Both the position numbers and the translations under genes were made by a program. 64,000 bases of DNA, from NCBI RefSeq assembly GCF_000374165.1, contig NZ_KB893719.1:55278-119277 (forward strand), in the 5' to 3' direction. How positions within the stretch are numbered: position 1 is the stretch's first letter; each line of letters opens with the position of its first letter. Positions 1-64,000 of the stretch are shown in pieces. Source of the stretch: Parafrankia elaeagni (GTDB lineage: Bacteria > Actinomycetota > Actinomycetes > Frankiales > Frankiaceae). The notes under the pieces are model-generated. The model was not told the origin of the DNA. It did not search any database and worked only from the letters and a program-made list of their open reading frames with translations.

Positions 1-988
1 CGGCGGCCCGCAACGTCCACGGCGGCTTGGCTCCGGCCGCGCCCTTGAGGAAGATCTCCTGCGCCGCGCTGCTCTCCACGATCATGCCGATCTCGCCGCG
101 GGCGAAGGCGGGGTAGGCCTGGTCCTGCGAGAGCTTCGGGCTGGCACCGGAGGCGACCAGGTCCTGGGCCATCCTCACGGCGGCGACGGCCGGGGCCTCG
201 GCGAAGGTCAGCCTCGTCCGGTCCTCGGAGATCACCGAGCCGCCGTTGGAGGCGACCAGCGCCTGGTAGCACCAGTCACCGGAGACCTTGGTGAGACAGT
301 CGATGTAGCTGCCGTCCTTGCCGGTCCTCTCCGTGATGGCGAGCGCGGCGGTCCTGAACTCCGCCCAGGTCGTCGGCGGCTTCTCCGGGTCGAGGCCGGC
401 CTGGCGGAACAGGTCGGCGTTGTAGTAGAGCACCGGCGTCGAGAAGACGAACGGCACGCCGTACGTCTTGCCGTCGGCGTCGCCGAGCGTGCGGGCGGGC
501 GGGGCGAACGGGTGTGTCCCCGCGAAGTTCGCCTGGACGGCGTCGCGCCCGACGACGTCGTCGAGCGGCTTCGCGCCGAGCGCGTCCACGGTGTAGTCGA
601 GGTCACCGAAGGTGAGCTGGGCGACGTCGGGGGCGTTGCCGGTCGCGAGCTGCGCCTGGATGCTGGCGGTCGCGGCGCTGCCGTAGCCCTTGAGGGTCGA
701 GGTCTGCGGCTTCTGCGCGGTCACGGTGATGTTCGGGTGGCTCTTCTGGAAGTCGGCGATCAGGCTGTCGAAGGTGTCCGTCCACGGACCGGCCTGGGCG
801 AGGTTGTAGCTCTCGAAGACGATCGAGACCTTCTGGCCCGGGCCGAGTTCGGGCACCACGTTCGCAGTGGTGGTGGATGTCTGGTCGCCGTCACCGTCGT
901 CGGATCCGCAGGCGGCGAGACCGAGGGTGAGGGCGAGTGCGGCAGCGCACGCGGCCGCCGTGCCGCGGGCTGAGCGCCGTCGAAACAC
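1..988 (-). CDS. ABC sugar transporter substrate-binding lipoprotein (3' end outside window)
   Basis: Partial gene running off the left edge; about 329 codons are visible. The product starts with an Arg-rich signal peptide and a lipobox (leucine-rich stretch then LAACGS), so it is predicted to be a lipid-anchored extracellular binding protein. Family 1 features follow: an early VSIVFESYN strand, then SIQAQLATGNAPDVAQL and a YGVPFVFSTPVLYYNADLF stretch typical of maltose/glycerol-3-phosphate-type binding proteins. The GTG start at 988 is chosen because AAGGAG lies 6 nt upstream; an in-frame ATG at 1009 lacks a better site. It lies 52 bp downstream of a MalK-type ATPase on the same strand, so the two probably serve one importer, with the permeases beyond the window. 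The sugar cannot be told from sequence. Confidence 0.88.
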   Translation of the reverse strand, partial: MFRRRSARGTAAACAAALALTLGLAACGSDDGDGDQTSTTTANVVPELGPGQKVSIVFESYNLAQAGPWTDTFDSLIADFQKSHPNITVTAQKPQTSTLKGYGSAATASIQAQLATGNAPDVAQLTFGDLDYTVDALGAKPLDDVVGRDAVQANFAGTHPFAPPARTLGDADGKTYGVPFVFSTPVLYYNADLFRQAGLDPEKPPTTWAEFRTAALAITERTGKDGSYIDCLTKVSGDWCYQALVASNGGSVISEDRTRLTFAEAPAVAAVRMAQDLVASGASPKLSQDQAYPAFARGEIGMIVESSAAQEIFLKGAAGAKPPWTLRAA

Positions 989-1040
989 AGCGTGCTCCTT
1001 CAGGTTCATGCATCTGGGCGTTCTGTCTGTGCTGTCTGTT

Positions 1041-2195
<1,155 letters not shown>

Positions 2196-2457
2196 GGTGC
2201 TGGTTCCTCCCCCCGGGACACGGCGCGCGCAACGTTGCGTGCCCCGCGTGCTTCCCCCGACGCTGCTGGTGCGCCACCGGGGCGGCCCGGCAGCCCCGTT
2301 GCCCCCGGGCCTTCCCCGGTACGCGCAAACGCAGAATACGGAGCCTGGATATTCACGGGGCAGCCGATTGCGGATCCGGATGAACCGATCGCCAGCCCGG
2401 ATTACCAACCCACGGTGAATTCACCGGGAATCACACGGATCTACTTTCCGGTGTATT

Positions 2458-3477
2458 TCAGATGTCCAGTTCCAGACGTTCACCGTGGCTTCGGGAGACG
2501 CAGACCATCATCGTCCGGCCGCTGGCCCGCTCGGCCGCGCTCAGGACGGTGTCGCGATGCTCCACCTCACCGGCGACGACGGCGGTCTCGCAGCTGCCGC
2601 AGGTGCCGTCCCGGCAGGAGGAGGCGACCGTCGCACCGGCCGCCTCCAGCGCGGCCAGGATGCTCTGCCCGGCCCGCACCGTGAGGATCTGCCCGCTGCG
2701 GGCCAACCGCAGCTCGAAGGCCTGGTCGCTGTCTCGGCTGGCGGGCTGCGCCGGGCGGAACCGCTCGACGTGCAGCGCCTCGGCCGGCCAGTCGGCGCAG
2801 GCCTGCTCGACGGCGGTGAGCAGGGCCTCCGGCCCGCAGCAGTAGACCGCGGTCTGCTCGCCGAGGCCGGAGTGGCGAAGGTCGTCGAGGACGGCGCCGA
2901 TCGGGAGCAGCCCGTGGGTGTCCTGCGGGTGCAGGAGGACCCGCTCGCCGTGGCGGTCGGCGAGATCGCCGGCGAACGCCATCGCCTCGCGCCGCCGGCC
3001 GCCGTAGAGCAGGCGCCAGTCGGCGCCGCGTGCGGCCAGTTCCCTGGCCATCGGCAGCAGCGGGGTGATCCCGATGCCACCGGCGATGAGCAGGTAGTTC
3101 GGTGCGGCGACCAGCGGGAAGGCGTTGCGGGGGCGGCCTGCCGTGAGCAGTGTGCCGGCGGCCACCCGGTCGTGCAGGTGCACCGAGCCGCCCCGGCCGG
3201 CGGCCTCGCGCAGCACCGCGACCTGCCAGCTGCCCCGGTCGGCGGGATCTCCGCACAGCGAGTACTGGCGGATCATCCCCGGGCGGACCGTGATGTCCAC
3301 GTGGGCGCCCGGCGTCCAGGCCGGCAGCGGCTCCCCGGCGGGGTCGGCCAGCTCGAGGCAGACCACGTCGTGTGCCACCCGCCGCCGGGCGCGGACCACC
3401 ACTGTGAGATCCGGCCCGGCCGGCAGGGCCGGTCCCCCGGCAGAGGGGCCGGGAGACGAGGAGAAGGAGACGGACAC
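2458..3477 (-). CDS. Ferredoxin reductase / phthalate-dioxygenase-reductase-type flavoprotein with C-terminal 2Fe-2S domain
   Basis: Three-domain electron-transfer protein, 339 aa. An N-terminal FMN/FAD-binding barrel contains RQYSLCG (about 95-101), followed by a nucleotide-binding domain with GGIGITPLLPMA and a CCGPEAL motif, then a plant-type 2Fe-2S ferredoxin domain with CRDGTCGSC and a final Cys in MMVCVS. It should move electrons from NAD(P)H through flavin and iron-sulfur to an oxygenase. No Rieske oxygenase is nearby; three P450s lie within 6 kb, so it may serve them, although the family more often pairs with dioxygenases or demethylases. The GTG start at 3477 has GGGAGG six bases upstream. 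A LysR gene sits 78 bp upstream on the same strand. Confidence 0.9.
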   Translation of the reverse strand: MSVSFSSSPGPSAGGPALPAGPDLTVVVRARRRVAHDVVCLELADPAGEPLPAWTPGAHVDITVRPGMIRQYSLCGDPADRGSWQVAVLREAAGRGGSVHLHDRVAAGTLLTAGRPRNAFPLVAAPNYLLIAGGIGITPLLPMARELAARGADWRLLYGGRRREAMAFAGDLADRHGERVLLHPQDTHGLLPIGAVLDDLRHSGLGEQTAVYCCGPEALLTAVEQACADWPAEALHVERFRPAQPASRDSDQAFELRLARSGQILTVRAGQSILAALEAAGATVASSCRDGTCGSCETAVVAGEVEHRDTVLSAAERASGRTMMVCVSRSHGERLELDI

Positions 3478-3555
3478 GAGCGACCTCCCGCGGAATTCCG
3501 CACGGTCACGACATATGCCCTGCCACGGTAACGATGAATTCGCCCGGGCGAACCG

Positions 3556-4521
3556 TCAGCACGCGGTCATTGAAACATCTGATCGATGTTTTCCGGAAAA
3601 ACGATCGATCTTCTCGCCGGCGGCCACGGCGGGGTCGTGGCACAGGTCCGCCTCAGCGCTTTCCAGGCTGTCGAGCAGCGTTTCCACCAGTCGGGTGCGG
3701 GGCGGCCGCCACACGACGTGCACGGGTACCGACGGGACCGGGTCGACGAGCGGAACGGCACGCGCCCCGGCGATACCGAGCGCGCGTTCCCGGGAGGCGA
3801 ACCCGACCACCGGCCGGGTGGTGACCAACAATGCGCTGGCGCCGGGGTCGTCGACCTCGGCCACCACCCGCAGCCTGATACCGGCACGGTCGGCGGAGCG
3901 GGACATCGTGTCGTAGAAGGCGGGGCACTGCGTGCGGTGAAACAGCAGGCAGGGCTGCCGTTCCAGGTCACCGAACGGCACCTGGGCACGGCCGGCCCAT
4001 TCGTGGTGCTCCCCCACGACGGCGAGGATGCGCACCCGCAGCACCTCCCGTGACTGCAGACTGGAGGTGGGCGGCAGACCGAAGATGAAGCCGACGTCCA
4101 GCTCGCCGCTGAGCAGACTCTTGATCTGGGGTCCGGTCCGCCGTTCCCACAGGCGCGGCTCGACCCCGGGGTGGGAGGCGTGCAGCCGCGCCAGCGTCGG
4201 CGGGAGAATGCGGTGCCCGGCCGGCAGGTTGAATCCGATGTTGATCCGCCCGGCCCGGCCGGCGGCGGTGTCACGGGTGATTTCGAGGGTGCGGCGCTTC
4301 AGTTCAAGAATTCTCTTCGCCTCGCCCCTGAACGCCTGACCGGCAGGAGTGAGACGTACCTCACGCGAGTTTCTCGCGACCAGCTTGACACCGACCTCAC
4401 GCTCAAGGCGGGCCAGATGCTGGCTCAGCGAGGGCTGAGTCAGGTTGAGCCGCCGCGCGGCCCGCCCGAAATGGACTTCTTCGGCGATGGCGAGAAAAGA
4501 GACCAGATGTCGGAACTCCAC
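3556..4521 (-). CDS. LysR-family transcriptional regulator
   Basis: A 321-aa DNA-binding regulator. The N-terminal winged helix-turn-helix is clear (HFGRAARRLNLTQPSLSQHL, about 18-37) and is followed by the coiled linker and a two-subdomain effector-binding region starting near residue 90 (INIGFNLPAG). The GTG start at 4521 is supported by GGAGG six bases upstream. The next gene on the same strand, 78 bp downstream, is the ferredoxin reductase, which is a plausible target. The aromatic and CoA-linked catabolic gene content of the area fits a LysR responding to a small organic acid, but the effector is unknown. Confidence 0.92.
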   Translation of the reverse strand: MEFRHLVSFLAIAEEVHFGRAARRLNLTQPSLSQHLARLEREVGVKLVARNSREVRLTPAGQAFRGEAKRILELKRRTLEITRDTAAGRAGRINIGFNLPAGHRILPPTLARLHASHPGVEPRLWERRTGPQIKSLLSGELDVGFIFGLPPTSSLQSREVLRVRILAVVGEHHEWAGRAQVPFGDLERQPCLLFHRTQCPAFYDTMSRSADRAGIRLRVVAEVDDPGASALLVTTRPVVGFASRERALGIAGARAVPLVDPVPSVPVHVVWRPPRTRLVETLLDSLESAEADLCHDPAVAAGEKIDRFSGKHRSDVSMTAC

Positions 4522-4979
4522 GAGTTTCCTCCCTCATTCCCCCGTCCGCCAGTGTAGTCCGGACGCCTAACGGGCGATGAAGTCGGAGTTAGCCCGAGTA
4601 ATTCTTCGGATGACCGTGTGGAGCGTTGCCCCGGCAATCACGCCGACCGCCGCCAGAAAATGTGTTCCACGCCTCTTCCCGGCGGATTCGGCACGGATCC
4701 GCCCGCCACGGCGTACGGATGCCGCCGACCGTGGCACCCAACACGGCAGAGTACCGCCCGAAAAAAAGTAGGCTATCGGACGAAACGGACAGGGAATGGC
4801 GGGGTTCGCACCGGGGAATTCCGCCGGCTCCGCCGCACGCCCCGGGAACGGGCGTCGTCAGGACGCCGCGCAGGCGACCGGCCCGGCGGCCCGGAGCCCC
4901 GGAGCCCCGGGGCCCCGGGGCCCGCATCGCGATGCCGGTGATGGTCGGGGGCGACGGCTGAGGGGGCGACGGCCGAGGG
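4522..4979. other. Intergenic region upstream of the LysR gene, candidate autoregulatory site
   Basis: About 460 bp without a convincing gene; open frames here show no family similarity or normal codon bias. The part nearest the LysR start is less GC-rich and holds an interrupted inverted repeat (CTAAC at 4567-4571, GTTAG at 4588-4592) and an 8-bp palindrome GTCCGGAC at about 4557-4564. On the minus strand TACACT, a possible -10 hexamer, lies about 30 bp upstream of the start, without a good -35. LysR regulators commonly bind such dyads upstream of their own gene; here this is only suggestive. The rest (about 4800-4979) is low-complexity GC-rich sequence between two minus-strand genes. Confidence 0.35.
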
Positions 4980-6257
4980 TCAGCCGGTGACCCGCACCGG
5001 AAGCTCCGACATCCCGCGGACCACGATGTTCGGCCGGTAGGGGGGCGGATCCGCCAGCGGGGTGATGCTGCTCAGCCGGGTGGCGATGCCGCGCAGCGCC
5101 TCGCCCACCTCGAGACGCACCAGCGGTGCGCCGAGGCAGTAGTGCAGGCCCATCCCCAGCGCGAGATGCCGGTTCACCTTCTCCCCACCCGCGTAGCGGT
5201 CAATGCGCAGCCGGTCGGGTTCGGTGAACGCCTGCGGGTCGCGGTTGGCCGAGCCGATCATCACGATGACCGCCTCGCCCGGGGTGAACGTCCGACCCGA
5301 GACCGTCACCTCGCCACGGGCCGTGCGGGTCGTGACCTGCGCCGGCGGGTCGAGCCGCAGCATCTCCTCGACCGCGGGCAGTGCCAGGTCGGGGTCCTTG
5401 CGCAGCGCGTCCAGCTGCGCGGGATCCCGCATCAGCGCGAGGACACCGTTGCCGATCAGGTTCACGGTGGTCTCGTGCCCGGCGACCACGAGGATGAGCA
5501 GCGTGCCGAGGAGCTCGGTGGTGGTGAGCCGGTCGCCCTCGGCGTACACCTGCCCGAGGGCGGAGATCAGGTCGTCGCGCGGGTCGGCCCGGCGGGCCTC
5601 GACGAGTCCGCCGAAGAACTCCCGGAACTCGTTCACGGCGGCGGTGCGGGCGGCGAGCTCCGCCGGGGAGAGCAGGGCGTCGGGGTCCAGCCCGCGTGCG
5701 ATGCCGGCGGACATCCTGCGCACGGCGCCATGCTCGGACGCCGGCACGCCCAGCAGGTCGCAGATCATCGTCAACGGCAGCGGGTAGGCGAAGTCCTCGA
5801 TCAGGTCGACCTCGCCGGCGGCCAGAGCGGCGTCGAGCAGGCCGTCGACGACGCGGCGCGCGGTCGGGCGGGTCGCCTCGATCGTGCGCGGGGTGAAGGC
5901 CCGGCTCACCAGACCACGCAGCCGGGTGTGGTCCGGCGGTTCCATCCACAGGAACGACCCGGGCAGTTCGACGTCGCTGTCCGGGTGCAGCAGGTCGGAT
6001 TCCTCGGCGTGGCTCCACACCGGGTCGGCGAGGATCGCGGCGCACTCCGCGTAGCCGGGGACGAGCGACGTCCCGAGCGGGCCGTCGACGAACAGGCCGG
6101 CCTCGCGCAGCGTGCGGTAGGCCTGGTAGGGGTCGTGCCGCCAGGCCGGGTCAAAGGCGTCGATCACAGCCTGGCCGACCTTCGCGTCACCGACGGCGCT
6201 GTGGGCTCCGGTGGAACTGTGGGCTCCGGTGGAACTGTGGGCTCCGGTGGCGGTCAC
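4980..6257 (-). CDS. Cytochrome P450
   Basis: A 425-aa soluble bacterial P450 (heme-thiolate monooxygenase). Visible motifs are FLWMEPPDHTRLR in the C-helix region, I-helix AGHETT (about 259-264, acid/alcohol pair for O2 activation), ExxR as EMLR (about 298-301), and the heme loop LGMGLHYCLG with Cys at about 374. The usual Phe opening that loop is Leu here. The GTG start at 6257 overlaps the upstream thioesterase stop by 4 nt (GTGA), so the two are translationally coupled. The N-terminus holds a repeated TGAHSS segment coded by an 18-bp tandem repeat, likely disordered. Electron donors may be the ferredoxin and reductase genes nearby. Substrate unknown. Confidence 0.93.
   Translation of the reverse strand: MTATGAHSSTGAHSSTGAHSAVGDAKVGQAVIDAFDPAWRHDPYQAYRTLREAGLFVDGPLGTSLVPGYAECAAILADPVWSHAEESDLLHPDSDVELPGSFLWMEPPDHTRLRGLVSRAFTPRTIEATRPTARRVVDGLLDAALAAGEVDLIEDFAYPLPLTMICDLLGVPASEHGAVRRMSAGIARGLDPDALLSPAELAARTAAVNEFREFFGGLVEARRADPRDDLISALGQVYAEGDRLTTTELLGTLLILVVAGHETTVNLIGNGVLALMRDPAQLDALRKDPDLALPAVEEMLRLDPPAQVTTRTARGEVTVSGRTFTPGEAVIVMIGSANRDPQAFTEPDRLRIDRYAGGEKVNRHLALGMGLHYCLGAPLVRLEVGEALRGIATRLSSITPLADPPPYRPNIVVRGMSELPVRVTG
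6199..6252. repeat. 18-bp tandem repeat, three copies, in the P450 5' coding end
   Basis: Three head-to-tail copies of an 18-bp unit (CTGTGGGCTCCGGTGGAA on the plus strand) at 6199-6216, 6217-6234 and 6235-6252, the last differing in its final two bases. The length is a multiple of three, so copy-number change keeps frame and only varies the TGAHSS repeat count at the P450 N-terminus. It lies immediately inside the start codon and beside the stop of the overlapping thioesterase gene. Confidence 0.9.
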
Positions 6258-6823
6258 GCCGGGCCACCCGCGGCCTCGAACAGCAGGCAGGTGGACGTCC
6301 CGTGTGCCACCAGCGCGCCGGCGTGGTTGGTCACCCGGGCCTCGGCTGTGGCCGTGCGGCGTCCGACGTGGACGGCGGTGGCGACACAGGTCAGCGCCGC
6401 GTCGTCGAGGGCGACAGCGCGGATGAAGTTCACCTTCAGTTCGAGCGTGGTGTAGAGCATGCCGTCGGGCAGCCGGGTGTAGACGGCGCTGCCCATCGCG
6501 GTGTCCATCAGTGTGCTGATCACTCCGCCGTGCACCGTGTACATCGCGTTGGCGGCGGCCGGGGACGGGGTGAGCGTCCACACCGACAGGCCGTCGCCGA
6601 GCTCGCTGAGCAGCACGCCGAGCGAGTGGCCGACGCCGATGCCGGCGGTCAGGCCGTGGGAGACCAGGTCGGTGAGCTCGCGCAGCCGCCGCGCCTGCCC
6701 CGTCTCGGCGGCCTCGTCCGCCCGCCCGGGACGTTCCGGGTGTTCGGGTTGCTCAGGTTGCTCGGGTTCCTCGGCGCTGACGACTGGCTCGGCGGCGCGG
6801 TCCCGGTCCAGGGTGCGGTCCAT
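6254..6823 (-). CDS. PaaI-family hotdog thioesterase
   Basis: A 189-aa hotdog-fold protein predicted to hydrolyse an acyl- or aryl-CoA thioester. The fold shows VHGGVISTLMDTAMGSAV (about 105-122), matching the HGG...D active-site pattern of PaaI/YdiI thioesterases, and LELKVNFIRA in the next strand. The first 50 residues are acidic and Pro/Glu-rich (EEPEQPEQPEHPERP) and lie outside the fold. ATG 6823 is chosen because GGGAGA lies 9 nt upstream; the frame is open further but without signal. Its stop overlaps the start of the downstream P450, pointing to a shared transcript. A P450 with a thioesterase suggests oxidation and release of CoA-linked acids, as an inference. Confidence 0.86.
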   Translation of the reverse strand: MDRTLDRDRAAEPVVSAEEPEQPEQPEHPERPGRADEAAETGQARRLRELTDLVSHGLTAGIGVGHSLGVLLSELGDGLSVWTLTPSPAAANAMYTVHGGVISTLMDTAMGSAVYTRLPDGMLYTTLELKVNFIRAVALDDAALTCVATAVHVGRRTATAEARVTNHAGALVAHGTSTCLLFEAAGGPA

Positions 6824-7080
6824 GGGCGGCGGTCTCCCGTGCGTCGGTGGCGGCAGGCGATGCGTCGCGCTGCATCGTGACCCCAGCCGCCCGTCCCTGA
6901 CGACATGCATTCGCATCTCTAATCGATCCATGCACCGTGCTCGCCCACGAGGGTTGGCACCGGCCAATCGCGCGATTGGAGTCTGCCGCGCTCGCTGTCG
7001 CACCCGGACGCGGTCCGCCAGAGTGCACCCGAGCCGGGCGGACGGACGCCGTCCGGGCAGCGACCTGACCGGGAGACGCC

Positions 7081-8346
7081 ATGGCCGCCGCAGAGACCGC
7101 CGCGCAGATCTCGACCGGACCCGCCGCCGGGCCCGCCCCGGTGGAGTTCACCGCCTTCCACCCGGCGCACAAGGCCAACCCGTACCTCAACTACCAGCAG
7201 GTGCGGGAGACCCGGCCGCTGTGCCCGTTCATGCTCGGCGACGTCCCCGTCACCGTGCTCACCCGGTACGCGGACCTCGAGACCGTGCTGCAGAGCGACG
7301 ACTGGGTGCACGGCTACGACGCGGACATCAGCCCGTTCCGCGAGGGCAACGCCAGCGCGCCCCGTTCCTTCCTGCGGATGGACCCGCCGGATCACACCCG
7401 GCTGCGCGGGCTGGTGAACAAGGCCTTCACGCCGCGCATCGTGAACGCGATGGCGCCGCGCATCCAGGCGCACGCCGAGCGGCTGGTCGCCGAGGCCCGC
7501 ACCACGGGCACGCTGGAGGTGATCAACGGCTACGCGGCCCTGCTCGCCAGCGCTTCGCTCGGCAAACTGCTGGGTGTGCCCGACGACGTCGGTGCGTCGC
7601 TGCGCGGCTGGGCACTCGCGATCGCCCGCGGCACCGACCCGGACAACCTGCTGACCGAGGACGAGCTGGTGGCCCGCCGGACGGCAACCCTCGACTTCCA
7701 GCGCTACTTCCAGGAGCTCATCGCGCAGCGCCGGGCCCAGCCGACCGACGACCTGGTCAGCATGCTCGCGGCCGCCCGGGACCGGGACGACGCGCTCAGC
7801 GAGACCGAGCTGCTCGGTGTCTCGTCGCTGATGGTCGTCGCCGGGATGGAGACGTCCATCAACTACATCGGGTCGTCGGTGCTGACCCTGCTGCGCCACC
7901 CCGACCAGCTGGCGCTGCTGCGCGCCCGGCCGGAGCTGCTGCACTCCGCCGTCGAGGAGGTGCTGCGCTACGACCCGCCGACGCAGTTCACGATGCGCAC
8001 GGCGTGCCGGCGGACGGAGCTGGCCGGGCGGACCTTCGAACGCGGGGACGGTGTGCTGCTGGTCAGCGCGGCGGCCGGCCGGGACCCGGAGGCCTACCCG
8101 GATCCGGACCGCTTCGACATCACCCGTTATCACGGCCCGCGGCCGGCCCGCCGCCACCTGGGTTTCAGCGTCGGTATTCATTTCTGCCTCGGCGCCCCGC
8201 TGGCACGCATCGAGGCGGCGGCGGCGATCGGCGCGCTGGTCCACGGAACGTCAACGCTTGAGCTCGCGGTGGACGACGCCGAGCTGGTCTACCTTCCGAG
8301 CCTGATCCACCGAGCTCTGGCGACACTTCCGATCCGGGTCGGCTGA
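7081..8346 (+). CDS. Cytochrome P450
   Basis: A 421-aa bacterial P450, divergent from the thioesterase/P450 pair. It has FLRMDPPDHTRLRGL (C-helix area), I-helix AGMETS at about 254-259, where the common Thr is Ser, ExxR as EVLR at about 293-296, and a heme-binding loop GFSVGIHFCLG with Cys at about 369. The residue before the heme loop Gly is Gly-Phe-Ser, close to consensus. The ATG at 7081 follows GGGAGACGCC, a reasonable ribosome site. The 257-bp gap to the divergent thioesterase must hold promoters for both directions. Substrate unknown; the mixture of P450s with CoA-acting genes leans towards lipid, steroid or terpenoid oxidation. Confidence 0.93.
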   Translation: MAAAETAAQISTGPAAGPAPVEFTAFHPAHKANPYLNYQQVRETRPLCPFMLGDVPVTVLTRYADLETVLQSDDWVHGYDADISPFREGNASAPRSFLRMDPPDHTRLRGLVNKAFTPRIVNAMAPRIQAHAERLVAEARTTGTLEVINGYAALLASASLGKLLGVPDDVGASLRGWALAIARGTDPDNLLTEDELVARRTATLDFQRYFQELIAQRRAQPTDDLVSMLAAARDRDDALSETELLGVSSLMVVAGMETSINYIGSSVLTLLRHPDQLALLRARPELLHSAVEEVLRYDPPTQFTMRTACRRTELAGRTFERGDGVLLVSAAAGRDPEAYPDPDRFDITRYHGPRPARRHLGFSVGIHFCLGAPLARIEAAAAIGALVHGTSTLELAVDDAELVYLPSLIHRALATLPIRVG

Positions 8347-8584
8347 CCTGGGCCGCGCCCGCCCCGCACGGTCGCGGCGCATGCCCTGACCGGCGCCTGC
8401 ACGCCCTGACCGGCGCGCGGCGAGGACATCCTGCCGCTGTCTGGCCGTTACCCGGCCGGGCGGCCGGCGTCCAGCCGATCGGCAGGGCACGCTCGGTCAC
8501 GCCCCCTGCAGGGACGCGTCGTTTGTGTCGCCCTGACCCGGATGGGAGACTGGCCGCGAGGCCATGGAAGGAGCAACACAAACT

Positions 8585-9877
8585 GTGAGTGACCTTGAGG
8601 TGCCCGACTACTTCCGGGACGAGAAGCTGGTCGCTGACCCGTACCCGTTCCTCGAGGAGATGCGCGGGCAGTGCCCCGTGCTCCGCGAGAAGCACCACGA
8701 CGTGGTAATGGTGACAGGTTACGAGGAGGCCGTCGAGGTCTTTCACGACTCGGCCACCTTTTCCTCCTGCATCTCGGTGACCGGTCCTTTCCCGGGCTTT
8801 CCCGTCCCGCTCGAGGGCGACGACGTGACCGAGCTGATCGAGCGGCACCGGGACGAGCTGCCGATGAGCGACCAGCTGCCCACGCTGGACCCGCCGACGC
8901 ACACCGCGCACCGCGCGCTGCTGATGCGCCTGATCACCCCGAAGCGGCTGAAGGAGAACGAGGCCCAGATCTGGAACCTCGTCGACCAGATGCTCGAGCC
9001 GTACCTGGCTCAGGGCGCGGGTGAGTTCATCACCGGCTTCGCCGGTCCGTTCACCCTGATGGTGATCGCCGACCTGCTCGGCGTTCCCGAGGAGGACCGC
9101 GAGGAGTTCCTCGACAAGCTGCAGCGCCACCCCGAGACGCAGGGCGGCGGGATCGGCAGCACCGACGACGACCACCTGGCGCACAATCCGCTGGAGTTCC
9201 TCTACCAGCGGTTCAGCGCCTACATCGAGGACCGCCGCGCCGCGCCGCGCGACGACGTCCTGACCGGTCTGGCCAAGGCCACGTTCCCGGACGGGTCGAC
9301 GCCGGAGGTCATCGATGTCGTCCGGGTCGCGGCGAACCTGTTCTCCGCCGGCCAGGAGACGACCGTCCGGCTGCTCAGCACGGCGTTGAAGATCCTCGCG
9401 GAGGACCAGGAGCTGCAGGCGCTGCTGCGCCGCGAGCCGGACCGGGTCGGCAACTTCATCGAGGAGACGCTGCGGCTGGAGAGCCCGGTCAAGGGCGACT
9501 TCCGGCTGTCCCGGGTACCGACGACCGTCGGCGGGGTCGACCTGCCCGCCGGGACGACCGTCATGGTCAGCAACGGCGCGGCGAACCGTGACCCGCGGCG
9601 CTTCGAGAACCCGAACGTGTTCGACGTGACCCGCGCGAACGCCCGTCACCACCTGGCCTTCGGGCGTGGCATCCACACGTGCCCAGGGGCGCCGCTCGCC
9701 CGCGCGGAGGCCCGCGCGGCCATCGAGCGGATCCTGGAGCGCACCACCGAGATCCGGATCGCCGACAGTGTGCACGGCCCGGCCGGCGACCGCCGGTTCA
9801 GCTACCTGCCGACGTTCATCCTGCGGGGTCTGACCCACCTCGCCCTCGAGTTCACCGTCGCACCGAAGGCCATCTGA
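8585..9877 (+). CDS. Cytochrome P450, coupled to a ferredoxin gene
   Basis: A P450 of 430 aa. I-helix AGQETT is at about 255-260, ExxR as ETLR at about 294-297 and the heme loop is HLAFGRGIHTCPG with Cys at about 366; Pro after the cysteine replaces the more usual Leu. The GTG start at 8585 is preferred because AAGGAG ends 11 nt before it; an in-frame ATG at 8564 contains that AAGGAG inside its own codons and has no site of its own. The stop codon overlaps the start of the ferredoxin gene (ATGA), which strongly suggests that the ferredoxin is its redox partner. Confidence 0.93.
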   Translation: MSDLEVPDYFRDEKLVADPYPFLEEMRGQCPVLREKHHDVVMVTGYEEAVEVFHDSATFSSCISVTGPFPGFPVPLEGDDVTELIERHRDELPMSDQLPTLDPPTHTAHRALLMRLITPKRLKENEAQIWNLVDQMLEPYLAQGAGEFITGFAGPFTLMVIADLLGVPEEDREEFLDKLQRHPETQGGGIGSTDDDHLAHNPLEFLYQRFSAYIEDRRAAPRDDVLTGLAKATFPDGSTPEVIDVVRVAANLFSAGQETTVRLLSTALKILAEDQELQALLRREPDRVGNFIEETLRLESPVKGDFRLSRVPTTVGGVDLPAGTTVMVSNGAANRDPRRFENPNVFDVTRANARHHLAFGRGIHTCPGAPLARAEARAAIERILERTTEIRIADSVHGPAGDRRFSYLPTFILRGLTHLALEFTVAPKAI

Positions 9878-10065
9878 TGAAGGTCGTCGTCGATGAGGAC
9901 CGGTGCTGCGGGCACTCCACCTGCGCCACCCTGTGCCCCGAGGTGTTCACACTCTCCGACGACGGCTTCGCCGTCGTGACGGTCGACGAGGTGCCCGCCG
10001 AGTTCGAGCGGGTCGTGCACGAGGCTGTGGGCAACTGCCCCGAGCACGCCATCTCCGAGCGCTGA
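9877..10065 (+). CDS. P450-type 3Fe-4S ferredoxin
   Basis: A 62-aa electron carrier. The cluster ligands follow the C-x2-H-x2-C-x3-CP pattern (CCGHSTCATLCP, about 10-21) with the last ligand in NCPEHA near residue 54. His in the second ligand position is the hallmark of actinobacterial P450 ferredoxins and usually means a 3Fe-4S or variant 4Fe-4S cluster. It overlaps the preceding P450 stop by 4 nt (ATGA), giving translational coupling. It should pass single electrons to the P450. A GC-rich hairpin follows 50 bp downstream and separates it from the convergent TetR gene. Confidence 0.95.
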   Translation: MKVVVDEDRCCGHSTCATLCPEVFTLSDDGFAVVTVDEVPAEFERVVHEAVGNCPEHAISER

Positions 10066-10115
10066 CCACGGCGCGGCGCTGCCCACACGCCGCGTCGCCC
10101 CGCGAGCAGTCCGCA

Positions 10116-10151
10116 CGCGCCCCGTCCCGGGCCTCGCCGGGGCGGGGCGCG
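10116..10151. terminator. GC-rich hairpin between convergent genes
   Basis: A 15-bp stem (10116-10130 with 10137-10151, one G-U pair) with a 6-nt loop lies between the plus-strand ferredoxin and the minus-strand TetR gene. There is no clear U-run on either side, as is common for actinobacterial terminators. The position between convergent genes suits a bidirectional terminator. Confidence 0.6.
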
Positions 10152-10211
10152 GTCGTTCGCGGGGCGACGCGGCGGCAGGCGCCGTCCCCTCCCGGGTGGC
10201 CGCCGCGGGCA

Positions 10212-10850
10212 CTACTCCGTGATGTCGCGGAGAGTCAGCGGGCCTCCGGGCAGCAGCGGCCCCCGGCGGGTACGCAGACCGTCGAGCACGATGGCGCACG
10301 AACGCTCGTAGACGGCCTCCCCCACCTCGCGCGGCATCTTCTGCATGCCCTGCAGGAGCAGCGAGAACAGGTGCACGACGTCGCCCGTCCCGACATCCGG
10401 GCGCAGCGTGCCCTCCTGCTGCGCGGCCTGCACGAGGGTGTCGATCTGGGCCATGAGCTCACCGCGGATGCGGCGGATCTCCGGGTCGGCGCGGATCATC
10501 TCGGTGGTCGCGGGCTGGAACAGGTTCGGCAGGCGCAGCGCGAGGCGGAGCTCGGGCGAGCCGCTCATGCTGCGGATCAGCGCCTCCCACGCGCAGGGCT
10601 CGTCGACCGCCGCGGCCCGCGCCCGCGCGAGCATGGTCGCGAGACTGTCCTGGACGACCGCCATGATCAGCGCGTCACGGTCGGGGAAGTGCCGGTACAG
10701 CGTCCCCACTCCGACCCCGGCGAGCCGGGCGATCTCCTCCATGGGCAGGTAGGGGCCGTCCTCCGTGAACGCGTGCACCGCGGCGGCCAGGATCTTGTCA
10801 CGGTTGCGCCGGGCGTCGGCCCTGAGGCGGACCGGGGGTAACGCCGTCAC
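10212..10850 (-). CDS. TetR/AcrR-family transcriptional regulator
   Basis: A 212-aa repressor-type protein. The N-terminal helix-turn-helix is clear (MEEIARLAGVGVGTLYRHFPDRDAL, about 36-61 of the protein, read in two halves), followed by an all-helical ligand domain. The GTG start at 10850 is chosen because the domain begins about ten residues later and GAAGGG lies about 10 nt upstream; the frame is open upstream through repeat DNA that is clearly noncoding. Its own upstream region includes TATGAT as a possible -10 and a small CGG/CCG dyad. Possible targets are the ferredoxin/P450 gene pair (convergent) or the binding protein behind it. Confidence 0.9.
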   Translation of the reverse strand: MTALPPVRLRADARRNRDKILAAAVHAFTEDGPYLPMEEIARLAGVGVGTLYRHFPDRDALIMAVVQDSLATMLARARAAAVDEPCAWEALIRSMSGSPELRLALRLPNLFQPATTEMIRADPEIRRIRGELMAQIDTLVQAAQQEGTLRPDVGTGDVVHLFSLLLQGMQKMPREVGEAVYERSCAIVLDGLRTRRGPLLPGGPLTLRDITE

Positions 10851-10973
10851 GACTTCCCACCCTTCTGTAATCGAACGCTGCTCATCATAAACGGAAGAAT
10901 ACCGTCCACTTCTGTCGCGAGGCCACTTCTCCGCGCACACCGGTTCCCTGCTGCCACCGGACGCACCGCCGGC

Positions 10974-11043
10974 GCGGAGCCTGCCTGGCGGAGCCTGCCT
11001 GGCGGAGTCTGCCTGGCGGAGTCTGCCTGGCGGGTTCTGCCTC
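10974..11043. repeat. 14-bp tandem repeat, five copies, noncoding
   Basis: Five consecutive copies of GCGGAGCCTGCCTG or close variants (10974, 10988, 11002, 11016, 11030; the last degenerate). The array lies between the TetR start and the stop of the minus-strand binding protein gene, so it would be in that gene's 3' untranslated RNA. The 14-bp period is not a multiple of three, which agrees with a noncoding location. Confidence 0.9.
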
Positions 11044-11053
11044 GCGGGGCAGC

Positions 11054-12394
11054 TCAGGTGATCGCCGTCGGCCTCGGCTCGGACCAGTCCCGGTTCTCGT
11101 TCGACCAGCAGACGAACGGCTCCGCACTCGTCCCGCCGACGACCTCGAACTTCCCGCCCTTCACCTGGACCAGCGCCTGGCACTCCTCTTTGTACCCGTG
11201 CGTGGCCGGATCCTCCTCGGTCGGGTATTCGTGCTGGCGCGACCAGTCGATCGGGTTGACGAGGCCGTCCGCGCTGTAGTCCGTCAGTCTGTTCGTCGCC
11301 TCGACGACGCTGGCGCGGGTGAAGTTCGGCCCGGCGGCGAGGATCCCCTGGTAGGCGAGATCGGCGTTGATCCAGCCGGCCATGGCCGCCTCGGTGATCC
11401 CGGCGCCGGTCTCCTCCATCCACCTGAAGTAGTCGGCGAGGCCGGTCCCGACCGGGTCCGCCTCGAACGGGCGGAACGACACCCCGACGTAGTCGCCCTC
11501 GAACAGGTCACCGGCAGCGGCGACGAAGTCCTGGTCGTAGGTGTTCGGATGGTAGAGCACGACGTCCCGCATGCCCTGGCGCTCCAGCTCCTGGGCCAGG
11601 ATCCTCATCCCGTTGAGGTCCAGACAGGTAATGATCATCTGCGTGCCGGCACGTCCCATCTCCGAGACCTCGGGGCCGATGCCGTTGGGCAGGCCGAAGC
11701 CGAGGCCGTCGTTCTTGTAGACGATCTCCTGCCCGGTGTCACCGTGATAGCGGTCGATCGTCCGGGTGATCGTCGACGTGCATTCCTTGGAGACGTCCGA
11801 GACTCCGTAGCCGAGCGCCGCGATCTTCGTCGCCTTCGCCAGCCCGGCCACGTACGGGTAGGTCCGCGACGTGCAGTCGAGGCAGACGGGGGCAGCGTTA
11901 CCGAAGATCGACTTCTGGTTCACCATGGCGGCGGGCTGAATGGCCCAGACGTACTGGGGAACGCCGGCCCTGGCCAGTTCGGCCCAGCCGAGCGGGAGCT
12001 GCGCGGCACCGAACGTCGCGAACGTGTTGTTCCCGCTGATGATCTGCAGGGCGCCTTCCCTGTTCCTGCCGAGCTCGTCGTCGATCTGCTCGGCGACCAC
12101 CAGCCTGCGGCCGTGCACCCCGCCCTCGCTGTTACGGAAGGCGAAGTAGGCCTCGACACCGTCGCCGAAGCAGTCGAGGATGCAGGTTCCGATGGGATTG
12201 TTGCTCCTGGTGGCCAGCAGCGAGAACCGGATCTCCGTGGCGCTGACTCCGGGGTTGCCCCTGTTCGGCATGCCCGCGGGTGGTGCGTTCGTACCGCTCT
12301 CCCCACCGGTGGGGCTCGAACAGGCCGCGACCACCAGGCACAGTAAAACCAGGAGACCCGATAAACGAAAGCCGCGGGTGCGACGACGCCTCAT
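11054..12394 (-). CDS. Branched-chain-amino-acid-type ABC substrate-binding lipoprotein
   Basis: A 446-aa extracellular receptor. The signal peptide ends in a lipobox (LVVAACSS, Cys about 25). The mature part matches type I periplasmic binding proteins (Peripla_BP_6): GVSATEIRFSLLAT, then VEAYFAFRNSEGGVHGR and a late VSFRPFEADPVGTGLADYFRWM. Four or more extra cysteines (CILDC, CLDC) are typical of the actinobacterial branch. No permease or ATPase gene is adjacent, so it is an orphan receptor; this group expanded in actinobacteria that grow on aromatics and steroids. The complete importer at 47743-52661 has its own receptor. Confidence 0.9.
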   Translation of the reverse strand: MRRRRTRGFRLSGLLVLLCLVVAACSSPTGGESGTNAPPAGMPNRGNPGVSATEIRFSLLATRSNNPIGTCILDCFGDGVEAYFAFRNSEGGVHGRRLVVAEQIDDELGRNREGALQIISGNNTFATFGAAQLPLGWAELARAGVPQYVWAIQPAAMVNQKSIFGNAAPVCLDCTSRTYPYVAGLAKATKIAALGYGVSDVSKECTSTITRTIDRYHGDTGQEIVYKNDGLGFGLPNGIGPEVSEMGRAGTQMIITCLDLNGMRILAQELERQGMRDVVLYHPNTYDQDFVAAAGDLFEGDYVGVSFRPFEADPVGTGLADYFRWMEETGAGITEAAMAGWINADLAYQGILAAGPNFTRASVVEATNRLTDYSADGLVNPIDWSRQHEYPTEEDPATHGYKEECQALVQVKGGKFEVVGGTSAEPFVCWSNENRDWSEPRPTAIT

Positions 12395-12814
12395 CGATGC
12401 ACGTTCCTTTGACCTCGGGCGCCCGAGAGCGCGCCTGCGATGGCACTCGCCGCCGGGCCGCGACGCGGCTGCTCGACCGGTAAGCAGGATTATGCAGCTC
12501 GGTCACTGCACGGGCATGACCTGCGAAAATCACGGTGCAGGAATAGCCGGAACGGCGCCGTCGAGCCCTTTTCCACGGGCGCGAGGAAACCCGGAAGCCT
12601 GCCCTTGGTTCGGGCTTCGGTCACCCCGGAGACGCCCTACCTGCCTCCGACGACGTCGGTGTCAGGCCTTTTCCGTGGCCGTCCCGGGCCGCCACGCGAC
12701 ACTCTCGTTCCGTCCGCCGCCGAGGCCCCGTCGCGATTCCCCGCCGCCGCGGACGACTGCCCGGGCGGGGCATCGGGGTGCCGCCGGCCCGGTGCTGCCG
12801 CTACTGTCCGTCGG
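12395..12814. other. Intergenic region between divergent genes
   Basis: About 420 bp between the divergent binding-protein and alpha/beta hydrolase genes. Open frames here lack family similarity, and the hydrolase frame is open upstream of its start without recognisable protein. Promoters for both genes should lie here, but I saw no good -35/-10 pair and no strong repeat. Confidence 0.5.
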
Positions 12815-13678
12815 GTGGCATACGCGAACGTCAACGGGCTGCGCATCGGTTACGACATCATCGGCGAGGGCGAACGCACCTGGGTCCTGACCCTCGGCGG
12901 CCGGTTCACCAGGGACACCGCGGGGGTCGCGGACCTGGCGCGGGCCATCGCCGGGCCCGGCAACCAGGTGCTGCTGTGGGACAGGCCGAACAGCGGCGAG
13001 TCCGACCTGTACTTCTCCGGGCCGAGCGAGCCGAGGATGCAGGCGGACGCTCTCGCCGGCCTGCTCACCACCCTCGGCCTCGGGCCGGCCGTGCTCGCCG
13101 GCGGGACCGTCGGTTCCCATGTCTCGCTGCTCACCGCCGCGCACCACCCCGAGGCCGCCGCCGGGCTGGCGCTGTGGTGGGTCAGCGGCGGCGCCCCGGG
13201 CCTGATGATCCTGGCCAACGCCTACTACTCCGCCACCGTCACGACCGCCTGGACGCGCGACATGGCGGCGGTGGCGGCGCTGCCGGAATGGGCGCCCTCG
13301 CTCGAGCGCAACCCGCAGAACCGCCAGCGGCTGCTGGCCCAGGACCGTGACGAGTTCCTCGCCACCGTGCAGCGGTGGATGGCCGCGTTCAGCCCGCGGC
13401 CCGGCGAGGTCGTCCCCGGGCTCTCCGACGAGGGCGCGCGGTCGATCCGGGTGCCGGCCCTGGTGTTCCGCAGCGGGGCGAGTGACCCGTTCCACCCCAG
13501 GGCGACGTCCGAGGCGCTGGCCGGGCTGCTGCCGGGCGCCCGACTGGTCGAGCCGCCCTGGGGCGACCGCGAGTACCTGGAACGGCAGGCGGAGATGGCG
13601 ACAGCTGCGAGCCTGTTCGTCCGCTGGCCGCTGCTGGCTCCCGTGCTTTCGGCCTGGGCCGCCGACGCCCTCACCTGA
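12815..13678 (+). CDS. Alpha/beta hydrolase-like protein with unusual nucleophile elbow
   Basis: A 287-aa alpha/beta hydrolase-fold protein. The early strand VLTLGGRF and LLWDRPNSGESD are the usual landmarks of the family. At the nucleophile elbow, where G-x-S-x-G is expected, the sequence reads GGTVGSH (about 93-99), so the nucleophile position is Thr. The position of the catalytic His reads PPWGDREYLE, with Asp where GH is expected. The acid could be D in SGASDPFHP. The protein could therefore use altered chemistry, or be a non-enzymatic member. GTG 12815 is chosen because homology starts at once (MAYANVNGLRIGYD); ribosome site weak. Confidence 0.8.
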   Translation: MAYANVNGLRIGYDIIGEGERTWVLTLGGRFTRDTAGVADLARAIAGPGNQVLLWDRPNSGESDLYFSGPSEPRMQADALAGLLTTLGLGPAVLAGGTVGSHVSLLTAAHHPEAAAGLALWWVSGGAPGLMILANAYYSATVTTAWTRDMAAVAALPEWAPSLERNPQNRQRLLAQDRDEFLATVQRWMAAFSPRPGEVVPGLSDEGARSIRVPALVFRSGASDPFHPRATSEALAGLLPGARLVEPPWGDREYLERQAEMATAASLFVRWPLLAPVLSAWAADALT

Positions 13679-13691
13679 CCGCCACCCGCCG

Positions 13692-13737
13692 CGCGCCACC
13701 CGCCGCGCGGTGCGGGTGGCGGGTGGCGGGTGGCGCG
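13692..13737. terminator. Hairpin between convergent genes
   Basis: A 13-bp perfect stem (13692-13704 with 13725-13737) inside a run of repeated CCACCCGCC / GGCGGGTGG units, which allow several alternative pairings. It lies between the convergent hydrolase and LLM oxidoreductase genes. No U-tract; likely a bidirectional terminator. A short GGTGC repeat follows up to about 13757. Confidence 0.55.
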
Positions 13738-13757
13738 GTGCGGTGCGGTGCGGTGCG

Positions 13758-14618
13758 CTACAGCAGCGCAGCGGCCAGGCGGCGCCACTGATCACGTGGG
13801 AGGGCCCGCTGGTCGGCGAGAAGCACCTGCAGGCACACGTGGTCGGCGCCGGCGGCCTGGTGCTCCTCGACGCGCCGGCCGATCGCGGCCTCGTCCCCCC
13901 AGACGATCAGGGCGTCGAACAGCCGGTCACTCACCCCGGTGATGTCGTCCTCGGTGAAGCCGAGCCGGCGCATGCTGCTCTGGTAGTTCGGCAGCTCCAG
14001 GTAGCCGGCGAGCCACGGCCGGCCGATCGCATGTGCCTCGTCGGCGTCGGTGGTGAGGATGGCCGTCTGCTCCGGCAGGATCAGCGGGCCCTCACCGAGG
14101 CGCTCCCGGGCCTGCCGGGTGTGCTCCGGGGTCACCAGGTAGGGGTGGATGCCGCGGGACCGGTGCGCGGCCAGGTCGAGCATCCTGGGGCCGAGCGCGG
14201 CCAGCACCCTGTCCTCCGCCGGGACGGGCGGGTCAGCCTTGTCCAGTTCGTCCAGGAAGGCCGTCATCGCCGCGAGCGGCCGCCGGTAGCGGCCGGCCTC
14301 GGCGGCGTCGACGATGGGTGCGTGGCTGACCCCGATGCCCATCAGGAAGCGGTTCGGGTGGGCGGCGGCCAGGTCGGCGGTACGTGCGGCGATCTCGGCC
14401 GGGTCATGCATCCAGAGGTTGAGGATGCCGGTGGCGACGGTCACCCGGCTCGTGGCGGCCAGCAGCGCGCCGACCACGTCGAGGACCGGGCCGCCGGTGT
14501 CGGGTATCCACACTGCCTGGAAGCCGAGTGTCTCCAGCTCCGCGGCCGCGTCGGCTGCCACGGCCGGATCGCCGTACCGCAGTTGATGGCTCCACACCCC
14601 GATGCCTGAAAGATCCAT
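13758..14618 (-). CDS. LLM-class F420-dependent oxidoreductase, TIGR03620-like
   Basis: A 286-aa luciferase-like TIM-barrel protein. The sequence pattern (IGVWSHQLRYGDPA, LGFQAVWIPDTGG, VATGILNLWMHDPAEIA, NRFLMGIGVSHAPI) fits the TIGR03620 group of putative F420-dependent oxidoreductases, common in mycobacteria and Frankia. It would use reduced coenzyme F420 for hydride transfer to an unknown substrate. ATG 14618 is preferred to the upstream GTG 14636, because AGGA lies 8 nt ahead of the ATG and nothing precedes the GTG. It is divergent from the acyl-CoA dehydrogenase gene, sharing a 174-bp promoter region. Confidence 0.88.
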   Translation of the reverse strand: MDLSGIGVWSHQLRYGDPAVAADAAAELETLGFQAVWIPDTGGPVLDVVGALLAATSRVTVATGILNLWMHDPAEIAARTADLAAAHPNRFLMGIGVSHAPIVDAAEAGRYRRPLAAMTAFLDELDKADPPVPAEDRVLAALGPRMLDLAAHRSRGIHPYLVTPEHTRQARERLGEGPLILPEQTAILTTDADEAHAIGRPWLAGYLELPNYQSSMRRLGFTEDDITGVSDRLFDALIVWGDEAAIGRRVEEHQAAGADHVCLQVLLADQRALPRDQWRRLAAALL

Positions 14619-14792
14619 GTCGGCCGTCCTGTCCACGTGTCGGTGACGGACCTCACGCGCCCGCCACCCTGCTTATCAGAAAGCGACAGTGGGACGGGCA
14701 CCGGCGATCGATGGACCCGTACCCGGTTCGACGGCACTCTTGGTCCTTCATACTCAGCGGGCCGCCCGGGCCCGGGCCCGAGGGGAGATCCC

Positions 14793-15950
14793 GTGCTCGA
14801 TGACGAGGTGCGTCAGATCATCGCCGCGACGCGGCGTTTCGTCCGTGAACGAGTCGTGCCGGCGGAACCCACCATCGACGACACCGATGCGATTCCTGCC
14901 GACCTGCGCCGGGAGGCCGCCGAGATGGGGCTGTTCGGATTCGCCATTCCGGAGGAATACGGGGGTCTCGGCCTCGACATGAGCGCCGAGGTCCGGCTCG
15001 TCTTCGAGCTGGGTTACACCACCCCGGCCTTCCGGTCGATGTTCGGCACCAACAACGGCATCGCCGGCCACGTCCTGCTGGAGGGCGCGACCGAGGAACA
15101 GAAGAAGGCCTACCTGCCGCCGATCGCCTCCGGCGAATGGACCGCCTCGTTCGCTCTCACGGAGGAGAACGCCGGTTCCGACCCGTCCGGTCTCACGACC
15201 GCCGCCCGCCGTGACGGCGACGGCTGGGTGATCAGCGGCTCGAAGCGGTTCATCACCAACGCCCCGCTGGCCGACGTCTTCATGGTGTTCGCGCGGACGG
15301 ACCCCGACGCCGCCGGCGCCCGCGGCATCACCGCGTTCATGGTCGAGCGCGGCCTCCCCGGCCTGAGCATCGGCCCGAAGGACCACAAGATGGGCCAGGC
15401 CGGCGCCTGGACCGCCGACGTCCACCTGGACGACGTCCGGGTCCCCGCCAGCACGGTGATCGGCGGCGAGGAGGGCGTGGGCCGCGGCTACGCGACCGCG
15501 ATGCGCTGCCTGGCACACGGCCGGGTCCACATCGCCGCACTCTGCGTCGGCCTGTCCCAGCGCCTCCTCGACGAGTCCGTCTCCTACGCCGCGAGCCGGG
15601 TCCAGGGCGGCGGCGTGATCGGCACGCACCAGCTCGTCCAGGGCCTGCTCGCGGACTCCGCCACCGACCTGTACGCCGCACGGGCCCTGGTCACCGACGT
15701 CGCCGCCCGCTACGACGACGGCAGCGACACCCGACTCGGCCCGTCCTGCGCGAAGTACTTCGCCTCCGAGGCCGTCGGCCGCATCGCCGACCGGGCGGTG
15801 CAGATCCACGGCGGCGCCGGCTACATGCACGGCGTACCCGTCGAACGGTTCTACCGCGACGCCCGCCTCTTCCGGATCTACGAGGGCACCAGCCAGATCC
15901 AGCAGATCGTCATCGCCCGCGAGCTCCTGCGCAACGCCGGCGTGCGGTAA
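14793..15950 (+). CDS. Acyl-CoA dehydrogenase
   Basis: A 385-aa FAD flavoprotein that oxidises acyl-CoA to the 2,3-enoyl-CoA. The family's features are present: FALTEENAGSDPSGL (FAD/substrate loop), MGQAGAWTADVHLDDVRVP in the middle beta domain, QIHGGAGYMHGVPVERFYRDARL and the catalytic base Glu in RIYEGTSQIQ (about 364). Length matches the family. GTG 14793 follows AGGGGAGAT with 3 to 6 nt spacing; the frame is open for 50 codons upstream without similarity. No ETF genes are adjacent. The chain-length preference is not evident. Confidence 0.94.
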   Translation: MLDDEVRQIIAATRRFVRERVVPAEPTIDDTDAIPADLRREAAEMGLFGFAIPEEYGGLGLDMSAEVRLVFELGYTTPAFRSMFGTNNGIAGHVLLEGATEEQKKAYLPPIASGEWTASFALTEENAGSDPSGLTTAARRDGDGWVISGSKRFITNAPLADVFMVFARTDPDAAGARGITAFMVERGLPGLSIGPKDHKMGQAGAWTADVHLDDVRVPASTVIGGEEGVGRGYATAMRCLAHGRVHIAALCVGLSQRLLDESVSYAASRVQGGGVIGTHQLVQGLLADSATDLYAARALVTDVAARYDDGSDTRLGPSCAKYFASEAVGRIADRAVQIHGGAGYMHGVPVERFYRDARLFRIYEGTSQIQQIVIARELLRNAGVR

Positions 15951-16099
15951 CCCGCCAGTAACCTCGATGCCTGCGCCGCCGCGCCGCACGGCACCGCTCA
16001 CTCGGCGGGGAGGCGGCAGACTGGGGAGCGGGCGGGGCAGCACGGCGGCCGGTACCGGGCCGCGGCGGTCGGCCCGACGGGCGGACGAGAGGGCGGCGG

Positions 16100-17014
16100 A
16101 TGCGGTTCGTGGGCGTGCGGGACGGTCGGCGTGTCGTGGTCAGCCGGGTGTTCGACCCCGCGGGCCGCGACCCCGCGGGCGACCAGGCCGCGGGCGGCGG
16201 GCTTCCGGCGGCCGCGGGCGATCCGAGCAGCCTGCGGGTGGCCCGGATCGCGGAGGTGGACGAGTTCTACGCCGACCTCCCCTGCTGGCTGGAGGCCGCC
16301 CGTGTCGCCACCGCCGCCGACGGCGAGCATGACCTCGACGATCTGACGCTCGCGCCGCCCGTTCCGGCTGGTGCCCGGGTACTCGGCATGGGTCTGAACT
16401 ACCATGCGCACGCTGCGGAGACCGGCCTCGACCTGCCGAAGCGCCCGCCGATCTTCGGGCGTTGGACGGCCTCGCTGGTCGTCGACGGGACGCCGGTCCC
16501 CGTGCCGCCCGGGGAGCGCGGGCTGGACTGGGAGGGTGAGCTCGCCGCGGTCGTCGGCACCAGGCTGACCGACGTCGACGAGGACACCGCGCTGCGTGGC
16601 GTGTTCGGCTACGCGGCGTTCAACGATCTGAGCGCACGCCGGGCCCAGGGCGCCTCCGCGCAGTGGACGCTGGGCAAGAACGCCGACCGCAGCGGCCCGA
16701 TGGGCTCCGTGGTCACGGCCGACCAGGTCGGCGACCCGGGCGCGGGGCTGCGGCTGGTCACCCGGGTCAACGGCGAGGTCGTGCAGGACGGCGACACCAG
16801 CGACATGATCTTCTCGGTGGGCCGGATCCTGTCCTTCGTGAGCCGCACCGTCACCCTGAACCCGGGCGACGTCCTGATCACCGGCACTCCGGCCGGGGTC
16901 GGGTACATCCGCACCCCGCCGCGCTACCTGGGCCCCGGCGACGTCGTCGAGGTCTGGGTCGAGCGGGTCGGCTCTGTCCGCAACCCCGTGGTCGACGCCT
17001 CCGCGCGTCCCTGA
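16100..17014 (+). CDS. Fumarylacetoacetate hydrolase (FAH) family protein
   Basis: A 304-aa FAH-fold enzyme; the family hydrolyses or isomerises beta-keto acids of aromatic degradation. The metal-binding set is visible as E145-x-E147 in WEGELAAV and D175 in FNDLSARR. Conserved GLNYHAHAAETG, LGKNADRSGPMG, NGEVVQDGDTSDMIFSV and GDVLITGTPAGVG also match. The N-terminal 80 residues are the small cap region. The start ATG 16100 follows GAGGGCGGCGG. The gene is 149 bp downstream of the acyl-CoA dehydrogenase on the same strand; co-transcription is possible. Substrate unknown. Confidence 0.91.
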   Translation: MRFVGVRDGRRVVVSRVFDPAGRDPAGDQAAGGGLPAAAGDPSSLRVARIAEVDEFYADLPCWLEAARVATAADGEHDLDDLTLAPPVPAGARVLGMGLNYHAHAAETGLDLPKRPPIFGRWTASLVVDGTPVPVPPGERGLDWEGELAAVVGTRLTDVDEDTALRGVFGYAAFNDLSARRAQGASAQWTLGKNADRSGPMGSVVTADQVGDPGAGLRLVTRVNGEVVQDGDTSDMIFSVGRILSFVSRTVTLNPGDVLITGTPAGVGYIRTPPRYLGPGDVVEVWVERVGSVRNPVVDASARP

Positions 17015-17180
17015 CCACCGCCGGCCACCCCGCCGGGCGCCGCCGGCCACCCGCCAAGGACGCCCGTGTCACTGCCGATCACCCAATGGTTCTAGGATGA
17101 TCCGCGTCGGGCCGGGGCCCAGCCGGCCGCGGCGGCGACAGTGACGACAGCCCGATGACAGCACCGACGACGGGAGTCCC

Positions 17181-18029
17181 ATGAGCCAGGACGAGCTGGC
17201 CGAGCATCCGCTGGCACGCGCGGTGAAGGAGCCGCCGACCGCCTGGGACCCGCAGGGCATCGACATCACCGTGCCCAGCATCGCCCGCGTCTACGACGCG
17301 ATCCTCGGTGGCAAGGACAACTTCCCGGTCGACCGTGCCGTCGCCGAGCACCTGATGCAGCTCGCCCCCCGGGGCCGGCAGTCAGCCCTGTACAACCGGG
17401 CGCTGCTCGGGCGCGGGGTGCGGTTCATGGCGGAGCAGGGTGTCCGCCAGTTCATCGACCTCGGGTCCGGCCTGCCGACGGCCAGCAACACCCATCAGAT
17501 GGCGCAGGCGGCCGCGCCCGACGCCCGGGTGGTCTACGTCGACAACGACCCGATCGTGCTCGCCCACGGCCGGGCGCTGCTGGCCGAGAACGAGCACACG
17601 ACCGTGGTGACCGCGGACTTCCGCGAGCCCGGCAGCGTGCTGGATCATCCCGACCTGACGGCTCTGATCAACTTTGACGAGCCCGTCGGGCTGCTGCTCT
17701 TCGCCGTCGTCCACCACATCGAGGACGACGAGGACCCGGCGGGGATCCTCGCCGCCTACCGGGAACGCCTGGCGTCCGGCAGCTACCTGTTCCTGAGCCA
17801 CTTCGTGACCCACGGCGAGGAGACCAGGGAGCTGGAGAAGGTCATGCTGGCCGATCTCGGGCGGGGCCGGTTCCGCACCCTGGACGAGATCACCGCCTTC
17901 TTCGACGGATTCGACCTCCAGGAGCCCGGCGTGGTCTACAACCCGCTGTGGCGCCCGGAGGAGCCGCTGCCCGAGACCATGACGCTGACCGAGCGCCTCG
18001 TCGCCGGCGGACTGGGGCGCAGGGCCTGA
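17181..18029 (+). CDS. SAM-dependent methyltransferase, DUF574 (SAV2177) family
   Basis: A 282-aa class I methyltransferase-like protein. The family signature is visible: SIARVYDAILGGKDNFPVDR near the N-terminus, motif I FIDLGSGLPTASNTHQ (about 91-106), VVYVDNDPIVLAHGRALL binding the SAM ribose, and a late FFDGFDLQEPGVVYNPLWRP. DUF574 proteins occur in many copies in Streptomyces and Frankia and their substrates are mostly unknown. A second member lies at 41666-42505 in this window. ATG 17181 follows GGGAGTCCC; upstream 17015-17180 contains no gene. It is monocistronic by position. Confidence 0.93.
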   Translation: MSQDELAEHPLARAVKEPPTAWDPQGIDITVPSIARVYDAILGGKDNFPVDRAVAEHLMQLAPRGRQSALYNRALLGRGVRFMAEQGVRQFIDLGSGLPTASNTHQMAQAAAPDARVVYVDNDPIVLAHGRALLAENEHTTVVTADFREPGSVLDHPDLTALINFDEPVGLLLFAVVHHIEDDEDPAGILAAYRERLASGSYLFLSHFVTHGEETRELEKVMLADLGRGRFRTLDEITAFFDGFDLQEPGVVYNPLWRPEEPLPETMTLTERLVAGGLGRRA

Positions 18030-18058
18030 CCCAGCCGACCGCGGACCCGGTGCCCGGG

Positions 18059-18096
18059 ACCGGTGGCGGCCGGCGGCGGCGCGGGCCGCCACCGGT
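18059..18096. terminator. Hairpin between convergent genes
   Basis: A perfect 13-bp stem (18059-18071 with 18084-18096) with a 12-nt loop, between the convergent methyltransferase and SDR genes. The right arm continues into a short tandem CACCGGTCGC repeat, so alternative pairing is possible. No U-run; likely bidirectional. Confidence 0.55.
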
Positions 18097-18125
18097 CGCC
18101 ACCGGTCGCCACCGGCCGCCGCCGC

Positions 18126-18887
18126 TCAGGCCTTCGGGCCGCCGGCCACGTAGACGACCTGGCCGGAGACGAAGCCAGCGCCCTCGCTGACCAGGAACGA
18201 CACGGTGTGGGCGATGTCGTCGGGAACGCCCACCCGGCCCACCGGGATGTCGGTCGCGCGGGCGGCCGCGTACTCGTCCCACGGCCGGCCGAGGCGCTCG
18301 GCGGTCGCCCGCGTCATCTCGGTCTCGATCAGACCGGGCGCCACCGCGTTGCAGGTGACGCCGAACTTCCCGAGCTCGATCGCCACGGTCTTGGTGAAGC
18401 CCTGCAGGCCGGCCTTCGCCGCCGAGTAGTTGGCCTGCCCGCGGTTGCCGAGCGCCGAGGTGCTCGACAGGTTCACCACCCGGCCGAAACCGGCGTCCAC
18501 CATGTACTTCTGCACCGCGCGGGTCATCAGGAAGGTGCCGCGCAGGTGCACCTCCATGACCAGGTCCCACTCGGCCTCGGCCATCTTGAACAGCAGGTTG
18601 TCGCGGGTGATGCCGGCGTTGTTCACCAGGACGGTGGGCGGCCCGAGCTCGGCGGCGACCCGGGCGACCGCGGCGTCGACCTGGTCGGAGTCACTGACGT
18701 TGACGCCGACGGCGATCGCCTTCCCCCCGGCCGCGACGATCGCGTCGACCGTCTCCTTCGAGGCGCTCTCCTCCAGGTCGAGGGCGGCGACGGCCAGCCC
18801 GTCGGCCGCGAGCCTGCGCGCGGTGGCGGCACCGAGACCACGCGCGGCCCCCGTGACGATCGCGACCCGTTCCTGGGCAGCGGACAT
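18126..18887 (-). CDS. Short-chain dehydrogenase/reductase, 3-oxoacyl-ACP/CoA reductase (FabG-like)
   Basis: A 253-aa classical SDR. The cofactor loop VTGAARGLG (about 11-19), NNAG at about 89-92 and the catalytic Ser142-Tyr154-Lys158 triad (SSTSAL, YSAAK) are all present. PGLIETEMT and GRVGVPDDIAHTVSFL match FabG-type reductases of 3-oxoacyl thioesters. The absence of a basic residue straight after the first loop leaves NAD versus NADP open. ATG 18887 is supported by GGAGGAG 7 to 9 nt upstream; the frame continues open to 19232 without similarity. Divergent from rtcB. Confidence 0.92.
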   Translation of the reverse strand: MSAAQERVAIVTGAARGLGAATARRLAADGLAVAALDLEESASKETVDAIVAAGGKAIAVGVNVSDSDQVDAAVARVAAELGPPTVLVNNAGITRDNLLFKMAEAEWDLVMEVHLRGTFLMTRAVQKYMVDAGFGRVVNLSSTSALGNRGQANYSAAKAGLQGFTKTVAIELGKFGVTCNAVAPGLIETEMTRATAERLGRPWDEYAAARATDIPVGRVGVPDDIAHTVSFLVSEGAGFVSGQVVYVAGGPKA

Positions 18888-19246
18888 GATGGGCTCCTCC
18901 CACTGTCGGCGTGACGTCCCGGGCCCGCGCCGTGCGGCGCCGCCCGGGTCGGAGCGGATCTCCGGGACAGCAGATCGCCGGGGCATCGGATCGCTGCGCC
19001 GGCGGATCACTGGGGCAGCAGTCTTGCAGGCGGCGGCGACAGGTGCATCGCTGCCGACAGACACCCAGGTCGGCGGCGTCGGAGGCGCCGTCGGCGGCGC
19101 CGCCGCACCGGCGCCGTCGCACCGGCGCCGTCGCACCGCGCAACAATTCGTTGGCCAACAGCGAAGGATGCGGCCATCGTGGATCAGGCCGGACCCCGGC
19201 GGATCGGGCCCGATCCAACCCCGCCACCGCAAGGAGTGACCTCACT
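18888..19246. other. Intergenic region between divergent SDR and rtcB genes
   Basis: A 359-bp GC-rich spacer with short GGCGGCG and CGCACCGGCG direct repeats around 19070-19135 and a lower-GC stretch near 19140-19170. It must hold promoters for both genes. I see no protein with family similarity and no clear -35/-10 pair. Confidence 0.5.
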
Positions 19247-20470
19247 GTGTCCCCCGTGGACGAGCTGTCCGGCGCCGCCGCGCCGATCTGGATGTGGACC
19301 CGTCCGCACGAGGTCGAGAGCGCCGCCCTCGACCAGCTCCGCACCATCGCCGACCTGCCCTACGTCCACCACCACGTCGCCGTCATGCCGGACGTCCACC
19401 TCGGGAAGGGGGCGACGGTCGGCTCGGTCATCGCGCTGCGCGACGCCGTCTCCCCCGCCGCGGTCGGCGTCGACATCGGCTGCGGGATGGCGGCCGTGCG
19501 CACCAGCCTGACCGCGGCCGACCTGCCCGACGACCTCGGTCCGCTGCGCGCCGCGGTCGAGGCGGCCATCCCCGTCGGGTACCGCGGGCACGCGGAGATC
19601 TCCCGGCGGGTCCGCGGCTACGACGACCTGTGGGCGGGCTTCGGTGACCTGCACCCGTCGGTCAGCGGGCGCAGCGGCGGCCTGGACCGGGTGATGGCGC
19701 AGATGGGCAGCCTCGGCTCGGGCAACCACTTCGTCGAGCTGTGCCTGGACACGACGGACGCGGTCTGGCTGATGCTGCACTCCGGCTCGCGCAACGTGGG
19801 CAAGACCCTGGCGGAGGCCCACATCGCCGCGGCGAAGAAGCTGCCGCACAACGCCGGCCTGCCCGACCGTGACCTGGCGGTGTTCCTCGCCGGCACGCCG
19901 GAGATGGCCGCGTACCGGCGTGACCTCGACTGGGCCCAGACCTACGCCCGGCACAACCGCGAGACCATGCTCGGGCTGTACGTCGAGGCGCTGCGCACGC
20001 GGCTGCCCCGGCTGCGGGTCCCCGCCCCGCCGGTGGACGGGCCGCACGCGGGCGACGCGGCGTTCGCCGCTGTCAACTGCCACCACAACTACGTGGCCGA
20101 GGAGCATCACTACGGCGCGGACGTCCTCGTCACCCGCAAGGGCGCCATCTCGGCCCGGGCCGGGGAGTACGGCATCATCCCGGGCTCGATGGGCACCCGC
20201 TCCTACATCGTGCGCGGCCTGGGCAACCCCGAGTCGTTCCACTCCGCGTCGCACGGCGCGGGACGGCGGATGAGCCGGACCCGCGCCCGCAAGGAGTTCA
20301 CCACCGACGATCTGGCCGCCCAGACCATCGGTGTCGAGTGCCGCAAGGACCCCGGCGTGCTCGACGAGATCCCGGCCGCCTACAAGGACATCGAGGCCGT
20401 CATCGCCTACCAGGACGACCTGGTGGACGTCGCCGCCGAGCTGCACGCCGTCCTCTGTGTGAAGGGCTGA
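19247..20470 (+). CDS. rtcB: RNA-splicing ligase RtcB
   Basis: A 407-aa GTP- and Mn-dependent RNA ligase that joins 2',3'-cyclic phosphate (or 3'-phosphate) to 5'-OH RNA ends. The metal-site Cys79 lies in VGVDIGCGM, SLGSGNHFVEL and MLHSGSRNVG follow, and the guanylylated His is in SHGAGR (about 336). KGAISARAGEYGIIPGSMG is also conserved. Length and motifs are those of the E. coli-type enzyme. GTG 19247 is supported by AAGGAG with 10-nt spacing. Neither an archease gene nor an RtcA/RtcR pair is nearby. The role may be tRNA or stress-cleaved RNA repair. Confidence 0.95.
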   Translation: MSPVDELSGAAAPIWMWTRPHEVESAALDQLRTIADLPYVHHHVAVMPDVHLGKGATVGSVIALRDAVSPAAVGVDIGCGMAAVRTSLTAADLPDDLGPLRAAVEAAIPVGYRGHAEISRRVRGYDDLWAGFGDLHPSVSGRSGGLDRVMAQMGSLGSGNHFVELCLDTTDAVWLMLHSGSRNVGKTLAEAHIAAAKKLPHNAGLPDRDLAVFLAGTPEMAAYRRDLDWAQTYARHNRETMLGLYVEALRTRLPRLRVPAPPVDGPHAGDAAFAAVNCHHNYVAEEHHYGADVLVTRKGAISARAGEYGIIPGSMGTRSYIVRGLGNPESFHSASHGAGRRMSRTRARKEFTTDDLAAQTIGVECRKDPGVLDEIPAAYKDIEAVIAYQDDLVDVAAELHAVLCVKG

Positions 20471-20865
20471 GGCCCACGCCGGAGGCGGCCCACGGCGGGG
20501 GTGGCCCACGGCGGGGGGTGGCCCGTAGCCCGGGTCACCCCCGCCCGCAGCGGCCGCGAGCTGGCACGCGGCCACCGCAGCGCCCCCCTGTGGGGGCTCC
20601 GTCACGCCCCGGCCACAGCCCCGCCGAAGCCCCGCATCCGCGTCCTGACAGCACTTTTGGGCCCGCCGTCTGCCGGCGGGGGGGCGTTATGCTGCCGCAC
20701 CATCACATCCCGGGCGTTCTCCGAACGCTCACCCAGGTGGTGGCCAGCAGGTGCGACCCGCGCCGTACCGCCGCCGCGGACGGAGGTACCGACCGGTGGA
20801 GTGGCTCGGCACGACGGCACGTCCGCACCCGCTCACACGGTGGCGGCCGGCGGTGGCACTGCTCG
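20471..20865. other. Intergenic region after rtcB
   Basis: About 395 bp of GC-rich sequence. At 20483-20525 a CCCACGGCGGGGG(G)TGG motif is repeated in tandem. The rest might hold the lost 5' end of the decayed hydrolase gene, but no single frame reads as its N-terminus. Confidence 0.45.
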
Positions 20866-22070
20866 TCGGTCGCCGGCTACGTCCAACAGGAGTTCGCCGC
20901 GGCCGGAACGGCGACGGCCTATCAGGCCGCCGGCGCGCTCGGGGCCGACGGCCGCTGGGAGTTCACCCGGGCTCACCGGCGCCCTACCGGACCAGGGTGC
21001 TCGTCCGCCGCCCGGCGAAGGCCGCGGACTTCAGCGGCACCGTGGTCGTTGAATGGCTCAACGTAAGCGGCGGTGTGGACGCCGACGTCGAATGGGGCGC
21101 GTTCCGCGAGGAGATCCTCCGCCAGGGGCATGCCTGGGTCGGTGTGTCCGCCCAGCGGATCGGCGTCGTGGGCGGTCCGGTGCTCGTCCCGGTGACGGAG
21201 GGGGCGTCGCTCGCCGGCCGGGGGCTCGTCGCCATCGACCCGGCCCGTTACGGCTCGCTGCGCCATCCCGGGGACGGCTTCTCGTTCGACATCCTCACCC
21301 AGGTCGGGCGGGCGGTACGGGCCGGAACGGGGCTGGGCGGGCCACGCCCGCGGGCCTTCGACGGCTTCTTCGTGCACAGCCGGGGTGCGTCCGGGCTTCC
21401 GCTGGTGGGCCCGGAGGAACACGCCGACCTGATCAAAGCGCTCGGCGGCACCCCCACGGTGTTCCGCACCGACCAGGACGCGCCGGTCCTCGACGTGCAG
21501 ACGGAAAGTGATCTCACGGGGCTGCTGAGCTCACACCGGGCCCGCCAGCCGGACAACGCCCGGCTGCGGTTGTGGGAGGTGGCGGGTACCGCGCACGTCG
21601 ACACCCGCCTCCTCGGCGCCGCCGCCGCGAGGATCGACTGCGGCGTGCCGATCAACAGCGGCCCGCTGCACCTCGTCGCCAAGGCGGGGCTGCGTGCGCT
21701 GGCCGCCTGGGCCACGACCGGCACGCCGCCGGCGACCGCGCCCCGCATCGAGGTGACCGCGGACGGGGAGCCGAGCGTCCAGCGGGACGCCGACCGGATC
21801 GCGGTCGGCGGGGTCCGCACACCCCCGGTGGAAATACCCGTCACCGTGCTGTCGGGTGAGGCCGGACCGACCCCGTCGGCAATCTGCCAACTGGCCGGTT
21901 CGAACCGCCCACTACCGGCCGGCCGGCTGGCCGAACGGTATCCGTCCCGGAACGAGTACCAAAAGCGTTACAACGAGGCAACCGAATCAGCGGTAAGCTC
22001 TGGCTTCCTCCTTTCCGAGGACCGGCCGGCGATGCTCGCAATGGCGGATTCCAGCCTGATAGTGGCCTGA
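20866..22070 (+). pseudogene. Degraded alpha/beta hydrolase domain protein (frameshift and loss of nucleophile region)
   Basis: A coding remnant spread over two frames. The family's N-terminal pattern reads in one frame (SVAGYVQQEFAAAG, GADGRWEFTR, from about 20866), and the following GSPAPYRTRVLVRRP and GTVVVEWLNVSGG read in another, so a one-base frameshift lies at about 20957-20976. The second frame stays open to 22070. In the middle, RPRAFDGFFVHSRGA runs straight on from LGG; in related proteins I would expect a segment of about 25 residues with the GxSxS nucleophile elbow here. The protein therefore lacks its catalytic Ser. The 5' end cannot be placed. A sequencing error could explain the frameshift but not the missing segment. 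Confidence 0.7.
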
Positions 22071-23028
22071 TCTCGGGCGTTCTCGGCCCCGCCGGGAACG
22101 CCCGCGAATAACCACACCACCAGTTACCCAAAGCAGCGAATCAACCACGCCGGGCGATCGGTCCGGCCAGCCACCTGCCCCCCGGGCGGGCAGCACAGGT
22201 GACCGGCGAGCGCGACCGTGGGCGCGACCGTGGGCGCGGCGGCAGCCGATACGAGCCGCCCGCACCGCAGCCACCTCCCCCCTTCCTGACAGCAGCCCGA
22301 GACGTTTCCGATGGCCCGGCCCGCCTCCGCCGCGACTGCCGCCGGCCCAGCCGGCTGCCGGTCCGGGCGGGCCCGCGGACGCCCGGCCCGCCGGGCATGC
22401 GCGGGGCGAGGCGGCCGACGGGCACCGCCGGCACCCGAACCGGGCCAACCCGCATCCCGTTCCTTCCGGACCACCGGTCCGGTTGGGATTTGCACTGCGA
22501 TCAACTCGAACTCCGACACGGACCCTGTGGTCTCAGTCGGCCGACGACACCAGAGCAGTGGACCGAATCCGTGGCGTGGGCCACACCGAACTGCCATTCC
22601 CAGACCCGGACCAGGCGCCCGCCCACGACCCCGCCGAGGTAGCCGCCCGGACACTCGCGGAGACCCTCCCGACCTTTCAGAAAATGCCATTTCCCGTCAT
22701 CGAAAGAATTGTGGAACGGCATTTATTTTTCGGTGATATGGCAATCTCCAAACCGAGAATGCCATGTCCGATATGTCGCACCCCGAACACAGAGAGTCCA
22801 TGATCGCCGTCTGGCGGGCCCTAGACGGTACCCGGCTCGCCGCGCGATGGCCAGGTCAGCACCGGTGCGGCCGGAGCGGTCCCTCCGTACGGCACAATGT
22901 TGGCAATCGCTCGATCTCCGGCTATAACCTTGCCCACGACATATCGGCGTATTCGCCGTCAGTGATGTAACGCAGGTCGGTTCGGTCGTTGTCCGTGCGA
23001 CCTTCGAAGGATCAAGGAAGCGAGCTGC
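22071..23028. other. Long intergenic region with a lower-GC segment before the peptide ABC operon
   Basis: About 960 bp without a gene I can support. The section 22670-22980 is much lower in GC than its surroundings. A plus-strand frame at about 22483-22803 ends with a natural-looking peptide (EVAARTLAETLPTFQKMPF, then ERIVERHLFFGDM and CPICRTP, which includes CxxC). I do not recognise it and its codon usage is not typical. A direct repeat CGCGACCGTGGG is doubled near 22211-22234. The promoter of the downstream operon most likely lies in the low-GC part. Confidence 0.4.
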
Positions 23029-23982
23029 ATGCTGCTCACTGCTGCGAGACGTGTAGGGCGCGCCCTGCTCGTGGTCTTACTGGTGACCATGGGGGCTGTG
23101 GTGCTGCTGAGCCTGGCTCCGGGGTCTGCCGCCTCTGTCATCCTGGGAGAGAACGCGACACCCGAGGCGATCGACGCACTCAACGCCGAGCTCGGACTCG
23201 ACCGGCCCCTGTGGTCCCAGTACGTGCACTGGCTGGGCGATGCCGTCACCGGTGACCTCGGCGAGTCGCCGATCACCCACCAACCGGTCCTCGACGCGAT
23301 CTTCGAGCGCCTGCCGGTGACCCTGGAGCTGGCCGCGCTGGGCCTGATCGTGGCGCTCGTCATCGCCATCGGTCTGGCCGTGCTGTCGGCGACCTGGCCC
23401 GGCTCCCCGCTCGACCGGGCGATCGCGGCCCTGTCCAGCGTCTTCCTCTCCGTCCCCGCCTTCATCGCCGGCCCCGTCCTCGTCTACCTGTTCGCCCTCC
23501 AGACCGGCTGGTTCCCGGTCACGGGCTGGACCCGGATCAGCGAGGACCTCGGCGAGAACCTGCGTGGGGTGGTCCTGCCCGTCATCGCGATCTCGCTGAC
23601 GGAGATCGCCTCGTTCCACCGTCTGCTGCGCACCGACCTGATCAGCACGCTGCGCGAGGACTTCATCGGGGCCGCCCGCGCCAAGGGCATGAGCCCGGGC
23701 TACGTGATGGCCCGGCACGCGCTGCGCCCTTCGTCGTTCTCCCTCGTCACGCTCGTCGGCATCAACCTCGGCCGGCTGATCGGCGGCACCGTGATCGTCG
23801 AGTCGTTCTTCGCCCTGCCGGGCCTCGGGCAGCTCGTGATCTATTCGATCACCGCCCGTGACATCATCACCGTCCAGGGTGTGGTCGTGTTCATCGCCGT
23901 GGTCTACGTGGTCATCAACATGATCGTGGACCTCAGCTACGGCTGGCTCGACCCGCGCGTCAGGAAGGCGGCCACCGCATGA
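23029..23982 (+). CDS. Oligopeptide/dipeptide ABC transporter permease, DppB type
   Basis: Integral membrane permease of 317 aa with six predicted helices. The first helix (ALLVVLLVTMGAVVLLSL) is followed by an extracellular domain with LGLDRPLWSQYVHWL, as in DppB/OppB. The EAA loop contacting the ATPase reads DFIGAARAKGMSPGYVMARHAL (about 214-235, split here as one motif region). GGTVIVESFFALPGLGQL is also diagnostic. ATG 23029 follows AAGGAAG. It is the first gene of a five-gene operon in B-C-A-D-F order; its stop overlaps the next start by 4 nt (ATGA). Substrate likely peptides or a related compound such as nickel chelates or glutathione. Confidence 0.94.
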   Translation: MLLTAARRVGRALLVVLLVTMGAVVLLSLAPGSAASVILGENATPEAIDALNAELGLDRPLWSQYVHWLGDAVTGDLGESPITHQPVLDAIFERLPVTLELAALGLIVALVIAIGLAVLSATWPGSPLDRAIAALSSVFLSVPAFIAGPVLVYLFALQTGWFPVTGWTRISEDLGENLRGVVLPVIAISLTEIASFHRLLRTDLISTLREDFIGAARAKGMSPGYVMARHALRPSSFSLVTLVGINLGRLIGGTVIVESFFALPGLGQLVIYSITARDIITVQGVVVFIAVVYVVINMIVDLSYGWLDPRVRKAATA

Positions 23983-24926
23983 CCAGCCCCGACGTGGTGG
24001 AGAGCGCCACCCCCTTACCCCCAGGCTCCGAAAGCGCCGCGACGGCCCTCGGCCCCGCCGGCGCCGCCCCGGTCGCCACCGGCGCAATGCCGGACGTCCC
24101 CCGCGTGCACCAGCCCCGCTCGATCCTGGTGTACCTGTCCTACGCCTGGCTGATCGCGACGATCCTGCTGGCCGCGCTGGCGGACGTGCTGCCGCTGGCG
24201 TCCTACTCGATCCCGATCGGGCGGCCACGCCAGCCACCGAGCGCCGAGTCCCTCGACATGCTGCTGGGCACCGACCAGCAGGGCCGGTCGCTCCTCTCCC
24301 GCTGTGTCTACGGGGCCCGGGTGTCCCTGCTCATCGGCACCGCCGCCGGGCTGATCGGCGCGGCCATCGGAACCCTGCTGGGCATGATCGCCGGCTATCT
24401 CGGCCGCGGCACCAAGGCGACCATCAGCCTGGTCACCGACGCGATGCTCGCCTTCCCGCCGCTGATCCTCCTGCTGGCCCTCTCGGCGATCCTCACGCCC
24501 AGCGTGAAGACGCTGCTGTTCGGCCTGACGCTGCTGATCATCCCCACGTTCATCCGCCTCGCGATCGCCAACACGCTCGCCTGGTCGTCCCGTGAGTTCG
24601 TCACTGCGGCCCGGAACATGGGCGCCAGCCACAGTCGGATCCTGGTCAAGGAGATCCTGCCGAACCTGCTCCCCCCGCTGGGCGCGTTCCTGCCCGTGGT
24701 GATGGCGGCCCTGATCGTCGCCGAGGGCTCCCTGAGCTTCCTGGGTGTCGGCATCCCACCGCCCCAGCCCAGCTGGGGCGGGATGATCTCGGACGGCAAG
24801 GAGGCCATCGAGACCGCGCCGCACATGGTGTTCGTCCCGGCCGCCGCGATCTTCCTGACGGTGTTCGCGCTGAACCAGGCCGGCGACCACCTGCGCCGCC
24901 GTTTCGACCGGACGATGCGCGACTAG
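23979..24926 (+). CDS. Oligopeptide/dipeptide ABC transporter permease, DppC type
   Basis: Second permease, 315 aa. A 45-residue Ala/Pro-rich cytoplasmic N-terminus precedes the first helix (YAWLIATILLAALADVL). DMLLGTDQQGRSLLSRCVYG is the DppC landmark; the EAA loop reads FVTAARNMGASHSRIL. SLSFLGVGIPPPQPSWGGM near the C-terminus is typical. It overlaps the DppB-type gene by 4 nt, so the two subunits are probably made in equal amounts. A 236-bp gap separates it from the binding protein gene. Confidence 0.94.
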   Translation: MTSPDVVESATPLPPGSESAATALGPAGAAPVATGAMPDVPRVHQPRSILVYLSYAWLIATILLAALADVLPLASYSIPIGRPRQPPSAESLDMLLGTDQQGRSLLSRCVYGARVSLLIGTAAGLIGAAIGTLLGMIAGYLGRGTKATISLVTDAMLAFPPLILLLALSAILTPSVKTLLFGLTLLIIPTFIRLAIANTLAWSSREFVTAARNMGASHSRILVKEILPNLLPPLGAFLPVVMAALIVAEGSLSFLGVGIPPPQPSWGGMISDGKEAIETAPHMVFVPAAAIFLTVFALNQAGDHLRRRFDRTMRD

Positions 24927-25162
24927 CCCGGTCCGTCGCCTCCCCTCGCCGCCGTCGGCGCTGTCGACCTGATCCGGTCCACAGACACGGCGACTGCGTT
25001 CCACCTGGTCGCCCATACCGCGCCGGACTCCGCGGAGCACCGGCTTCTGAGCCGCGACAGCGCGACCCGTGGAGCGCTGGATCGAGTTCCATTCCTGACC
25101 GGTGCACGGACCTGGGACCCCGTGCCCGCGTCTCCCCGCTCCGACACAGCGAAAGGCACGGA

Positions 25163-26749
25163 ATGTTAAGGAACACCCGGATTGCCATGACGGCGATCCT
25201 CTGTAGCGCAGCACTTGCCCTGGGGGCCTGCGGCGGCGGAAGCAGCAGCAGCGACAGCGACAAGGCCGACACCTCGTCCTCCTCAGGAGCCGCGGGTGAG
25301 GCGGTGGCCGGCGGCACGGGCCGGATCCTCGCCCTCAGCGACCCGAGCACTCTCGACCCCGCGGTGCTCGGCAACGCCGCGCCGACCTCGGCCGCCATCG
25401 GCAACGCGCTCTACGGCACTCTCCTGATCGACGACGCCAGCGGCAAGACCCAGTACAAGATGGCCGAGTCGTTCGAGACCACCGACGAGGGCGCCACCTT
25501 CACCCTGAAGCTCCGCTCCGGCCTGGTCTTCTCCGACGGCACTCCGCTCGACGCCGAGGCCGTCAAGTTCAACTGGGACCGCTACAAGGACCCGGCGAAC
25601 CGCTCGACCCACCTCGCCGAGGCGACGCTCGTCTCCTCCACCGAGGTCGTCGACGCCCAGACCCTCAAGATCACCATGGTCAGCCCGATCCCGTCCTTCG
25701 CCGGAGCCGTGGTCAACAGCTGCCTGAACTGGATCGCTTCCCCCGCCGCGCTACAGAAGGGCGCGGCCGCGTTCGACGAGGACCCGATCGGCGCCGGGCC
25801 GTTCACCCTGGAGAGCTGGACCCGCCAGGCCGAGCTCAAGCTGGTCAAGAACCCGAAGTACTGGGACGCGCCCAAGCCCTACCTCGACAGCCTCACCGTC
25901 CGTGCGGTGCTTGACGCCAACCAGCGCCTGAACACCGTGACCACCGGTGGCGCCGACGTCGCGATCGACTCGAACCCGCAGAACATCGACAAGGCCAACG
26001 CCGGCGACCTGTCGGTCAACGTGGAGAGCCTCAACGGCGGCTTCTTCATGGCGCTGAACACCCGCCGCGCGCCCTTCGACGACGTGCGTGCCCGGCAGGC
26101 GTTCAACGCCGCGGTCGACCTGGAATCGGCGAACCTGGCCGTCTACGACGGCACCGCCGAGATCCCCGAGACGCTGTTCACCAAGGACTCCCCGCTCTTC
26201 GAGGACATCCCGCTGCACAAGACCGACCCGGCGAAGGCGCAGCAGCTCTTCGACGAGCTCGCCGCCGAGGGCAAGCCGGTCACCTTCACGTTCAGCAGCT
26301 TCCCGTCCACCGAGAACCGCTCGCTGGCCGAGAACATCCAGGCACAGCTGAGCGCCTTCAACAACGTCAAGGTCGAGGTGAAGGTCGTCGACTACGCGCA
26401 GATCCCCGCGCTGCGCGCCACCTACGACTTCGACGTCCTGGTCTCCTCCTCGTTCTTCCGCAGCCCCGACCCGCGGCTGGTGACGGCGTTCTCCGCCGAC
26501 TCCCCGGCGAACCTGTCCGGCATCAAGGACCAGCAGCTGTCCGACGCGCTGATCGCCGGGCGCACCGCGACCACCGACGCGGAGCGCAAGGCCGCCTACG
26601 GCACCGTGCAGAAGCGGCTGGCCGAGCTGTCCCCGGTCCTCTACTACACCCGGGCCACCTTCGCCGCGATCGGGCGGCCGGCGGTCGGCGGGCTCCAGCA
26701 GTACGGCAGCGGTTCACTGCTGCCCGAGGAAATCTGGATCAAGAAGTAG
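25163..26749 (+). CDS. Peptide ABC transporter substrate-binding lipoprotein (SBP family 5)
   Basis: A 528-aa receptor with signal peptide and lipobox (ALALGACGGG, Cys about 23), followed by a Ser/Asp linker. The family 5 pattern is clear: LRSGLVFSDGTPLDAEAVKFNWDRYKDP, GAGPFTLESWTRQAELKLVKNPKYW, FMALNTRRAPFDDVRARQAFNAAVDLE. ATG 25163 follows GAAAGGCACGG. The receptor sits third, after the permeases, in the operon; the 236-bp gap before it may carry its own promoter. A terminal EIWIKK fits the full-length protein. The ligand is not evident. Confidence 0.94.
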   Translation: MLRNTRIAMTAILCSAALALGACGGGSSSSDSDKADTSSSSGAAGEAVAGGTGRILALSDPSTLDPAVLGNAAPTSAAIGNALYGTLLIDDASGKTQYKMAESFETTDEGATFTLKLRSGLVFSDGTPLDAEAVKFNWDRYKDPANRSTHLAEATLVSSTEVVDAQTLKITMVSPIPSFAGAVVNSCLNWIASPAALQKGAAAFDEDPIGAGPFTLESWTRQAELKLVKNPKYWDAPKPYLDSLTVRAVLDANQRLNTVTTGGADVAIDSNPQNIDKANAGDLSVNVESLNGGFFMALNTRRAPFDDVRARQAFNAAVDLESANLAVYDGTAEIPETLFTKDSPLFEDIPLHKTDPAKAQQLFDELAAEGKPVTFTFSSFPSTENRSLAENIQAQLSAFNNVKVEVKVVDYAQIPALRATYDFDVLVSSSFFRSPDPRLVTAFSADSPANLSGIKDQQLSDALIAGRTATTDAERKAAYGTVQKRLAELSPVLYYTRATFAAIGRPAVGGLQQYGSGSLLPEEIWIKK

Positions 26750-26788
26750 TCGGCTGACCGGAGGATGGACGAGAGGTCCCACACGCCC

Positions 26789-27802
26789 ATGAGTACTGAA
26801 CCTGTCCTGCAGGTACGCAACCTGCGCGCCTACATCGGCACCCCGCGCGGTGTCGTCCGGGCCGTCGACGACGTGTCCCTTGACCTCGACCGTGGGCACG
26901 CCCTGGGCGTGGTCGGGGAGTCCGGGTCCGGCAAGTCGGTGATGGCCCGGGCGATCATGGGACTGATGCCCGGGCGGTCAGGATGCTCGGGTCAGGTGCT
27001 CTTCGAGGGCCGGGACCTGCTCACCCTCCCCCGCAAGCAACGCGCCGAGATCTGGGGCAAGCACATCGCGATGGTGTTCCAGGATCCCGGCCGGTCGCTC
27101 AACCCGGTCGTCCGGGTGGAGCGCCAGCTGACCGAGGGGATGCGCAAGCATCTCGGGGTCAGCCGCACCGAAGCGCACGGCCGGGCCCTCGACCTCCTTC
27201 GGGAGGTCGGGGTGCCCGACCCCGAGAAGCGGCTGCGCAACTATCCGCACGAGCTGTCCGGCGGCATGCGCCAGCGGGTCATGATCGCGACCGCGCTGGC
27301 CTGCCGGCCGACGCTGCTCATCGCGGACGAACCAACCACCGCGCTGGATGTCACCGTGCAGCGCCAGATCCTCGACCTGCTGCGCCGCGTGCAGCGCAGC
27401 CACGGCATGTCGATGATCCTGATCAGCCACGACCTGGCGATCGTCGCGGGCCGGACCGACCGGACCGCGGTCATGTACGCGGGGAAGCTCGCCGAGAGCG
27501 GCGCCACCCGTGAGGTCTTCGACGCGCCCCGGCACCGCTACACCCACGCGCTGCTGGAGGCCACCCCCACCATCGACCACGAGCGGCATGCACCGATGCG
27601 GCTCATCACCGGCTCCCTGCCCGACCCGACGGCACCGCCGCCGGGCTGCCGCTTCGCGGCCCGGTGCTCGCACGCCGACGCGGCCTGCAGCGACCCCGGA
27701 CCGCAGATGGTCTCCATCGGCACCGACCACGAGGTCGCGTGTCTGAGCCCGGTGCAGACCAGCACCGAGCAGATCACCGGAGGTGAGCTCGTTGGCCGGT
27801 AG
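26789..27802 (+). CDS. Oligopeptide/dipeptide ABC transporter ATP-binding protein, DppD type
   Basis: A 337-aa ATPase with Walker A GESGSGKS (about 39-46), Q-loop [12 protein letters not shown], signature LSGGMRQRV, Walker [14 protein letters not shown] and H-loop SHD. The C-terminal oligopeptide-ATPase extension has Cys residues ([19 protein letters not shown]), which in this family can ligate an iron-sulfur cluster. The ATG at 26789 has GAGAGG about 12 nt upstream; an earlier ATG at 26765 has GGAGG directly adjacent, which is too close. The gene overlaps the next ATPase by about 10 to 20 nt. Confidence 0.93.
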
Positions 27803-29417
27803 CGGCACCGCGCACCTGCGCGGCGAGGAGGCCCTGCTCAGCGTGCGGGATCTCGTCGTCGAGTACCCGACGAAGGGAGGAGTCGTCCAGGCGGTCTCGA
27901 AGGTCAGCTTCGACGTCCTGCCCGGCGAGACCCTCGGGATCGTCGGCGAGTCCGGCTGCGGCAAGTCGACCACCGGGCGGGCGGTGCTGCGCCTGGACCG
28001 GCTGACCGCGGGTCAGATCGACTTCGCCGGCGAGCGCATCGACGAAGCCAGCGGGAAAAGGATGCGCGAGCTCCGGCGCTCCATTCAGATGATCTTCCAG
28101 GACCCGGTGGCGTCTCTGAACCCGCGGCGCAGCGTGAAGGACATCGTCGTCGAGGGCCTGGCGGTGACCGGCGCCCCGGCCGCGGAGCGGGCGTCCACCT
28201 CGTCGTCCATCCTGGAGCAGGTCGGCCTGGGCAGCGAGCGCTTCGCCGACATGATGCCCCGCCAGCTCTCCGGTGGGCAGGCCCAGCGGGTGGCGATCGG
28301 CCGCGCGCTCGCCCTGCACCCGCAGTTACTGATCTGTGACGAGCCGGTGTCCGCCCTGGACGTCTCCGTTCAGGCGCAGATCCTCAACCTCATCGAGGAA
28401 CTGAAGGCCCAGTTCAACCTGACCGTCGTCTTCATCGCCCACGACCTCGGGGTCGTGCGCGCGGTCAGCGACGACGTGCTGGTCATGTACCTGGGCAAGG
28501 TGTGCGAGTTCGGCGACGCGGACATGGTCTACGACCAGCCCGCCCACCCCTACACCCGCGCGCTGCTCGACTCCGTCCCGTTGACGGATGCCGAGCGCGG
28601 GTTCACCGGCCCGGCGCTCGAAGGCGACCTGCCGTCCCCGCTCTCACCGCCGACCGGGTGCCGTTTCCGGACCCGGTGCCCGCGGGCGGAGGAGCGGTGC
28701 GCGGCCGAGGAGCCGCAGATCCAGGAGATCCGCCCCGGCCAGTACGCGGCCTGCCACTTCCCGCTGAGCCTCGGCGCCACCGTCACCCTCGCACCGGCCG
28801 CGGAGGAGCCCGCGGCGGAGGCGACCCCTGAAGGCACCGCCGAGGCGGCCGCCGTGCCGGCCGCGGTGCCCGCCGAACCGGTGACAGCCGCCGAACCGGT
28901 GACAGCCGTCGAGCCGGTGGCAGCCGTCGAGACCAGTGCCGAGCCCCTGGCCAAGCCCGCGGCCGCGGAGAAGCCCAGTCCTGTGGACGAGCCCGCTCCC
29001 GTGGAGAAGGCCGTGCCGGTGGAGAAGGCCGTGCCGGTGGAGAAGGCCGTTCCAGCCACGGCGGCAGCGACGGCCGCCGTCGCCGAGAAGTCCGGACCGA
29101 CGGACGAGGCTGCCGCAACGACGGCCGAGAAGCCGGCCGACACCGGCACCGGGTCACCGGCCGCGGAGAGTGAGGCGGTGACCGCGCCTGTCGTCCCGGT
29201 CGCGGCGGAGGTTCCCGCCAAGCCGGCAGCCCCGGCGGAGGAGGCCGTCCCGGCCGAGGACCTCGTCCCCGGAGAGACGGCCGTCGTCCCGACGGAGACG
29301 GCGGAAACGGAAACGGCGGCCGTTCCGGCCGAGGCCACGGCTGCGACCATGGCCGCGGAGCCGGCCGCCGCCGCTACCGCCGCCGCGGAGCCCACGAAGA
29401 GCGCACCCGCGAAGTAG
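27792..29417 (+). CDS. Oligopeptide/dipeptide ABC transporter ATP-binding protein, DppF type, with long Ala/Pro/Glu tail
   Basis: A 541-aa ATPase. Residues 1 to about 330 are a normal DppF subunit: [50 protein letters not shown], and a Cys-rich end ([18 protein letters not shown]). From about 335 to the end the protein is a low-complexity Ala/Pro/Glu/Val/Thr tail with 6-residue repeats (EPVTAA, VEKAVP) and no domain. DppF proteins normally end near 330-350. TTG 27792 is preferred as start since GGAGGTGAG lies 8 nt ahead; GTG 27783 falls inside that site. Last gene of the operon, followed by a strong terminator. Confidence 0.9.
28872..29054. repeat. Two sets of 18-bp coding tandem repeats in the DppF tail
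   Basis: Set one: three copies of an 18-bp unit starting GCCGAACCGGTG at 28872, 28890 and 28908, coding EPVTAA-like units. Set two: three copies starting GTGGAGAAGGCC at 29001, 29019 and 29037, coding VEKAVP. Both keep frame. They are the source of the low-complexity tail and mark it as recently expanded DNA. Confidence 0.88.
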
Positions 29418-29446
29418 CCGAGGCCCGAGGCCGGCCTCCCGCTCAG

Positions 29447-29477
29447 GGGGCGTCTCCCGATCGGGGGACGCCCCTTT
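29447..29477 (+). terminator. Rho-independent terminator of the peptide ABC operon
   Basis: Eight-bp GC stem GGGGCGTC (29447-29454) with GACGCCCC (29467-29474), with a further inner CCC/GGG pairing, followed by TTT. It lies 30 bp after the DppF-type stop codon on the same strand. Confidence 0.8.
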
Positions 29478-29559
29478 CGCATGCCGGGCCGGGAGCAGGC
29501 GGCCGGCCCGGCGACCGTCGTTCGCCGGGCCGGACCAGGGGGCAGGCGGGGCGGCCGGG

Positions 29560-30474
29560 TCAGCGGGCGGCGCGGGCCACCGTGGCGATCGAGCAGGGTT
29601 TGCCGCCGGGACCGCGGGCGGTCACCCGGTACACGGCCACCGAACGCCCCCGGTGCTCGGGCCGCACCTCGTAGACGACGGGAACCTCCAGGTCGGCCCG
29701 GCGCAGGTAGTGGATCGTGACGGAGGTCGTCGCGAAACGTCCTTCCGGATCGGCCGCGGCGGCCGCCTGTTCGGAGCCGCAGAACAGGATGCCGCCGTGC
29801 ATGGCGCCGCTGCCGTTGCCGAACTCCGGGCGGTTCGGGGCGACGATCGGGTCACCGCTGCCGGCGCCGCTCCGGCCGGCGGGGCCGAGGGTGTCACGGG
29901 CCGAGAGGTCGGCGGCGGTGGTCAGAGTGCTCGCGCGGATCCCCTCCGGCTGCGACCAGCCGGCCGGGACGATGCGCAGGTGCGCACGGCCGGTGGCGAC
30001 CAGGCGTCCCGCGCCGTCGACGATCTCGCAGCGGGACAGGCCGCGGGCCGCGTCGACGGCGACGACCGTCCCGGTCGCGAGCAGGCTCGGCCCGGTCCAC
30101 GGCGGCGGCAGGACGACCTCGACCGACAGCTCGAAGGTGACCAGATGCGTGCCGGGCGGGCGGCTGACGAAGACGGGGCGGCCGAGCACGTCGTCGGCCA
30201 GGACGCCGAGGGCGCCGACCGCCGGTGTGCCGTCGACGCCGTCCAGCCACGGGCCCACGGCCATCGACAGCTTGGTGCCCTCCGGCCCGGTCCGGTACCC
30301 CGACACCCGGAAGAGCGCCTGTGGGCCGCCGATGCCGTCGCTCACGTCGGCCAGCTCCGCCGGCTCGCGCCGGTCGGTCACGCCAGCCGGGGCGGCAGTT
30401 CCGCCACCGTCCCGGGGACCCTGCCGCGCGTGCGGGACGGACAGACCTGGTGCCAGACCCGAGCTGCTGGTCAC
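29560..30474 (-). CDS. Double-hotdog acyl-CoA thioesterase family protein
   Basis: A 304-aa protein with two hotdog-like halves. The second half has GNGSGAMHGGILFCGSEQAA (about 217-236) and VTIHYLRRADLEVPVVYE, the pattern of PaaI-type thioesterases; the first half (about 55-175) has VGALGVLADDVLGR and a matching strand order. The first 45 residues are Gly/Pro-rich and probably unstructured. It ends a minus-strand set with nitroreductase, CitE-like lyase and MaoC hydratase genes. A 204-bp gap separates it from the nitroreductase gene, so it may be a distal operon member. Predicted to hydrolyse acyl-CoA; the chain is unknown. Confidence 0.84.
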   Translation of the reverse strand: MTSSSGLAPGLSVPHARQGPRDGGGTAAPAGVTDRREPAELADVSDGIGGPQALFRVSGYRTGPEGTKLSMAVGPWLDGVDGTPAVGALGVLADDVLGRPVFVSRPPGTHLVTFELSVEVVLPPPWTGPSLLATGTVVAVDAARGLSRCEIVDGAGRLVATGRAHLRIVPAGWSQPEGIRASTLTTAADLSARDTLGPAGRSGAGSGDPIVAPNRPEFGNGSGAMHGGILFCGSEQAAAAADPEGRFATTSVTIHYLRRADLEVPVVYEVRPEHRGRSVAVYRVTARGPGGKPCSIATVARAAR

Positions 30475-30678
30475 GAACGACGCCCCTCCCCGTGGTCACC
30501 GCCGGCAGCGGCAGTCCGTCCAGGTCGGGAGGGAGGACGCCACCGGTCCTCGCATCCTCCGGGTGGCTGGTCGCCCACGACAAGCCACGCCGTGTGCGTG
30601 TCAGCAAGGACACATCAGAGGTGCCAGGTCGAGCGGGGGACGTCTCGACGGGATCCGCCAGGCCGCCGAACGGCGCGA

Positions 30679-31341
30679 TCAGGGTGTCAGGAAGGGGTTG
30701 TCCCAGGTGTCGAGGGCCGTCACGGTGTGCAGCGGGCGGCGGCGGACCGGACCGTGCCTGCCCACCGGCCAGCCGGCCGCCACCAGCGCGGCGATACGCC
30801 AGTCGTCCGGGATGCCGATGATCGAGCGCAGCTTGTCCTCGGCGAACGTGAACCAGGTGCTGGGCACCGTGCCGAGGCCCTCGGCGCGGGCGGCGAGCAG
30901 GAAGTTCTGCATCGCCGGGAAGATCGAGCCGCCCTCGATGAACTCCGGGACGAACCCGGTGAGCCGGTAGCAGAACAGGACGTACACCGGCACGTTCTCG
31001 AAGTTGTCCACCAGGTGCAGCATCGTGCGGGTGAGCCGGGCCTGCCGCGAGGTGTCGTCGGCCGGCGGCGGTTCGGCCGACTGGCCGTAGATGGTGCGCA
31101 CCCAGTCCCAGCCCTCGCGGAACGCCGGGCCGAGCACGGCGCGAACCTCCGGGGAGCGCAGCACCAGGAACTTCCACGACTGCGCGTTCGAGCCGGACGG
31201 AGCCCAGGTCGCGGCTTCCAGGCACCGGGCCAGCACCTCGTCGGACACCGGGTCGGGCCGGAACCGGCGCAGCGACCGCGCCGTGCGCATGGCCTCCCGC
31301 AGGTCGATCGCGGGCGCCGCCCCGGGCTCCAGATCACTCAT
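30679..31341 (-). CDS. Nitroreductase-family FMN oxidoreductase
   Basis: A 220-aa FMN-binding protein. RTARSLRRFRPDPVSDEVL is the N-terminal FMN-contact pattern; PSGSNAQSWKFLVLRSPEVR and GLGTVPSTWFTFAEDKLRSIIGIP (late) match the NfsA/NfnB-like fold, where the second provides the phosphate contacts. Members of this group reduce nitro groups, quinones, enones or F420/flavin-linked substrates. ATG 31341 is 55 bp downstream of the CitE-like gene on the same strand, consistent with co-transcription. It may act as an enoate or quinone reductase in this pathway; that is a guess. Confidence 0.88.
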   Translation of the reverse strand: MSDLEPGAAPAIDLREAMRTARSLRRFRPDPVSDEVLARCLEAATWAPSGSNAQSWKFLVLRSPEVRAVLGPAFREGWDWVRTIYGQSAEPPPADDTSRQARLTRTMLHLVDNFENVPVYVLFCYRLTGFVPEFIEGGSIFPAMQNFLLAARAEGLGTVPSTWFTFAEDKLRSIIGIPDDWRIAALVAAGWPVGRHGPVRRRPLHTVTALDTWDNPFLTP

Positions 31342-31395
31342 TCGTCCTGAACTCCTTCGCTGCAGCTGCGCTGCCGGCGACTCCGCCGCTCGGGG

Positions 31396-32202
31396 TCAGC
31401 TCTCCGCCCGGCGCAGGATCTGACGGGCCTGCGCCACCAGCGGGGCGTCGATCATCTGGCCGTCGAGAAGGAACACCGCGCTGTCCGCGCTGCCGGCCAC
31501 GACCCGCCGCGCCCAGGCGACCTCGTCGGCGGACGGCTGGAAGGCCTGGCGCACCACCGCGGCCTGTGACGGATGGATGCAGGCCTTCGCGACGAAGCCG
31601 CAGGCGACCGCCTCGTCCGCCTCGGCGGTCAGGGCGGGGACGTTACCGACGTCCAGGAACACCGTGTCGATGGCGGGCACCCCGGCGACGGCGGCGTTGA
31701 GCAGCACCGTCGACTTCGCGAACCGCGCGATGTCGCGGTAGGTACCGTCCGGCAGGCGGCTACCGCTGCCGCCGAGGGAGGCCATCAGGTCCTCGGCGCC
31801 CCACATCACGCCGACGACGTTCGGCGCGCGTACCACCTCGGCGGACGCCAGCACACCGCGTGCCGTCTCACACAGCGCGAGGACCTGGTAGGGCGCGGCG
31901 TCCTCGACCTGCTGGGCGCTCTCCGTCTTCGCCAGCATGATGACCCGGTACTCGGTCTGCGCCAGGGCGCGCATGTCCTCGTCGTAGTCGGCCGTCGTAC
32001 GCGGGTTCACCCGCACGATCACCCGGGCGGGATCCACCGGGTTCCCGACGAGGGCCTTGCGGGCCTCGGGCCGGTTCGCCGCGGCGACGGCGTCCTCAAG
32101 GTCGATGATGACGGTGTCAGCCGCCGCCAGCGCCTTCCCGTATCGCTCCGGCCGGTCTGCGGGGCAGAACAGAAGGGATGATCCCAGGGTCCACTCGGTC
32201 AC
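31396..32202 (-). CDS. HpcH/HpaI aldolase / citrate lyase beta-subunit-like CoA-ester lyase
   Basis: A 268-aa TIM-barrel enzyme of the CitE/malyl-CoA lyase superfamily. Visible features: SLLFCPADRPERYGKALA near the N-terminus, RVNPRTTADYDEDMRAL (CoA/arginine region), the metal-site Glu in LAKTESAQQVE and acidic WGAEDLMASLGG, and ACIHPSQAAVV near the end. It should catalyse a reversible C-C cleavage or thioester hydrolysis, such as malyl-CoA or methylmalyl-CoA. GTG 32202 follows GGGAG by 5 nt. The MaoC gene is 48 bp upstream in the same operon, a pairing seen for mesaconyl-CoA/methylmalyl-CoA chemistry. Confidence 0.9.
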   Translation of the reverse strand: MTEWTLGSSLLFCPADRPERYGKALAAADTVIIDLEDAVAAANRPEARKALVGNPVDPARVIVRVNPRTTADYDEDMRALAQTEYRVIMLAKTESAQQVEDAAPYQVLALCETARGVLASAEVVRAPNVVGVMWGAEDLMASLGGSGSRLPDGTYRDIARFAKSTVLLNAAVAGVPAIDTVFLDVGNVPALTAEADEAVACGFVAKACIHPSQAAVVRQAFQPSADEVAWARRVVAGSADSAVFLLDGQMIDAPLVAQARQILRRAES

Positions 32203-32250
32203 GTTGTCTCCCAGCTCGACACAGCCCGGCGCATCAGAACCACGGACCGT

Positions 32251-32745
32251 TCAGCCAGTCGCGGCGGAATCGCCGGAACCAGCCGGGACGCGCAGCATCA
32301 GCGCGGTGCGGTCGGCCCGGGCGACAAGAACACCCTTCTGGTTCAGTGCCCGGTGCTGGAACACGACCACGCCGTTGTCGGGCCGCGACCGCGAGTCCCT
32401 TTTCGACAGGACCTCCGTCTCGGCGTAGAGCGTGTCACCGATCAGGACCGGCGCCGGAAACGCGATTTCGCCGAACCCGAGGTTGGCGACCGTGGTTGCC
32501 TGGGTGAGCTGCGCGACGCTCAGGCCGACCATGATGGACATCGTCATCAGGCTGTTCACGAGCCGCTCGCCGAACTCCGTCGACGCGCTGGCCGCGGCGT
32601 CAAGGTGCAGACTCTGCGGATTCATCGTGAGGGTGGAGAACAGCGTGTTGTCCGCCTCGCCGACCGTGCGGCCCGGGCTGTGGACATAGACCACACCGGT
32701 CTGAAGTTCCTCGAAATACAGCCCTCGCTGCTGAATGCGCGTCAC
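32251..32745 (-). CDS. MaoC-family enoyl-CoA hydratase (mesaconyl-CoA hydratase-like)
   Basis: A 164-aa single-hotdog hydratase. TMNPQSLHLDAAASASTEFGERLVNSL (two parts of the motif) gives the catalytic Asn/Asp and His positions of MaoC enzymes, and IGDTLYAETEVLSKRDSRSRP is the conserved second strand. It would add water across an enoyl-CoA double bond. Adjacent to a CitE-like lyase it may make the substrate that the lyase cleaves. The GTG at 32745 has AGGTGG about 4 nt upstream. A TTGACA/TACAGT promoter overlapped by an inverted repeat lies 49 to 78 bp upstream, making this the first gene of the operon. Confidence 0.9.
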   Translation of the reverse strand: MTRIQQRGLYFEELQTGVVYVHSPGRTVGEADNTLFSTLTMNPQSLHLDAAASASTEFGERLVNSLMTMSIMVGLSVAQLTQATTVANLGFGEIAFPAPVLIGDTLYAETEVLSKRDSRSRPDNGVVVFQHRALNQKGVLVARADRTALMLRVPAGSGDSAATG

Positions 32746-32793
32746 ATCTCCACCTGAATGTTTTCGCCGATTTCACGACGCATGACGTCCTGT

Positions 32794-32823
32794 ACTGTAC
32801 GGACCTGACAACACAACTGTCAA
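32794..32823 (-). promoter_or_regulatory. Sigma-70-type promoter with overlapping operator-like palindrome
   Basis: On the minus strand TTGACA (32823-32818), an 18-nt spacer and TACAGT (32799-32794) form a near-consensus promoter reading into the MaoC gene at 32745. The inverted repeat TGACA-N7-TGTCA (32806-32810 and 32818-32822) overlaps the -35 box and spacer, where a TetR-type or similar repressor could block RNA polymerase. No regulator gene is directly adjacent. Confidence 0.72.
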
Positions 32824-33287
32824 CGCGCTTACCAAACAGCGAGACACCTGTTGCCGCCGGGTGCACATAGCAGCTTTCCGGGTCACGGTCGAGCGATGCG
32901 GTGTCCCTGGTGGCAAACATCGCTTTCCGCCGGCGGGCCGCGAACCGCCGCACCGAACTCGGGCAGCAGAGAAGCGGGACACAACGCCGGAAGACCGTCA
33001 TCGGCGGAACACCCGGGCTCACCACCCCCGACGACGTCCGCGCCGAGCTCGGTACGGCCGTGGACGGCTGGGCGGTGGGGCTTCGGGAGATGTACGAGGC
33101 GCCGATGTCCCGCCCGAACGGGCAGGTGGGCTTCCGGGTCGAGAACGCCCTGCTGCTGCGCCGACCCGGAGGACCAGCAGGCACCGGGCCCGCGGCGTAG
33201 TCGGGGCAGAGGCCGGTCAGGGTGGCGGTGTGGTGCGGTGCGGTGCGGGTGGGGCCGGCGCACCGGGACGCCCCACCCGCACGGCGG
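32824..33287. other. Intergenic region with a doubtful short frame
   Basis: About 460 bp between the operon promoter and the thiolase stop codon. A plus-strand frame at 32901-33200 (GTG start) reads VIGGTPGLTTPDDVRAELG, then GWAVGLREMYEAPM and QVGFRVENALLLRRP; the middle looks protein-like, but I do not recognise it. The minus frame opposite is Pro/Arg-rich shadow. Short GGTGCGGTGCGG repeats lie at 33230-33248. Confidence 0.35.
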
Positions 33288-34433
33288 TCAGGTGGTGATG
33301 ATGGAGACGCCGGCGGTGCCTGGTGCGCCGTAGAGCTGGGCGTAGCCCACGCGGGGGGTGCCGGGGACCTGCCGGTCGCCGGCCTGCCCGCGCAGCTGCA
33401 GGACGAGTTCGTGGATCTGGCGCAGGCCGGAGGCGCCGACCGGTTCACCGTTGGCGATGAGCCCGCCGTCGGTGTTGACGGGCAGCCGCCCACCGATCTC
33501 GGTCGCGCCTTCGGCGAGGAGTTTCTCCTGGTCGCCGTCCGCGCAGAAACCGTTCTCCGCCATGTGCATGATCTCGGCCCCGGAGTCGGTGTCCTGGACC
33601 TGGATGACATCGACATCGCCGGGGCCGATCCCCGCGGTCTCGTACGCGGCCCGGGAGGCGTACACCGTGGGGGCCTCGGCGGGTTCCACCGCAGCCCAGG
33701 AGCTGTGGACCTCGTGCGCCCCGTAGCTGCGGGTACGCAGGACGCTCGCGCGCAGGTAAAGAGGCGTGGAGGTGAAACGGCGCGCGATGTCGGCCCGGCA
33801 CAGGATCACCGCGGCCGCACCCTCGTCGGGGCTGCAGAACATGTACTTCGTCAGCGGGTAGTTCAGCATCGCCGAGGAGAGGATCTCGTCCTCCGTGATG
33901 GCCTTGCGGCGGAACGCGTTCGGGTTCAGGACACCGTTGCGGTAGTTCTTCGCGGCGACCCGGGCCAGGGTGCGGTGCGAGATCCCGTGGTCGTGCATGT
34001 AACGGTTGATCTTCATACCGAAGAACTTCGTGGTCAGGAAATGACCGATGTCGCCATACCACGGCGGGGCACTGTAGTGCACGGGATCCGCGGTGAACGC
34101 ACCGAACGCGTGCTTGTCCATCCCGACAGCCAGACCGATGTCGTACTTCCCGTAGCGGATCGCGTCCGCGGTCAGTTCCAGCGCGGTCGCCGCGGTCGCA
34201 CAGCCGTTGTACACGTCCATGAACGGAATACCGGTCAGGCCGAGCAGGCTGACGACCGCGTCGGGGTTGTCGACCTCGCAGCTGCCCCCGAACGCGAACT
34301 GCACCTGCTTCCACTCGATACCCGCGTCGGCGAGAGCGGCCCGGACCGCCTCCGCCCCCATCTGGATCGCGGACTTGTCACCGAAACGCCCGAAGGGATG
34401 GATACCCACCCCGATGATCGCGACGTCCTCCAT
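33288..34433 (-). CDS. Thiolase-superfamily protein (lipid-transfer / SCP-x type)
   Basis: A 381-aa thiolase-like protein. The N-terminal DVAIIGVGIHPFGRFGDKS and active-site loop VYNGCATAATALELTADAI (Cys about 79) match the lipid-transfer protein branch, which includes steroid side-chain Ltp/SCP-x thiolases and aldolases. PVNTDGGLIANGEPVGASGLRQ is the conserved C-terminal Gly-rich loop. Glu-Pro replaces the usual His-Pro there (NGEPVGASG rather than NGHPxGASG), so it may work as a retro-aldolase or a non-canonical thiolase. The DUF35 gene lies 1 bp upstream, and GGGAGG inside it serves as ribosome site. A thiolase/DUF35 pair typically forms a complex. Confidence 0.92.
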   Translation of the reverse strand: MEDVAIIGVGIHPFGRFGDKSAIQMGAEAVRAALADAGIEWKQVQFAFGGSCEVDNPDAVVSLLGLTGIPFMDVYNGCATAATALELTADAIRYGKYDIGLAVGMDKHAFGAFTADPVHYSAPPWYGDIGHFLTTKFFGMKINRYMHDHGISHRTLARVAAKNYRNGVLNPNAFRRKAITEDEILSSAMLNYPLTKYMFCSPDEGAAAVILCRADIARRFTSTPLYLRASVLRTRSYGAHEVHSSWAAVEPAEAPTVYASRAAYETAGIGPGDVDVIQVQDTDSGAEIMHMAENGFCADGDQEKLLAEGATEIGGRLPVNTDGGLIANGEPVGASGLRQIHELVLQLRGQAGDRQVPGTPRVGYAQLYGAPGTAGVSIITT

Positions 34434-34434
34434 G

Positions 34435-34866
34435 TCAGTGTCCTCCCTCGGACGGCGCGAACGCGTAGGACATCACCTGGGTGCCGTCCTCGTCGGTACG
34501 GAACGGATAGATCACCAGCTCCAGACCCATCCCGAAACTGATCTGCTCCGGATCACTCACGGTGAGCCGGCCCTCGACGCGCACGTCGTCCCCGAGCTGC
34601 ACCAGACCGACCGCGAACGGTCGGAACGTCTCCGGCGTCTCCCCACTCGCGTACGGCGCCTTCGGCAGGAACTCCTGCGTCGTCCACGTCCACAGCGTCC
34701 CCTCCCGGGGCAGCAGATGCCGCGCCATCTCCAGCTTCCCGCACCGCGGACACGCATCCTGCGCGGGGAACGTCACCGCCGCGCAGCTCCCACACCGCGT
34801 ACCGATGAGCTGTGGACTCTCCGCCGGCCACGTGAACACCTCGGGAGCAAAGGGAACTTGAGCCAT
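34435..34866 (-). CDS. DUF35 Zn-ribbon OB-fold acyl-CoA-binding protein
   Basis: A 143-aa partner protein. A rubredoxin-like zinc ribbon has CGSCAAVTFPAQDACPRCG (about 27-45, C-x2-C and C-x2-C), followed by an OB-fold with GTLWTWTTQEFLP and EGRLTVSDPEQISFGM. Such proteins bind the acyl-CoA or regulate the neighbouring thiolase (Ltp/MaoC-type complexes in steroid side-chain cleavage). ATG 34866 is preceded by TAGGAG with 7-nt spacing. The thiolase start follows its stop by 1 bp, so the two are co-transcribed and translationally linked. Confidence 0.92.
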   Translation of the reverse strand: MAQVPFAPEVFTWPAESPQLIGTRCGSCAAVTFPAQDACPRCGKLEMARHLLPREGTLWTWTTQEFLPKAPYASGETPETFRPFAVGLVQLGDDVRVEGRLTVSDPEQISFGMGLELVIYPFRTDEDGTQVMSYAFAPSEGGH

Positions 34867-35249
34867 CAGAACACTCCTAGCATCACGACCGGCCCACAAA
34901 CCGTCTCCGGCTTCACCCAGGAAAAGGACAACGGAGCAAACCCGAGGGCGTGCCAGGCGCACCGACGACGGCGTGGTGCCGGTACAGCGCCGGCGCTGGA
35001 GGGACGAGCAACGGGTTCCAACCCTCCACGTCATTCGGATCGCCCACCCGGCGGTCTCGCCAGGCCGGGACGATCAGCGGGCAGCCGAGAGCAGCCGACT
35101 CTCAGATGCAGCATATGCCCTTCTCGCCCGCACTCGCACGGGAACGATCCCGGCGGCGGGCACCGCGACGGGCACCGCGACGGGCACCTCGACGTACACA
35201 GACAGTCACCCCCTACCCTGTCGCCCGGTCGGCACCGGGCGAGGTCGCC
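34867..35249. other. Intergenic region with 12-bp repeats, remnant of a lost 5' coding end
   Basis: About 380 bp. Near 35161-35196 there are three copies of a 12-bp unit (CACCGCGACGGG, the last altered). The frame of the following Mop-domain gene is open here but reads Arg/Pro/Ala repeats with poor codon bias, so it is probably not coding. The promoter of the DUF35-thiolase pair should lie close to 34880-34960. Confidence 0.45.
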
Positions 35250-35504
35250 GTGCTCATCAAGTCCACCGAGGTCTCGCTGGCCACGGGCAGCGTGGCGGGC
35301 CTCAGCATCCGCAACCAGCTCCGCGGCACCGTCACCTCCATCGACACCGGCGGCGCCATGGCCGTCGCGCACCTCGAGCTCGACAACGGAGGGCAGCTCA
35401 CCGTGGCGATCACCCTCGACGCGGTGAAGGACCTCGGCCTGGCGGCTGGTGCGCAGGTGACCGCGCTGGTCAAGTCGACAGAGGTCGCCCTCGCCGCCAC
35501 GTGA
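35250..35504 (+). CDS. Mop/TOBE-domain molybdate-binding protein, N-terminally truncated
   Basis: About 84 aa. Residues from about 18 on form a complete Mop domain (LSIRNQLRGTVTSIDTGGAM, then LTVAITLDAVKDLGLAAGAQVTALVKSTEVAL), which binds molybdate or tungstate in oligomers. In front of it stands AVLIKSTEVSLATG, which is the final strand of another Mop domain; the rest of that first domain is missing. The gene thus looks like the end of a two-Mop protein such as ModE or a di-Mop molbindin that lost its 5' part. GTG 35250 has GAGG 5 nt upstream; ATG 35106 is an alternative that would add Arg-rich repeat sequence. No molybdate transporter is in the window. Confidence 0.72.
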   Translation: MLIKSTEVSLATGSVAGLSIRNQLRGTVTSIDTGGAMAVAHLELDNGGQLTVAITLDAVKDLGLAAGAQVTALVKSTEVALAAT

Positions 35505-35665
35505 CCGCCGCATGGCCGCCGCATGACCAAGGCCACCTGACCAAAGTCGCGGGAGCGCGCTCCTTGCGGCCTACCAGCGCCAGCAGCTCCATATCACCAC
35601 GTATCTTCGGCGATATGTCCGCCCAGCACCGGTTGCGGGCGGTTTGTCCCGAGGAGGGCTTGGCG

Positions 35666-36238
35666 GTGGCGGAACAGGTTGGCCCGGAGTTCGGCCCGTT
35701 GGCGGCTCTCGCCGGCGAGTGGGAGGGGGACCAGGGCGTGGACGTCGCCTTCGGCAACTCCGAAGGCTCGATGATCACTACCCCCTATCGCGAGAAGATC
35801 ACATTCAAGCCGTTCGGGCCCGTGGACAACGGCGCCCAGCAGCTCTATGGGCTGGACTACCACATGGCCGCGTGGCGGCACGGTGAGGACAAGGCGTTCC
35901 ACACCGAGATCGGCTACTGGCTGTGGGACGCGGTGCTCGGCCACGTCATGCGGTGCTTCATGGTCCCCCGCGGCCAGGTGCTCATCGCGGGAGCTGCCGT
36001 CGCCCCGGACGCGACGACCTTCACGCTGCGCTCCGAGCTCGGATCGACGACCTACGGGATCCTGTCGAACCCGTATCTGGCCCGGGCGGCGAACACGACG
36101 CTGTACGAGGTGACCGTCGCCGTGTCCGCCGAGGGCGGTCTCTCCTACGACTCGACCACGACGATCACACACGCCCGGGTCGCCGACCCGGTGGCGCACA
36201 CCGACCGCAACGTCCTACACAGGGTTGCCGGGGCCTGA
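35666..36238 (+). CDS. Heme-binding beta-barrel (FABP/nitrobindin-like, DUF1794) protein
   Basis: A 190-aa predicted ten-stranded barrel. FGPLAALAGEWEGDQGVDVA is the family's opening motif (GxWxGxG-like), followed by YREKITFKPFGP, EIGYWLWD and VMRCFMVPRGQ. Nitrobindin-type members bind heme and react with nitric oxide or peroxynitrite; the C-terminal HTDRNVLHRV carries the His that commonly ligates heme. GTG 35666 is strongly supported by GGAGGG with 7-nt spacing; ATG 35615 would add 17 non-conserved residues. A strong terminator lies about 110 bp downstream. Confidence 0.85.
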   Translation: MAEQVGPEFGPLAALAGEWEGDQGVDVAFGNSEGSMITTPYREKITFKPFGPVDNGAQQLYGLDYHMAAWRHGEDKAFHTEIGYWLWDAVLGHVMRCFMVPRGQVLIAGAAVAPDATTFTLRSELGSTTYGILSNPYLARAANTTLYEVTVAVSAEGGLSYDSTTTITHARVADPVAHTDRNVLHRVAGA

Positions 36239-36347
36239 CTCCCCCGGGTCACCCTGGCCACCCTGGCCGCACCGCGACACCGCACCGCGACACCGGGTGC
36301 TCTCCGAGGCTCACTCCGCACCCGCTCATCTTCACAGCCCGGTACAC

Positions 36348-36391
36348 AACGTCCCGTCGGTGCCATACACGCACCGGCGGGACGTTCTTTT
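36348..36391 (+). terminator. Rho-independent terminator
   Basis: A 16-bp stem (36348-36363 with 36371-36386, one G-U pair), a 7-nt loop, then CTTTT. It lies 110 bp after the stop of the heme-binding barrel gene on the same strand and is among the clearest intrinsic terminators in the window. Confidence 0.88.
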
Positions 36392-36519
36392 CTCCGCACA
36401 CGGATGGGCACCGGCGACACCTGGCGTGACCTGCGCGGCCGTACCCACAGGCGGCCGGAAACCGGTAAACCCGCGACCTTTACCTGGTGCACAAACGACC
36501 CAGGGCGCGGGGCAATCTA

Positions 36520-36548
36520 TTGACACACAGCCGGCCCCTCACGATGCT
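36520..36548 (+). promoter_or_regulatory. Possible promoter for the GMC oxidoreductase gene
   Basis: TTGACA (36520-36525), a 17-nt spacer and GATGCT (36543-36548; fits an A-T...T core only). It lies 280 bp upstream of the ATG at 36828 in a lower-GC stretch. The region 36392-36827 shows no gene. Confidence 0.4.
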
Positions 36549-36827
36549 TGGTTACGCGCGGAGGCAAAAGACCGGAGGTGTCCCGGGCACTTACTTCGTT
36601 CCCTCCTCGTTCCGTCGAAGACGAAGCCCGGGTGCCGTCGGCACCTGACCGTCGACCGGTTCCAGTAACAGCATTTCCGCTCCGGTGGGCGGCCCGTTGC
36701 CCCTGTGTTCTCACCGCGCGAAGCCGGATTCGAGGCGCCACGATTCATGGCGACAGGATTCTGCGACGGTTTTCGTGCGGTGTCCGCGCGTGCCGAAACC
36801 CTGCGAACAGCCCAGGAGAAACCTGCC

Positions 36828-38474
36828 ATGCCCGAGAACCCATCCGACACCCCCGTCGAGCGCCCGCTCACCGGAAGTGGTTCCGTCACCCGACGGAAGT
36901 TATTCGGCACGGCCGCGCTCGGCGCTGCCGTCGCCGGCGGCCTCGCCGCCGGCTCGGTCGCCTCGCCGGCGCGCGCCGCCGCCCCGGCAGCCGTCCCGAC
37001 CAGCACCCAGCGGGAGCGGGCAGTCGTCATCGGCAGCGGCTTCGGCGGCGGCGTCACCGCGCTGCGGCTGGCCCAGGCCGGTGTCTCCACGCTGGTCCTC
37101 GAACGCGGCATCCGGTGGCCGACCGGCCCGAACGCCAACACCTTCTCCAGGTTCGCGAACATCGACAACCGCTCGTCCTGGCTGACCGACCACGCCGTCG
37201 TCGGTGGTGTCGTGAAGAACTGGGACCCGTATGTCGGCGTCATCGAGAGTGTTCCCGGCAACAACATGACGATCAACTGCGGCGCCGCGTACGGCGGCGG
37301 CTCGCTGATGTACCACGGCATGACCCTGCAGCCCACCAAACAGCATTTCGCCCAGTCGATTCCGGCGGCGGCGGGCCTCTACGACGAGCTGAACTTCTGG
37401 GCCTATCCACTGGTGGCCCGGATGCTCGGGATCTCCACCATTCCCAACGACATCCTGAACACGGACCCGTACAAGTCCTCCCGGCTGTTCCGGGACGTCG
37501 CCCCACAGGCCGGGCTGCAGTCCGTCCCGGTGCCGCTGCCGATCGACTGGAACTTCGTCCGCGGCGAGCTGGCGGGCCGTTACACGCCCACCTACACCAC
37601 CAGTGACATCGCCTTCGGTGTCAACAACGGCGGGAAGCACTCGATCGACGTCACCTACCTGGCGGCCGCCGAGGCCACCAGGCGGGTCCGGGTCTCGACG
37701 CTGCACGTCGTCCGCGACATCTCGCTGGACCCGCTGAAGCGCTGGGTGCTCTCCGTGGACCGGATCGACACCGGCGGCGTCGTCCAGGAGCGCAAGACCA
37801 TCATCGCCAACGCGGTGTTCCTCAACGCCGGCTCGGCGGGCACCACCCGGCTGCTGGTGAAGGCGAAGGCCAAGGGGCTGGTGCCGAACCTGCCCGACTC
37901 CATCGGCACCCAGTGGGGCAACAACGGCGACCGGATCTTCGCCTGGGTCGGCATGAACGGTGACCCGGGCACCGCGCAGGGCGGGCCGGCCTGTGTCGGC
38001 GGCCGGGACCCGCAGGCCACAATCCCCTACACGGTCATCCACGCGGGATCACCGGTGCCGACCAACGGCCAGAAGGTGATGACGGTCGTCGGTCTCGGCA
38101 TCGTGAACCCCGTCGGCACCTGGGCGTACGACAGCGCCAAGGACGACGCCGTCCTGACCTGGCCGACCGGTGCCGATGCCGCCCTGCAGCAGCAGATCGC
38201 CGGCAAGATGCAGCAGCTCGCCCAGGTCGGCGGCGGCATGATGATCGACACCAACGCCCAGGCGCAGTCCACCTGGCACCCGCTCGGCGGAGTGCCGATG
38301 GGGTCGGCCGTCGACCTCTACGGCCGGGTGGCGGACCACCGCGGCCTCTACGTCCTCGACGGCTCACGGATCCCCGGCTCGACCGGCGCCTGCAACCCGT
38401 CCATGACGATCGCGGCGCTCGCCGAGCACAGCCTGGCCACCATCGTGCGTCAGGACGTCCTCCGCGTCTTCTGA
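36828..38474 (+). CDS. Tat-exported GMC oxidoreductase, cholesterol-oxidase-like
   Basis: A 548-aa secreted flavoenzyme. The N-terminus has a twin-arginine signal (TRRKLFGTAALGAAVAGG) with an AxA cleavage site (about 56), then the FAD-binding VVIGSGFGGGVTALRLAQAG (about 67-86). The C-terminal active site has HPLGG (His about 484) and GACNPSMTIAAL (Asn about 523), the His/Asn pair of type I cholesterol oxidases. The family oxidises 3-beta-hydroxysteroids to 4-en-3-ones with O2. ATG 36828 follows AGGAG by 9 nt; the frame is open upstream without similarity. An export signal suggests attack on environmental sterols. Hedge: other secondary-alcohol substrates are possible. Confidence 0.88.
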   Translation: MPENPSDTPVERPLTGSGSVTRRKLFGTAALGAAVAGGLAAGSVASPARAAAPAAVPTSTQRERAVVIGSGFGGGVTALRLAQAGVSTLVLERGIRWPTGPNANTFSRFANIDNRSSWLTDHAVVGGVVKNWDPYVGVIESVPGNNMTINCGAAYGGGSLMYHGMTLQPTKQHFAQSIPAAAGLYDELNFWAYPLVARMLGISTIPNDILNTDPYKSSRLFRDVAPQAGLQSVPVPLPIDWNFVRGELAGRYTPTYTTSDIAFGVNNGGKHSIDVTYLAAAEATRRVRVSTLHVVRDISLDPLKRWVLSVDRIDTGGVVQERKTIIANAVFLNAGSAGTTRLLVKAKAKGLVPNLPDSIGTQWGNNGDRIFAWVGMNGDPGTAQGGPACVGGRDPQATIPYTVIHAGSPVPTNGQKVMTVVGLGIVNPVGTWAYDSAKDDAVLTWPTGADAALQQQIAGKMQQLAQVGGGMMIDTNAQAQSTWHPLGGVPMGSAVDLYGRVADHRGLYVLDGSRIPGSTGACNPSMTIAALAEHSLATIVRQDVLRVF

Positions 38475-38688
38475 CGCCCGGACCGACACCGCGGCAGCAC
38501 CGTCCGCCGACCTCGTCAGCGGACACCACTGCCAGCTGACACCGTCACCACCTGACACCGTCAGCTGGCGCTGCCCGCGGTCACCACCTCCTGGCCGCAG
38601 CCCCCGCGGTGCCGTACCGGTCGGTGCGGTGGCGGGGCCTCGTGCCGGGCATGGTTTCCCGAGAGGTTCCCGCGGCCAGGAGGTGGAC

Positions 38689-39252
38689 ATGACAGACGAC
38701 TCCAGCGCCGGTTTCCCCGGCAACCCCGCCAGCGCCACCCTGCTCCTCGACGCGTTCGGCCGCATCCGGGACGTCGTCCACGAGGTGGTGGACGGGTTGG
38801 ATCCGGCCGAGCTCAACCAGCGCCTCGACGGGCGGGCCAACTCGATCACCTGGCTGGTCTGGCATCTGAGCCGGGTCCAGGACGATCATGTCGCCGGCGT
38901 CGCCGCGGCCCCGCAGGTCTGGCACGCCGACGGGTGGGAGAGGCGGTTCGGGCTCGCCCTCGACACGGGCCCACAGGACGGGTATCGCTCGATCGGCTAT
39001 GGGCACAGCTCCGCCGACGTGGACGCCGTCCAGGTCAGCGACCCGGCGCTGCTGCTCGGTTACCACGACGCCGTCCACGCGCAGACCGCCCGTTACGTCA
39101 CCGGGCTGCGCGACGGGGACCTCGCGCGGGTCGTCGACACCGCCTGGGATCCCCCGGTGACCCTGGGGGTGCGGCTCGTCAGCGTGGTCTCCGACGACCT
39201 CCAGCACGCCGGCCAGGCCGCCTTCGCCCGCGGGCTCATCCGCCCCGCCTGA
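38689..39252 (+). CDS. DinB/DUF664-family protein
   Basis: A 187-aa four-helix-bundle protein of the DinB/mycothiol-dependent superfamily. The metal-binding His positions are visible in ITWLVWHLSRVQDDHV (about 45-60) and DDLQHAGQAAFARGL near the C-terminus. Many actinobacterial members use mycothiol in S-transferase or isomerase reactions; others are of unknown function. ATG 38689 has AGGAGG 5 nt upstream; GTG 38683 falls inside that site. It stands alone, with a convergent gene 51 bp downstream. Confidence 0.86.
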   Translation: MTDDSSAGFPGNPASATLLLDAFGRIRDVVHEVVDGLDPAELNQRLDGRANSITWLVWHLSRVQDDHVAGVAAAPQVWHADGWERRFGLALDTGPQDGYRSIGYGHSSADVDAVQVSDPALLLGYHDAVHAQTARYVTGLRDGDLARVVDTAWDPPVTLGVRLVSVVSDDLQHAGQAAFARGLIRPA

Positions 39253-39303
39253 CTTCTCGCGCCTGACTTCTCGCGCCTGGAGCCTCGCGCCTGGAGCCGG
39301 ACA

Positions 39304-40674
39304 TCAGCTCGGCCCGGTGGTGCCGGGTGGGCACTGGCGCGGCTCGTCCGCGGCCTTCGGCAGGACGACGTCGTGGGCCGTGGCGGTCAGCGACAGCCCG
39401 TCGGGGCCGCTGGACGCCTGCGCGATGACCAGGTCCAGCGGCAGCTGGCCGACCGGGATCGGCACGGACGGCAACAGCGAGCCCCCGGGAATCGGGATGG
39501 CGAAGTTGAGCGCCCCGCGCAGGGTGACCTCGCTCGGCACCATCGTGAGCAGGTTGTTGCGGACCTCGAAGGTGGTCACGCCACCGACCTCCTGCGCGCC
39601 GAGCAGCGGGATGTCGATCCGCCCGGAGATCTCGATCCGCCGCCCGCCCTCGACCGGGTTGACCTGGATCTCGCCGGGCAGCGTGGCCAGGTAGGCGTTC
39701 AGGTCCGCATAGTCGACGCGCACCCTCGCCCGGATGTCGTCGACCGGCACCGCGCCGATGCTCCCGGAGATCATGTCGCCGAACGGCACGTGGATGCCGG
39801 TGAGCCTGGCCTGCACCTCGGAGATCTGCGGCCCCGGGGTGGCGATCCCCTCGATGGTGAGGCTGATGTCGTCCAGCTTGCCGAGCAGGATCTGGGTGAG
39901 GAACGGGAAGCCCCCGATGCTGACGTCACGCACCGTCGGCGCGGGCGCGCCGCATTCCAGCGCTTCCAGGACACTCGTGCGGACCTGCCTGGCCATCTGG
40001 TCCTCGGCCTCGGCGACGGCGAGCCGGTCGCCGACGACGAGCAGCACCAGCAGAACTACCAGCGCGACCAGGGCGGCGATCCACCGCCTGCGCCGCCGCC
40101 GGCCGGCGGGAGGCGCACCCGCGGCGCCGGGAGCACCCGGACCACCGAAACCACCCGGGCCACCCGGGCCGCCGTCCGGGGCGACGCCCGCGCCCGCCGC
40201 CGGGACCACTCCCGGCGGCGCCCACCGCGGGTCCCCGGGCGGTGGCCCCCACTGACTGCCCGCAGCCGACCAGGGTGCGCCGCCGTCCCCGTGCGGCCCG
40301 TCTCCGGGCGGCCCGTCGTCGTAGCCGTCTGCTCTGCGGGTCGGCGGCACTTCGGCCCACGGCCGGGCACCGGGGACGTCCCCCGCGACCGGGCGGGCCC
40401 ACTCCGAACGGTAGGTCTCCCCCGGGCCGGCGGCGGGCGGCGGTCCCGCGAAGCCGGGGACCTGCTGATGGCCCGTCTCCGGCTGGGGCTGTGTTTCAGG
40501 CTGGGGCTGTGTTTCAGGCTGGGGCACGGCTGCGCGTGGGAGGTACAGCGTCGACTCGTCGCCGGCCGGGCGCTGGCCTTCGCCCGGTTCCGCGGCCGCC
40601 GCTCGGCCCCGGTCGGCCGACGCCGGAGACCCTGGAGACCCTGCTTCGCCGCCGCCCTGATCCACCAAGACCAT
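39304..40674 (-). CDS. LmeA/DUF2993-family envelope protein with long Pro/Gly-rich N-terminus
   Basis: A 456-aa protein. Residues 1 to about 215 are a cytoplasmic Pro/Gly/Gln-rich region with a repeated PQPETQ unit (18-bp tandem repeat at about 40485-40525). After RRRRRR comes one transmembrane helix (WIAALVALVVLLVLLVV), then an extracellular DUF2993 domain (VRDVSIGGFPFLTQIL, GKLDDISLTIEGI, LPLDLVIAQASSGPDGLSL). Mycobacterial LmeA, in the same family, is a lipid-binding protein needed for mannan elongation of lipomannan. ATG 40674 abuts GGGAG, so TTG 40668 or GTG 40665 may be the true start. Confidence 0.85.
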   Translation of the reverse strand: MVLVDQGGGEAGSPGSPASADRGRAAAAEPGEGQRPAGDESTLYLPRAAVPQPETQPQPETQPQPETGHQQVPGFAGPPPAAGPGETYRSEWARPVAGDVPGARPWAEVPPTRRADGYDDGPPGDGPHGDGGAPWSAAGSQWGPPPGDPRWAPPGVVPAAGAGVAPDGGPGGPGGFGGPGAPGAAGAPPAGRRRRRRWIAALVALVVLLVLLVVGDRLAVAEAEDQMARQVRTSVLEALECGAPAPTVRDVSIGGFPFLTQILLGKLDDISLTIEGIATPGPQISEVQARLTGIHVPFGDMISGSIGAVPVDDIRARVRVDYADLNAYLATLPGEIQVNPVEGGRRIEISGRIDIPLLGAQEVGGVTTFEVRNNLLTMVPSEVTLRGALNFAIPIPGGSLLPSVPIPVGQLPLDLVIAQASSGPDGLSLTATAHDVVLPKAADEPRQCPPGTTGPS

Positions 40675-40909
40675 CTCCCGTTCCGTGCCGGTCCTGGTGA
40701 CCCGGTGCCCGCCCGAGCTTCGTCCGCCCGAGCCTACTGCCGCACCGGCCCGCCCCCGAGGAGCAGGGAACGACGTGTGGTCGCGCAATGCAGACCATTC
40801 CGGCATCCTTCGGCCACGGAATCCAGGGAAACGCTGACCGAGACCGGCCCCGGTCCACCCGCCCGGAGCTGGTCACCGAAGGTCCCGGAGGATGCCTCGG
40901 CCTCACTTC

Positions 40910-41581
40910 CTAGATGAATCTCGCCCAGGAGAGCGGGGCCGGTGCGGTGTGGGCGAGCGCGTCGAGGGTCTGCGTGGACACCGCGGCCGTCATGAATCCG
41001 GTGATGGCGTCGAGAAGGTCCATCAGGTGCACCTCGAAGGGCAGCACCGGCTGGTCGGCCGCATGTGCGCGCTGGCGTTCGGCGGTCGCCTCCACGACGA
41101 GGGACATCGCCTGCGCGATCCGGTTCGTGCGCAGCGGCTCGGCGATATGGGAGAGGTACGTCGCGAGCTGTTCCTGGAATTCTCGCGACGAGGTGCGCAT
41201 CGGCTCCGGCATGCACGCGAAGATGTCGCGACGACCGTACTGCTTCAGCATGGCCACGAAAGTCAGGTAGTAACTGTCCGCTACCTCACTGTGCTCCATC
41301 AGGGGGCGCACCTGGCATTCGACCAGGACGCGCAGATCGCTCGTGCCGCGTTCAGCCATCAGGTCCAGCCGGCGCCGATGGAGCCACGGCAGCCGATATT
41401 CGAAGATCGCCTGGATCAGCCGGTCCTTGGAGCCGAAGTGATACTGCACCGCCGAGTTGTTCCCGTTGCCGGCGGCGGCACCTATCTGCCGCAGCGAGAT
41501 CCCCTCGATACCGTGTACCGCGAACAGGCGCTCGGCAGCCAGGAGGATCTGCTTCTTACTCGACGTGGTCGCTACCGGCAT
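40910..41581 (-). CDS. TetR/AcrR-family transcriptional regulator
   Basis: A 223-aa regulator with a complete N-terminal helix-turn-helix: SKKQILLAAERLFAVHGIEG, then ISLRQIGAAAGNGNNSAVQYHFGSK (about 28-52), where NSAVQYHF is typical of a subgroup that senses acyl or aromatic ligands. The ligand domain follows. The start 41581 follows a reasonable leader. The nearest gene upstream on the same strand is a methyltransferase (85 bp); downstream is the LmeA-like gene. Target and ligand are unknown. Confidence 0.91.
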   Translation of the reverse strand: MPVATTSSKKQILLAAERLFAVHGIEGISLRQIGAAAGNGNNSAVQYHFGSKDRLIQAIFEYRLPWLHRRRLDLMAERGTSDLRVLVECQVRPLMEHSEVADSYYLTFVAMLKQYGRRDIFACMPEPMRTSSREFQEQLATYLSHIAEPLRTNRIAQAMSLVVEATAERQRAHAADQPVLPFEVHLMDLLDAITGFMTAAVSTQTLDALAHTAPAPLSWARFI

Positions 41582-41665
41582 GCGCCGGATACAAGCATCA
41601 TGCCGACATGCCGGTCAAGCGCTCGCGGAGGGCGCCGGCCCCGGTACGGAGCCGGCGCGCACCAA

Positions 41666-42505
41666 TTACCGCTTGCGACCGACGCCGCAGGATTCCAGTG
41701 GCGCGAACGGACCGTCCGGCTCCGGGTTGTTGCGCCAGTACGGCGGCGAGACGATTCCGGGCTCGACAAGCTCGAGGCCGTCAAAGAAAACCCTGATCTG
41801 GTCGACGGTACGATAGTGGTATCCATTTCCGTCCGTGGTGACCACGTTGAGGTCGTCGACACCGAGATCCTGGTCCTTGCTCGCCGCGGGGCCCGGCGAC
41901 GGGTCGGACGTCCGGTCGTCCGACCCGTCCTCGAGGACCAGGAAACTGCCGGCGGGCAGTGCGGCCACGAGCCGCCGCGCGATGGAGTAGGCCTCGTCGA
42001 GATCGGCGATGAGACCCATGATCGACATCAGCATCAGGCCGATCGGCCGGGTGAAGTCCAGCGTCTCGGCGGCGAACTCCAGGATGCGATCCGGGTCGCG
42101 GGCGTCGGCCTCGAGATAGGTGGTGACGCCCTCGGGGGTGCCGGCCAGCAGCGCCCTGGCATGGATGAGCACCATGGGGTCGTTGTCGACGTAGACAACC
42201 CGCGACTCCGGCGCTATCCGCTGGGCGACCTGGTGGGTGTTGTTCTCGACCGGCAGGCCGGTGCCGACGTCCAGGAACTGGCGCACGCCCTCCTCGGCCA
42301 CCAGGTAGGTGATGGCCCGCGCGAGAAACGCCCGCGACGACCGGGCGACGTCCACCATCTGCGGGAAGAGCGCGATGGTCCGGTCGCCGTGCGCGCGGTC
42401 GACCGGAAAGTTGTCCTTGCCGCCCAGGTAGTAGTTCCAGACCCGGGCCGAGTGCGGCCGAGTGGTGTCGAAGGTCGGGGGTGGGTACGGCTGGTTGTCG
42501 GTCAC
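41666..42505 (-). CDS. SAM-dependent methyltransferase, DUF574 (SAV2177) family
   Basis: A 279-aa paralogue of the protein at 17181-18029. Family features: SARVWNYYLGGKDNFPVDRAHG near the N-terminus, motif I FLDVGTGLPVENNTHQ (about 81-96), VVYVDNDPMVLIHARALL, and a C-terminal FFDGLELVEPGIVSPPYWR. Between about residues 200 and 225 it has an inserted DGSDDRTSDPSPGPAASKD segment absent from the first copy. GTG 42505 follows AAGGGGAG by 11 nt; the frame is open further upstream without similarity. It shares the strand with the following TetR gene and may be co-regulated. Confidence 0.93.
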   Translation of the reverse strand: MTDNQPYPPPTFDTTRPHSARVWNYYLGGKDNFPVDRAHGDRTIALFPQMVDVARSSRAFLARAITYLVAEEGVRQFLDVGTGLPVENNTHQVAQRIAPESRVVYVDNDPMVLIHARALLAGTPEGVTTYLEADARDPDRILEFAAETLDFTRPIGLMLMSIMGLIADLDEAYSIARRLVAALPAGSFLVLEDGSDDRTSDPSPGPAASKDQDLGVDDLNVVTTDGNGYHYRTVDQIRVFFDGLELVEPGIVSPPYWRNNPEPDGPFAPLESCGVGRKR

Positions 42506-42612
42506 GGTTGTCTGGGCTCCCCTTCGAGGCCGAATCGCCAGAGATCGCAGAGCGGGGCGGCCGCCGGCGCGGTGCCCGGGCTCCGCGCCCGGGCACCGCG
42601 CCGGCGGGCCGG

Positions 42613-43773
42613 TCAGCTCAGCGAGATGGAGCGGTCGATGAACTCGCTGGTGATGATGTCCTGGGGCTTCAGGCCCGGGGCCGGAGGTGTTCCCGCCTCG
42701 GTGAGGCCCGGGGTGAGCCGCCCGATCAGGCTCTCGACCCGCTCGCTGTCGAAGCTGCCGAAGGTGCCGTCGCTGCCGTTCGCGACCAGGCCGAGCTCGC
42801 GCTGCCTGGTGTTCCCGTCGGCGAGCAGGCCGGTGGACAGCTCGTAGCCGGCGGTGTCCAGCTTCGAGGTCACCTCGATCATCAGCTCGTTGGCCGGTTC
42901 CGGGTCGGCGAGGTAGTCGACCATCGCCTGCTGGAACAGCGGGACGAGCTTCGACAGGCACTCCCGGTTCGTCGCCACCTTGTCCTTGCGGACGGCCAGC
43001 ACGTTGGCGTAGGCCGGGTACTCGTCCCCGACCAGCACGTACTTCACCGGCTTGGCCCACTCCCGGACGTCGTGCTCGAGCCGGTACGGCTCGTCGGTGA
43101 CGAAGCCGGCCTGCACGATCCCGCCGTCCTCGGCGACGAACCGGCTGATGTCCCCGGTGTAGGAGTTGTCGATCTGGGACCGCTGGAACAGGCCCTCGCC
43201 GACCAGGGCGTTCAGGTAGGACTCGTCCCCGACCAGCACCGTCTTCCCGGACCGGCCGATGTCGGCGAGGGTGGTGAAGTCCAGGGCCGGGTCACCCCAG
43301 AAGAACATCAGCGGCGACTTCGCATAGGGGGCGAGCACGCCGACCGACGGGTGCTCGGCGGAGTTGCGGATCACCTCGTCCAGGTCGAGGTAGCCGAGCA
43401 GGATGTCGTCGTCCTTCTCGAACAGCGCGGTGACCGGGTCGAAACCGACGGCCGGCCCCCCGGACCGGATCTCCAGGTTGACGCCGGTGGCGCCGAGCGG
43501 CCCGGACACCGTGAACGCACCTGCGTCGATCTTCGGGTCGGGCCCGAGCAGCTGGTAGGTCGAGCCGTAGTCGACCTCCGGCCACCAGCTGGTCTGGACG
43601 ACGACGGTGTCCGGGCACACCCCTTCCAGCGGGGTGGTGTAGTTCGCCCCGGCAGCGGCTCCGGCGGCGGTGGCGGCCGGTTCCGTATCTGACTCGGAGT
43701 CACCGCACCCGGTCAGGCCGAGGGCCAGGCCCGCGGCGCAGGCCCAGGCCGCCACCGAACGAAGTCTCGTCAC
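42613..43773 (-). CDS. NMT1/SsuA-like ABC substrate-binding lipoprotein
   Basis: A 386-aa lipoprotein: short signal peptide with lipobox LGLTGCGD (Cys about 22) and an Ala-rich linker. The mature part (VVVQTSWWPEVDYGSTYQLLG, SPLMFFWGDPALDFTTLADI, GFVTDEPYRLEHDVREWAKPV) fits the NMT1/thiamine-pyrimidine/sulfonate group of type II binding proteins. GTG 43773 has GGAGAG 8 nt upstream. It is divergent from the permease at 43977-44894; together they form a split importer. No ATPase gene is close by. The ligand might be a sulfonate, nitrile, thiamine precursor or aromatic acid. Confidence 0.88.
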   Translation of the reverse strand: MTRLRSVAAWACAAGLALGLTGCGDSESDTEPAATAAGAAAGANYTTPLEGVCPDTVVVQTSWWPEVDYGSTYQLLGPDPKIDAGAFTVSGPLGATGVNLEIRSGGPAVGFDPVTALFEKDDDILLGYLDLDEVIRNSAEHPSVGVLAPYAKSPLMFFWGDPALDFTTLADIGRSGKTVLVGDESYLNALVGEGLFQRSQIDNSYTGDISRFVAEDGGIVQAGFVTDEPYRLEHDVREWAKPVKYVLVGDEYPAYANVLAVRKDKVATNRECLSKLVPLFQQAMVDYLADPEPANELMIEVTSKLDTAGYELSTGLLADGNTRQRELGLVANGSDGTFGSFDSERVESLIGRLTPGLTEAGTPPAPGLKPQDIITSEFIDRSISLS

Positions 43774-43859
43774 GTGCTCTGCTCTCCTCGGCACAGGGAA
43801 GGACAGGAACGACAGGCAGGAACAGCCGGGCGCGAGCCCCGGGGCGGTGGGTCGCCACA

Positions 43860-43886
43860 GTGACAGGCCCCCCCTTTTTCTGTCAC
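43860..43886. promoter_or_regulatory. Inverted repeat between divergent ABC genes, possible operator
   Basis: GTGACAG (43860-43866) and CTGTCAC (43880-43886) with a 13-bp spacer made of a C-run and T-run. It sits 87 bp from the binding-protein start and 91 bp from the permease start, in the middle of the shared regulatory region. A repressor site or RNA hairpin is possible; no regulator gene is adjacent. Confidence 0.45.
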
Positions 43887-43976
43887 CTGCCAAATCGGGC
43901 GCCAGCCTCCCACGCCCGCGGAATTCACCCGCAACCAGGTACCTTCACCGCAGGCGGGTGCGGATAGGGTTCCGGC

Positions 43977-44894
43977 GTGCCCGACGGCGAAGCCCCCGAT
44001 CCAGCCACGCCGGGAGCACCTCCCGCTGTCCGCATCAGCGAGCGCTGGGGCCCACCTGGCGCAGGTGGGGCGCGCACCGCCCGTCGGGCGCTCGGAATCC
44101 GGGCGCTCGGAATCCGGGCCGGGCGGGCGGTGCTGCCACCCCTGGGCGTGTTCGCGGTGGTGACCGGCGTCTGGTACGCGGTCAGCTACTGGTTCCTCGC
44201 CCCCCGGCGCCGGTTCCTGCTCCCACCACCGCACGAGATCGTGGCCGAGGGCTTCCTGGACAGCCGCACCGCCGACGAGATCCTCACGGCGCTGGCGGGG
44301 ACGGCCAAGGTCGCCCTGGTCGGGCTCGCGATCGCCGCGGCCATCGGCATCGCCGCGGCGATCCTGATGGCGCAGGCACGCTGGATCGAGAACTCCTTCT
44401 ACCCGTGGGCCATCCTCCTGCAGACCATCCCGGTGCTGGCGATCGTCCCGCTCATCGGTTTCTGGCTTGGCTACGGCTTCTGGTCCCGCACCGTGGTCTG
44501 TGTCGTGATCTCGATGTTTCCCATGATCACGAACACCCTGTTCGGCATCCAGTCCGTGGACGCCGGCCACCACGACCTGTTCACGCTGCGCCGGGTCGGC
44601 CGATGGCGCCGGCTGGTGCACCTGGAGCTGCCCAGCGCCCTGCCCGCGGTCTTCGCCGGCCTGCGCATCTCGGCCGGGCTCGCGGTCATCGGCGCGATCG
44701 TCGGCGACTTCTTCTTCCGCCGTGGGGATGTGGGCATCGGCGCCCTCATCGACAACTACACCCGCGACCTGTCGTCCGCGCCGCTGTTCGCCGCCATCAT
44801 CTCCTCGGCTCTGTTCGGGCTGGTGGTCTTCTGGCTGTTCGGTCTCGCCGCACGGCTGGTCGTCGGTTCCTGGCACGACTCCGCACGCGGCTGA
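43977..44894 (+). CDS. ABC transporter permease, SsuC/TauC-like
   Basis: A 305-aa membrane protein with about six helices. The EAA loop reads LFTLRRVGRWRRLVHLELPSALPAVFAGLRIS (typical of the sulfonate/nitrate/taurine and pyrimidine-precursor permeases), and LLQTIPVLAIVPLIGFWLGYG precedes it. GTG 43977 begins about 90 residues ahead of the core; a 15-bp direct repeat near 44086-44116 doubles the ALGIR segment. The last 139 bp overlap the 3' end of the anthranilate synthase gene on the other strand. The partner is the divergent NMT1-type binding protein; no ATPase is in the window. Confidence 0.9.
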   Translation: MPDGEAPDPATPGAPPAVRISERWGPPGAGGARTARRALGIRALGIRAGRAVLPPLGVFAVVTGVWYAVSYWFLAPRRRFLLPPPHEIVAEGFLDSRTADEILTALAGTAKVALVGLAIAAAIGIAAAILMAQARWIENSFYPWAILLQTIPVLAIVPLIGFWLGYGFWSRTVVCVVISMFPMITNTLFGIQSVDAGHHDLFTLRRVGRWRRLVHLELPSALPAVFAGLRISAGLAVIGAIVGDFFFRRGDVGIGALIDNYTRDLSSAPLFAAIISSALFGLVVFWLFGLAARLVVGSWHDSARG

Positions 44895-46867
44895 ACCGGC
44901 CGCGGCGCCGTAACCGGCACCAACGCCGACAGCACCTCGCGGAGCAGCTCGAAGCCGTTCTCGCTGAGCACCGACTCGGGGTGGAACTGGAGACCGGCGA
45001 AGGTCGGCCCGCGCAGCGCGTGCACCGCGCGGACCCTGGGACCGCCCGGCTGCGGCGCCGGATCGTCGGCGACGTCCAGGCAGACCTCGACGGTGCCGAA
45101 CGGCGTGCTGAGCTCGCGCTGTGCGGAGACGGCGGTGAACGTCGAGTAGAACCCGACCCGGCGCGGGCGGCCGAAGAAGTCGATCTCCCGGGCCAGTCCC
45201 TGGGAGGTCTCCTCGCGCCGGTGCAGGCCCAGCCCGAGGAGATCGGCGAGCAGCTGGTGCCCGAGACAGACCGCCAGCAGGGGCCGCCGCCGGCTCAGCG
45301 CCCCGGCCATGAGCGACCGCAGGGCCGTCATCCGCGGATCGTCGCGCACGGTCGGGTCGCCGGGGCCCGGGCCGGCGACCAGCAGGTCGAACCCGGCGGT
45401 GTCCCGGGCGTCTCCCGCATCCCGCCAGTCCCGCACCGTCACCGCGAGGCCGAGGCCGCGCAACTGGTGGGCGAGCATGCCGCTGAAGGCGTCCTCGCCG
45501 TCCACTACCAGTGCGGATCTGCCGCCGAGTGGGGCAGGCGCGGGCACGCCGGCCTGCCTGTCCAGCAGCCAGAACCGGGCCAGCCGCCCGGTGCGCGCGG
45601 CGAGCGCGGCCACCACCAGCGGATCGTCTCCGAACGTGGCCGGCGGGACAGCTCCTGCCAGCTCCCCGCCGCCCGAACCACGGCTTGCCGAACCGTCCGA
45701 CGGCGGCAGCAGGCCCAGCGCCGCGAGGATCCCGGCCGCCTTGGTGTGTGTCTCCGCCGTCTCCCCCGCCGGTGTCGAGTGGCGCACCAGGGTGGCACCG
45801 ACCGACACGCGCAGCTCGCCGGCTGGGGAGATCTCCGCGGTGCGGATCAGGATCGGCGCGTCCAGCGTCTGCCCGCCGGACTCGTCGGTGCCGAACAGGG
45901 CGAGCACTCCGCTGTAGTACCGCCGCCCGCGCCGCTCGTGCCGGGCGATCACCCTGGCCGCGTTCTCCAGCGGGCTGCCCGTGACCGTCGGCGCGAACAT
46001 CGTCTCCCGCAGGACGTCCCGCACGTCGAGCCGGCCCCGCCCGACCAGCAGGTACTCGGTGTGGACGAGGCTCGACATCTCCTTCAGGTACGGGCCGAGC
46101 ACCTGGCCGCCCCGGTCGGCGACCCGGGCCATCATCTTCAGCTCCTCGTCGAGCACCATGTGCAGCTCGTCGATCTCCTTGCGGTCGGCCAGGAAGGCGA
46201 GCAGCGCCTCGCGGTCCGGGCCGGTGGGCGGCAGCCGGTGGGTGCCCGAGATCGGGTTCATCATGACCAGCCCGCCCTCGACGCTGACGTGGCGTTCGGG
46301 GGTCGCCCCGACCAGCAGCCGGGTGCCCGTGTGGACGACGAACGTCCAGTAGGTGCCTCGCTCGCCGGTGAGCAGCCGGCGCAGCACCGCGAGGGCCGCG
46401 GTGACCGGTGGGCCGGCGATCGAGGCGGTGTAGGTGCGGTGGATGACGAAGTTCGACCCCTCACCCCGCCCGATCTCGTCGCGCAGCACCGCCTCCACCG
46501 TGCGCGCGTACTGCTCGTCACCCGGGTCGAAGGCGCCGCCCGCGCAGACGACGTCCTGGTCGGGAAGGGCCCGCAGCGCGGCGGACAGGCCGACCCGTTC
46601 CCAGGCGTCGACGCGCAGGCACTCCAGCGGGGTGCCGTCGTCGACACAGGTGAAGCCACGTTCGGCGAGCTGCCGGTAGGGGACGAGCGCCAGCACGCGG
46701 GGTCCGGCGGGCCCCGGCGGCAGGTCGATGTCGGCGATCCGGCCAGCGGTCTCGACCGTCCCGACGAGCACGTCGAGGTGGTCGGCCCCGTCCCGCCGGA
46801 TCAGCGCGAACGGGCCGGGATCGGTTCCCGCGGCGAGGGCCGCGAGCAGGTCGGGCAGCAGATTCAT
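44756..46867 (-). CDS. trpEG: Anthranilate synthase, fused TrpE-TrpG type, under trp attenuation
   Basis: A 703-aa fusion that converts chorismate and glutamine to anthranilate. Residues 1 to about 440 are the chorismate-binding domain (VMMNPISGTHRLPPTG, LDEELKMMARVADRGG, RETMFAPTVTGSPLENAARV), and 465 to 650 a class I glutamine amidotransferase with Cys534 in AVCLGHQLL and His629/Glu631 in LQFHPESVLS. The fused form resembles actinobacterial TrpE and PhzE-like enzymes; a tryptophan attenuator upstream favours tryptophan supply over phenazines. Residues 651-703 are a tail without family similarity, coded opposite the permease 3' end, as if the original stop was lost. Confidence 0.93.
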   Translation of the reverse strand: MNLLPDLLAALAAGTDPGPFALIRRDGADHLDVLVGTVETAGRIADIDLPPGPAGPRVLALVPYRQLAERGFTCVDDGTPLECLRVDAWERVGLSAALRALPDQDVVCAGGAFDPGDEQYARTVEAVLRDEIGRGEGSNFVIHRTYTASIAGPPVTAALAVLRRLLTGERGTYWTFVVHTGTRLLVGATPERHVSVEGGLVMMNPISGTHRLPPTGPDREALLAFLADRKEIDELHMVLDEELKMMARVADRGGQVLGPYLKEMSSLVHTEYLLVGRGRLDVRDVLRETMFAPTVTGSPLENAARVIARHERRGRRYYSGVLALFGTDESGGQTLDAPILIRTAEISPAGELRVSVGATLVRHSTPAGETAETHTKAAGILAALGLLPPSDGSASRGSGGGELAGAVPPATFGDDPLVVAALAARTGRLARFWLLDRQAGVPAPAPLGGRSALVVDGEDAFSGMLAHQLRGLGLAVTVRDWRDAGDARDTAGFDLLVAGPGPGDPTVRDDPRMTALRSLMAGALSRRRPLLAVCLGHQLLADLLGLGLHRREETSQGLAREIDFFGRPRRVGFYSTFTAVSAQRELSTPFGTVEVCLDVADDPAPQPGGPRVRAVHALRGPTFAGLQFHPESVLSENGFELLREVLSALVPVTAPRPVQPRAESCQEPTTSRAARPNSQKTTSPNRAEEMMAANSGADDRSRV

Positions 46868-46917
46868 GATTGTTTCCTCGGGGCCGGGAGCCGCCGGGAC
46901 CGGACGGCCCGCCCGAG

Positions 46918-46954
46918 CCGAGGAAACGAGGACGGCCGCCGGAAGGGGCGGCCG
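46918..46954 (-). terminator. trp attenuator terminator hairpin
   Basis: On the minus strand an 8-bp perfect GC stem (46947-46954 with 46933-46940) with a 6-nt loop is followed by a pyrimidine-rich TCCTCGTTTCC run. It lies between the leader peptide stop (46965) and the trpEG start (46867). Its 5' arm can instead pair with leader bases 46983-46989, giving the antiterminator form. Confidence 0.82.
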
Positions 46955-46964
46955 CGTGATGGGG

Positions 46965-47027
46965 CTACGCGCGAAGGAGGTGGGCCGCCACCGGGGCGGG
47001 CCACCAGAAGTTCCTCAACGCGTGCAT
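46965..47027 (-). CDS. trpL: trp leader peptide (20 aa, tandem Trp)
   Basis: A 20-residue leader peptide containing RNFWWPAP, too short for usual gene finding. The tandem Trp codons at 47001-47006 are complementary to CCCACC (46979-46984), and bases 46983-46989 are complementary to the 5' arm of the terminator. This is the layout of trp attenuation: when charged tRNA-Trp is scarce the ribosome stalls at the Trp codons, frees the antiterminator and lets RNA polymerase read into trpEG. Streptomyces trpE leaders have similar WWWPA cores. No Shine-Dalgarno precedes the ATG, and a TACAGT box ends 6 nt before it, so the mRNA is probably leaderless. Confidence 0.88.
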   Translation of the reverse strand: MHALRNFWWPAPVAAHLLRA

Positions 47028-47033
47028 GCGGTC

Positions 47034-47039
47034 ACTGTA
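47034..47039 (-). promoter_or_regulatory. -10 box of the trpL-trpEG promoter
   Basis: TACAGT (minus strand) ends 6 nt before the ATG of the leader peptide, so transcription would start on or next to the ATG. The same hexamer forms the -10 of the promoter at 32794-32823. No consensus -35 lies 17-18 nt upstream, as is frequent in actinobacteria. Confidence 0.6.
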
Positions 47040-47110
47040 GCCGGTCACGATCGACCGTGGCGGCGGGGCCGGCAGCCGGGCCCCGGCCTGCCGGCCCCGC
47101 ATACGGACGC

Positions 47111-47156
47111 AGAAAGAGCTCCGGGCCAGCCCACCATGGTGGGCTGGCCCGGAGCT
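47111..47156 (-). terminator. Perfect 40-bp palindrome, terminator of the LIV operon
   Basis: Bases 47117-47156 are a perfect 40-bp inverted repeat without a spacer (20-bp arms meeting at CCATGG). On the minus strand the hairpin is followed by CTTTCT. It lies 90 bp after the stop of the membrane protein that ends the branched-chain amino acid ABC operon and just upstream of the trp leader promoter, so it should keep LIV transcripts out of trpEG. Confidence 0.8.
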
Positions 47157-47245
47157 GTGGAGCAGGAGTGGATACCGAAGGGCCCGGCCACCGGGCGCCG
47201 AAGCCATGCCGATCGGCGCTGGAGGTCCGGGGCCCGGGCGCGCCG

Positions 47246-47746
47246 TCAGGTCGAGACGGTTTCCTTCGCCGTGGGATGGGGTGCCGCCGGATCCGGAGTC
47301 TCCTCGGTGGCCTCGGTGGCTTCGGCCTCCTCGACCGCCGGCCCGGCCTCCTCGACCGGCAGCGCCGCCGCCCCGACCGCGGTGCCCGCCGCCGGGGTCG
47401 CGGCGCTGCCGGGCTCGGCGAAGCGGTCACCGAGCAGGGCCAGGTCATAGGACTGGCGGGCCATCCAGAACCGCAGGAAGCCGGTCAGCGAGTAGCGCAG
47501 GAACAGCGCCGCGCCGATGACCGCGGCGGTGATCCCGCCGAGGCCGAGCGCGAGCGCGTCGCGCTGGACGAGCGGGTCGCGGGTGCCGTGCGACGTCGCG
47601 TACGCGGTGATGGCGAGCGCGGCGCCCGCCGCCATCAGCACCACGCCGAGGCGCACCCACAGGCGCGGCCGGCCGGCCGCCGGATCGGGGATCTTCAACT
47701 CCCCGAGCTCGCGGACGAAGCGGTCCGCGCGCGAGTCAGTCGTCAT
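47246..47746 (-). CDS. Small two-helix membrane protein at the end of the LIV operon
   Basis: A 166-aa protein of unknown function. Two transmembrane helices are evident: WVRLGVVLMAAGAALAITAYA (about 30-50, as two halves of one span) and LALGLGGITAAVIGAALFL (about 65-83). The C-terminal 60 residues are acidic and Ala/Pro/Glu-rich and likely cytoplasmic and disordered. Its start overlaps the LivF stop by 4 nt (ATGA), so it is translationally coupled to the transporter and probably belongs to its biology, perhaps as an accessory or regulatory subunit. I do not recognise a named family. Confidence 0.82.
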   Translation of the reverse strand: MTTDSRADRFVRELGELKIPDPAAGRPRLWVRLGVVLMAAGAALAITAYATSHGTRDPLVQRDALALGLGGITAAVIGAALFLRYSLTGFLRFWMARQSYDLALLGDRFAEPGSAATPAAGTAVGAAALPVEEAGPAVEEAEATEATEETPDPAAPHPTAKETVST

Positions 47747-48450
47747 GTGGAACTCCCCAGGTAGAGGGCGGATAGTTCGGCGCGCAGCTCGCTGTCGGGG
47801 GCGCCCTCTCGTTCGACGCGACCGCGCACCATGACCGCCGCGTGGTCGGCGATACCGAGAACGGCGGCCGCGAACTGTTCCACGACCAGGACGCCGACAC
47901 CCTGGCGGGCGATCTCGGCGACCTGCTCGTAGAGGCGTCCGACGACCAGGGGGGCCAGCCCCATCGAGAGCTCGTCGAGCAGCAGCACGGCCGGATCCGT
48001 CGCGAGGCCGCGGGCCAGCGCGAGCATCTGCTGCTCACCGCCGGACATGCTCCCGGCCGCCTGGTTGGCCCGCTTCGCGAGAATCGGGAACCGCTCGAAG
48101 GCGACGGCCTCGATCTCGGCGCGGCTGTGACCGGTGAAGGTCATCATCAGCAGGTTGTCGCGGACGGACAGGTTGGGGAACACCCCCCGGCCCTCGGGGA
48201 TCAGACAGACCCCCGCGCGGGCCAGGTCGCGGGGGTTCGCCCCGGTCATGTCCCGCCCGCCCAGCATCAGCTGGCCGGACTGGACGGGGTGGGTGCCGGC
48301 GGCGACGCCCAGCGTCGTCGTCTTGCCGGCGCCGTTCGGCCCGAGCAGCGCCACCACCTGGCCGGCGGAGACGCTGATGCTCACACCGTGCAGGACGGTG
48401 ATCTTGCCGTAGGCGGCCCGGACGTCACGCAGCTCCAGGAGAGGTGTCAC
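47743..48450 (-). CDS. livF: Branched-chain amino acid ABC transporter ATP-binding protein LivF
   Basis: A 235-aa ATPase. Walker A GPNGAGKTTT (about 34-43), LIPEGRGVFPNLSV (typical of LivF), signature MSGGEQQMLALAR, Walker B LLLDELSMGLAP. The Walker B Glu is followed by Leu-Ser, as in LivF proteins. GTG 48450 overlaps the LivG stop by 4 nt (GTGA). With LivG it powers the fused permease. In actinobacteria such systems often carry aromatic acids, urea or other compounds rather than branched-chain amino acids. Confidence 0.94.
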   Translation of the reverse strand: MTPLLELRDVRAAYGKITVLHGVSISVSAGQVVALLGPNGAGKTTTLGVAAGTHPVQSGQLMLGGRDMTGANPRDLARAGVCLIPEGRGVFPNLSVRDNLLMMTFTGHSRAEIEAVAFERFPILAKRANQAAGSMSGGEQQMLALARGLATDPAVLLLDELSMGLAPLVVGRLYEQVAEIARQGVGVLVVEQFAAAVLGIADHAAVMVRGRVEREGAPDSELRAELSALYLGSST

Positions 48451-49160
48451 GCCGCATCCCCCAGGTAGGCCGCCAGGACCTGCTCGTTGCGCCGGATCTC
48501 CGCCGGCGGCCCGGAGGCGATCACCTTGCCGAGGTCGAGCACGTGCAGGTCGTCGCACACGCTCATGACCAGATCCATGTCGTGCTCGACGATGAGCACG
48601 GTGGTCCCCTCGGCGGCGAGCGAGCGGAGCAGGTCCGCGAACCGCTCGGTCTCCTCGGGGTCCTGGCCGGCGGCCGGCTCGTCCAGCAGCAGCAGTTTGG
48701 GCTGCGCCGCCAGTGCCCGTGCCACCTCGACGAGCCGGGCCGCGCCGGTCGACAGGGTGTCGGCCGAGGTGTCCGCGAGCCGGGTCAGGCCGAGCCGGTC
48801 GAGGATCTGCTCGACCAGCTCGGCCGCGTGCCGGCGGTTCGAACCCAGTTCGGCGGCGACCAGCAGGTTGTCCCGGACGGTCAGCCGGCCGAACAGCTCG
48901 AGCCGCTGGAACGTCCGGGCCAGCCCGTGCCGGCTTCGCCGTGTCGGGCCGAGGCGGGTGACCTCCCGGCCCTCGATGAACACCTGCCCGGACGACGGCC
49001 GGCGCAGGCCCGTGATGACATCGAACAGGGTGCTCTTGCCCGCCCCGTTGGGTCCGATGAGGCCGGTGATCCTTCCCTGCTCGGCGGAGATGGCGACGTC
49101 GCTGAGCGCGCGCACCCCGCCGAAGGCGACGGTCACCTCCCTAACCTCCAGCAATGCCAC
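48447..49160 (-). CDS. livG: Branched-chain amino acid ABC transporter ATP-binding protein LivG
   Basis: A 237-aa ATPase: Walker A GPNGAGKST (about 36-44), LARTFQRLELFGRLTV (Q-loop in LivG style), Walker B LLLLDEPAAGQDP and H-loop VEHDMDLV. The ABC signature reads LSTGAARLVEVAR, with Ala-Ala where LSxGQQ is usual; this is seen in actinobacterial LivG proteins. The first 14 nt of the gene overlap the 3' end of the permease gene (20 bp shared). GTG or ATG 49160 is preceded by a GGAGG-like run inside the permease gene. Confidence 0.94.
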   Translation of the reverse strand: MALLEVREVTVAFGGVRALSDVAISAEQGRITGLIGPNGAGKSTLFDVITGLRRPSSGQVFIEGREVTRLGPTRRSRHGLARTFQRLELFGRLTVRDNLLVAAELGSNRRHAAELVEQILDRLGLTRLADTSADTLSTGAARLVEVARALAAQPKLLLLDEPAAGQDPEETERFADLLRSLAAEGTTVLIVEHDMDLVMSVCDDLHVLDLGKVIASGPPAEIRRNEQVLAAYLGDAA

Positions 49161-51267
49161 GAGCCAGCACCTCCTCGTCCTCCCGGCGCCACTCCCGCCG
49201 CACGCCCCACCATTCGACGGGGACGTCGGTGTCGGTGGACCTGGCCACCCGGGCCTGCTCCAGGGCGGTCGCCGCGGCCTGCGCGGCGACGATCAGGAAC
49301 AGGGCCAGGCCGAATGTCAGCCAGCCGTCCAGGACGTCCTGCAACTGCAGGACCCACAGTCCCGCGAGGGCGACGACGAGGCCCCCCAGCACGGGCTTGT
49401 TCCGGCCCAGCGGCTCGTACCCGGAACGGATCTCGGGGACGGCGCCGTCCGGGTTCCTGGCCAGCCCCAGCCCGGCGAGCGCCGGCAGCACCGAGGTGAT
49501 GTTCTGCGCGAACGCCCCCGCGGCGGAGATCACCGGGAAGGACCCGCCGACGGCCACACCGGTGAACAGGCCGTTGCCGACGGCGGTGAGCCCGCCGACG
49601 ACGGCCACCAGGAACAGCGGCAGCCCGGCGACGAGGCCGAACTGCTCGGCGGTGACCGAGCGCTGCTGCATGCCGTACAGCGCCCCACCCAGGCCCGCGA
49701 TGCCCGCGGACAGCGCGAAGACCGCGACCTTCGACAGCAGCAGGTTGCCGCCGAGCGTCGCGTAGGCCGCCTCGCTGTCGCGCAGCGCGATGAGCTGACG
49801 GCCGAACCGGCCGCGCCGCAGCATCGCGATCGCCAGCGAGCCGAGAGCCAGCCAGACGGCGGCGAACACCATCAGCTCGGAGCCATCGTCGAGGCGCCAG
49901 CCGAACAGCGACGGCCCGGCGACGTCGACGGTGCCGCCCTCGAACAGCGAGATCCTCAGGCCCAACACCTCGAAGGAGGGCAGGGTGAAGATCCACCGGT
50001 CGAGGATGACAGCGAAGGCGGTGGTGCCCAGCGCGAGGTACACGCCGGACAGCCGCAGCGCGGGCAGCGCGATCAGCGCCCCCGCCGCGCCGGCGATCGC
50101 GACCGCGAGCGGCAGCGCCCACAGCTGGCCGTCGGCACCCGCGTGCGCCCACACGGCCGCACCGATGCCGGCCATGCTCAGCTGGCACAGGGAGATCTGC
50201 CCCGCGTAGCCCGCGAGCGGGACGTAGGACAGCGCGATCACACCGAACGAGAAGATCTGCCCGTAGGTGATCAGATCTCCCTCGCCGAGCAGCGAGGCGA
50301 GCACCAGCCCGAAGAGCACCACGCTGCCGGCGAACAGCAGTGTCCCCTGCAGCGACGGGGTCGGCACGGGACGTGCCTTCGTGTCCCGCCCGCGCAGCCG
50401 CCGGTGCGGGAACACCAGCAGCGACAGGAACAGCAGCAGCGCCGGCGCGGCGAGCCGCAGGCCGGGCAGGTAGTCGTTCTGCGGCAGGTACCCGGTCAGG
50501 TAGCTCTCCAGGCACCCGACGACCACCGCGCCGAGGAAGGTCAGCGGCAGGCTGCGCAGTCGCCCGAAGATCGCCGCCGTGTAGGCGCTCACGATCAGCA
50601 GCGACAGCTGGGAGGCGTCCAGGGAGACGGCCGGCGCGATGAGGATGCCGCCGACCGCCGCCAGCTGGGTGCCGAGGATCCAGGCGACCTGGTTGGACCG
50701 CACCGGGTTGGCTCCGGTGAGGCCCACCAGGGCCCGGTCGTCGACGCTGGCCCGCATCTCGGCGCCGATGCGGGTCCCGTACAGCAGGATCCGCAGGCCG
50801 ATCGCCACGGCCACCGCCACGATCATGGTCAGTGCCTGGTGCCAGGTGATCGTGGCGGGCCCGATGTCGATCGCGTCGGTGTTCTCGAAGAACCTCGGCA
50901 GCGACCGGGCCTCGTTCGGGTCCCAGATCCACCGGGCGGCCGCGATGAGACCGCTCAGCATCGCCACGGTCATCACCAGGCGCTCGGCGTCACCCAGGCC
51001 CTGGATCGGCCGGAGCACCACGCGTTCGACCAGCAGGCCGAACGCGGGTGCGAGAACGACCAGGACCAGGACCAGCGCGAGCGGTACCGGCAGCCCCCAG
51101 CCCTCGGTGAGCTGCCAGTACGCGAACGCCGCCATCATGCCGGCCGCACCGTGCGCGAAGTTGAACACGCCGGTGGTGGTGTAGGTGAGCACCAGGCCAC
51201 TGCCGATGATGGCGTAGATGGCCGCGGTGCTCAGACCCACGATCCCGAAGGTGAACAGCTGCTCCAT
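49141..51267 (-). CDS. Fused branched-chain amino acid ABC permease LivH-LivM
   Basis: A 708-aa membrane protein joining the two permeases that are separate in E. coli. Residues 1 to about 290 are LivH-like (YAIIGSGLVLTYTTTGVFNFAHGA, IRASVDD-type loop, ILIAPAVSLDASQLSLLIVSA), and about 315 to 640 LivM-like (LSYVPLAGYAGQISLCQLSMAGIGA, LRLSGVYLALGTTAFAVIL, IALRDSEAAYATLGGN). About 17 helices are predicted in all. ATG 51267 lies 2 bp after the stop of the receptor gene, which suggests tight co-translation. A fused permease with both halves keeps a 1:1 ratio. Confidence 0.94.
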   Translation of the reverse strand: MEQLFTFGIVGLSTAAIYAIIGSGLVLTYTTTGVFNFAHGAAGMMAAFAYWQLTEGWGLPVPLALVLVLVVLAPAFGLLVERVVLRPIQGLGDAERLVMTVAMLSGLIAAARWIWDPNEARSLPRFFENTDAIDIGPATITWHQALTMIVAVAVAIGLRILLYGTRIGAEMRASVDDRALVGLTGANPVRSNQVAWILGTQLAAVGGILIAPAVSLDASQLSLLIVSAYTAAIFGRLRSLPLTFLGAVVVGCLESYLTGYLPQNDYLPGLRLAAPALLLFLSLLVFPHRRLRGRDTKARPVPTPSLQGTLLFAGSVVLFGLVLASLLGEGDLITYGQIFSFGVIALSYVPLAGYAGQISLCQLSMAGIGAAVWAHAGADGQLWALPLAVAIAGAAGALIALPALRLSGVYLALGTTAFAVILDRWIFTLPSFEVLGLRISLFEGGTVDVAGPSLFGWRLDDGSELMVFAAVWLALGSLAIAMLRRGRFGRQLIALRDSEAAYATLGGNLLLSKVAVFALSAGIAGLGGALYGMQQRSVTAEQFGLVAGLPLFLVAVVGGLTAVGNGLFTGVAVGGSFPVISAAGAFAQNITSVLPALAGLGLARNPDGAVPEIRSGYEPLGRNKPVLGGLVVALAGLWVLQLQDVLDGWLTFGLALFLIVAAQAAATALEQARVARSTDTDVPVEWWGVRREWRREDEEVLARGIAGG

Positions 51268-51269
51268 GG

Positions 51270-52661
51270 CTACTGGAGATCGCTCAGGCTCTTGCCGACA
51301 CTGGCCAGGGTGAGCGGGGAACCGTAGTCACCCGTGTACCGGACCTCGGGGGCGTCGCAGCGGAACGCACCCTCGTCGGGCTCGAAGTCCGCGATCTCCC
51401 AGCCGTCCGGCGTCGCCTGCACCACGTTGAAGCACTTCAGCGGCGCGTCGGCCTCGGTGATGTCGACCTCGGCCTGCAGCCCGCCGGCAGTCCAGTCGGT
51501 CTGCTCACGCGCGGTCTCGTACAGGCACCTGCGGGTGAGGTCGTCGCCGCACTCGGAGGCCGAGGTGGCGAACAGCAGCCAGGCGGAGAAGGCCCGCAGC
51601 GCCGGGAAGGTGATCTCGGCGTCCGGCGCGTACTCCTCGTACAGCTCCTCGACCTGCACCAGCGCGGGGATGTCGCCGGCGGCCTCGAGCGGTGCCACGC
51701 CACTGAGATCGGCGTAGTTGGGCTGGAAGTCGACGGCGTCGCCGACCAGCTCACCGAACGCCGTGCCGTAGGCGTTGCTGTTCGCGTCGATCCAGTCGAG
51801 CTTGTAGTCGATCGACTTCAGGACCTGCTCCAGCTTCGCCAGGCTGCGGAAGTCACCCTGGAAGGTCAGGCCCTTGACGCCCTTGCTCTTGAGGGCCTGG
51901 GCGTAGGGGGTCCAGTCGGACACCCCCGCGGCCGGGTAGAGGTCCTGGTAGACGACCGTGCCGCCGGACTTCTGCACCGCCTCGGCGGTCTGGTCGCCGA
52001 TCACCTTGGTCACCGGCGAGTCACCGGCGATGATGCCGACCGCGCTCGCGGAGCCCGGGTGGGCCTCCTTGAGCAGCCAGTTGTAGTAGCCCGCGTAGCG
52101 GGCGAAGGAGTGCCCGGCGCCGATCGCGTCGATCTGCAGGTCCGAACCGAGGTTCTCGACCTGGCTGGTCTGCGCGGGGATGTCGGGGAGCAGGCACTTG
52201 AGCCGCTCCTCGACGCCGGCGGCGTCGAGGGCGGAGCCGCCGCCGACGATGGCGAAGTCCTCACGGCAGGACTCGATCATCCGCTGCCGGGTCTCGAAGA
52301 TCTTCGAGTCCCGCAGGTTGTACTTGATCTCGCGGCCGTTGATGCCGCCCGCGGCGTTGCACCACTCGGTGAAGACCTTGGCCGCGTCGTCGAACTCCGA
52401 GTTCTTGGTGAAGCCGACGTCGCTGAAGGTACCGACGCTGATCTCGCTCGCGGTCACGCCCTGGGCGGGCGATCCCTGCGGGTCACCGGGACCACAGACG
52501 TCGCGCAGGGTCCCGAAGTCGCCGGCCGCCGCTTCCGCCGCCGCTGTCGCCGGGGTGTCCTCAGCTCCTAATTCGCCGCCGCCACTCCTGCCGCACCCAG
52601 CAGCGAACACGGTCACCGCTGCGACAGCAGCGACGGCCGCGACAGTTCTACGCGGTCTCAC
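51270..52661 (-). CDS. Branched-chain amino acid-type ABC substrate-binding lipoprotein
   Basis: First gene of the LIV operon, 463 aa. Short signal peptide and lipobox (TVFAAGCGR, Cys about 22), an Ala/Glu linker, then the type I receptor fold (SEISVGTFSDVGFTKNSEFDDAAKVF, CNAAGGINGREIKY, GDQTAEAVQKSGGTVVYQDLYP). GTG 52661 is strongly supported by GGAGG with 6-nt spacing. The frame is open 70 codons further upstream without family similarity. The ligand is not evident; actinobacterial relatives take hydrophobic or aromatic compounds. Confidence 0.93.
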   Translation of the reverse strand: MRPRRTVAAVAAVAAVTVFAAGCGRSGGGELGAEDTPATAAAEAAAGDFGTLRDVCGPGDPQGSPAQGVTASEISVGTFSDVGFTKNSEFDDAAKVFTEWCNAAGGINGREIKYNLRDSKIFETRQRMIESCREDFAIVGGGSALDAAGVEERLKCLLPDIPAQTSQVENLGSDLQIDAIGAGHSFARYAGYYNWLLKEAHPGSASAVGIIAGDSPVTKVIGDQTAEAVQKSGGTVVYQDLYPAAGVSDWTPYAQALKSKGVKGLTFQGDFRSLAKLEQVLKSIDYKLDWIDANSNAYGTAFGELVGDAVDFQPNYADLSGVAPLEAAGDIPALVQVEELYEEYAPDAEITFPALRAFSAWLLFATSASECGDDLTRRCLYETAREQTDWTAGGLQAEVDITEADAPLKCFNVVQATPDGWEIADFEPDEGAFRCDAPEVRYTGDYGSPLTLASVGKSLSDLQ

Positions 52662-53780
52662 GCATTTCCTCCTTGTTGCTGTCCCGACCCTGCCTCCACC
52701 GGACACGAGGGACGCGAGGACGTGGTCCGGGCTGCCTGGCACGGCCCCACCGGGGACGCACCGCGCGCCTGGACGAAGGTCTGGTCGGGCTGGGCGTGCT
52801 GGAGCAACCGAGCGGCTGCCGGCGACGGACAAGCGGGCACCACGGGCCACGACCCACCACGCCCCGGTGGCCGACGGCACAGCTCGGCCCGGAGACAGGC
52901 AGGTTGTGGCGCCCGGCCGGGGAGGTCAGTGCCGGCAGGGGACAGCGATCAGCCGGCTGTGCCGGCGTTTCGGGCGCCCTTGCCCGAGAACGTCAGCCGT
53001 GCCATCAGCACCAACTCGGCTCGATCATTTCGCAAGTGCCACTTGCAGTTTCCGGAAGGGATCTTCTCGGCTTGAGGAAACTATCGACTCTTCCCGCGAG
53101 AATCAAACGCCATTCAGACCGCCGGAACGCGGGTCGACACACTCCAGCCGCTACCGCACACAAGGAACAGACAACGCAACGTGACCGGCCGGCCGGCCGG
53201 TCAGTTCTGCTCGCACGGCCGCCGGAGAACGCCGTACAACCGGGCCACCACGCAAGCCGATCGGCAAGCTACCGGACGCATCCGCAACGCCGCCCCGCGG
53301 GGTCCGGGAGCGGCGGTGCACCCGTCGGCCATGATCGCGAGATCTTGGCTCACCACACGGCAGATCCGTCCATCTGCCCAGGTGGGAGGCTGGCCGAGCG
53401 CCGGCACGGGCCGGCGGCCGCATCCGGCCCGGGCCGCCGCACCCTTCACGGAGAGTGGCCCCGCCGGCCGCCACGCGCGCACCTGAGGTGATCCACCCCA
53501 CGCGCCTGGCGCCAGGACCGGCCGGCGCACGCCGATCCGCGGCCCCAGCGAGGCCACCCACCGCAACGTGCCACATTTCACACCCGGTATGGCGGGGAGA
53601 TCAGCTGCTCGCAGCCGGTCCGGCGGGGCGACCGGCCCGGCCGGACCGGCAGCGCCGTTCTCCACCGGCGGTGAACGGCCGTTGACGAATGCGGCGGAGG
53701 AAGATTCTGTGTGATGGGCACCACTGGCCGCCTGGCACCGGCCGCCGCGGGCCCACGACGCCGAGGGAGCAGCACAACCG
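52662..53780. other. Long intergenic region between divergent LIV operon and P450 gene
   Basis: About 1.1 kb without a supported gene. A lower-GC stretch at about 53000-53130 is a likely promoter zone. A minus-strand frame at 53201-53665 is open for 154 codons but reads as Ala/Gly/Pro/Arg-rich shadow without similarity. I saw no tRNA, transposase remnant or long repeat. Confidence 0.5.
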
Positions 53781-54995
53781 ATGACAGCGAGCGCGCCGGA
53801 GAGCAGTGACGTCTACTACGACCCCTACGACTTCGAGATCGACTCCGACCCGTACCCCGTCTGGAAGGCGTTACGGGACACCGCGCCGCTGTACTACAAC
53901 GCCAGGTACGACTTCTTCGCGGTGAGTCGCTTCGACGATGTCGAGAAGGCCTTCGGCGACTGGGACACCTACCGCTCCGGCCGTGGGTCGGTCCTGGAGC
54001 TCATCCGCTCCGGATTCACCTTCCCGCCCGGCAACATCCTCTTCGAGGACCCGCCCGTCCACGACGTCCACCGCGGCATCCTGGCCCGGGTCTTCACCCC
54101 GCGGAAGATGCTGGCGCTCGAGGCTGATGTCCGTGTCTTCTGCGCCCGTTCCCTGGACCCGCTGGTCGGCTCCGGCGGCTTCGACTTCATCGCCGACCTG
54201 GGCGCCCAGATGCCGATGCGGACGATCGGCATGCTGCTCGGCATCCCCGAGGAGGACCAGGAGGGCATCCGCGACATCATCGACGCGGGCCTCACTCTCG
54301 AGGAGGACGCGCCGAAGCCGCTGGACCAGGACGTGCTGGCGCGCACCGAGGCGATGTTCGCCGACTACCTCGACTGGCGGGCCCGCAACCCGTCCGACGA
54401 CCTGATGACGGAGCTGCTCACCGCCGAGTTCACCGACGAGACCGGTACCACCCGGCGGCTGACCCGCACCGAGGTTCTCGTCTACGTCAACATGCTGGCG
54501 GCCGCGGGCAACGAGACGACCACCCGGCTCATCGGGTGGACCGGCAAGGTCCTCGCCGAGCATCCCGACCAGCTGCGCCAGGTCGCGCGGGACCGCTCCC
54601 TCGTCCCCGACGTCATCGAGGAGGTGCTCCGCTTCGAGGCCCCCTCCCCCATCCAGGCCCGCCACGTCGCCCGCGATGTCGAGGTGCACGGCCGGACCGT
54701 GCCGGCGGGCAGCGTGATGGTGCTGCTGAACGGCTCCGCCAACCGCGACGAACGGCAGTTCCCCGACGGCGGCACCTTCGACATCCACCGGTCCTTCAGC
54801 CGGCACCTGAGCTTCGGCCGTGGCCTGCACTTCTGCCTGGGCGCCGCCCTCGCCCGCCTGGAGGCGCGGGTCGCCCTCGACGAGGTGCTGCGCCGGTGGC
54901 CGCACTGGGAGATCGACTACGACAACGCCGTGCAGGCCCGGACATCCACCGTCCGCGGCTGGGCGAAGCTCCCGGTGCGCGCCTCCGCCGGCTGA
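53781..54995 (+). CDS. Cytochrome P450
   Basis: A 404-aa bacterial P450. FEDPPVHDVHRGILARVFTPRKM in the C-helix region, I-helix AGNETT at about 242-247, ExxR as EVLR at about 281-284 and heme loop HLSFGRGLHFCLG with Cys at about 352. Together with QARHVARDVEVHGRTVPAG it fits the actinobacterial CYP group that includes steroid- and terpene-oxidising members. ATG 53781 follows GGGAGCAGC. No ferredoxin gene is adjacent; it may share the one at 9877-10065. The neighbour downstream is a convergent LLM oxidoreductase. Confidence 0.94.
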   Translation: MTASAPESSDVYYDPYDFEIDSDPYPVWKALRDTAPLYYNARYDFFAVSRFDDVEKAFGDWDTYRSGRGSVLELIRSGFTFPPGNILFEDPPVHDVHRGILARVFTPRKMLALEADVRVFCARSLDPLVGSGGFDFIADLGAQMPMRTIGMLLGIPEEDQEGIRDIIDAGLTLEEDAPKPLDQDVLARTEAMFADYLDWRARNPSDDLMTELLTAEFTDETGTTRRLTRTEVLVYVNMLAAAGNETTTRLIGWTGKVLAEHPDQLRQVARDRSLVPDVIEEVLRFEAPSPIQARHVARDVEVHGRTVPAGSVMVLLNGSANRDERQFPDGGTFDIHRSFSRHLSFGRGLHFCLGAALARLEARVALDEVLRRWPHWEIDYDNAVQARTSTVRGWAKLPVRASAG

Positions 54996-55026
54996 CGGCA
55001 GGCAGCCGCCCCGGTCGGCCAGCCGG

Positions 55027-56034
55027 TCAGGTCGCCGGCCGGCCGGCCGGGGCGGGGCGGGGGAAGCACGGGAGGACCTCGCCGGCGAGGAGCTCCAGCG
55101 TCTCGGTGCTGGCCCGGTCATGCGTGATGAAGACGAACGAGGTGAAGCCGGCGTCCACGAGCTCGGCGATCCGGTCGGTGACCCGCGCCGGGGTGCCGGT
55201 GAAGCCGCCCGCGTCCAGCCCGTAGCCCGGCTGCCCGTACCGGCGCCGGGCCAGCGCGACGGCCTCGTCCACCTGCCCCGCCCCGGCGATCGCGAGAACC
55301 CCCTCCACCGAGCGGCGCAGGGACGCCGGATCGCGGCCGATGCGCTCGCACTCGGCGTCCATCGCCCGGTTCAGCTCGTCGAGGCGGTCCAGGGCGTAGG
55401 TCGGGACGTTCCAGACGTCGGCGTAACGCGCCACCAGCGGAAGGGTCCGCTTCGGCCCGGCACCGCCGATGTGCACCGGCGGCCGCGGCCGCTGCACCGG
55501 CTGCGGGACGTTCGGCAGGTCGTGGACGTCGTAGTACCGGCCGGAATAGGTCGTCACCGGCTGCTCGAACATCTGCGTGATGATGTCGAGTGCCTCCGCG
55601 AGCCGGTCGGCACGCTCCCCCGGGGTTCCCCAGGGCAGGCCGGCCTCCCGGTGTTCCTGTTCGTAGGAACCGCTGCCGATACCGAACTCCAGTCGCCCGC
55701 CGGAGATGACGTCCAGCGTGGTGGCCATCTTCGCGAGCAGCGCCGGATGGCGGAAGGTGTTGCAGGTGACCAGATGCCCCAGCCGCAGGCGCGATGTGCG
55801 GGCGAGCAGGGCCGTCGCCAGCGTCCAGCCCTCGAACGAGGGCGCCGCCGGCGCACCGGGCGTGTACAGATGATCGAACAGCCAGAACGAGTCCAGCCCG
55901 AGGCGCTCGCATTCGAGGGCCCGGCCGACCATGGACTCGAACTCCAGCGCGACCTGCGGCAGATAGATCCCGAACTCGACACCGCCCGCGCCCCGGGAGC
56001 GCGTCCCCGCTGATCCGCCCACGGAAGCAGTCAT
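55027..56034 (-). CDS. LLM-class F420-dependent oxidoreductase, Rv1855c (TIGR03560)-like
   Basis: A 335-aa luciferase-like TIM-barrel enzyme. After about 18 residues the fold begins with EFGIYLPQVALEFESMVGRALECERLGLDSFWLFDHLYTPG; then VTCNTFRHPALLAKMATTLDVISGGRLEFGIGSG and the late PPVHIGGAGPKRTLPLVARYADVW, which is the family hallmark. It should use reduced F420 or FMN. ATG 56034 is used although its ribosome site is weak; the frame continues upstream. It ends 31 bp from the P450 stop (convergent) and is divergent from a scramblase-like gene. Confidence 0.9.
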   Translation of the reverse strand: MTASVGGSAGTRSRGAGGVEFGIYLPQVALEFESMVGRALECERLGLDSFWLFDHLYTPGAPAAPSFEGWTLATALLARTSRLRLGHLVTCNTFRHPALLAKMATTLDVISGGRLEFGIGSGSYEQEHREAGLPWGTPGERADRLAEALDIITQMFEQPVTTYSGRYYDVHDLPNVPQPVQRPRPPVHIGGAGPKRTLPLVARYADVWNVPTYALDRLDELNRAMDAECERIGRDPASLRRSVEGVLAIAGAGQVDEAVALARRRYGQPGYGLDAGGFTGTPARVTDRIAELVDAGFTSFVFITHDRASTETLELLAGEVLPCFPRPAPAGRPAT

Positions 56035-56150
56035 GGCCGGGAGCCTAGTTTCCGGGCTGCCCAGGCGAGTCAGGATCAGCCCGGAGCAGGTCGGAATCGG
56101 GACAGTGGCGCATGTCCTCCACATCGGGCACAGGTGGCAAAGTGGGTGCT

Positions 56151-57002
56151 ATGTCAACGCCACCAGGCTGGTACGACGATCCATCAGGCGCACCCGGCTC
56201 GCGCTGGTGGGACGGCAACCAGTGGACGGACCACACGCAGCCCGGCTCCCCGCCGCCCCCGCCGCAGCACGGGCAGCCGCCGGGCGGCTGGGGCGGCCCG
56301 CAGGGTTACCAGCCCCCGCCGATCCAGACCAGCCACACGCCGGACCGGATCCAGCGCCAGGTCCAGGAACGCGCCGGCGTGCACGTGCCGGCGCAGGGCG
56401 GCGGCTCGCTGTTCAGCGAGCCGGTTCTGGTGGTGAACCAGAAGACGAAGCTGATCGAGCTGACGAACGAGTACGCGGTCTTCAACCAGCAGGGCACCCA
56501 GATCGGCTCGGTCGTCCAGGTCGGCCAGAGCGCGCTGAAGAAGGTCGCCCGGTTCCTCTGGTCACTCGACCAGTTCTTCACCCATCGGCTCGAGGTGCGG
56601 GACGCCGCCGGGGTCCCGCAGCTGCTCCTGACCAGGCCGAGGAAGTTCCTCAAGTCCAAGGTGATCGTGGCACTGCCGGACGGTCGGGAGGTCGGCCGCA
56701 TCGTCCAGCAGAACGTCTTCGGCAAGATCAGCTTCAGCATCGAAGCGGACGGCAACCGCCTCGGCATGCTCAAGGCCGAGAACTGGCGGGCGTGGAACTT
56801 CTCGATCGTCGACCACACCGACGCCGAGATCGCCCGGGTGACCAAGACCTGGGAAGGTCTCGCCCGGACCCTGTTCACCACCGCCGACAACTACGTGGTT
56901 CAGCTGCACCGGCCACTGCCCCAGCCAATGCTCAGCCTCGTCGTCGCCTCGGCACTCACCATCGACACCGCGCTGAAGCAGGACTCCCGGGGCTTCGGAT
57001 GA
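56151..57002 (+). CDS. Scramblase/LURP-one-like protein with N-terminal DUF2510
   Basis: A 283-aa protein. The N-terminus carries DUF2510 (PPGWYDDPSGAPGSRWWDGNQWTDH, residues 4-28), typical of actinobacterial envelope-linked proteins, followed by a Pro/Gly/Gln-rich linker to about 75. The rest is a phospholipid-scramblase-like beta-barrel fold (PVLVVNQKTKLIELTNEYAVFN, GRIVQQNVFGKISFSIEADG, RAWNFSIVDHTDAEIARVTKTWEGL). Function in bacteria is unknown; membrane binding or lipid handling is a guess. ATG 56151 is chosen since the DUF2510 starts there; an earlier ATG 56112 adds 13 Ser/Gly residues. Confidence 0.87.
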   Translation: MSTPPGWYDDPSGAPGSRWWDGNQWTDHTQPGSPPPPPQHGQPPGGWGGPQGYQPPPIQTSHTPDRIQRQVQERAGVHVPAQGGGSLFSEPVLVVNQKTKLIELTNEYAVFNQQGTQIGSVVQVGQSALKKVARFLWSLDQFFTHRLEVRDAAGVPQLLLTRPRKFLKSKVIVALPDGREVGRIVQQNVFGKISFSIEADGNRLGMLKAENWRAWNFSIVDHTDAEIARVTKTWEGLARTLFTTADNYVVQLHRPLPQPMLSLVVASALTIDTALKQDSRGFG

Positions 57003-57108
57003 GGATGGTCGGCGGCGGCGGCAGGCCCGCGGCCCCGGGCCCGACACCGACACCGATGGCGATGGCGATGCCAGCCTCGATCGAACATGTGTTTGCTATC
57101 GTCGGCTG

Positions 57109-57792
57109 GTGGGCGTAGCACCGTTCCAGGCCTCGCTGCTCGACACGCTGTCCGAACCGCAGGCCGGCAGGCGCGCGGGCGTCGAGCTCGGGCCACTGCG
57201 CGTCGGCCTGCACCGCCGCATGCTGGCCGGCGGTGCCTGGGTCGACGTGCGGCGCGGCTGGGTGGCCGGGGCGGACTCGCTGTTCGAACGGCTGCGCGCG
57301 CAGGTTCCCTGGCGCGCCGAACGGCGTCCGATGTACGACCGGACGGTTACCGTGCCCCGGCTGCTGTCCTTCTACGCGCGCGGCGAGCCGTTGCCCGACC
57401 CTGCGCTCGACGCCGCCAGGCAGGCGCTCGACGCGCACTACGCCGCCGAGCTGGGCGAGCCGTTCACCACCGTCGGCCTGGCGCTGTACCGGGACGGTCG
57501 CGACAGTGTCGCCTGGCACGGAGATCGGATCGGCCGTGGCTCCACCCACGACACGATGGTCGCGATCGTCGTTCTCGGCGCTCCCCGGGCGCTGCTGCTG
57601 CGGCCTCGCGCCGGCGGGCCCGCGGAGAGCGGGAGCGGGAGCGCGGTCACGATCCGCCACGAACTCGGTCACGGCGACCTGCTGGTCATGGGCGGCAGCT
57701 GCCAGCGCACCTGGGAGCATGCGGTGCCGAAGACCGCCCGCCCGGTCGGCCCCCGCCTCAGTGTCCAGTTCCGGCCCCACAACGTCCTGTGA
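57109..57792 (+). CDS. AlkB-family 2-oxoglutarate/Fe(II) dioxygenase
   Basis: A 227-aa enzyme predicted to remove alkyl groups from nucleic acid bases by oxidation. The iron-binding triad is His137-x-Asp139 in SVAWHGDRIG and His204 in WEHAVPKT; the 2-oxoglutarate-binding Arg is in PRLSVQFRP (Arg216, with Arg222 close by). The nucleotide-recognition lid includes ERRPMYDRTVTVPRLLSFY, as in actinobacterial AlkB homologues. GTG 57109 lies 106 bp after the scramblase-like gene on the same strand. No SOS-like box was seen. Confidence 0.92.
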   Translation: MGVAPFQASLLDTLSEPQAGRRAGVELGPLRVGLHRRMLAGGAWVDVRRGWVAGADSLFERLRAQVPWRAERRPMYDRTVTVPRLLSFYARGEPLPDPALDAARQALDAHYAAELGEPFTTVGLALYRDGRDSVAWHGDRIGRGSTHDTMVAIVVLGAPRALLLRPRAGGPAESGSGSAVTIRHELGHGDLLVMGGSCQRTWEHAVPKTARPVGPRLSVQFRPHNVL

Positions 57793-57839
57793 CAGGTTCA
57801 TCGGCCGTCGCGGCACGCGAGAGTACCGGGGGCTAGCCC

Positions 57840-58172
57840 GTGGCTCCAACCCCGATTCTCGCCGTCGGCCTGGCGCTCTGGCTCGCGCACGCGGCGCGCC
57901 GCGTGTCGGGGCGGCCTCCGGGCTGGCCCGCCTGGGCTTGCATGTTCGGTCCCCCGGCGGCGATAGGGTACTGTATTCTCTGCCTTTTTTCCGCCCCGAG
58001 TGACGAGAATGCTCTCCTGTACTCCCGCGAGCAGGACATCTGGCTCACCAACGCGGCATGGTGCCTGGCCGCGTGGATATTCGTCCTGGTGGTCGAACCA
58101 CTGCTGATCCTCGCGGGCTACCTGGTGCGCCGTCGTCTGGACGGAACCGCTCACCCGCACCGATCGGAATAG
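57840..58172 (+). CDS. Small membrane protein of unknown function
   Basis: A 110-aa protein with three hydrophobic segments: ILAVGLALWLAHAA (5-20), PAWACMFGPPAAIGYCILCLFSA (29-51, as one span) and AAWCLAAWIFVLVVEPLLILAGYLV (72-96). A polar stretch SDENALLYSREQDIW lies between spans two and three. I do not recognise a family. GTG 57840 follows GTACCGGGGGC; it lies 48 bp after the AlkB-family gene, so the two may be co-transcribed. Part of it (57960-58030) is lower in GC than the neighbours. Confidence 0.66.
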   Translation: MAPTPILAVGLALWLAHAARRVSGRPPGWPAWACMFGPPAAIGYCILCLFSAPSDENALLYSREQDIWLTNAAWCLAAWIFVLVVEPLLILAGYLVRRRLDGTAHPHRSE

Positions 58173-58251
58173 GCGGCGGTCCGCACTCGCCCTCCCAGAG
58201 TGTTCTCGCCGGGCAAGGCGCCCCACCGCGCCACCGGAGATTCGCCCCGGC

Positions 58252-58716
58252 TCAGCTGCCCTGGACGCCGTCGAGGAGGCCGGGGCCGAGGCGGCGGAAA
58301 CGGTCGACGACGTCGCGGTCCAGGTCGTAGCTGACCTGCTCGGCCGCCGCATCGAGCGACACCCAGCGCAGCTCGTCGACCTCGTCGTTCGGGACGAACG
58401 CCCCGCCGGTCGCCCGCAGGGCCCAGTAGCGCACGACCTTGGTGCGTACGACGCCGTGCCGCTCCACCTCGTAGGTCACATCGCCGAGCGGCTCGCCGAC
58501 CTCGACGGCGAGCCCGGTCTCCTCCGCCACCTCGCGGACGGCGGCGTCCAGCCAGGTCTCGCCGTCGTCGAGCTTGCCTTTCGGCAGGGACCAGTCGGCG
58601 TGCCGCGGCCGGTGGACCAGCACGATCTCGACCCCGCCGCCGGCGGGACGCCACACCACGCCACCGGCCGCGCGTTCCTGCACCTCGCTGCCGTCGGGCT
58701 CACTGGCCACTGTCAC
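58252..58716 (-). CDS. NUDIX hydrolase
   Basis: A 154-aa hydrolase of nucleoside diphosphates linked to other groups. The full Nudix box is visible: G-x5-E-x7-REVAEETGL from GKLDDGETWLDAAV (about 49-62) to the end of the box. VVWRPAGGGVEIVLVHRPRHADWSLPKGK before it is typical of MutT1/ADP-ribose-type enzymes of actinobacteria (RX8 class). GTG 58716 is supported by GGAGG with 7-nt spacing; the frame is open further to 58803. It stands between convergent (left) and same-strand (right) genes; no partner is evident. Possible roles are nucleotide pool cleaning or Ap4A hydrolysis. Confidence 0.92.
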   Translation of the reverse strand: MTVASEPDGSEVQERAAGGVVWRPAGGGVEIVLVHRPRHADWSLPKGKLDDGETWLDAAVREVAEETGLAVEVGEPLGDVTYEVERHGVVRTKVVRYWALRATGGAFVPNDEVDELRWVSLDAAAEQVSYDLDRDVVDRFRRLGPGLLDGVQGS

Positions 58717-58838
58717 CGCCGCGCCTCCGGTCCGGGTCACCGCCGCCGTCCGGCCGCGTCCGATCGTGCCTGCCGCCTGATCCTGCCACGGGCCGGGGCG
58801 CACCGGCCGCGAGGGAGCGCCGAGGGGACGGAGTGGCC

Positions 58839-60215
58839 TCAGCCGGCCCAGACGGTCTTGAGGTTGCAGAACTCGCGGATGCCGACAGCGCTCAGCTCAC
58901 GCCCGTAGCCGGAGCGGCGGATGCCGCCGAACGGGAGCTCCGGGTGCGAGGTGACCATCCCGTTCAGGAACACCGCTCCGGCCTCGAGCTCGTTGATGAA
59001 ACGCTCCTGCTCGGCCGGGTCGGCCGTCCAGGCGTTGGAGCCGAGGCCGAACGAGGTGACGTTGGCGAGGCTGATCGCGGCGTCGATGTCCGGCACCCGG
59101 TAGAGGGTGGCCAGCGGTCCGAACGCCTCCTCGGTGTGCAGGCGCATCTGGGTGGTGATGTCGCCGATGACGGTGGGCGGGAAGAACCAGCCCGGGCCGT
59201 CCGGCGTGGCGCCGCCGCACAGGACGCTGGCGCCCTGCTTCACGGCGTCGGCGAGGAGCTCCTCGATGTCCTGCCGACCGCCCTCGGTGGCGAGCGGCCC
59301 GACGTCGGTGCCGGGGTCGAGCGGGTCGCCGACCCGCAGGGCGGCCATGCCGGCGACGAACAGCTCGGCGAACCGGTCGTACACCGCGTCGTGGACGATG
59401 AACCGCTTGGCGGCGATGCAGGACTGGCCGTTGTTCTGGCAGCGGGCGGTGACCGCCACCTCGGCGGCGCGCTCCACGTCGGCCGACGGCATGACGACGT
59501 AGGCGTCGCTGCCACCCAGCTCCAGCACCGTCTTCTTGATCTCCTGCCCGCAGACGGAGGCGACCGCCTGACCGGCGGGCTCGCTGCCGGTGACCGTCGC
59601 GGCGGCCACCCGGGGATCGCGCAGCACCCCTTCCACCTGGCCGGCCCCGATCAGCAGGGTCTGGAAGCACCCGGCCGGGAACCCTGCGCGCAGGAACAGG
59701 TCCTCCAGGTACAGCGCGCACTGCGGGACGTTCGACGCATGCTTGAGCAGGCCGACGTTGCCCGCCATCAGCGCCGGGGCGGCGAAGCGGACGACCTGCC
59801 AGAGCGGGAAGTTCCACGGCATGACCGCGAGGACGACTCCCAGCGGCAGGTAGCGGCCGAAGGCGCGACTCGCGCCGACGGTGCCCGGGTCGGCCAGCGG
59901 CTCGTCGGCGAGGAACGCCGGGGCGTGCTCGGCGTAGAAGCGCATCCCCTTCGCGCACTTCGCCGCCTCCGCCTCCGCCGAGCGCAGCGTCTTGCCCATC
60001 TCCGTGGTCATGATCACGGCGATCTCGTGCCGCTCGGCGTCGATCAGATCGGCCGCGCGGCGCAGCCACCCGGCCCGCTCGGCGAACGTCGTCCGGCGGT
60101 AGGTGGCGAAGGTGGCGCTGGCGCGGGCCAGCCGCTCCTCGATCTCGGTGTCGCCGAGCGCGTCGAACGCCGCGACAACCGCGCCTGTTGCCGGATTGAC
60201 CGACCGGATCGCCAT
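58839..60215 (-). CDS. NAD(P)-dependent succinate-semialdehyde dehydrogenase (GabD type)
   Basis: A 458-aa aldehyde dehydrogenase. The catalytic Glu232 is in LELGGSDAYVV and Cys266 in NNGQSCIAAKRF; VMPWNFPLWQVVRFAAPALMAGN and KHASNVP are the cofactor-binding landmarks and the pattern of the succinate-semialdehyde group. It would convert succinate semialdehyde to succinate, linking GABA or aromatic breakdown to the TCA cycle. ATG 60215 follows AAGGAG by 4 nt; the frame is open upstream without similarity. No aminotransferase (GabT) gene is adjacent. Confidence 0.93.
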   Translation of the reverse strand: MAIRSVNPATGAVVAAFDALGDTEIEERLARASATFATYRRTTFAERAGWLRRAADLIDAERHEIAVIMTTEMGKTLRSAEAEAAKCAKGMRFYAEHAPAFLADEPLADPGTVGASRAFGRYLPLGVVLAVMPWNFPLWQVVRFAAPALMAGNVGLLKHASNVPQCALYLEDLFLRAGFPAGCFQTLLIGAGQVEGVLRDPRVAAATVTGSEPAGQAVASVCGQEIKKTVLELGGSDAYVVMPSADVERAAEVAVTARCQNNGQSCIAAKRFIVHDAVYDRFAELFVAGMAALRVGDPLDPGTDVGPLATEGGRQDIEELLADAVKQGASVLCGGATPDGPGWFFPPTVIGDITTQMRLHTEEAFGPLATLYRVPDIDAAISLANVTSFGLGSNAWTADPAEQERFINELEAGAVFLNGMVTSHPELPFGGIRRSGYGRELSAVGIREFCNLKTVWAG

Positions 60216-60715
60216 GTCACTCCTTCTGGGGGTCTGACCGCCTGGCCTCCAGGCCATTCACCGGACGCACCGAAATGCGGCCGGCGGCCTACTGGTGAAC
60301 GGGCGGCAACCCGGAAACGTGGGCCGAAACAACGTCGCAGAACAACAACGCCGCAGAACGGCGCCGTGCACCGTCCTGGCACAGGTCGAACACTAGCAGA
60401 GTGGGCGTTTACCTGGCTCGTTCCAGGGCCAGGGTGGGGGCATTGCGACCCGGACCTGACCGGGTATCCCGTGCGGCTCGGAATATCTCCCGACGGGGCT
60501 GTCGGGGCGGCATCGGGGGATCGCGACCAGCGCGGCCGTCGCCGTCGCCCCGGTGAGGCGGCGCCGGGCGGCCTCGGGTGTCGGCCGGGCAGCGCACCTC
60601 ACGGTGTCACCGTGCCCACCCCTGGCCCTCGACAATCAGTTCGGTACCGGGGGTGAGGACTGCGGGGCACGCTGGACGGCGAGTGCGGTCAGGCGAGTGC
60701 GGTCAGGCGAGTGCG
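60216..60715. other. Intergenic region between two minus-strand genes
   Basis: About 500 bp. It includes a less GC-rich piece at 60330-60500. Open frames of 60-112 codons read as Arg/Pro-rich shadows. It holds a doubled GCGAGTGCGGTCAG near 60686-60713, and should contain the dehydrogenase promoter. No gene supported. Confidence 0.5.
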
Positions 60716-61657
60716 TTACCCGAGGGTGCGCAGGCTGACGTCCCAGAGGCGTTCGGCGGCGGCCGGGTCCAGCGCGTGGGGCGCGACTCCGCTGACGCTG
60801 CCGGGCGTGTGCGGGGGTGCCTCGGCACAGTCCTCGAAGTACCGCCCACCGACGCCGTCGAGCAGCGGCGAGGCGGCGAGCAGCACCGAGGTGGCCGCGC
60901 CCTGCTCCACCGTCTTCCAGGCCCGCGCCGGGACGCCGCTGCGGGCCCTTGCCCGCTCGGCCTCGCCGGAGTCGATGTGCCGCTGCAGGTTCGTCATGAT
61001 GGCGCCGGGCATCAGTGCGTTGGCGGTGATGCCGTCCGCCGCCCAGCGGCGGGTCGCCTCGACCGCGAACAGGACGTTGGCGGTCTTGGACTGGCCGTAG
61101 GCCGCCCACGGGTGGTAGGGGCGTCGCTCGAAGTGGATGTCGTCGAACTCCACCGCGGACCGCAGGTGCGCCGCCGAGCTCACCGCCACCACCCGGGCCC
61201 CGCCCGCCGCGGCCAGCGCGGGCCGCAGTCCGTCGGCCAGGGCGAAGTGGCCGAGATGGTTGGTGCCGAACTGCAGCTCCCAGCCCTGCGGGGTGCGCAG
61301 CTCCGGCGTCGCCATGATCCCGGCGTTGTTGACCAGGGCGTGCAGCGGGCCCGACCAGCCGGCCACGAACACAGCGATCGAGGCGAGGTCCGCGAGGTCG
61401 AGCCGGGCGACGCGCAGCGCGGCGTTGCCGGTGGTGGCGGTGATGTCCGCGGCCACCCGCCGGCCGACCTCGGCGTCGCGCACCGCGAGGGTCACCTCAC
61501 TGCCCGCGCCGGCAAGCGCGCGGGCTGTCTCGACACCGATCCCGGACGATGCTCCGGTCACCACCGACCGGTGGCCGCTCAGGTCGACGTCCGCCAGCAC
61601 CTCCGCCGCCGTCGACTCGGCGGTGAACCTCGTGGTGACCCGTTCCGTCGCACCCAT
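60716..61657 (-). CDS. Short-chain dehydrogenase/reductase (retinol-dehydrogenase-like)
   Basis: A 313-aa atypical SDR. The cofactor loop is SVVTGASSGIGVETARALAG (TGASSGIG about 34-41), then NNAGIM and TNHLGHF, and the catalytic YGQSKTANVLF (Tyr and Lys) preceded by VAVSSAAH. This is the retinol-dehydrogenase-like class of actinobacterial SDRs, with a long C-terminal part (GVGGRYFEDCAEAPP, LDPAAAERLWDVSL). ATG 61657 follows GGGAG by 9 nt. Divergent from the truncated hemoglobin gene. Substrate unknown, possibly a lipid or steroid alcohol. Confidence 0.92.
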   Translation of the reverse strand: MGATERVTTRFTAESTAAEVLADVDLSGHRSVVTGASSGIGVETARALAGAGSEVTLAVRDAEVGRRVAADITATTGNAALRVARLDLADLASIAVFVAGWSGPLHALVNNAGIMATPELRTPQGWELQFGTNHLGHFALADGLRPALAAAGGARVVAVSSAAHLRSAVEFDDIHFERRPYHPWAAYGQSKTANVLFAVEATRRWAADGITANALMPGAIMTNLQRHIDSGEAERARARSGVPARAWKTVEQGAATSVLLAASPLLDGVGGRYFEDCAEAPPHTPGSVSGVAPHALDPAAAERLWDVSLRTLG

Positions 61658-62021
61658 CCCCGCACGCTCCCGTCCGTCGCCTCGGCGCCGCCACCGGCGG
61701 CCGACCGCGCCGGCAGCCACCCGCGGCCGGCAGCTGTCCGCGCGACGCCAGCCGCGCGTGCCCCTCACAGTCATATCCGGTGGTGCGCCCACGCCGCGAT
61801 CCGTCACAGGCCGGCAACCTGTGCTCACGGAGTGAACTAAGGGGGCGGAGGGCCCGGCCGCAGCGGCCGTCCGACTGCCCGGAGCCGACGATGGCCCCTT
61901 TCTGTGGGCATTGCCGCCGCGGTTCAGTGAAAGCGTCGGGCACACACCTGTCACGACCCTGCCGGGAAGCGCGCGGTCTCGGCGCGGCCCGGCCGGGTCA
62001 TTCTGCGAAAGCGAGTCTCTG
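61658..62021. other. Intergenic region between divergent SDR and hemoglobin genes
   Basis: About 360 bp with no supported gene. Frames here are Arg/Pro/Gly-rich shadows. A lower-GC piece around 61760-61840 may hold the promoters. Confidence 0.5.
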
Positions 62022-62375
62022 GTGAGCATCTACGACGCGATCGGCGGCGCGAAGGCCGTGGAGGCAGCGGTCGACGAGTTCTACGTTCGCGTGACCGCGG
62101 ACCCGACTCTTGCGCCCTTTTTCGCCGGCCGCGACATTCCGAGCCTCAAGGCACACCAGCGGGATTTCATCGCCGCGGCGATCGGCGGACCGGAGATCTA
62201 CCAGGGCCGGGACCTTCCCCGCGTCCACCGTCCGCTCAACATCTCCGACGCCCACTTCGACGCGGTCATCGACCACCTGGTGGCGTCCCTGCGTGGTCTC
62301 GGCGTCCCGGCCGAGACCACCGGTCAGATCGGGGCCGCACTCGCCCCGCTGCGCAAGGACATCGTCTCCGTCTGA
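62022..62375 (+). CDS. Group I truncated hemoglobin
   Basis: A 117-aa 2-on-2 globin, typical length for TrHbN. The proximal His (F8) is His69 in RDLPRVHRPLNI; the distal pocket includes FYVRV (Phe20-Tyr21, B9/B10) and LKAHQRDFIAAAIGGPEIY at the E helix. GTG 62022 is the only start close to the conserved SIYDAIGG opening. Related proteins detoxify nitric oxide with O2 or bind O2; in Frankia, truncated hemoglobins are linked to nitrogen fixation and NO protection, though this gene has no such neighbours. Divergent from an SDR gene. Confidence 0.93.
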   Translation: MSIYDAIGGAKAVEAAVDEFYVRVTADPTLAPFFAGRDIPSLKAHQRDFIAAAIGGPEIYQGRDLPRVHRPLNISDAHFDAVIDHLVASLRGLGVPAETTGQIGAALAPLRKDIVSV

Positions 62376-62509
62376 CCCCTGACGGCCGGGCGCGACCGGG
62401 GCCCCGCGCCCGGAACGGACCAGGCCGGACCGGACCGCCTGGCGCGGCCCGGTCCGGCTCGAACGCCGGCTGTGCCCGGCTGTGCCCGGTCCTGGCCGGC
62501 GCCCTGTCA

Positions 62510-62519
62510 GACATCCCAT
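62510..62519. repeat. 10-bp direct repeat, copy 1 (second at 63851-63860)
   Basis: GACATCCCAT, repeated exactly at 63851-63860 on the same strand on the other side of the transposase gene. At this end it begins an inverted repeat whose arms GACATCC and GGATGTC enclose a 9-nt loop containing TTTTT; the right arm overlaps the transposase stop codon. Confidence 0.7.
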
Positions 62520-62530
62520 GTTTTTGGATG

Positions 62531-63760
62531 TCAAGCGGCGGCGTCGAGCGTGACGTTCTGTGGCCAGGCGGTTGCTTCGTTGTAGGCGGTCTGGGTCTTG
62601 AGGCAGCCATGGAGGATGCCCACGAGGCGGTTACCGAGCTGGCGGAGCGCGGCGTGGTGACCGGCGCCGCGGGCGCGCAGGGCGTCGTAGTAGGCGCGGG
62701 CGCCGGGTGAGGCGCCCAGGGCGCAGAAGGCCTGCTGGTGCAGGGCGTCGGCGAGCCGGTGGTTGCGGGCGTAGCGGGCCAGGGCGACCTTCTTCTTCCC
62801 GGACGCGCGGGTGATCGGGCTGGTCCCGGCGTAGTTCTTCCGCGCCTTCGCGTTGGTGTAGCGGTCGGGGTCGTCCCCGAACTCCGCGAGCACCCGGGCG
62901 GCGAGGACCGGCCCCAGGCCGGGCTGGGACCGGTAGACCTCAGCGTCCGGGTGCTGGCCAAAATGGGCATCGACCTGCTCGGCGAGCCGGTCGATCTCGG
63001 CGTTGAGCGTGCCGATCAGCGCGGCCTGGGCACGGACGACCGCCGCGTAGGCGCCGGCGATCACCGGGGACACGGGCAGCTGCCCGGCCTGGAACGCGGC
63101 CCTGATCTTCCGGGACTTCTCGGCGATGTCGCGGCGGCGGGCCCGCTTCAACGCCGCGGAGAGCTGCGCGATGGTCAGCCGCCGGGCCAGCTCCGGTGTC
63201 GGTGCCTTGGCGAGCAGTTCCAACGTGTCCGGGGCGGCCAGGTCGTCGAACACGGCCACGGCGGCCGGGAACGACTCCAGCAGCGCCGCGCGCAGCCGCT
63301 GGACCTGCCTGGTGCGGTCCCAGATGAGCGTCTGGTGGGCCCGGGCGGTGATCTTTACTGCCTCCGCGAGCTCGCTGTCGCCGGCGACGGCCCGCAGCTG
63401 GTGGCGGTCGGTGCGGACCATGTCCGCCAGTGCGTGCGCGTCCCCGGCGTCGCTCTTGGCCCCCGACGTCGAGTACCGCTCCCGGTAGCGGGCGGCCTGC
63501 AGCGGGTTCACCGCGATCACCTGGTAGCCGGCCGCGACCAGCGCGGACACCCACGGTCCGCGGTCGGTCTCGATCCCGATCACCACCTGGGCCGGGTCGG
63601 CGTCCTCGGGTAGGTGCGCACCGACCAGCTCGTGCAGCCGGGTGATCCCGGCCAGCCCCTCCGGCAGCCGCGCCTTCACCAGCCTGCGGCCCGCCTCGTC
63701 CTGCACCTCCACATCATGATGATCCTCAGCCCAGTCATCCCCGACGAACAGCACCGACAT
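62531..63760 (-). CDS. IS110-family transposase
   Basis: A 409-aa recombinase. The N-terminal RuvC-like DEDD domain shows LFVGDDWAEDHHDV (first Asp), IETDRGPW (Glu) and SDAGDAHALADMV (Asp pair). The C-terminal Tnp domain has SQPGLGPVLAARVLAEF and YAGTSPITRASGKKK, which carries the catalytic Ser. No frameshift or stop is seen, so the gene looks intact. ATG 63760 abuts GGGAGG, so GTG 63754, 6 nt further on, may be the true start. Transposases of this family work with a noncoding bridge RNA from the element's flank. Confidence 0.93.
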   Translation of the reverse strand: MSVLFVGDDWAEDHHDVEVQDEAGRRLVKARLPEGLAGITRLHELVGAHLPEDADPAQVVIGIETDRGPWVSALVAAGYQVIAVNPLQAARYRERYSTSGAKSDAGDAHALADMVRTDRHQLRAVAGDSELAEAVKITARAHQTLIWDRTRQVQRLRAALLESFPAAVAVFDDLAAPDTLELLAKAPTPELARRLTIAQLSAALKRARRRDIAEKSRKIRAAFQAGQLPVSPVIAGAYAAVVRAQAALIGTLNAEIDRLAEQVDAHFGQHPDAEVYRSQPGLGPVLAARVLAEFGDDPDRYTNAKARKNYAGTSPITRASGKKKVALARYARNHRLADALHQQAFCALGASPGARAYYDALRARGAGHHAALRQLGNRLVGILHGCLKTQTAYNEATAWPQNVTLDAAA

Positions 63761-63775
63761 CCTCCCGACCCGCAC

Positions 63776-64000
63776 ACGGACAGGTTCAGCAGCCGGGGAG
63801 AGCCACCAGCGGACTAATGGTCAAGTGCTCACACCGCCACCGGCCGGCACGACATCCCATCAGCGGTCACCTCTCCCGACCACCAGCGGGGACACGGTCT
63901 GACACTAGGACTCGACTCGGTCCAGTCGTTGGGAGTGCTCACCCGCTGGCGGCTACCGGCACCGAGCCTGCCCTATGCCGACCCGGTAGCTCCCATTAGT
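63776..64000 (-). other. Noncoding flank of the IS110 element, possible bridge-RNA locus (truncated)
   Basis: Upstream of the transposase start to the window edge no convincing gene is present. In IS110-group elements the bridge RNA comes from the left-end noncoding region directly upstream of the transposase. This stretch is the right place, but if 63851-63860 marks the element end only about 75 bp remain, too short for a typical bridge RNA. No folded structure could be verified here. Confidence 0.35.

Follow-up and report, generated by a model that had tools for sequence, protein, structure and literature searches.

The leader region ahead of a fused chorismate-binding and glutamine amidotransferase gene in the window, by which we mean the whole 64,000-nucleotide stretch of Parafrankia elaeagni DNA analysed here, is a real, conserved and ordinary actinomycete trp attenuator, distinguished by a missing U-tract and a hairpin covering the Shine-Dalgarno sequence (SD) of the gene and not by its predicted leaderless leader. 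We consider it highly probable that the element works as an actinomycete-type tryptophan attenuator mediated by the ribosome, with a helix termed P0 and the SD hairpin as parts of its default fold. The individual elements, their conservation and the coevolution of the SD and anti-SD arms are observed directly in the sequences and in the computations performed on them. An initial annotation had already read the region as an attenuator, and this reading is well supported by the WW codons, regions 1 to 4 and the promoter-to-start spacing, which are conserved over at least six family-level groups. In contrast, its remark that a leaderless leader is unusual finds no support, and its terms 'complete' and 'fused trpEG' need the qualifications given below.

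Layout, conserved stems and proposed mechanism

Reading the minus strand from 47039 to 46867, the TACAGT box is followed after 6 nt by the leader MHALRNFWWPAPVAAHLLRA, regions 1 and 2, a GC-rich hairpin and the start of the fused gene at 46867. The features are as follows.

47117..47156, strand not assigned: perfect 40-bp palindrome, probably a terminator separating the upstream gene
47034..47039, minus strand: TACAGT, a box of the -10 type, 6 nt ahead of the leader ATG
46965..47027, minus strand: leader ORF MHALRNFWWPAPVAAHLLRA of 20 codons, ATG at 47027-47025 and stop codon TAG at 46967-46965, predicted to be leaderless with a putative transcript start at the ATG
47012..47025, minus strand: helix P0, 5' arm, running from the start codon to codon 6, based on the minimum free energy (MFE) fold of the leaderless RNA and cross-family permutation, with a weak pair test
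47001..47006, minus strand: tandem Trp codons, read as the control codons from the sequence and from the TGGTGG short ORF of the related loci
46995..47005, minus strand: region 1, partner of region 2 in a protector or pause hairpin
46979..46989, minus strand: region 2, with GGCGGCC (46983-46989) as 5' arm of the antiterminator, paired with region 3
46964..46978, minus strand: helix P0, 3' arm, made up of the end of the leader with its stop codon, based on the MFE fold and permutation
46932..46955, minus strand: 3:4 hairpin of terminator type, without U-tract
46918..46927, minus strand: anti-SD arm GTTTCCTCGG, complementary to the SD arm at 10 of 10 positions and coevolving with it
46872..46881, minus strand: SD arm CCGAGGAAAC of the downstream gene, from complementarity, coevolution and occlusion
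44756..46867, minus strand: fused chorismate-binding and glutamine amidotransferase gene (trpEG or PhzE-like), from Pfam, NCBIfam and a solved-structure match

In its coordinates, the initial annotation was accurate. The 20-codon leader carries its tandem Trp codons at 47006-47001, CCCACC lies at 46984-46979, the antiterminator segment GGCGGCC (46989-46983) pairs with 46953-46947 at 7 of 7 positions, the terminator arms 46954-46947 and 46940-46933 form 8 perfect base-pairs (9 pairs counting one G-U), and TACAGT (47039-47034) ends 6 nt 5' of the leader ATG. The antiterminator (2:3) and the terminator (3:4) are mutually exclusive and share GGCC and GGCGG blocks, in the sequence as well as in its conservation. 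The attenuator was called complete, which is right for the leader and the stems, all of which are there, but not for the canonical U-tract, which is absent. RNA folding, proposed at that time as a check, revealed structure beyond chance: a transcript beginning at the leader ATG (47027-46850) reaches -93.9 kcal/mol (z -3.86) and RNA from 47045 to 46868 gives z -4.25, with 0/200 shuffles as good in each case. The predicted fold of the leaderless RNA comprises three domains, a 5' domain that includes the 1:2 hairpin, the 3:4 hairpin and the hairpin over the SD of the gene. The core pattern occurs once in the genome (7.59 Mb, 135 contigs), and the backwards control pattern does not occur. The leader had no match at the gathering threshold in a scan of the whole window against Rfam release 15, and the two matches obtained there at a relaxed threshold both lie far below the gathering score, with nothing credible among them. 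Elsewhere in the window, at 62846-62927 on the plus strand, the same database places the actinobacterial sRNA Ms_AS-4 (RF02464; 68.4 bits, gathering score 50).

Conservation was assessed over 172 loci, made up of the window and loci encoding relatives of the window protein; loci were counted, not independent genomes: three of them are second paralogues, and several genomes contribute two or three each. 'Streptomyces-like' and 'Micromonosporaceae-type' are labels derived from similarity and leader sequence, and f4, f17, f18, f19, f26, f33, f36 and f37 denote families. Loci L006-L009, whose leader regions are identical to those of L089, L092, L093 and L091, were dropped (L006 is Parafrankia soli NRRL B-16219, and L089 belongs to a genome of the same genus as the window), and the duplicate check found no other two loci that agree in the central 120-mer of the compared stretch. 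Loci L108-L120 were used only for this check and for leader and box counts, while the pairing tests leave out L021, for which the gene start was not found, and L105-L107, which are paralogues without the leader.

Over 50 Frankiaceae and Micromonosporaceae-type sequences, 98.9% of the cells are paired in stem 3:4, 99.1% in 2:3 and 91.0% in 1:2. These stems hardly vary and display no double changes in the same sequences, and the evidence within these two groups is therefore one of conservation and not of covariation. Across families, regions 2 and 3 do covary: own partners beat permuted partners to a degree reached by 2 of 5000 permutations in 23 loci, mainly from groups f19, f36 and f26 and with the anchor misplaced in one row (L180). 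Within the pairing set, the leader stops soon after WW in 6 Micromonosporaceae-type loci, 4/4 f19 loci and 16/16 loci of the group 'other', and region 2 together with CGCG-type blocks persists past the stop codon in the early-stop loci inspected, which argues for a constraint on the RNA and not on the peptide. The initial annotation had made its reading dependent on the WW codons and stems recurring in relatives, and there they are conserved.

Helix P0 brings the start of the leader together with its end. In the MFE structure of the leaderless RNA, 47025-47018 and 47016-47012 pair with 46978-46974, 46972-46967 and 46965-46964. The two arms change together in f19 and 'other', where their own mean was reached by 0/5000 permutations (20 loci), and likewise over 132 loci (0/2000). 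Comparison of independent pairs gave a weak result, with 25 vs 15 among 66 (p 0.077; Wilcoxon 0.025); of the four controls, that of the first 18 nt against the post-terminator arm came to 38 vs 24 (p 0.049). That P0 is part of the default fold of the element is thus supported, but not proven.

Our working model relies on inference for the point at which transcription starts and for its termination at 3:4, as it does for the response to tryptophan and for what P0 and the SD hairpin do. RNA polymerase would start at or beside the leader AUG, and the ribosome would consequently load on a bare 5' end. With charged tRNA-Trp plentiful, or without a ribosome, region 2 would be covered or paired, the 3:4 hairpin would form and expression would be ended or blocked. 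A ribosome stalled at the two Trp codons would allow pairing of region 2 with region 3 and thereby read-through into the PhzE-like fused gene of anthranilate-synthase type. By pairing the start-codon region with the leader end, P0 would give an advantage to prompt ribosome loading and would shut the 5' end afterwards. The hairpin straight after the terminator would hide the SD of the gene, probably lowering basal translation.

The hairpin over the gene's SD

The SD of the gene lies within CCGAGGAAAC (46881-46872), and this arm forms a perfect inverted repeat of 10 bp with the anti-SD arm GTTTCCTCGG (46927-46918). What the initial annotation had termed a pyrimidine run is not a U-tract and constitutes one arm of this repeat onto the SD region. 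Since base composition can by itself make a pyrimidine stretch pair with an SD, own arms were compared with arms swapped between relatives, a design that was also chosen because the register of the SD helix differs among lineages and limits column covariation. Because relatedness confounded an earlier test with permuted arms, the comparison was based on 66 independent pairs of nearest usable relatives, drawn from 132 loci with each locus used once.

Own arms were better in 43 pairs and swapped arms in 18, with 5 ties (sign p 0.0009, Wilcoxon 1.3e-5). A first version of the test gave 42 vs 19, and restriction to a 14-nt SD core 41 vs 21 (p 0.008); the signal was weaker with the narrower span of 20 nt after the stem and the SD core (39 vs 24, p 0.038). 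Divided by group, the 42 vs 19 version yielded 7 vs 1 in 'other', the sole group reaching 0.05 in the sign test, 7 vs 3 in Frankiaceae, 21 vs 11 in the Micromonosporaceae-type, 5 vs 3 in the Streptomyces-like and 2 vs 0 in f19. None of five control segment comparisons was significant (27 vs 35, 29 vs 31, 21 vs 39, 27 vs 18 and 31 vs 33), the fourth leaning in the same direction as the SD arms (p 0.12). Alignment A1, consisting of 50 of the 53 reference sequences (L094, L095 and L104 were left out), displays double changes at 9 of 10 pairs of the SD helix, a number reached by 59/500 shuffles, and 62.5% of the SD-helix cells pair in the register of the window. When terminator and SD helix are scored together, the covariation score of A1 lies above all 500 shuffles.

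Base-shuffling of the spacer, moreover, leaves the SD more accessible than it is in the native sequence of 70/75, 16/20, 16/17, 4/4 and 11/16 loci of the five groups, compared to 7/13 control loci without Trp leader (12 of f17 and 1 of f33). The control set excludes L150, whose start was not found; the control genes inspected are imperfect, sitting behind coding-like sequence, and the loci within groups are related. Equilibrium folding of 131 loci (leaving out L075) does not support the idea that the attenuator state switches SD access: for the SD, the mean unpaired probability hardly depends on whether region 2 is free or has been removed (Frankiaceae 0.32 vs 0.31, Micromonosporaceae-type 0.31 vs 0.30), and in the stalled state it gains more than 0.1 at 9/131 loci, the reverse being observed at 4. 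Because hardly any switching is seen in these models, we read the SD hairpin as a probable constitutive brake, which would lower basal translation.

The pairing might instead be non-regulatory, either as a by-product of a pyrimidine stretch that serves termination and an SD that is purine-rich, or as a tandem terminator that chances to end at the SD. Such a reading has a real, if minor, chance of being correct. Pyrimidine tract and SD do tend to pair in GC-rich DNA, permuted arms still averaging -16.7 kcal/mol; the near absence of switching at equilibrium is compatible with a structure that regulates nothing, and the authors of the S. lividans study assign two hairpins to termination in the relevant part of their account (PMC8079986). 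Against this reading, own arms beat swapped ones while the controls remain non-significant, occlusion exceeds that of shuffled spacers, and double changes are found at nine of the ten pairs of the helix in A1.

A more far-reaching version, which we rate as rather doubtful, is an attenuator of two layers, in which a single ribosome on the leaderless leader would set both read-through and access to the trpE SD, with the anti-SD arm replacing the U-tract and P0 allowing the leader to be initiated only by a ribosome that has loaded before transcription reaches the leader end. Its switching step would need to be kinetic or protein-assisted, since equilibrium folding displays hardly any. As candidate anti-anti-SD, the purine-rich leader stretch GAGGAAC was considered and dropped; by eye and uncounted, it was not seen in the other genera compared. 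We additionally observed nine perfectly complementary bases between 46906-46914 and 46994-47002, linking region 1 to the apex of the SD hairpin, which may have arisen by chance in GC-rich sequence.

Termination and the probably leaderless leader

No T run of at least four residues follows the terminator stem within 10 nt in any of 20 Frankiaceae loci, the window included, or in the 4 f19 loci, and such runs are found in 2/75 Micromonosporaceae-type, 4/17 Streptomyces-like and 2/16 other loci. Lacking a U-tract, the element is not filed here as a classical enterobacterial trp attenuator, although it very probably works like one. With T runs in 4/17 Streptomyces-like loci, the actinomycete class does not share the U-tract consistently either, while the terminators of Corynebacterium and Streptomyces are said to be followed by poly-U tracts in the section of Seliverstov et al. 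concerned with them (PMC1262725). Intrinsic termination at the 3:4 hairpin is accordingly a prediction, and the absent U-tract counts against the attenuator reading. This constitutes a gap in the standard model, and in the absence of a U-tract the conserved SD hairpin may do part of the work.

Termination that depends on Rho or another factor is an unlikely alternative. Upon supply of tryptophan, the ribosome would leave the leader, the untranslated stretch ahead of the gene would be exposed and Rho would act on it, with the 3:4 hairpin merely pausing the polymerase. Consistent with this, the U-tract is absent after the stem in most loci, and Rho is named as one possibility for mycobacterial cys leaders in a passage of Seliverstov et al. 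(PMC1262725). However, Rho alone needs neither of the almost invariant and mutually exclusive 3:4 and 2:3 stems, nor would its action require the covariation of regions 2 and 3 across families, and the corresponding passage of PMC8079986 calls termination at S. lividans trpL1 seemingly independent of Rho. Even less probable is a mainly translational output, in which the leader ribosome governs SD access and not termination. The missing U-tract and a default fold that occludes the SD would suit it, but modelled SD pairing is nearly the same with region 2 free or removed, and the few loci with a clear rise in the stalled state are accompanied by others moving in the opposite direction.

A short ORF with TGGTGG is found at 140/172 loci compared to 0.6% of 1720 shuffled upstream regions, and in combination with a TANNNT box at 140/172 loci compared to 0.06% (1/1720) of the shuffles and 0/172 on the reverse strand. 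The distance between the box and an in-frame ATG or GTG is 6 nt in 56, 7 nt in 82 and 8 nt in 2 of the 140 leaders; where a leader offers several in-frame candidates, the box was allowed at any of them, under the same rule for the shuffles. The TGGTGG leader is present in 15/20 Frankiaceae, 78/78 Micromonosporaceae-type, 20/23 Streptomyces-like (f18), 11/12 f19, 11/11 f36, 1/1 f4 and 4/10 f26 loci. The 32 of 172 loci in which it is missing include all of f17 (0/13), f33 (0/1) and the second Frankiaceae paralogues (0/3). Fused-enzyme homologues without TGGTGG leader are found at L105-L107 and L141-L153; the upstream sequences of L105-L107 look coding, so that these three may be internal operon genes, perhaps of secondary metabolism. 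In the 5/20 Frankiaceae leaders of L092, L094, L095, L103 and L104 the motif reads TGGCGG, so that a single Trp codon precedes Arg, and the box keeps its usual 6-8 nt; this offers a natural test of one versus two control codons.

With a box at 6-8 nt from an in-frame start in 140/140 TGGTGG leaders, leaders of this class appear as a rule to be leaderless, and the design, judged unusual in the initial annotation, has already been reported for S. lividans trpL1 and S. meliloti trpL. The shared spacing indicates a widespread actinomycete design and no single-genome oddity, and it strongly suggests that the leader of the window is translated from a leaderless mRNA whose putative start lies at or next to the ATG. 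Such a leader bears on the question of how ribosome and polymerase keep step without an SD-led leader. Further upstream, the palindrome at 47117-47156 has no loop (two 20-nt arms), lies downstream of a 166-aa ORF and is followed on the minus strand by CTTTCTG; judged by its sequence, it may be a terminator that isolates the trp promoter from upstream transcription. By eye, no clear -35 hexamer is seen upstream of the leader in the window, which could be taken to favour a leadered mRNA that starts farther upstream with the TANNNT box as incidental, as could the reliance of the leaderless start on sequence, but this is very improbable given the constant spacing, the possible insulation by the palindrome and the leaderless trpL1 transcript seen by RNA-seq in S. 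lividans according to the pertinent part of PMC8079986.

The downstream enzyme and known systems

The window protein carries the Pfam domains Chorismate_bind and, after it, GATase. Among solved structures, 3r74, listed as anthranilate/para-aminobenzoate synthase component I and taken by us to be PhzE, is the only distinct sequence matched below 1e-30 (E 3e-164, residues 30-647 of 661). The order of a chorismate-binding domain before an amidotransferase and the near full-length similarity to 3r74 are those of a PhzE-type protein. For the NCBIfam families of anthranilate synthase component I, its best score is 152.3 at a cut-off of 645, and none reaches the cut-off among the matches listed (25 of 45); for TIGR01815, presumably the alphaproteobacterial fused clade, it scores 135.8 at a cut-off of 739. 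Judged by sequence, the gene at 44756..46867 is a PhzE-like fused paralogue, whose product would be anthranilate or ADIC. The designation as fused trpEG was hence right in the domain layout, although what it names is PhzE-like and a second enzyme in a genome that also encodes a canonical TrpE.

Five chorismate-binding enzymes lie above the Pfam cut-off in the genome. The canonical actinobacterial TrpE is encoded on contig 64 (817.7 bits, cut-off 693), next to a gene that looks like hisI, and the 500 nt upstream of it contain neither TGGTGG nor a short ORF with two Trp codons. With the canonical trpE lacking a Trp leader, the predicted control by tryptophan attenuation sits on the fused paralogue, which suggests that the tryptophan-responsive supply has been delegated to this second enzyme. 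Two more pairs of a trpE-like and an amidotransferase gene are found in the same genome (L003 and L004), reaching no NCBIfam cut-off among the 25 matches listed for each.

The literature searched contained no published description of the SD hairpin or of P0, and a search by titles and abstracts on tryptophan attenuation in Frankia or SD sequestration at Streptomyces trpE returned nothing on the element of the window. The closest system is S. lividans trpL1-trpE, for which the sections on trpL1 in PMC8079986 describe a leaderless Trp leader MFAHSTRNWWWTAHPAAH with a Trp run, an AAH motif, two hairpins and a monocistronic trpE, transcribed leaderless as judged by RNA-seq. These sections mention a uridine-enriched stretch, in contrast to the window without a T run of four, and name neither SD pairing nor P0 (PMC8079986). 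Streptomyces-like loci carry the same type of leader as MFAHSTRNWWWTAHPAAH ahead of homologues of the window protein, and trpL1 has three Trp codons where the leader of the window has two. The S. venezuelae gene investigated by Lin, Paradkar and Vining is reportedly a fused trpEG. As cited in the parts of PMC1262725 and PMC4833913 that refer to their work (Lin, Paradkar and Vining 1998), the S. venezuelae trp attenuator, an actinobacterial one like that of the window, was studied experimentally, and the 1998 title names an anthranilate synthase gene. The trp operon of C. glutamicum presumably has its own start in front of trpL, the passage concerned leaving its leaderless status unstated (PMC11995493). 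For Sinorhizobium meliloti trpLE(G), the portion of PMC7298713 dealing with it lets the RNA begin at the ATG of trpL, writes the gene as trpE(G) and reports attenuation as the control. This organism belongs to a different phylum, and the window protein remains far below the TIGR01815 cut-off.

In B. subtilis trpE, a hairpin over the SD, switched by TRAP, provides a second control after attenuation. The hairpin of the window differs from it in that it is not known to have a switching partner and hardly switches in equilibrium folding. If the attenuator of two layers considered above were true, the ribosome would play in it the part that TRAP has at the SD hairpin of Bacillus.
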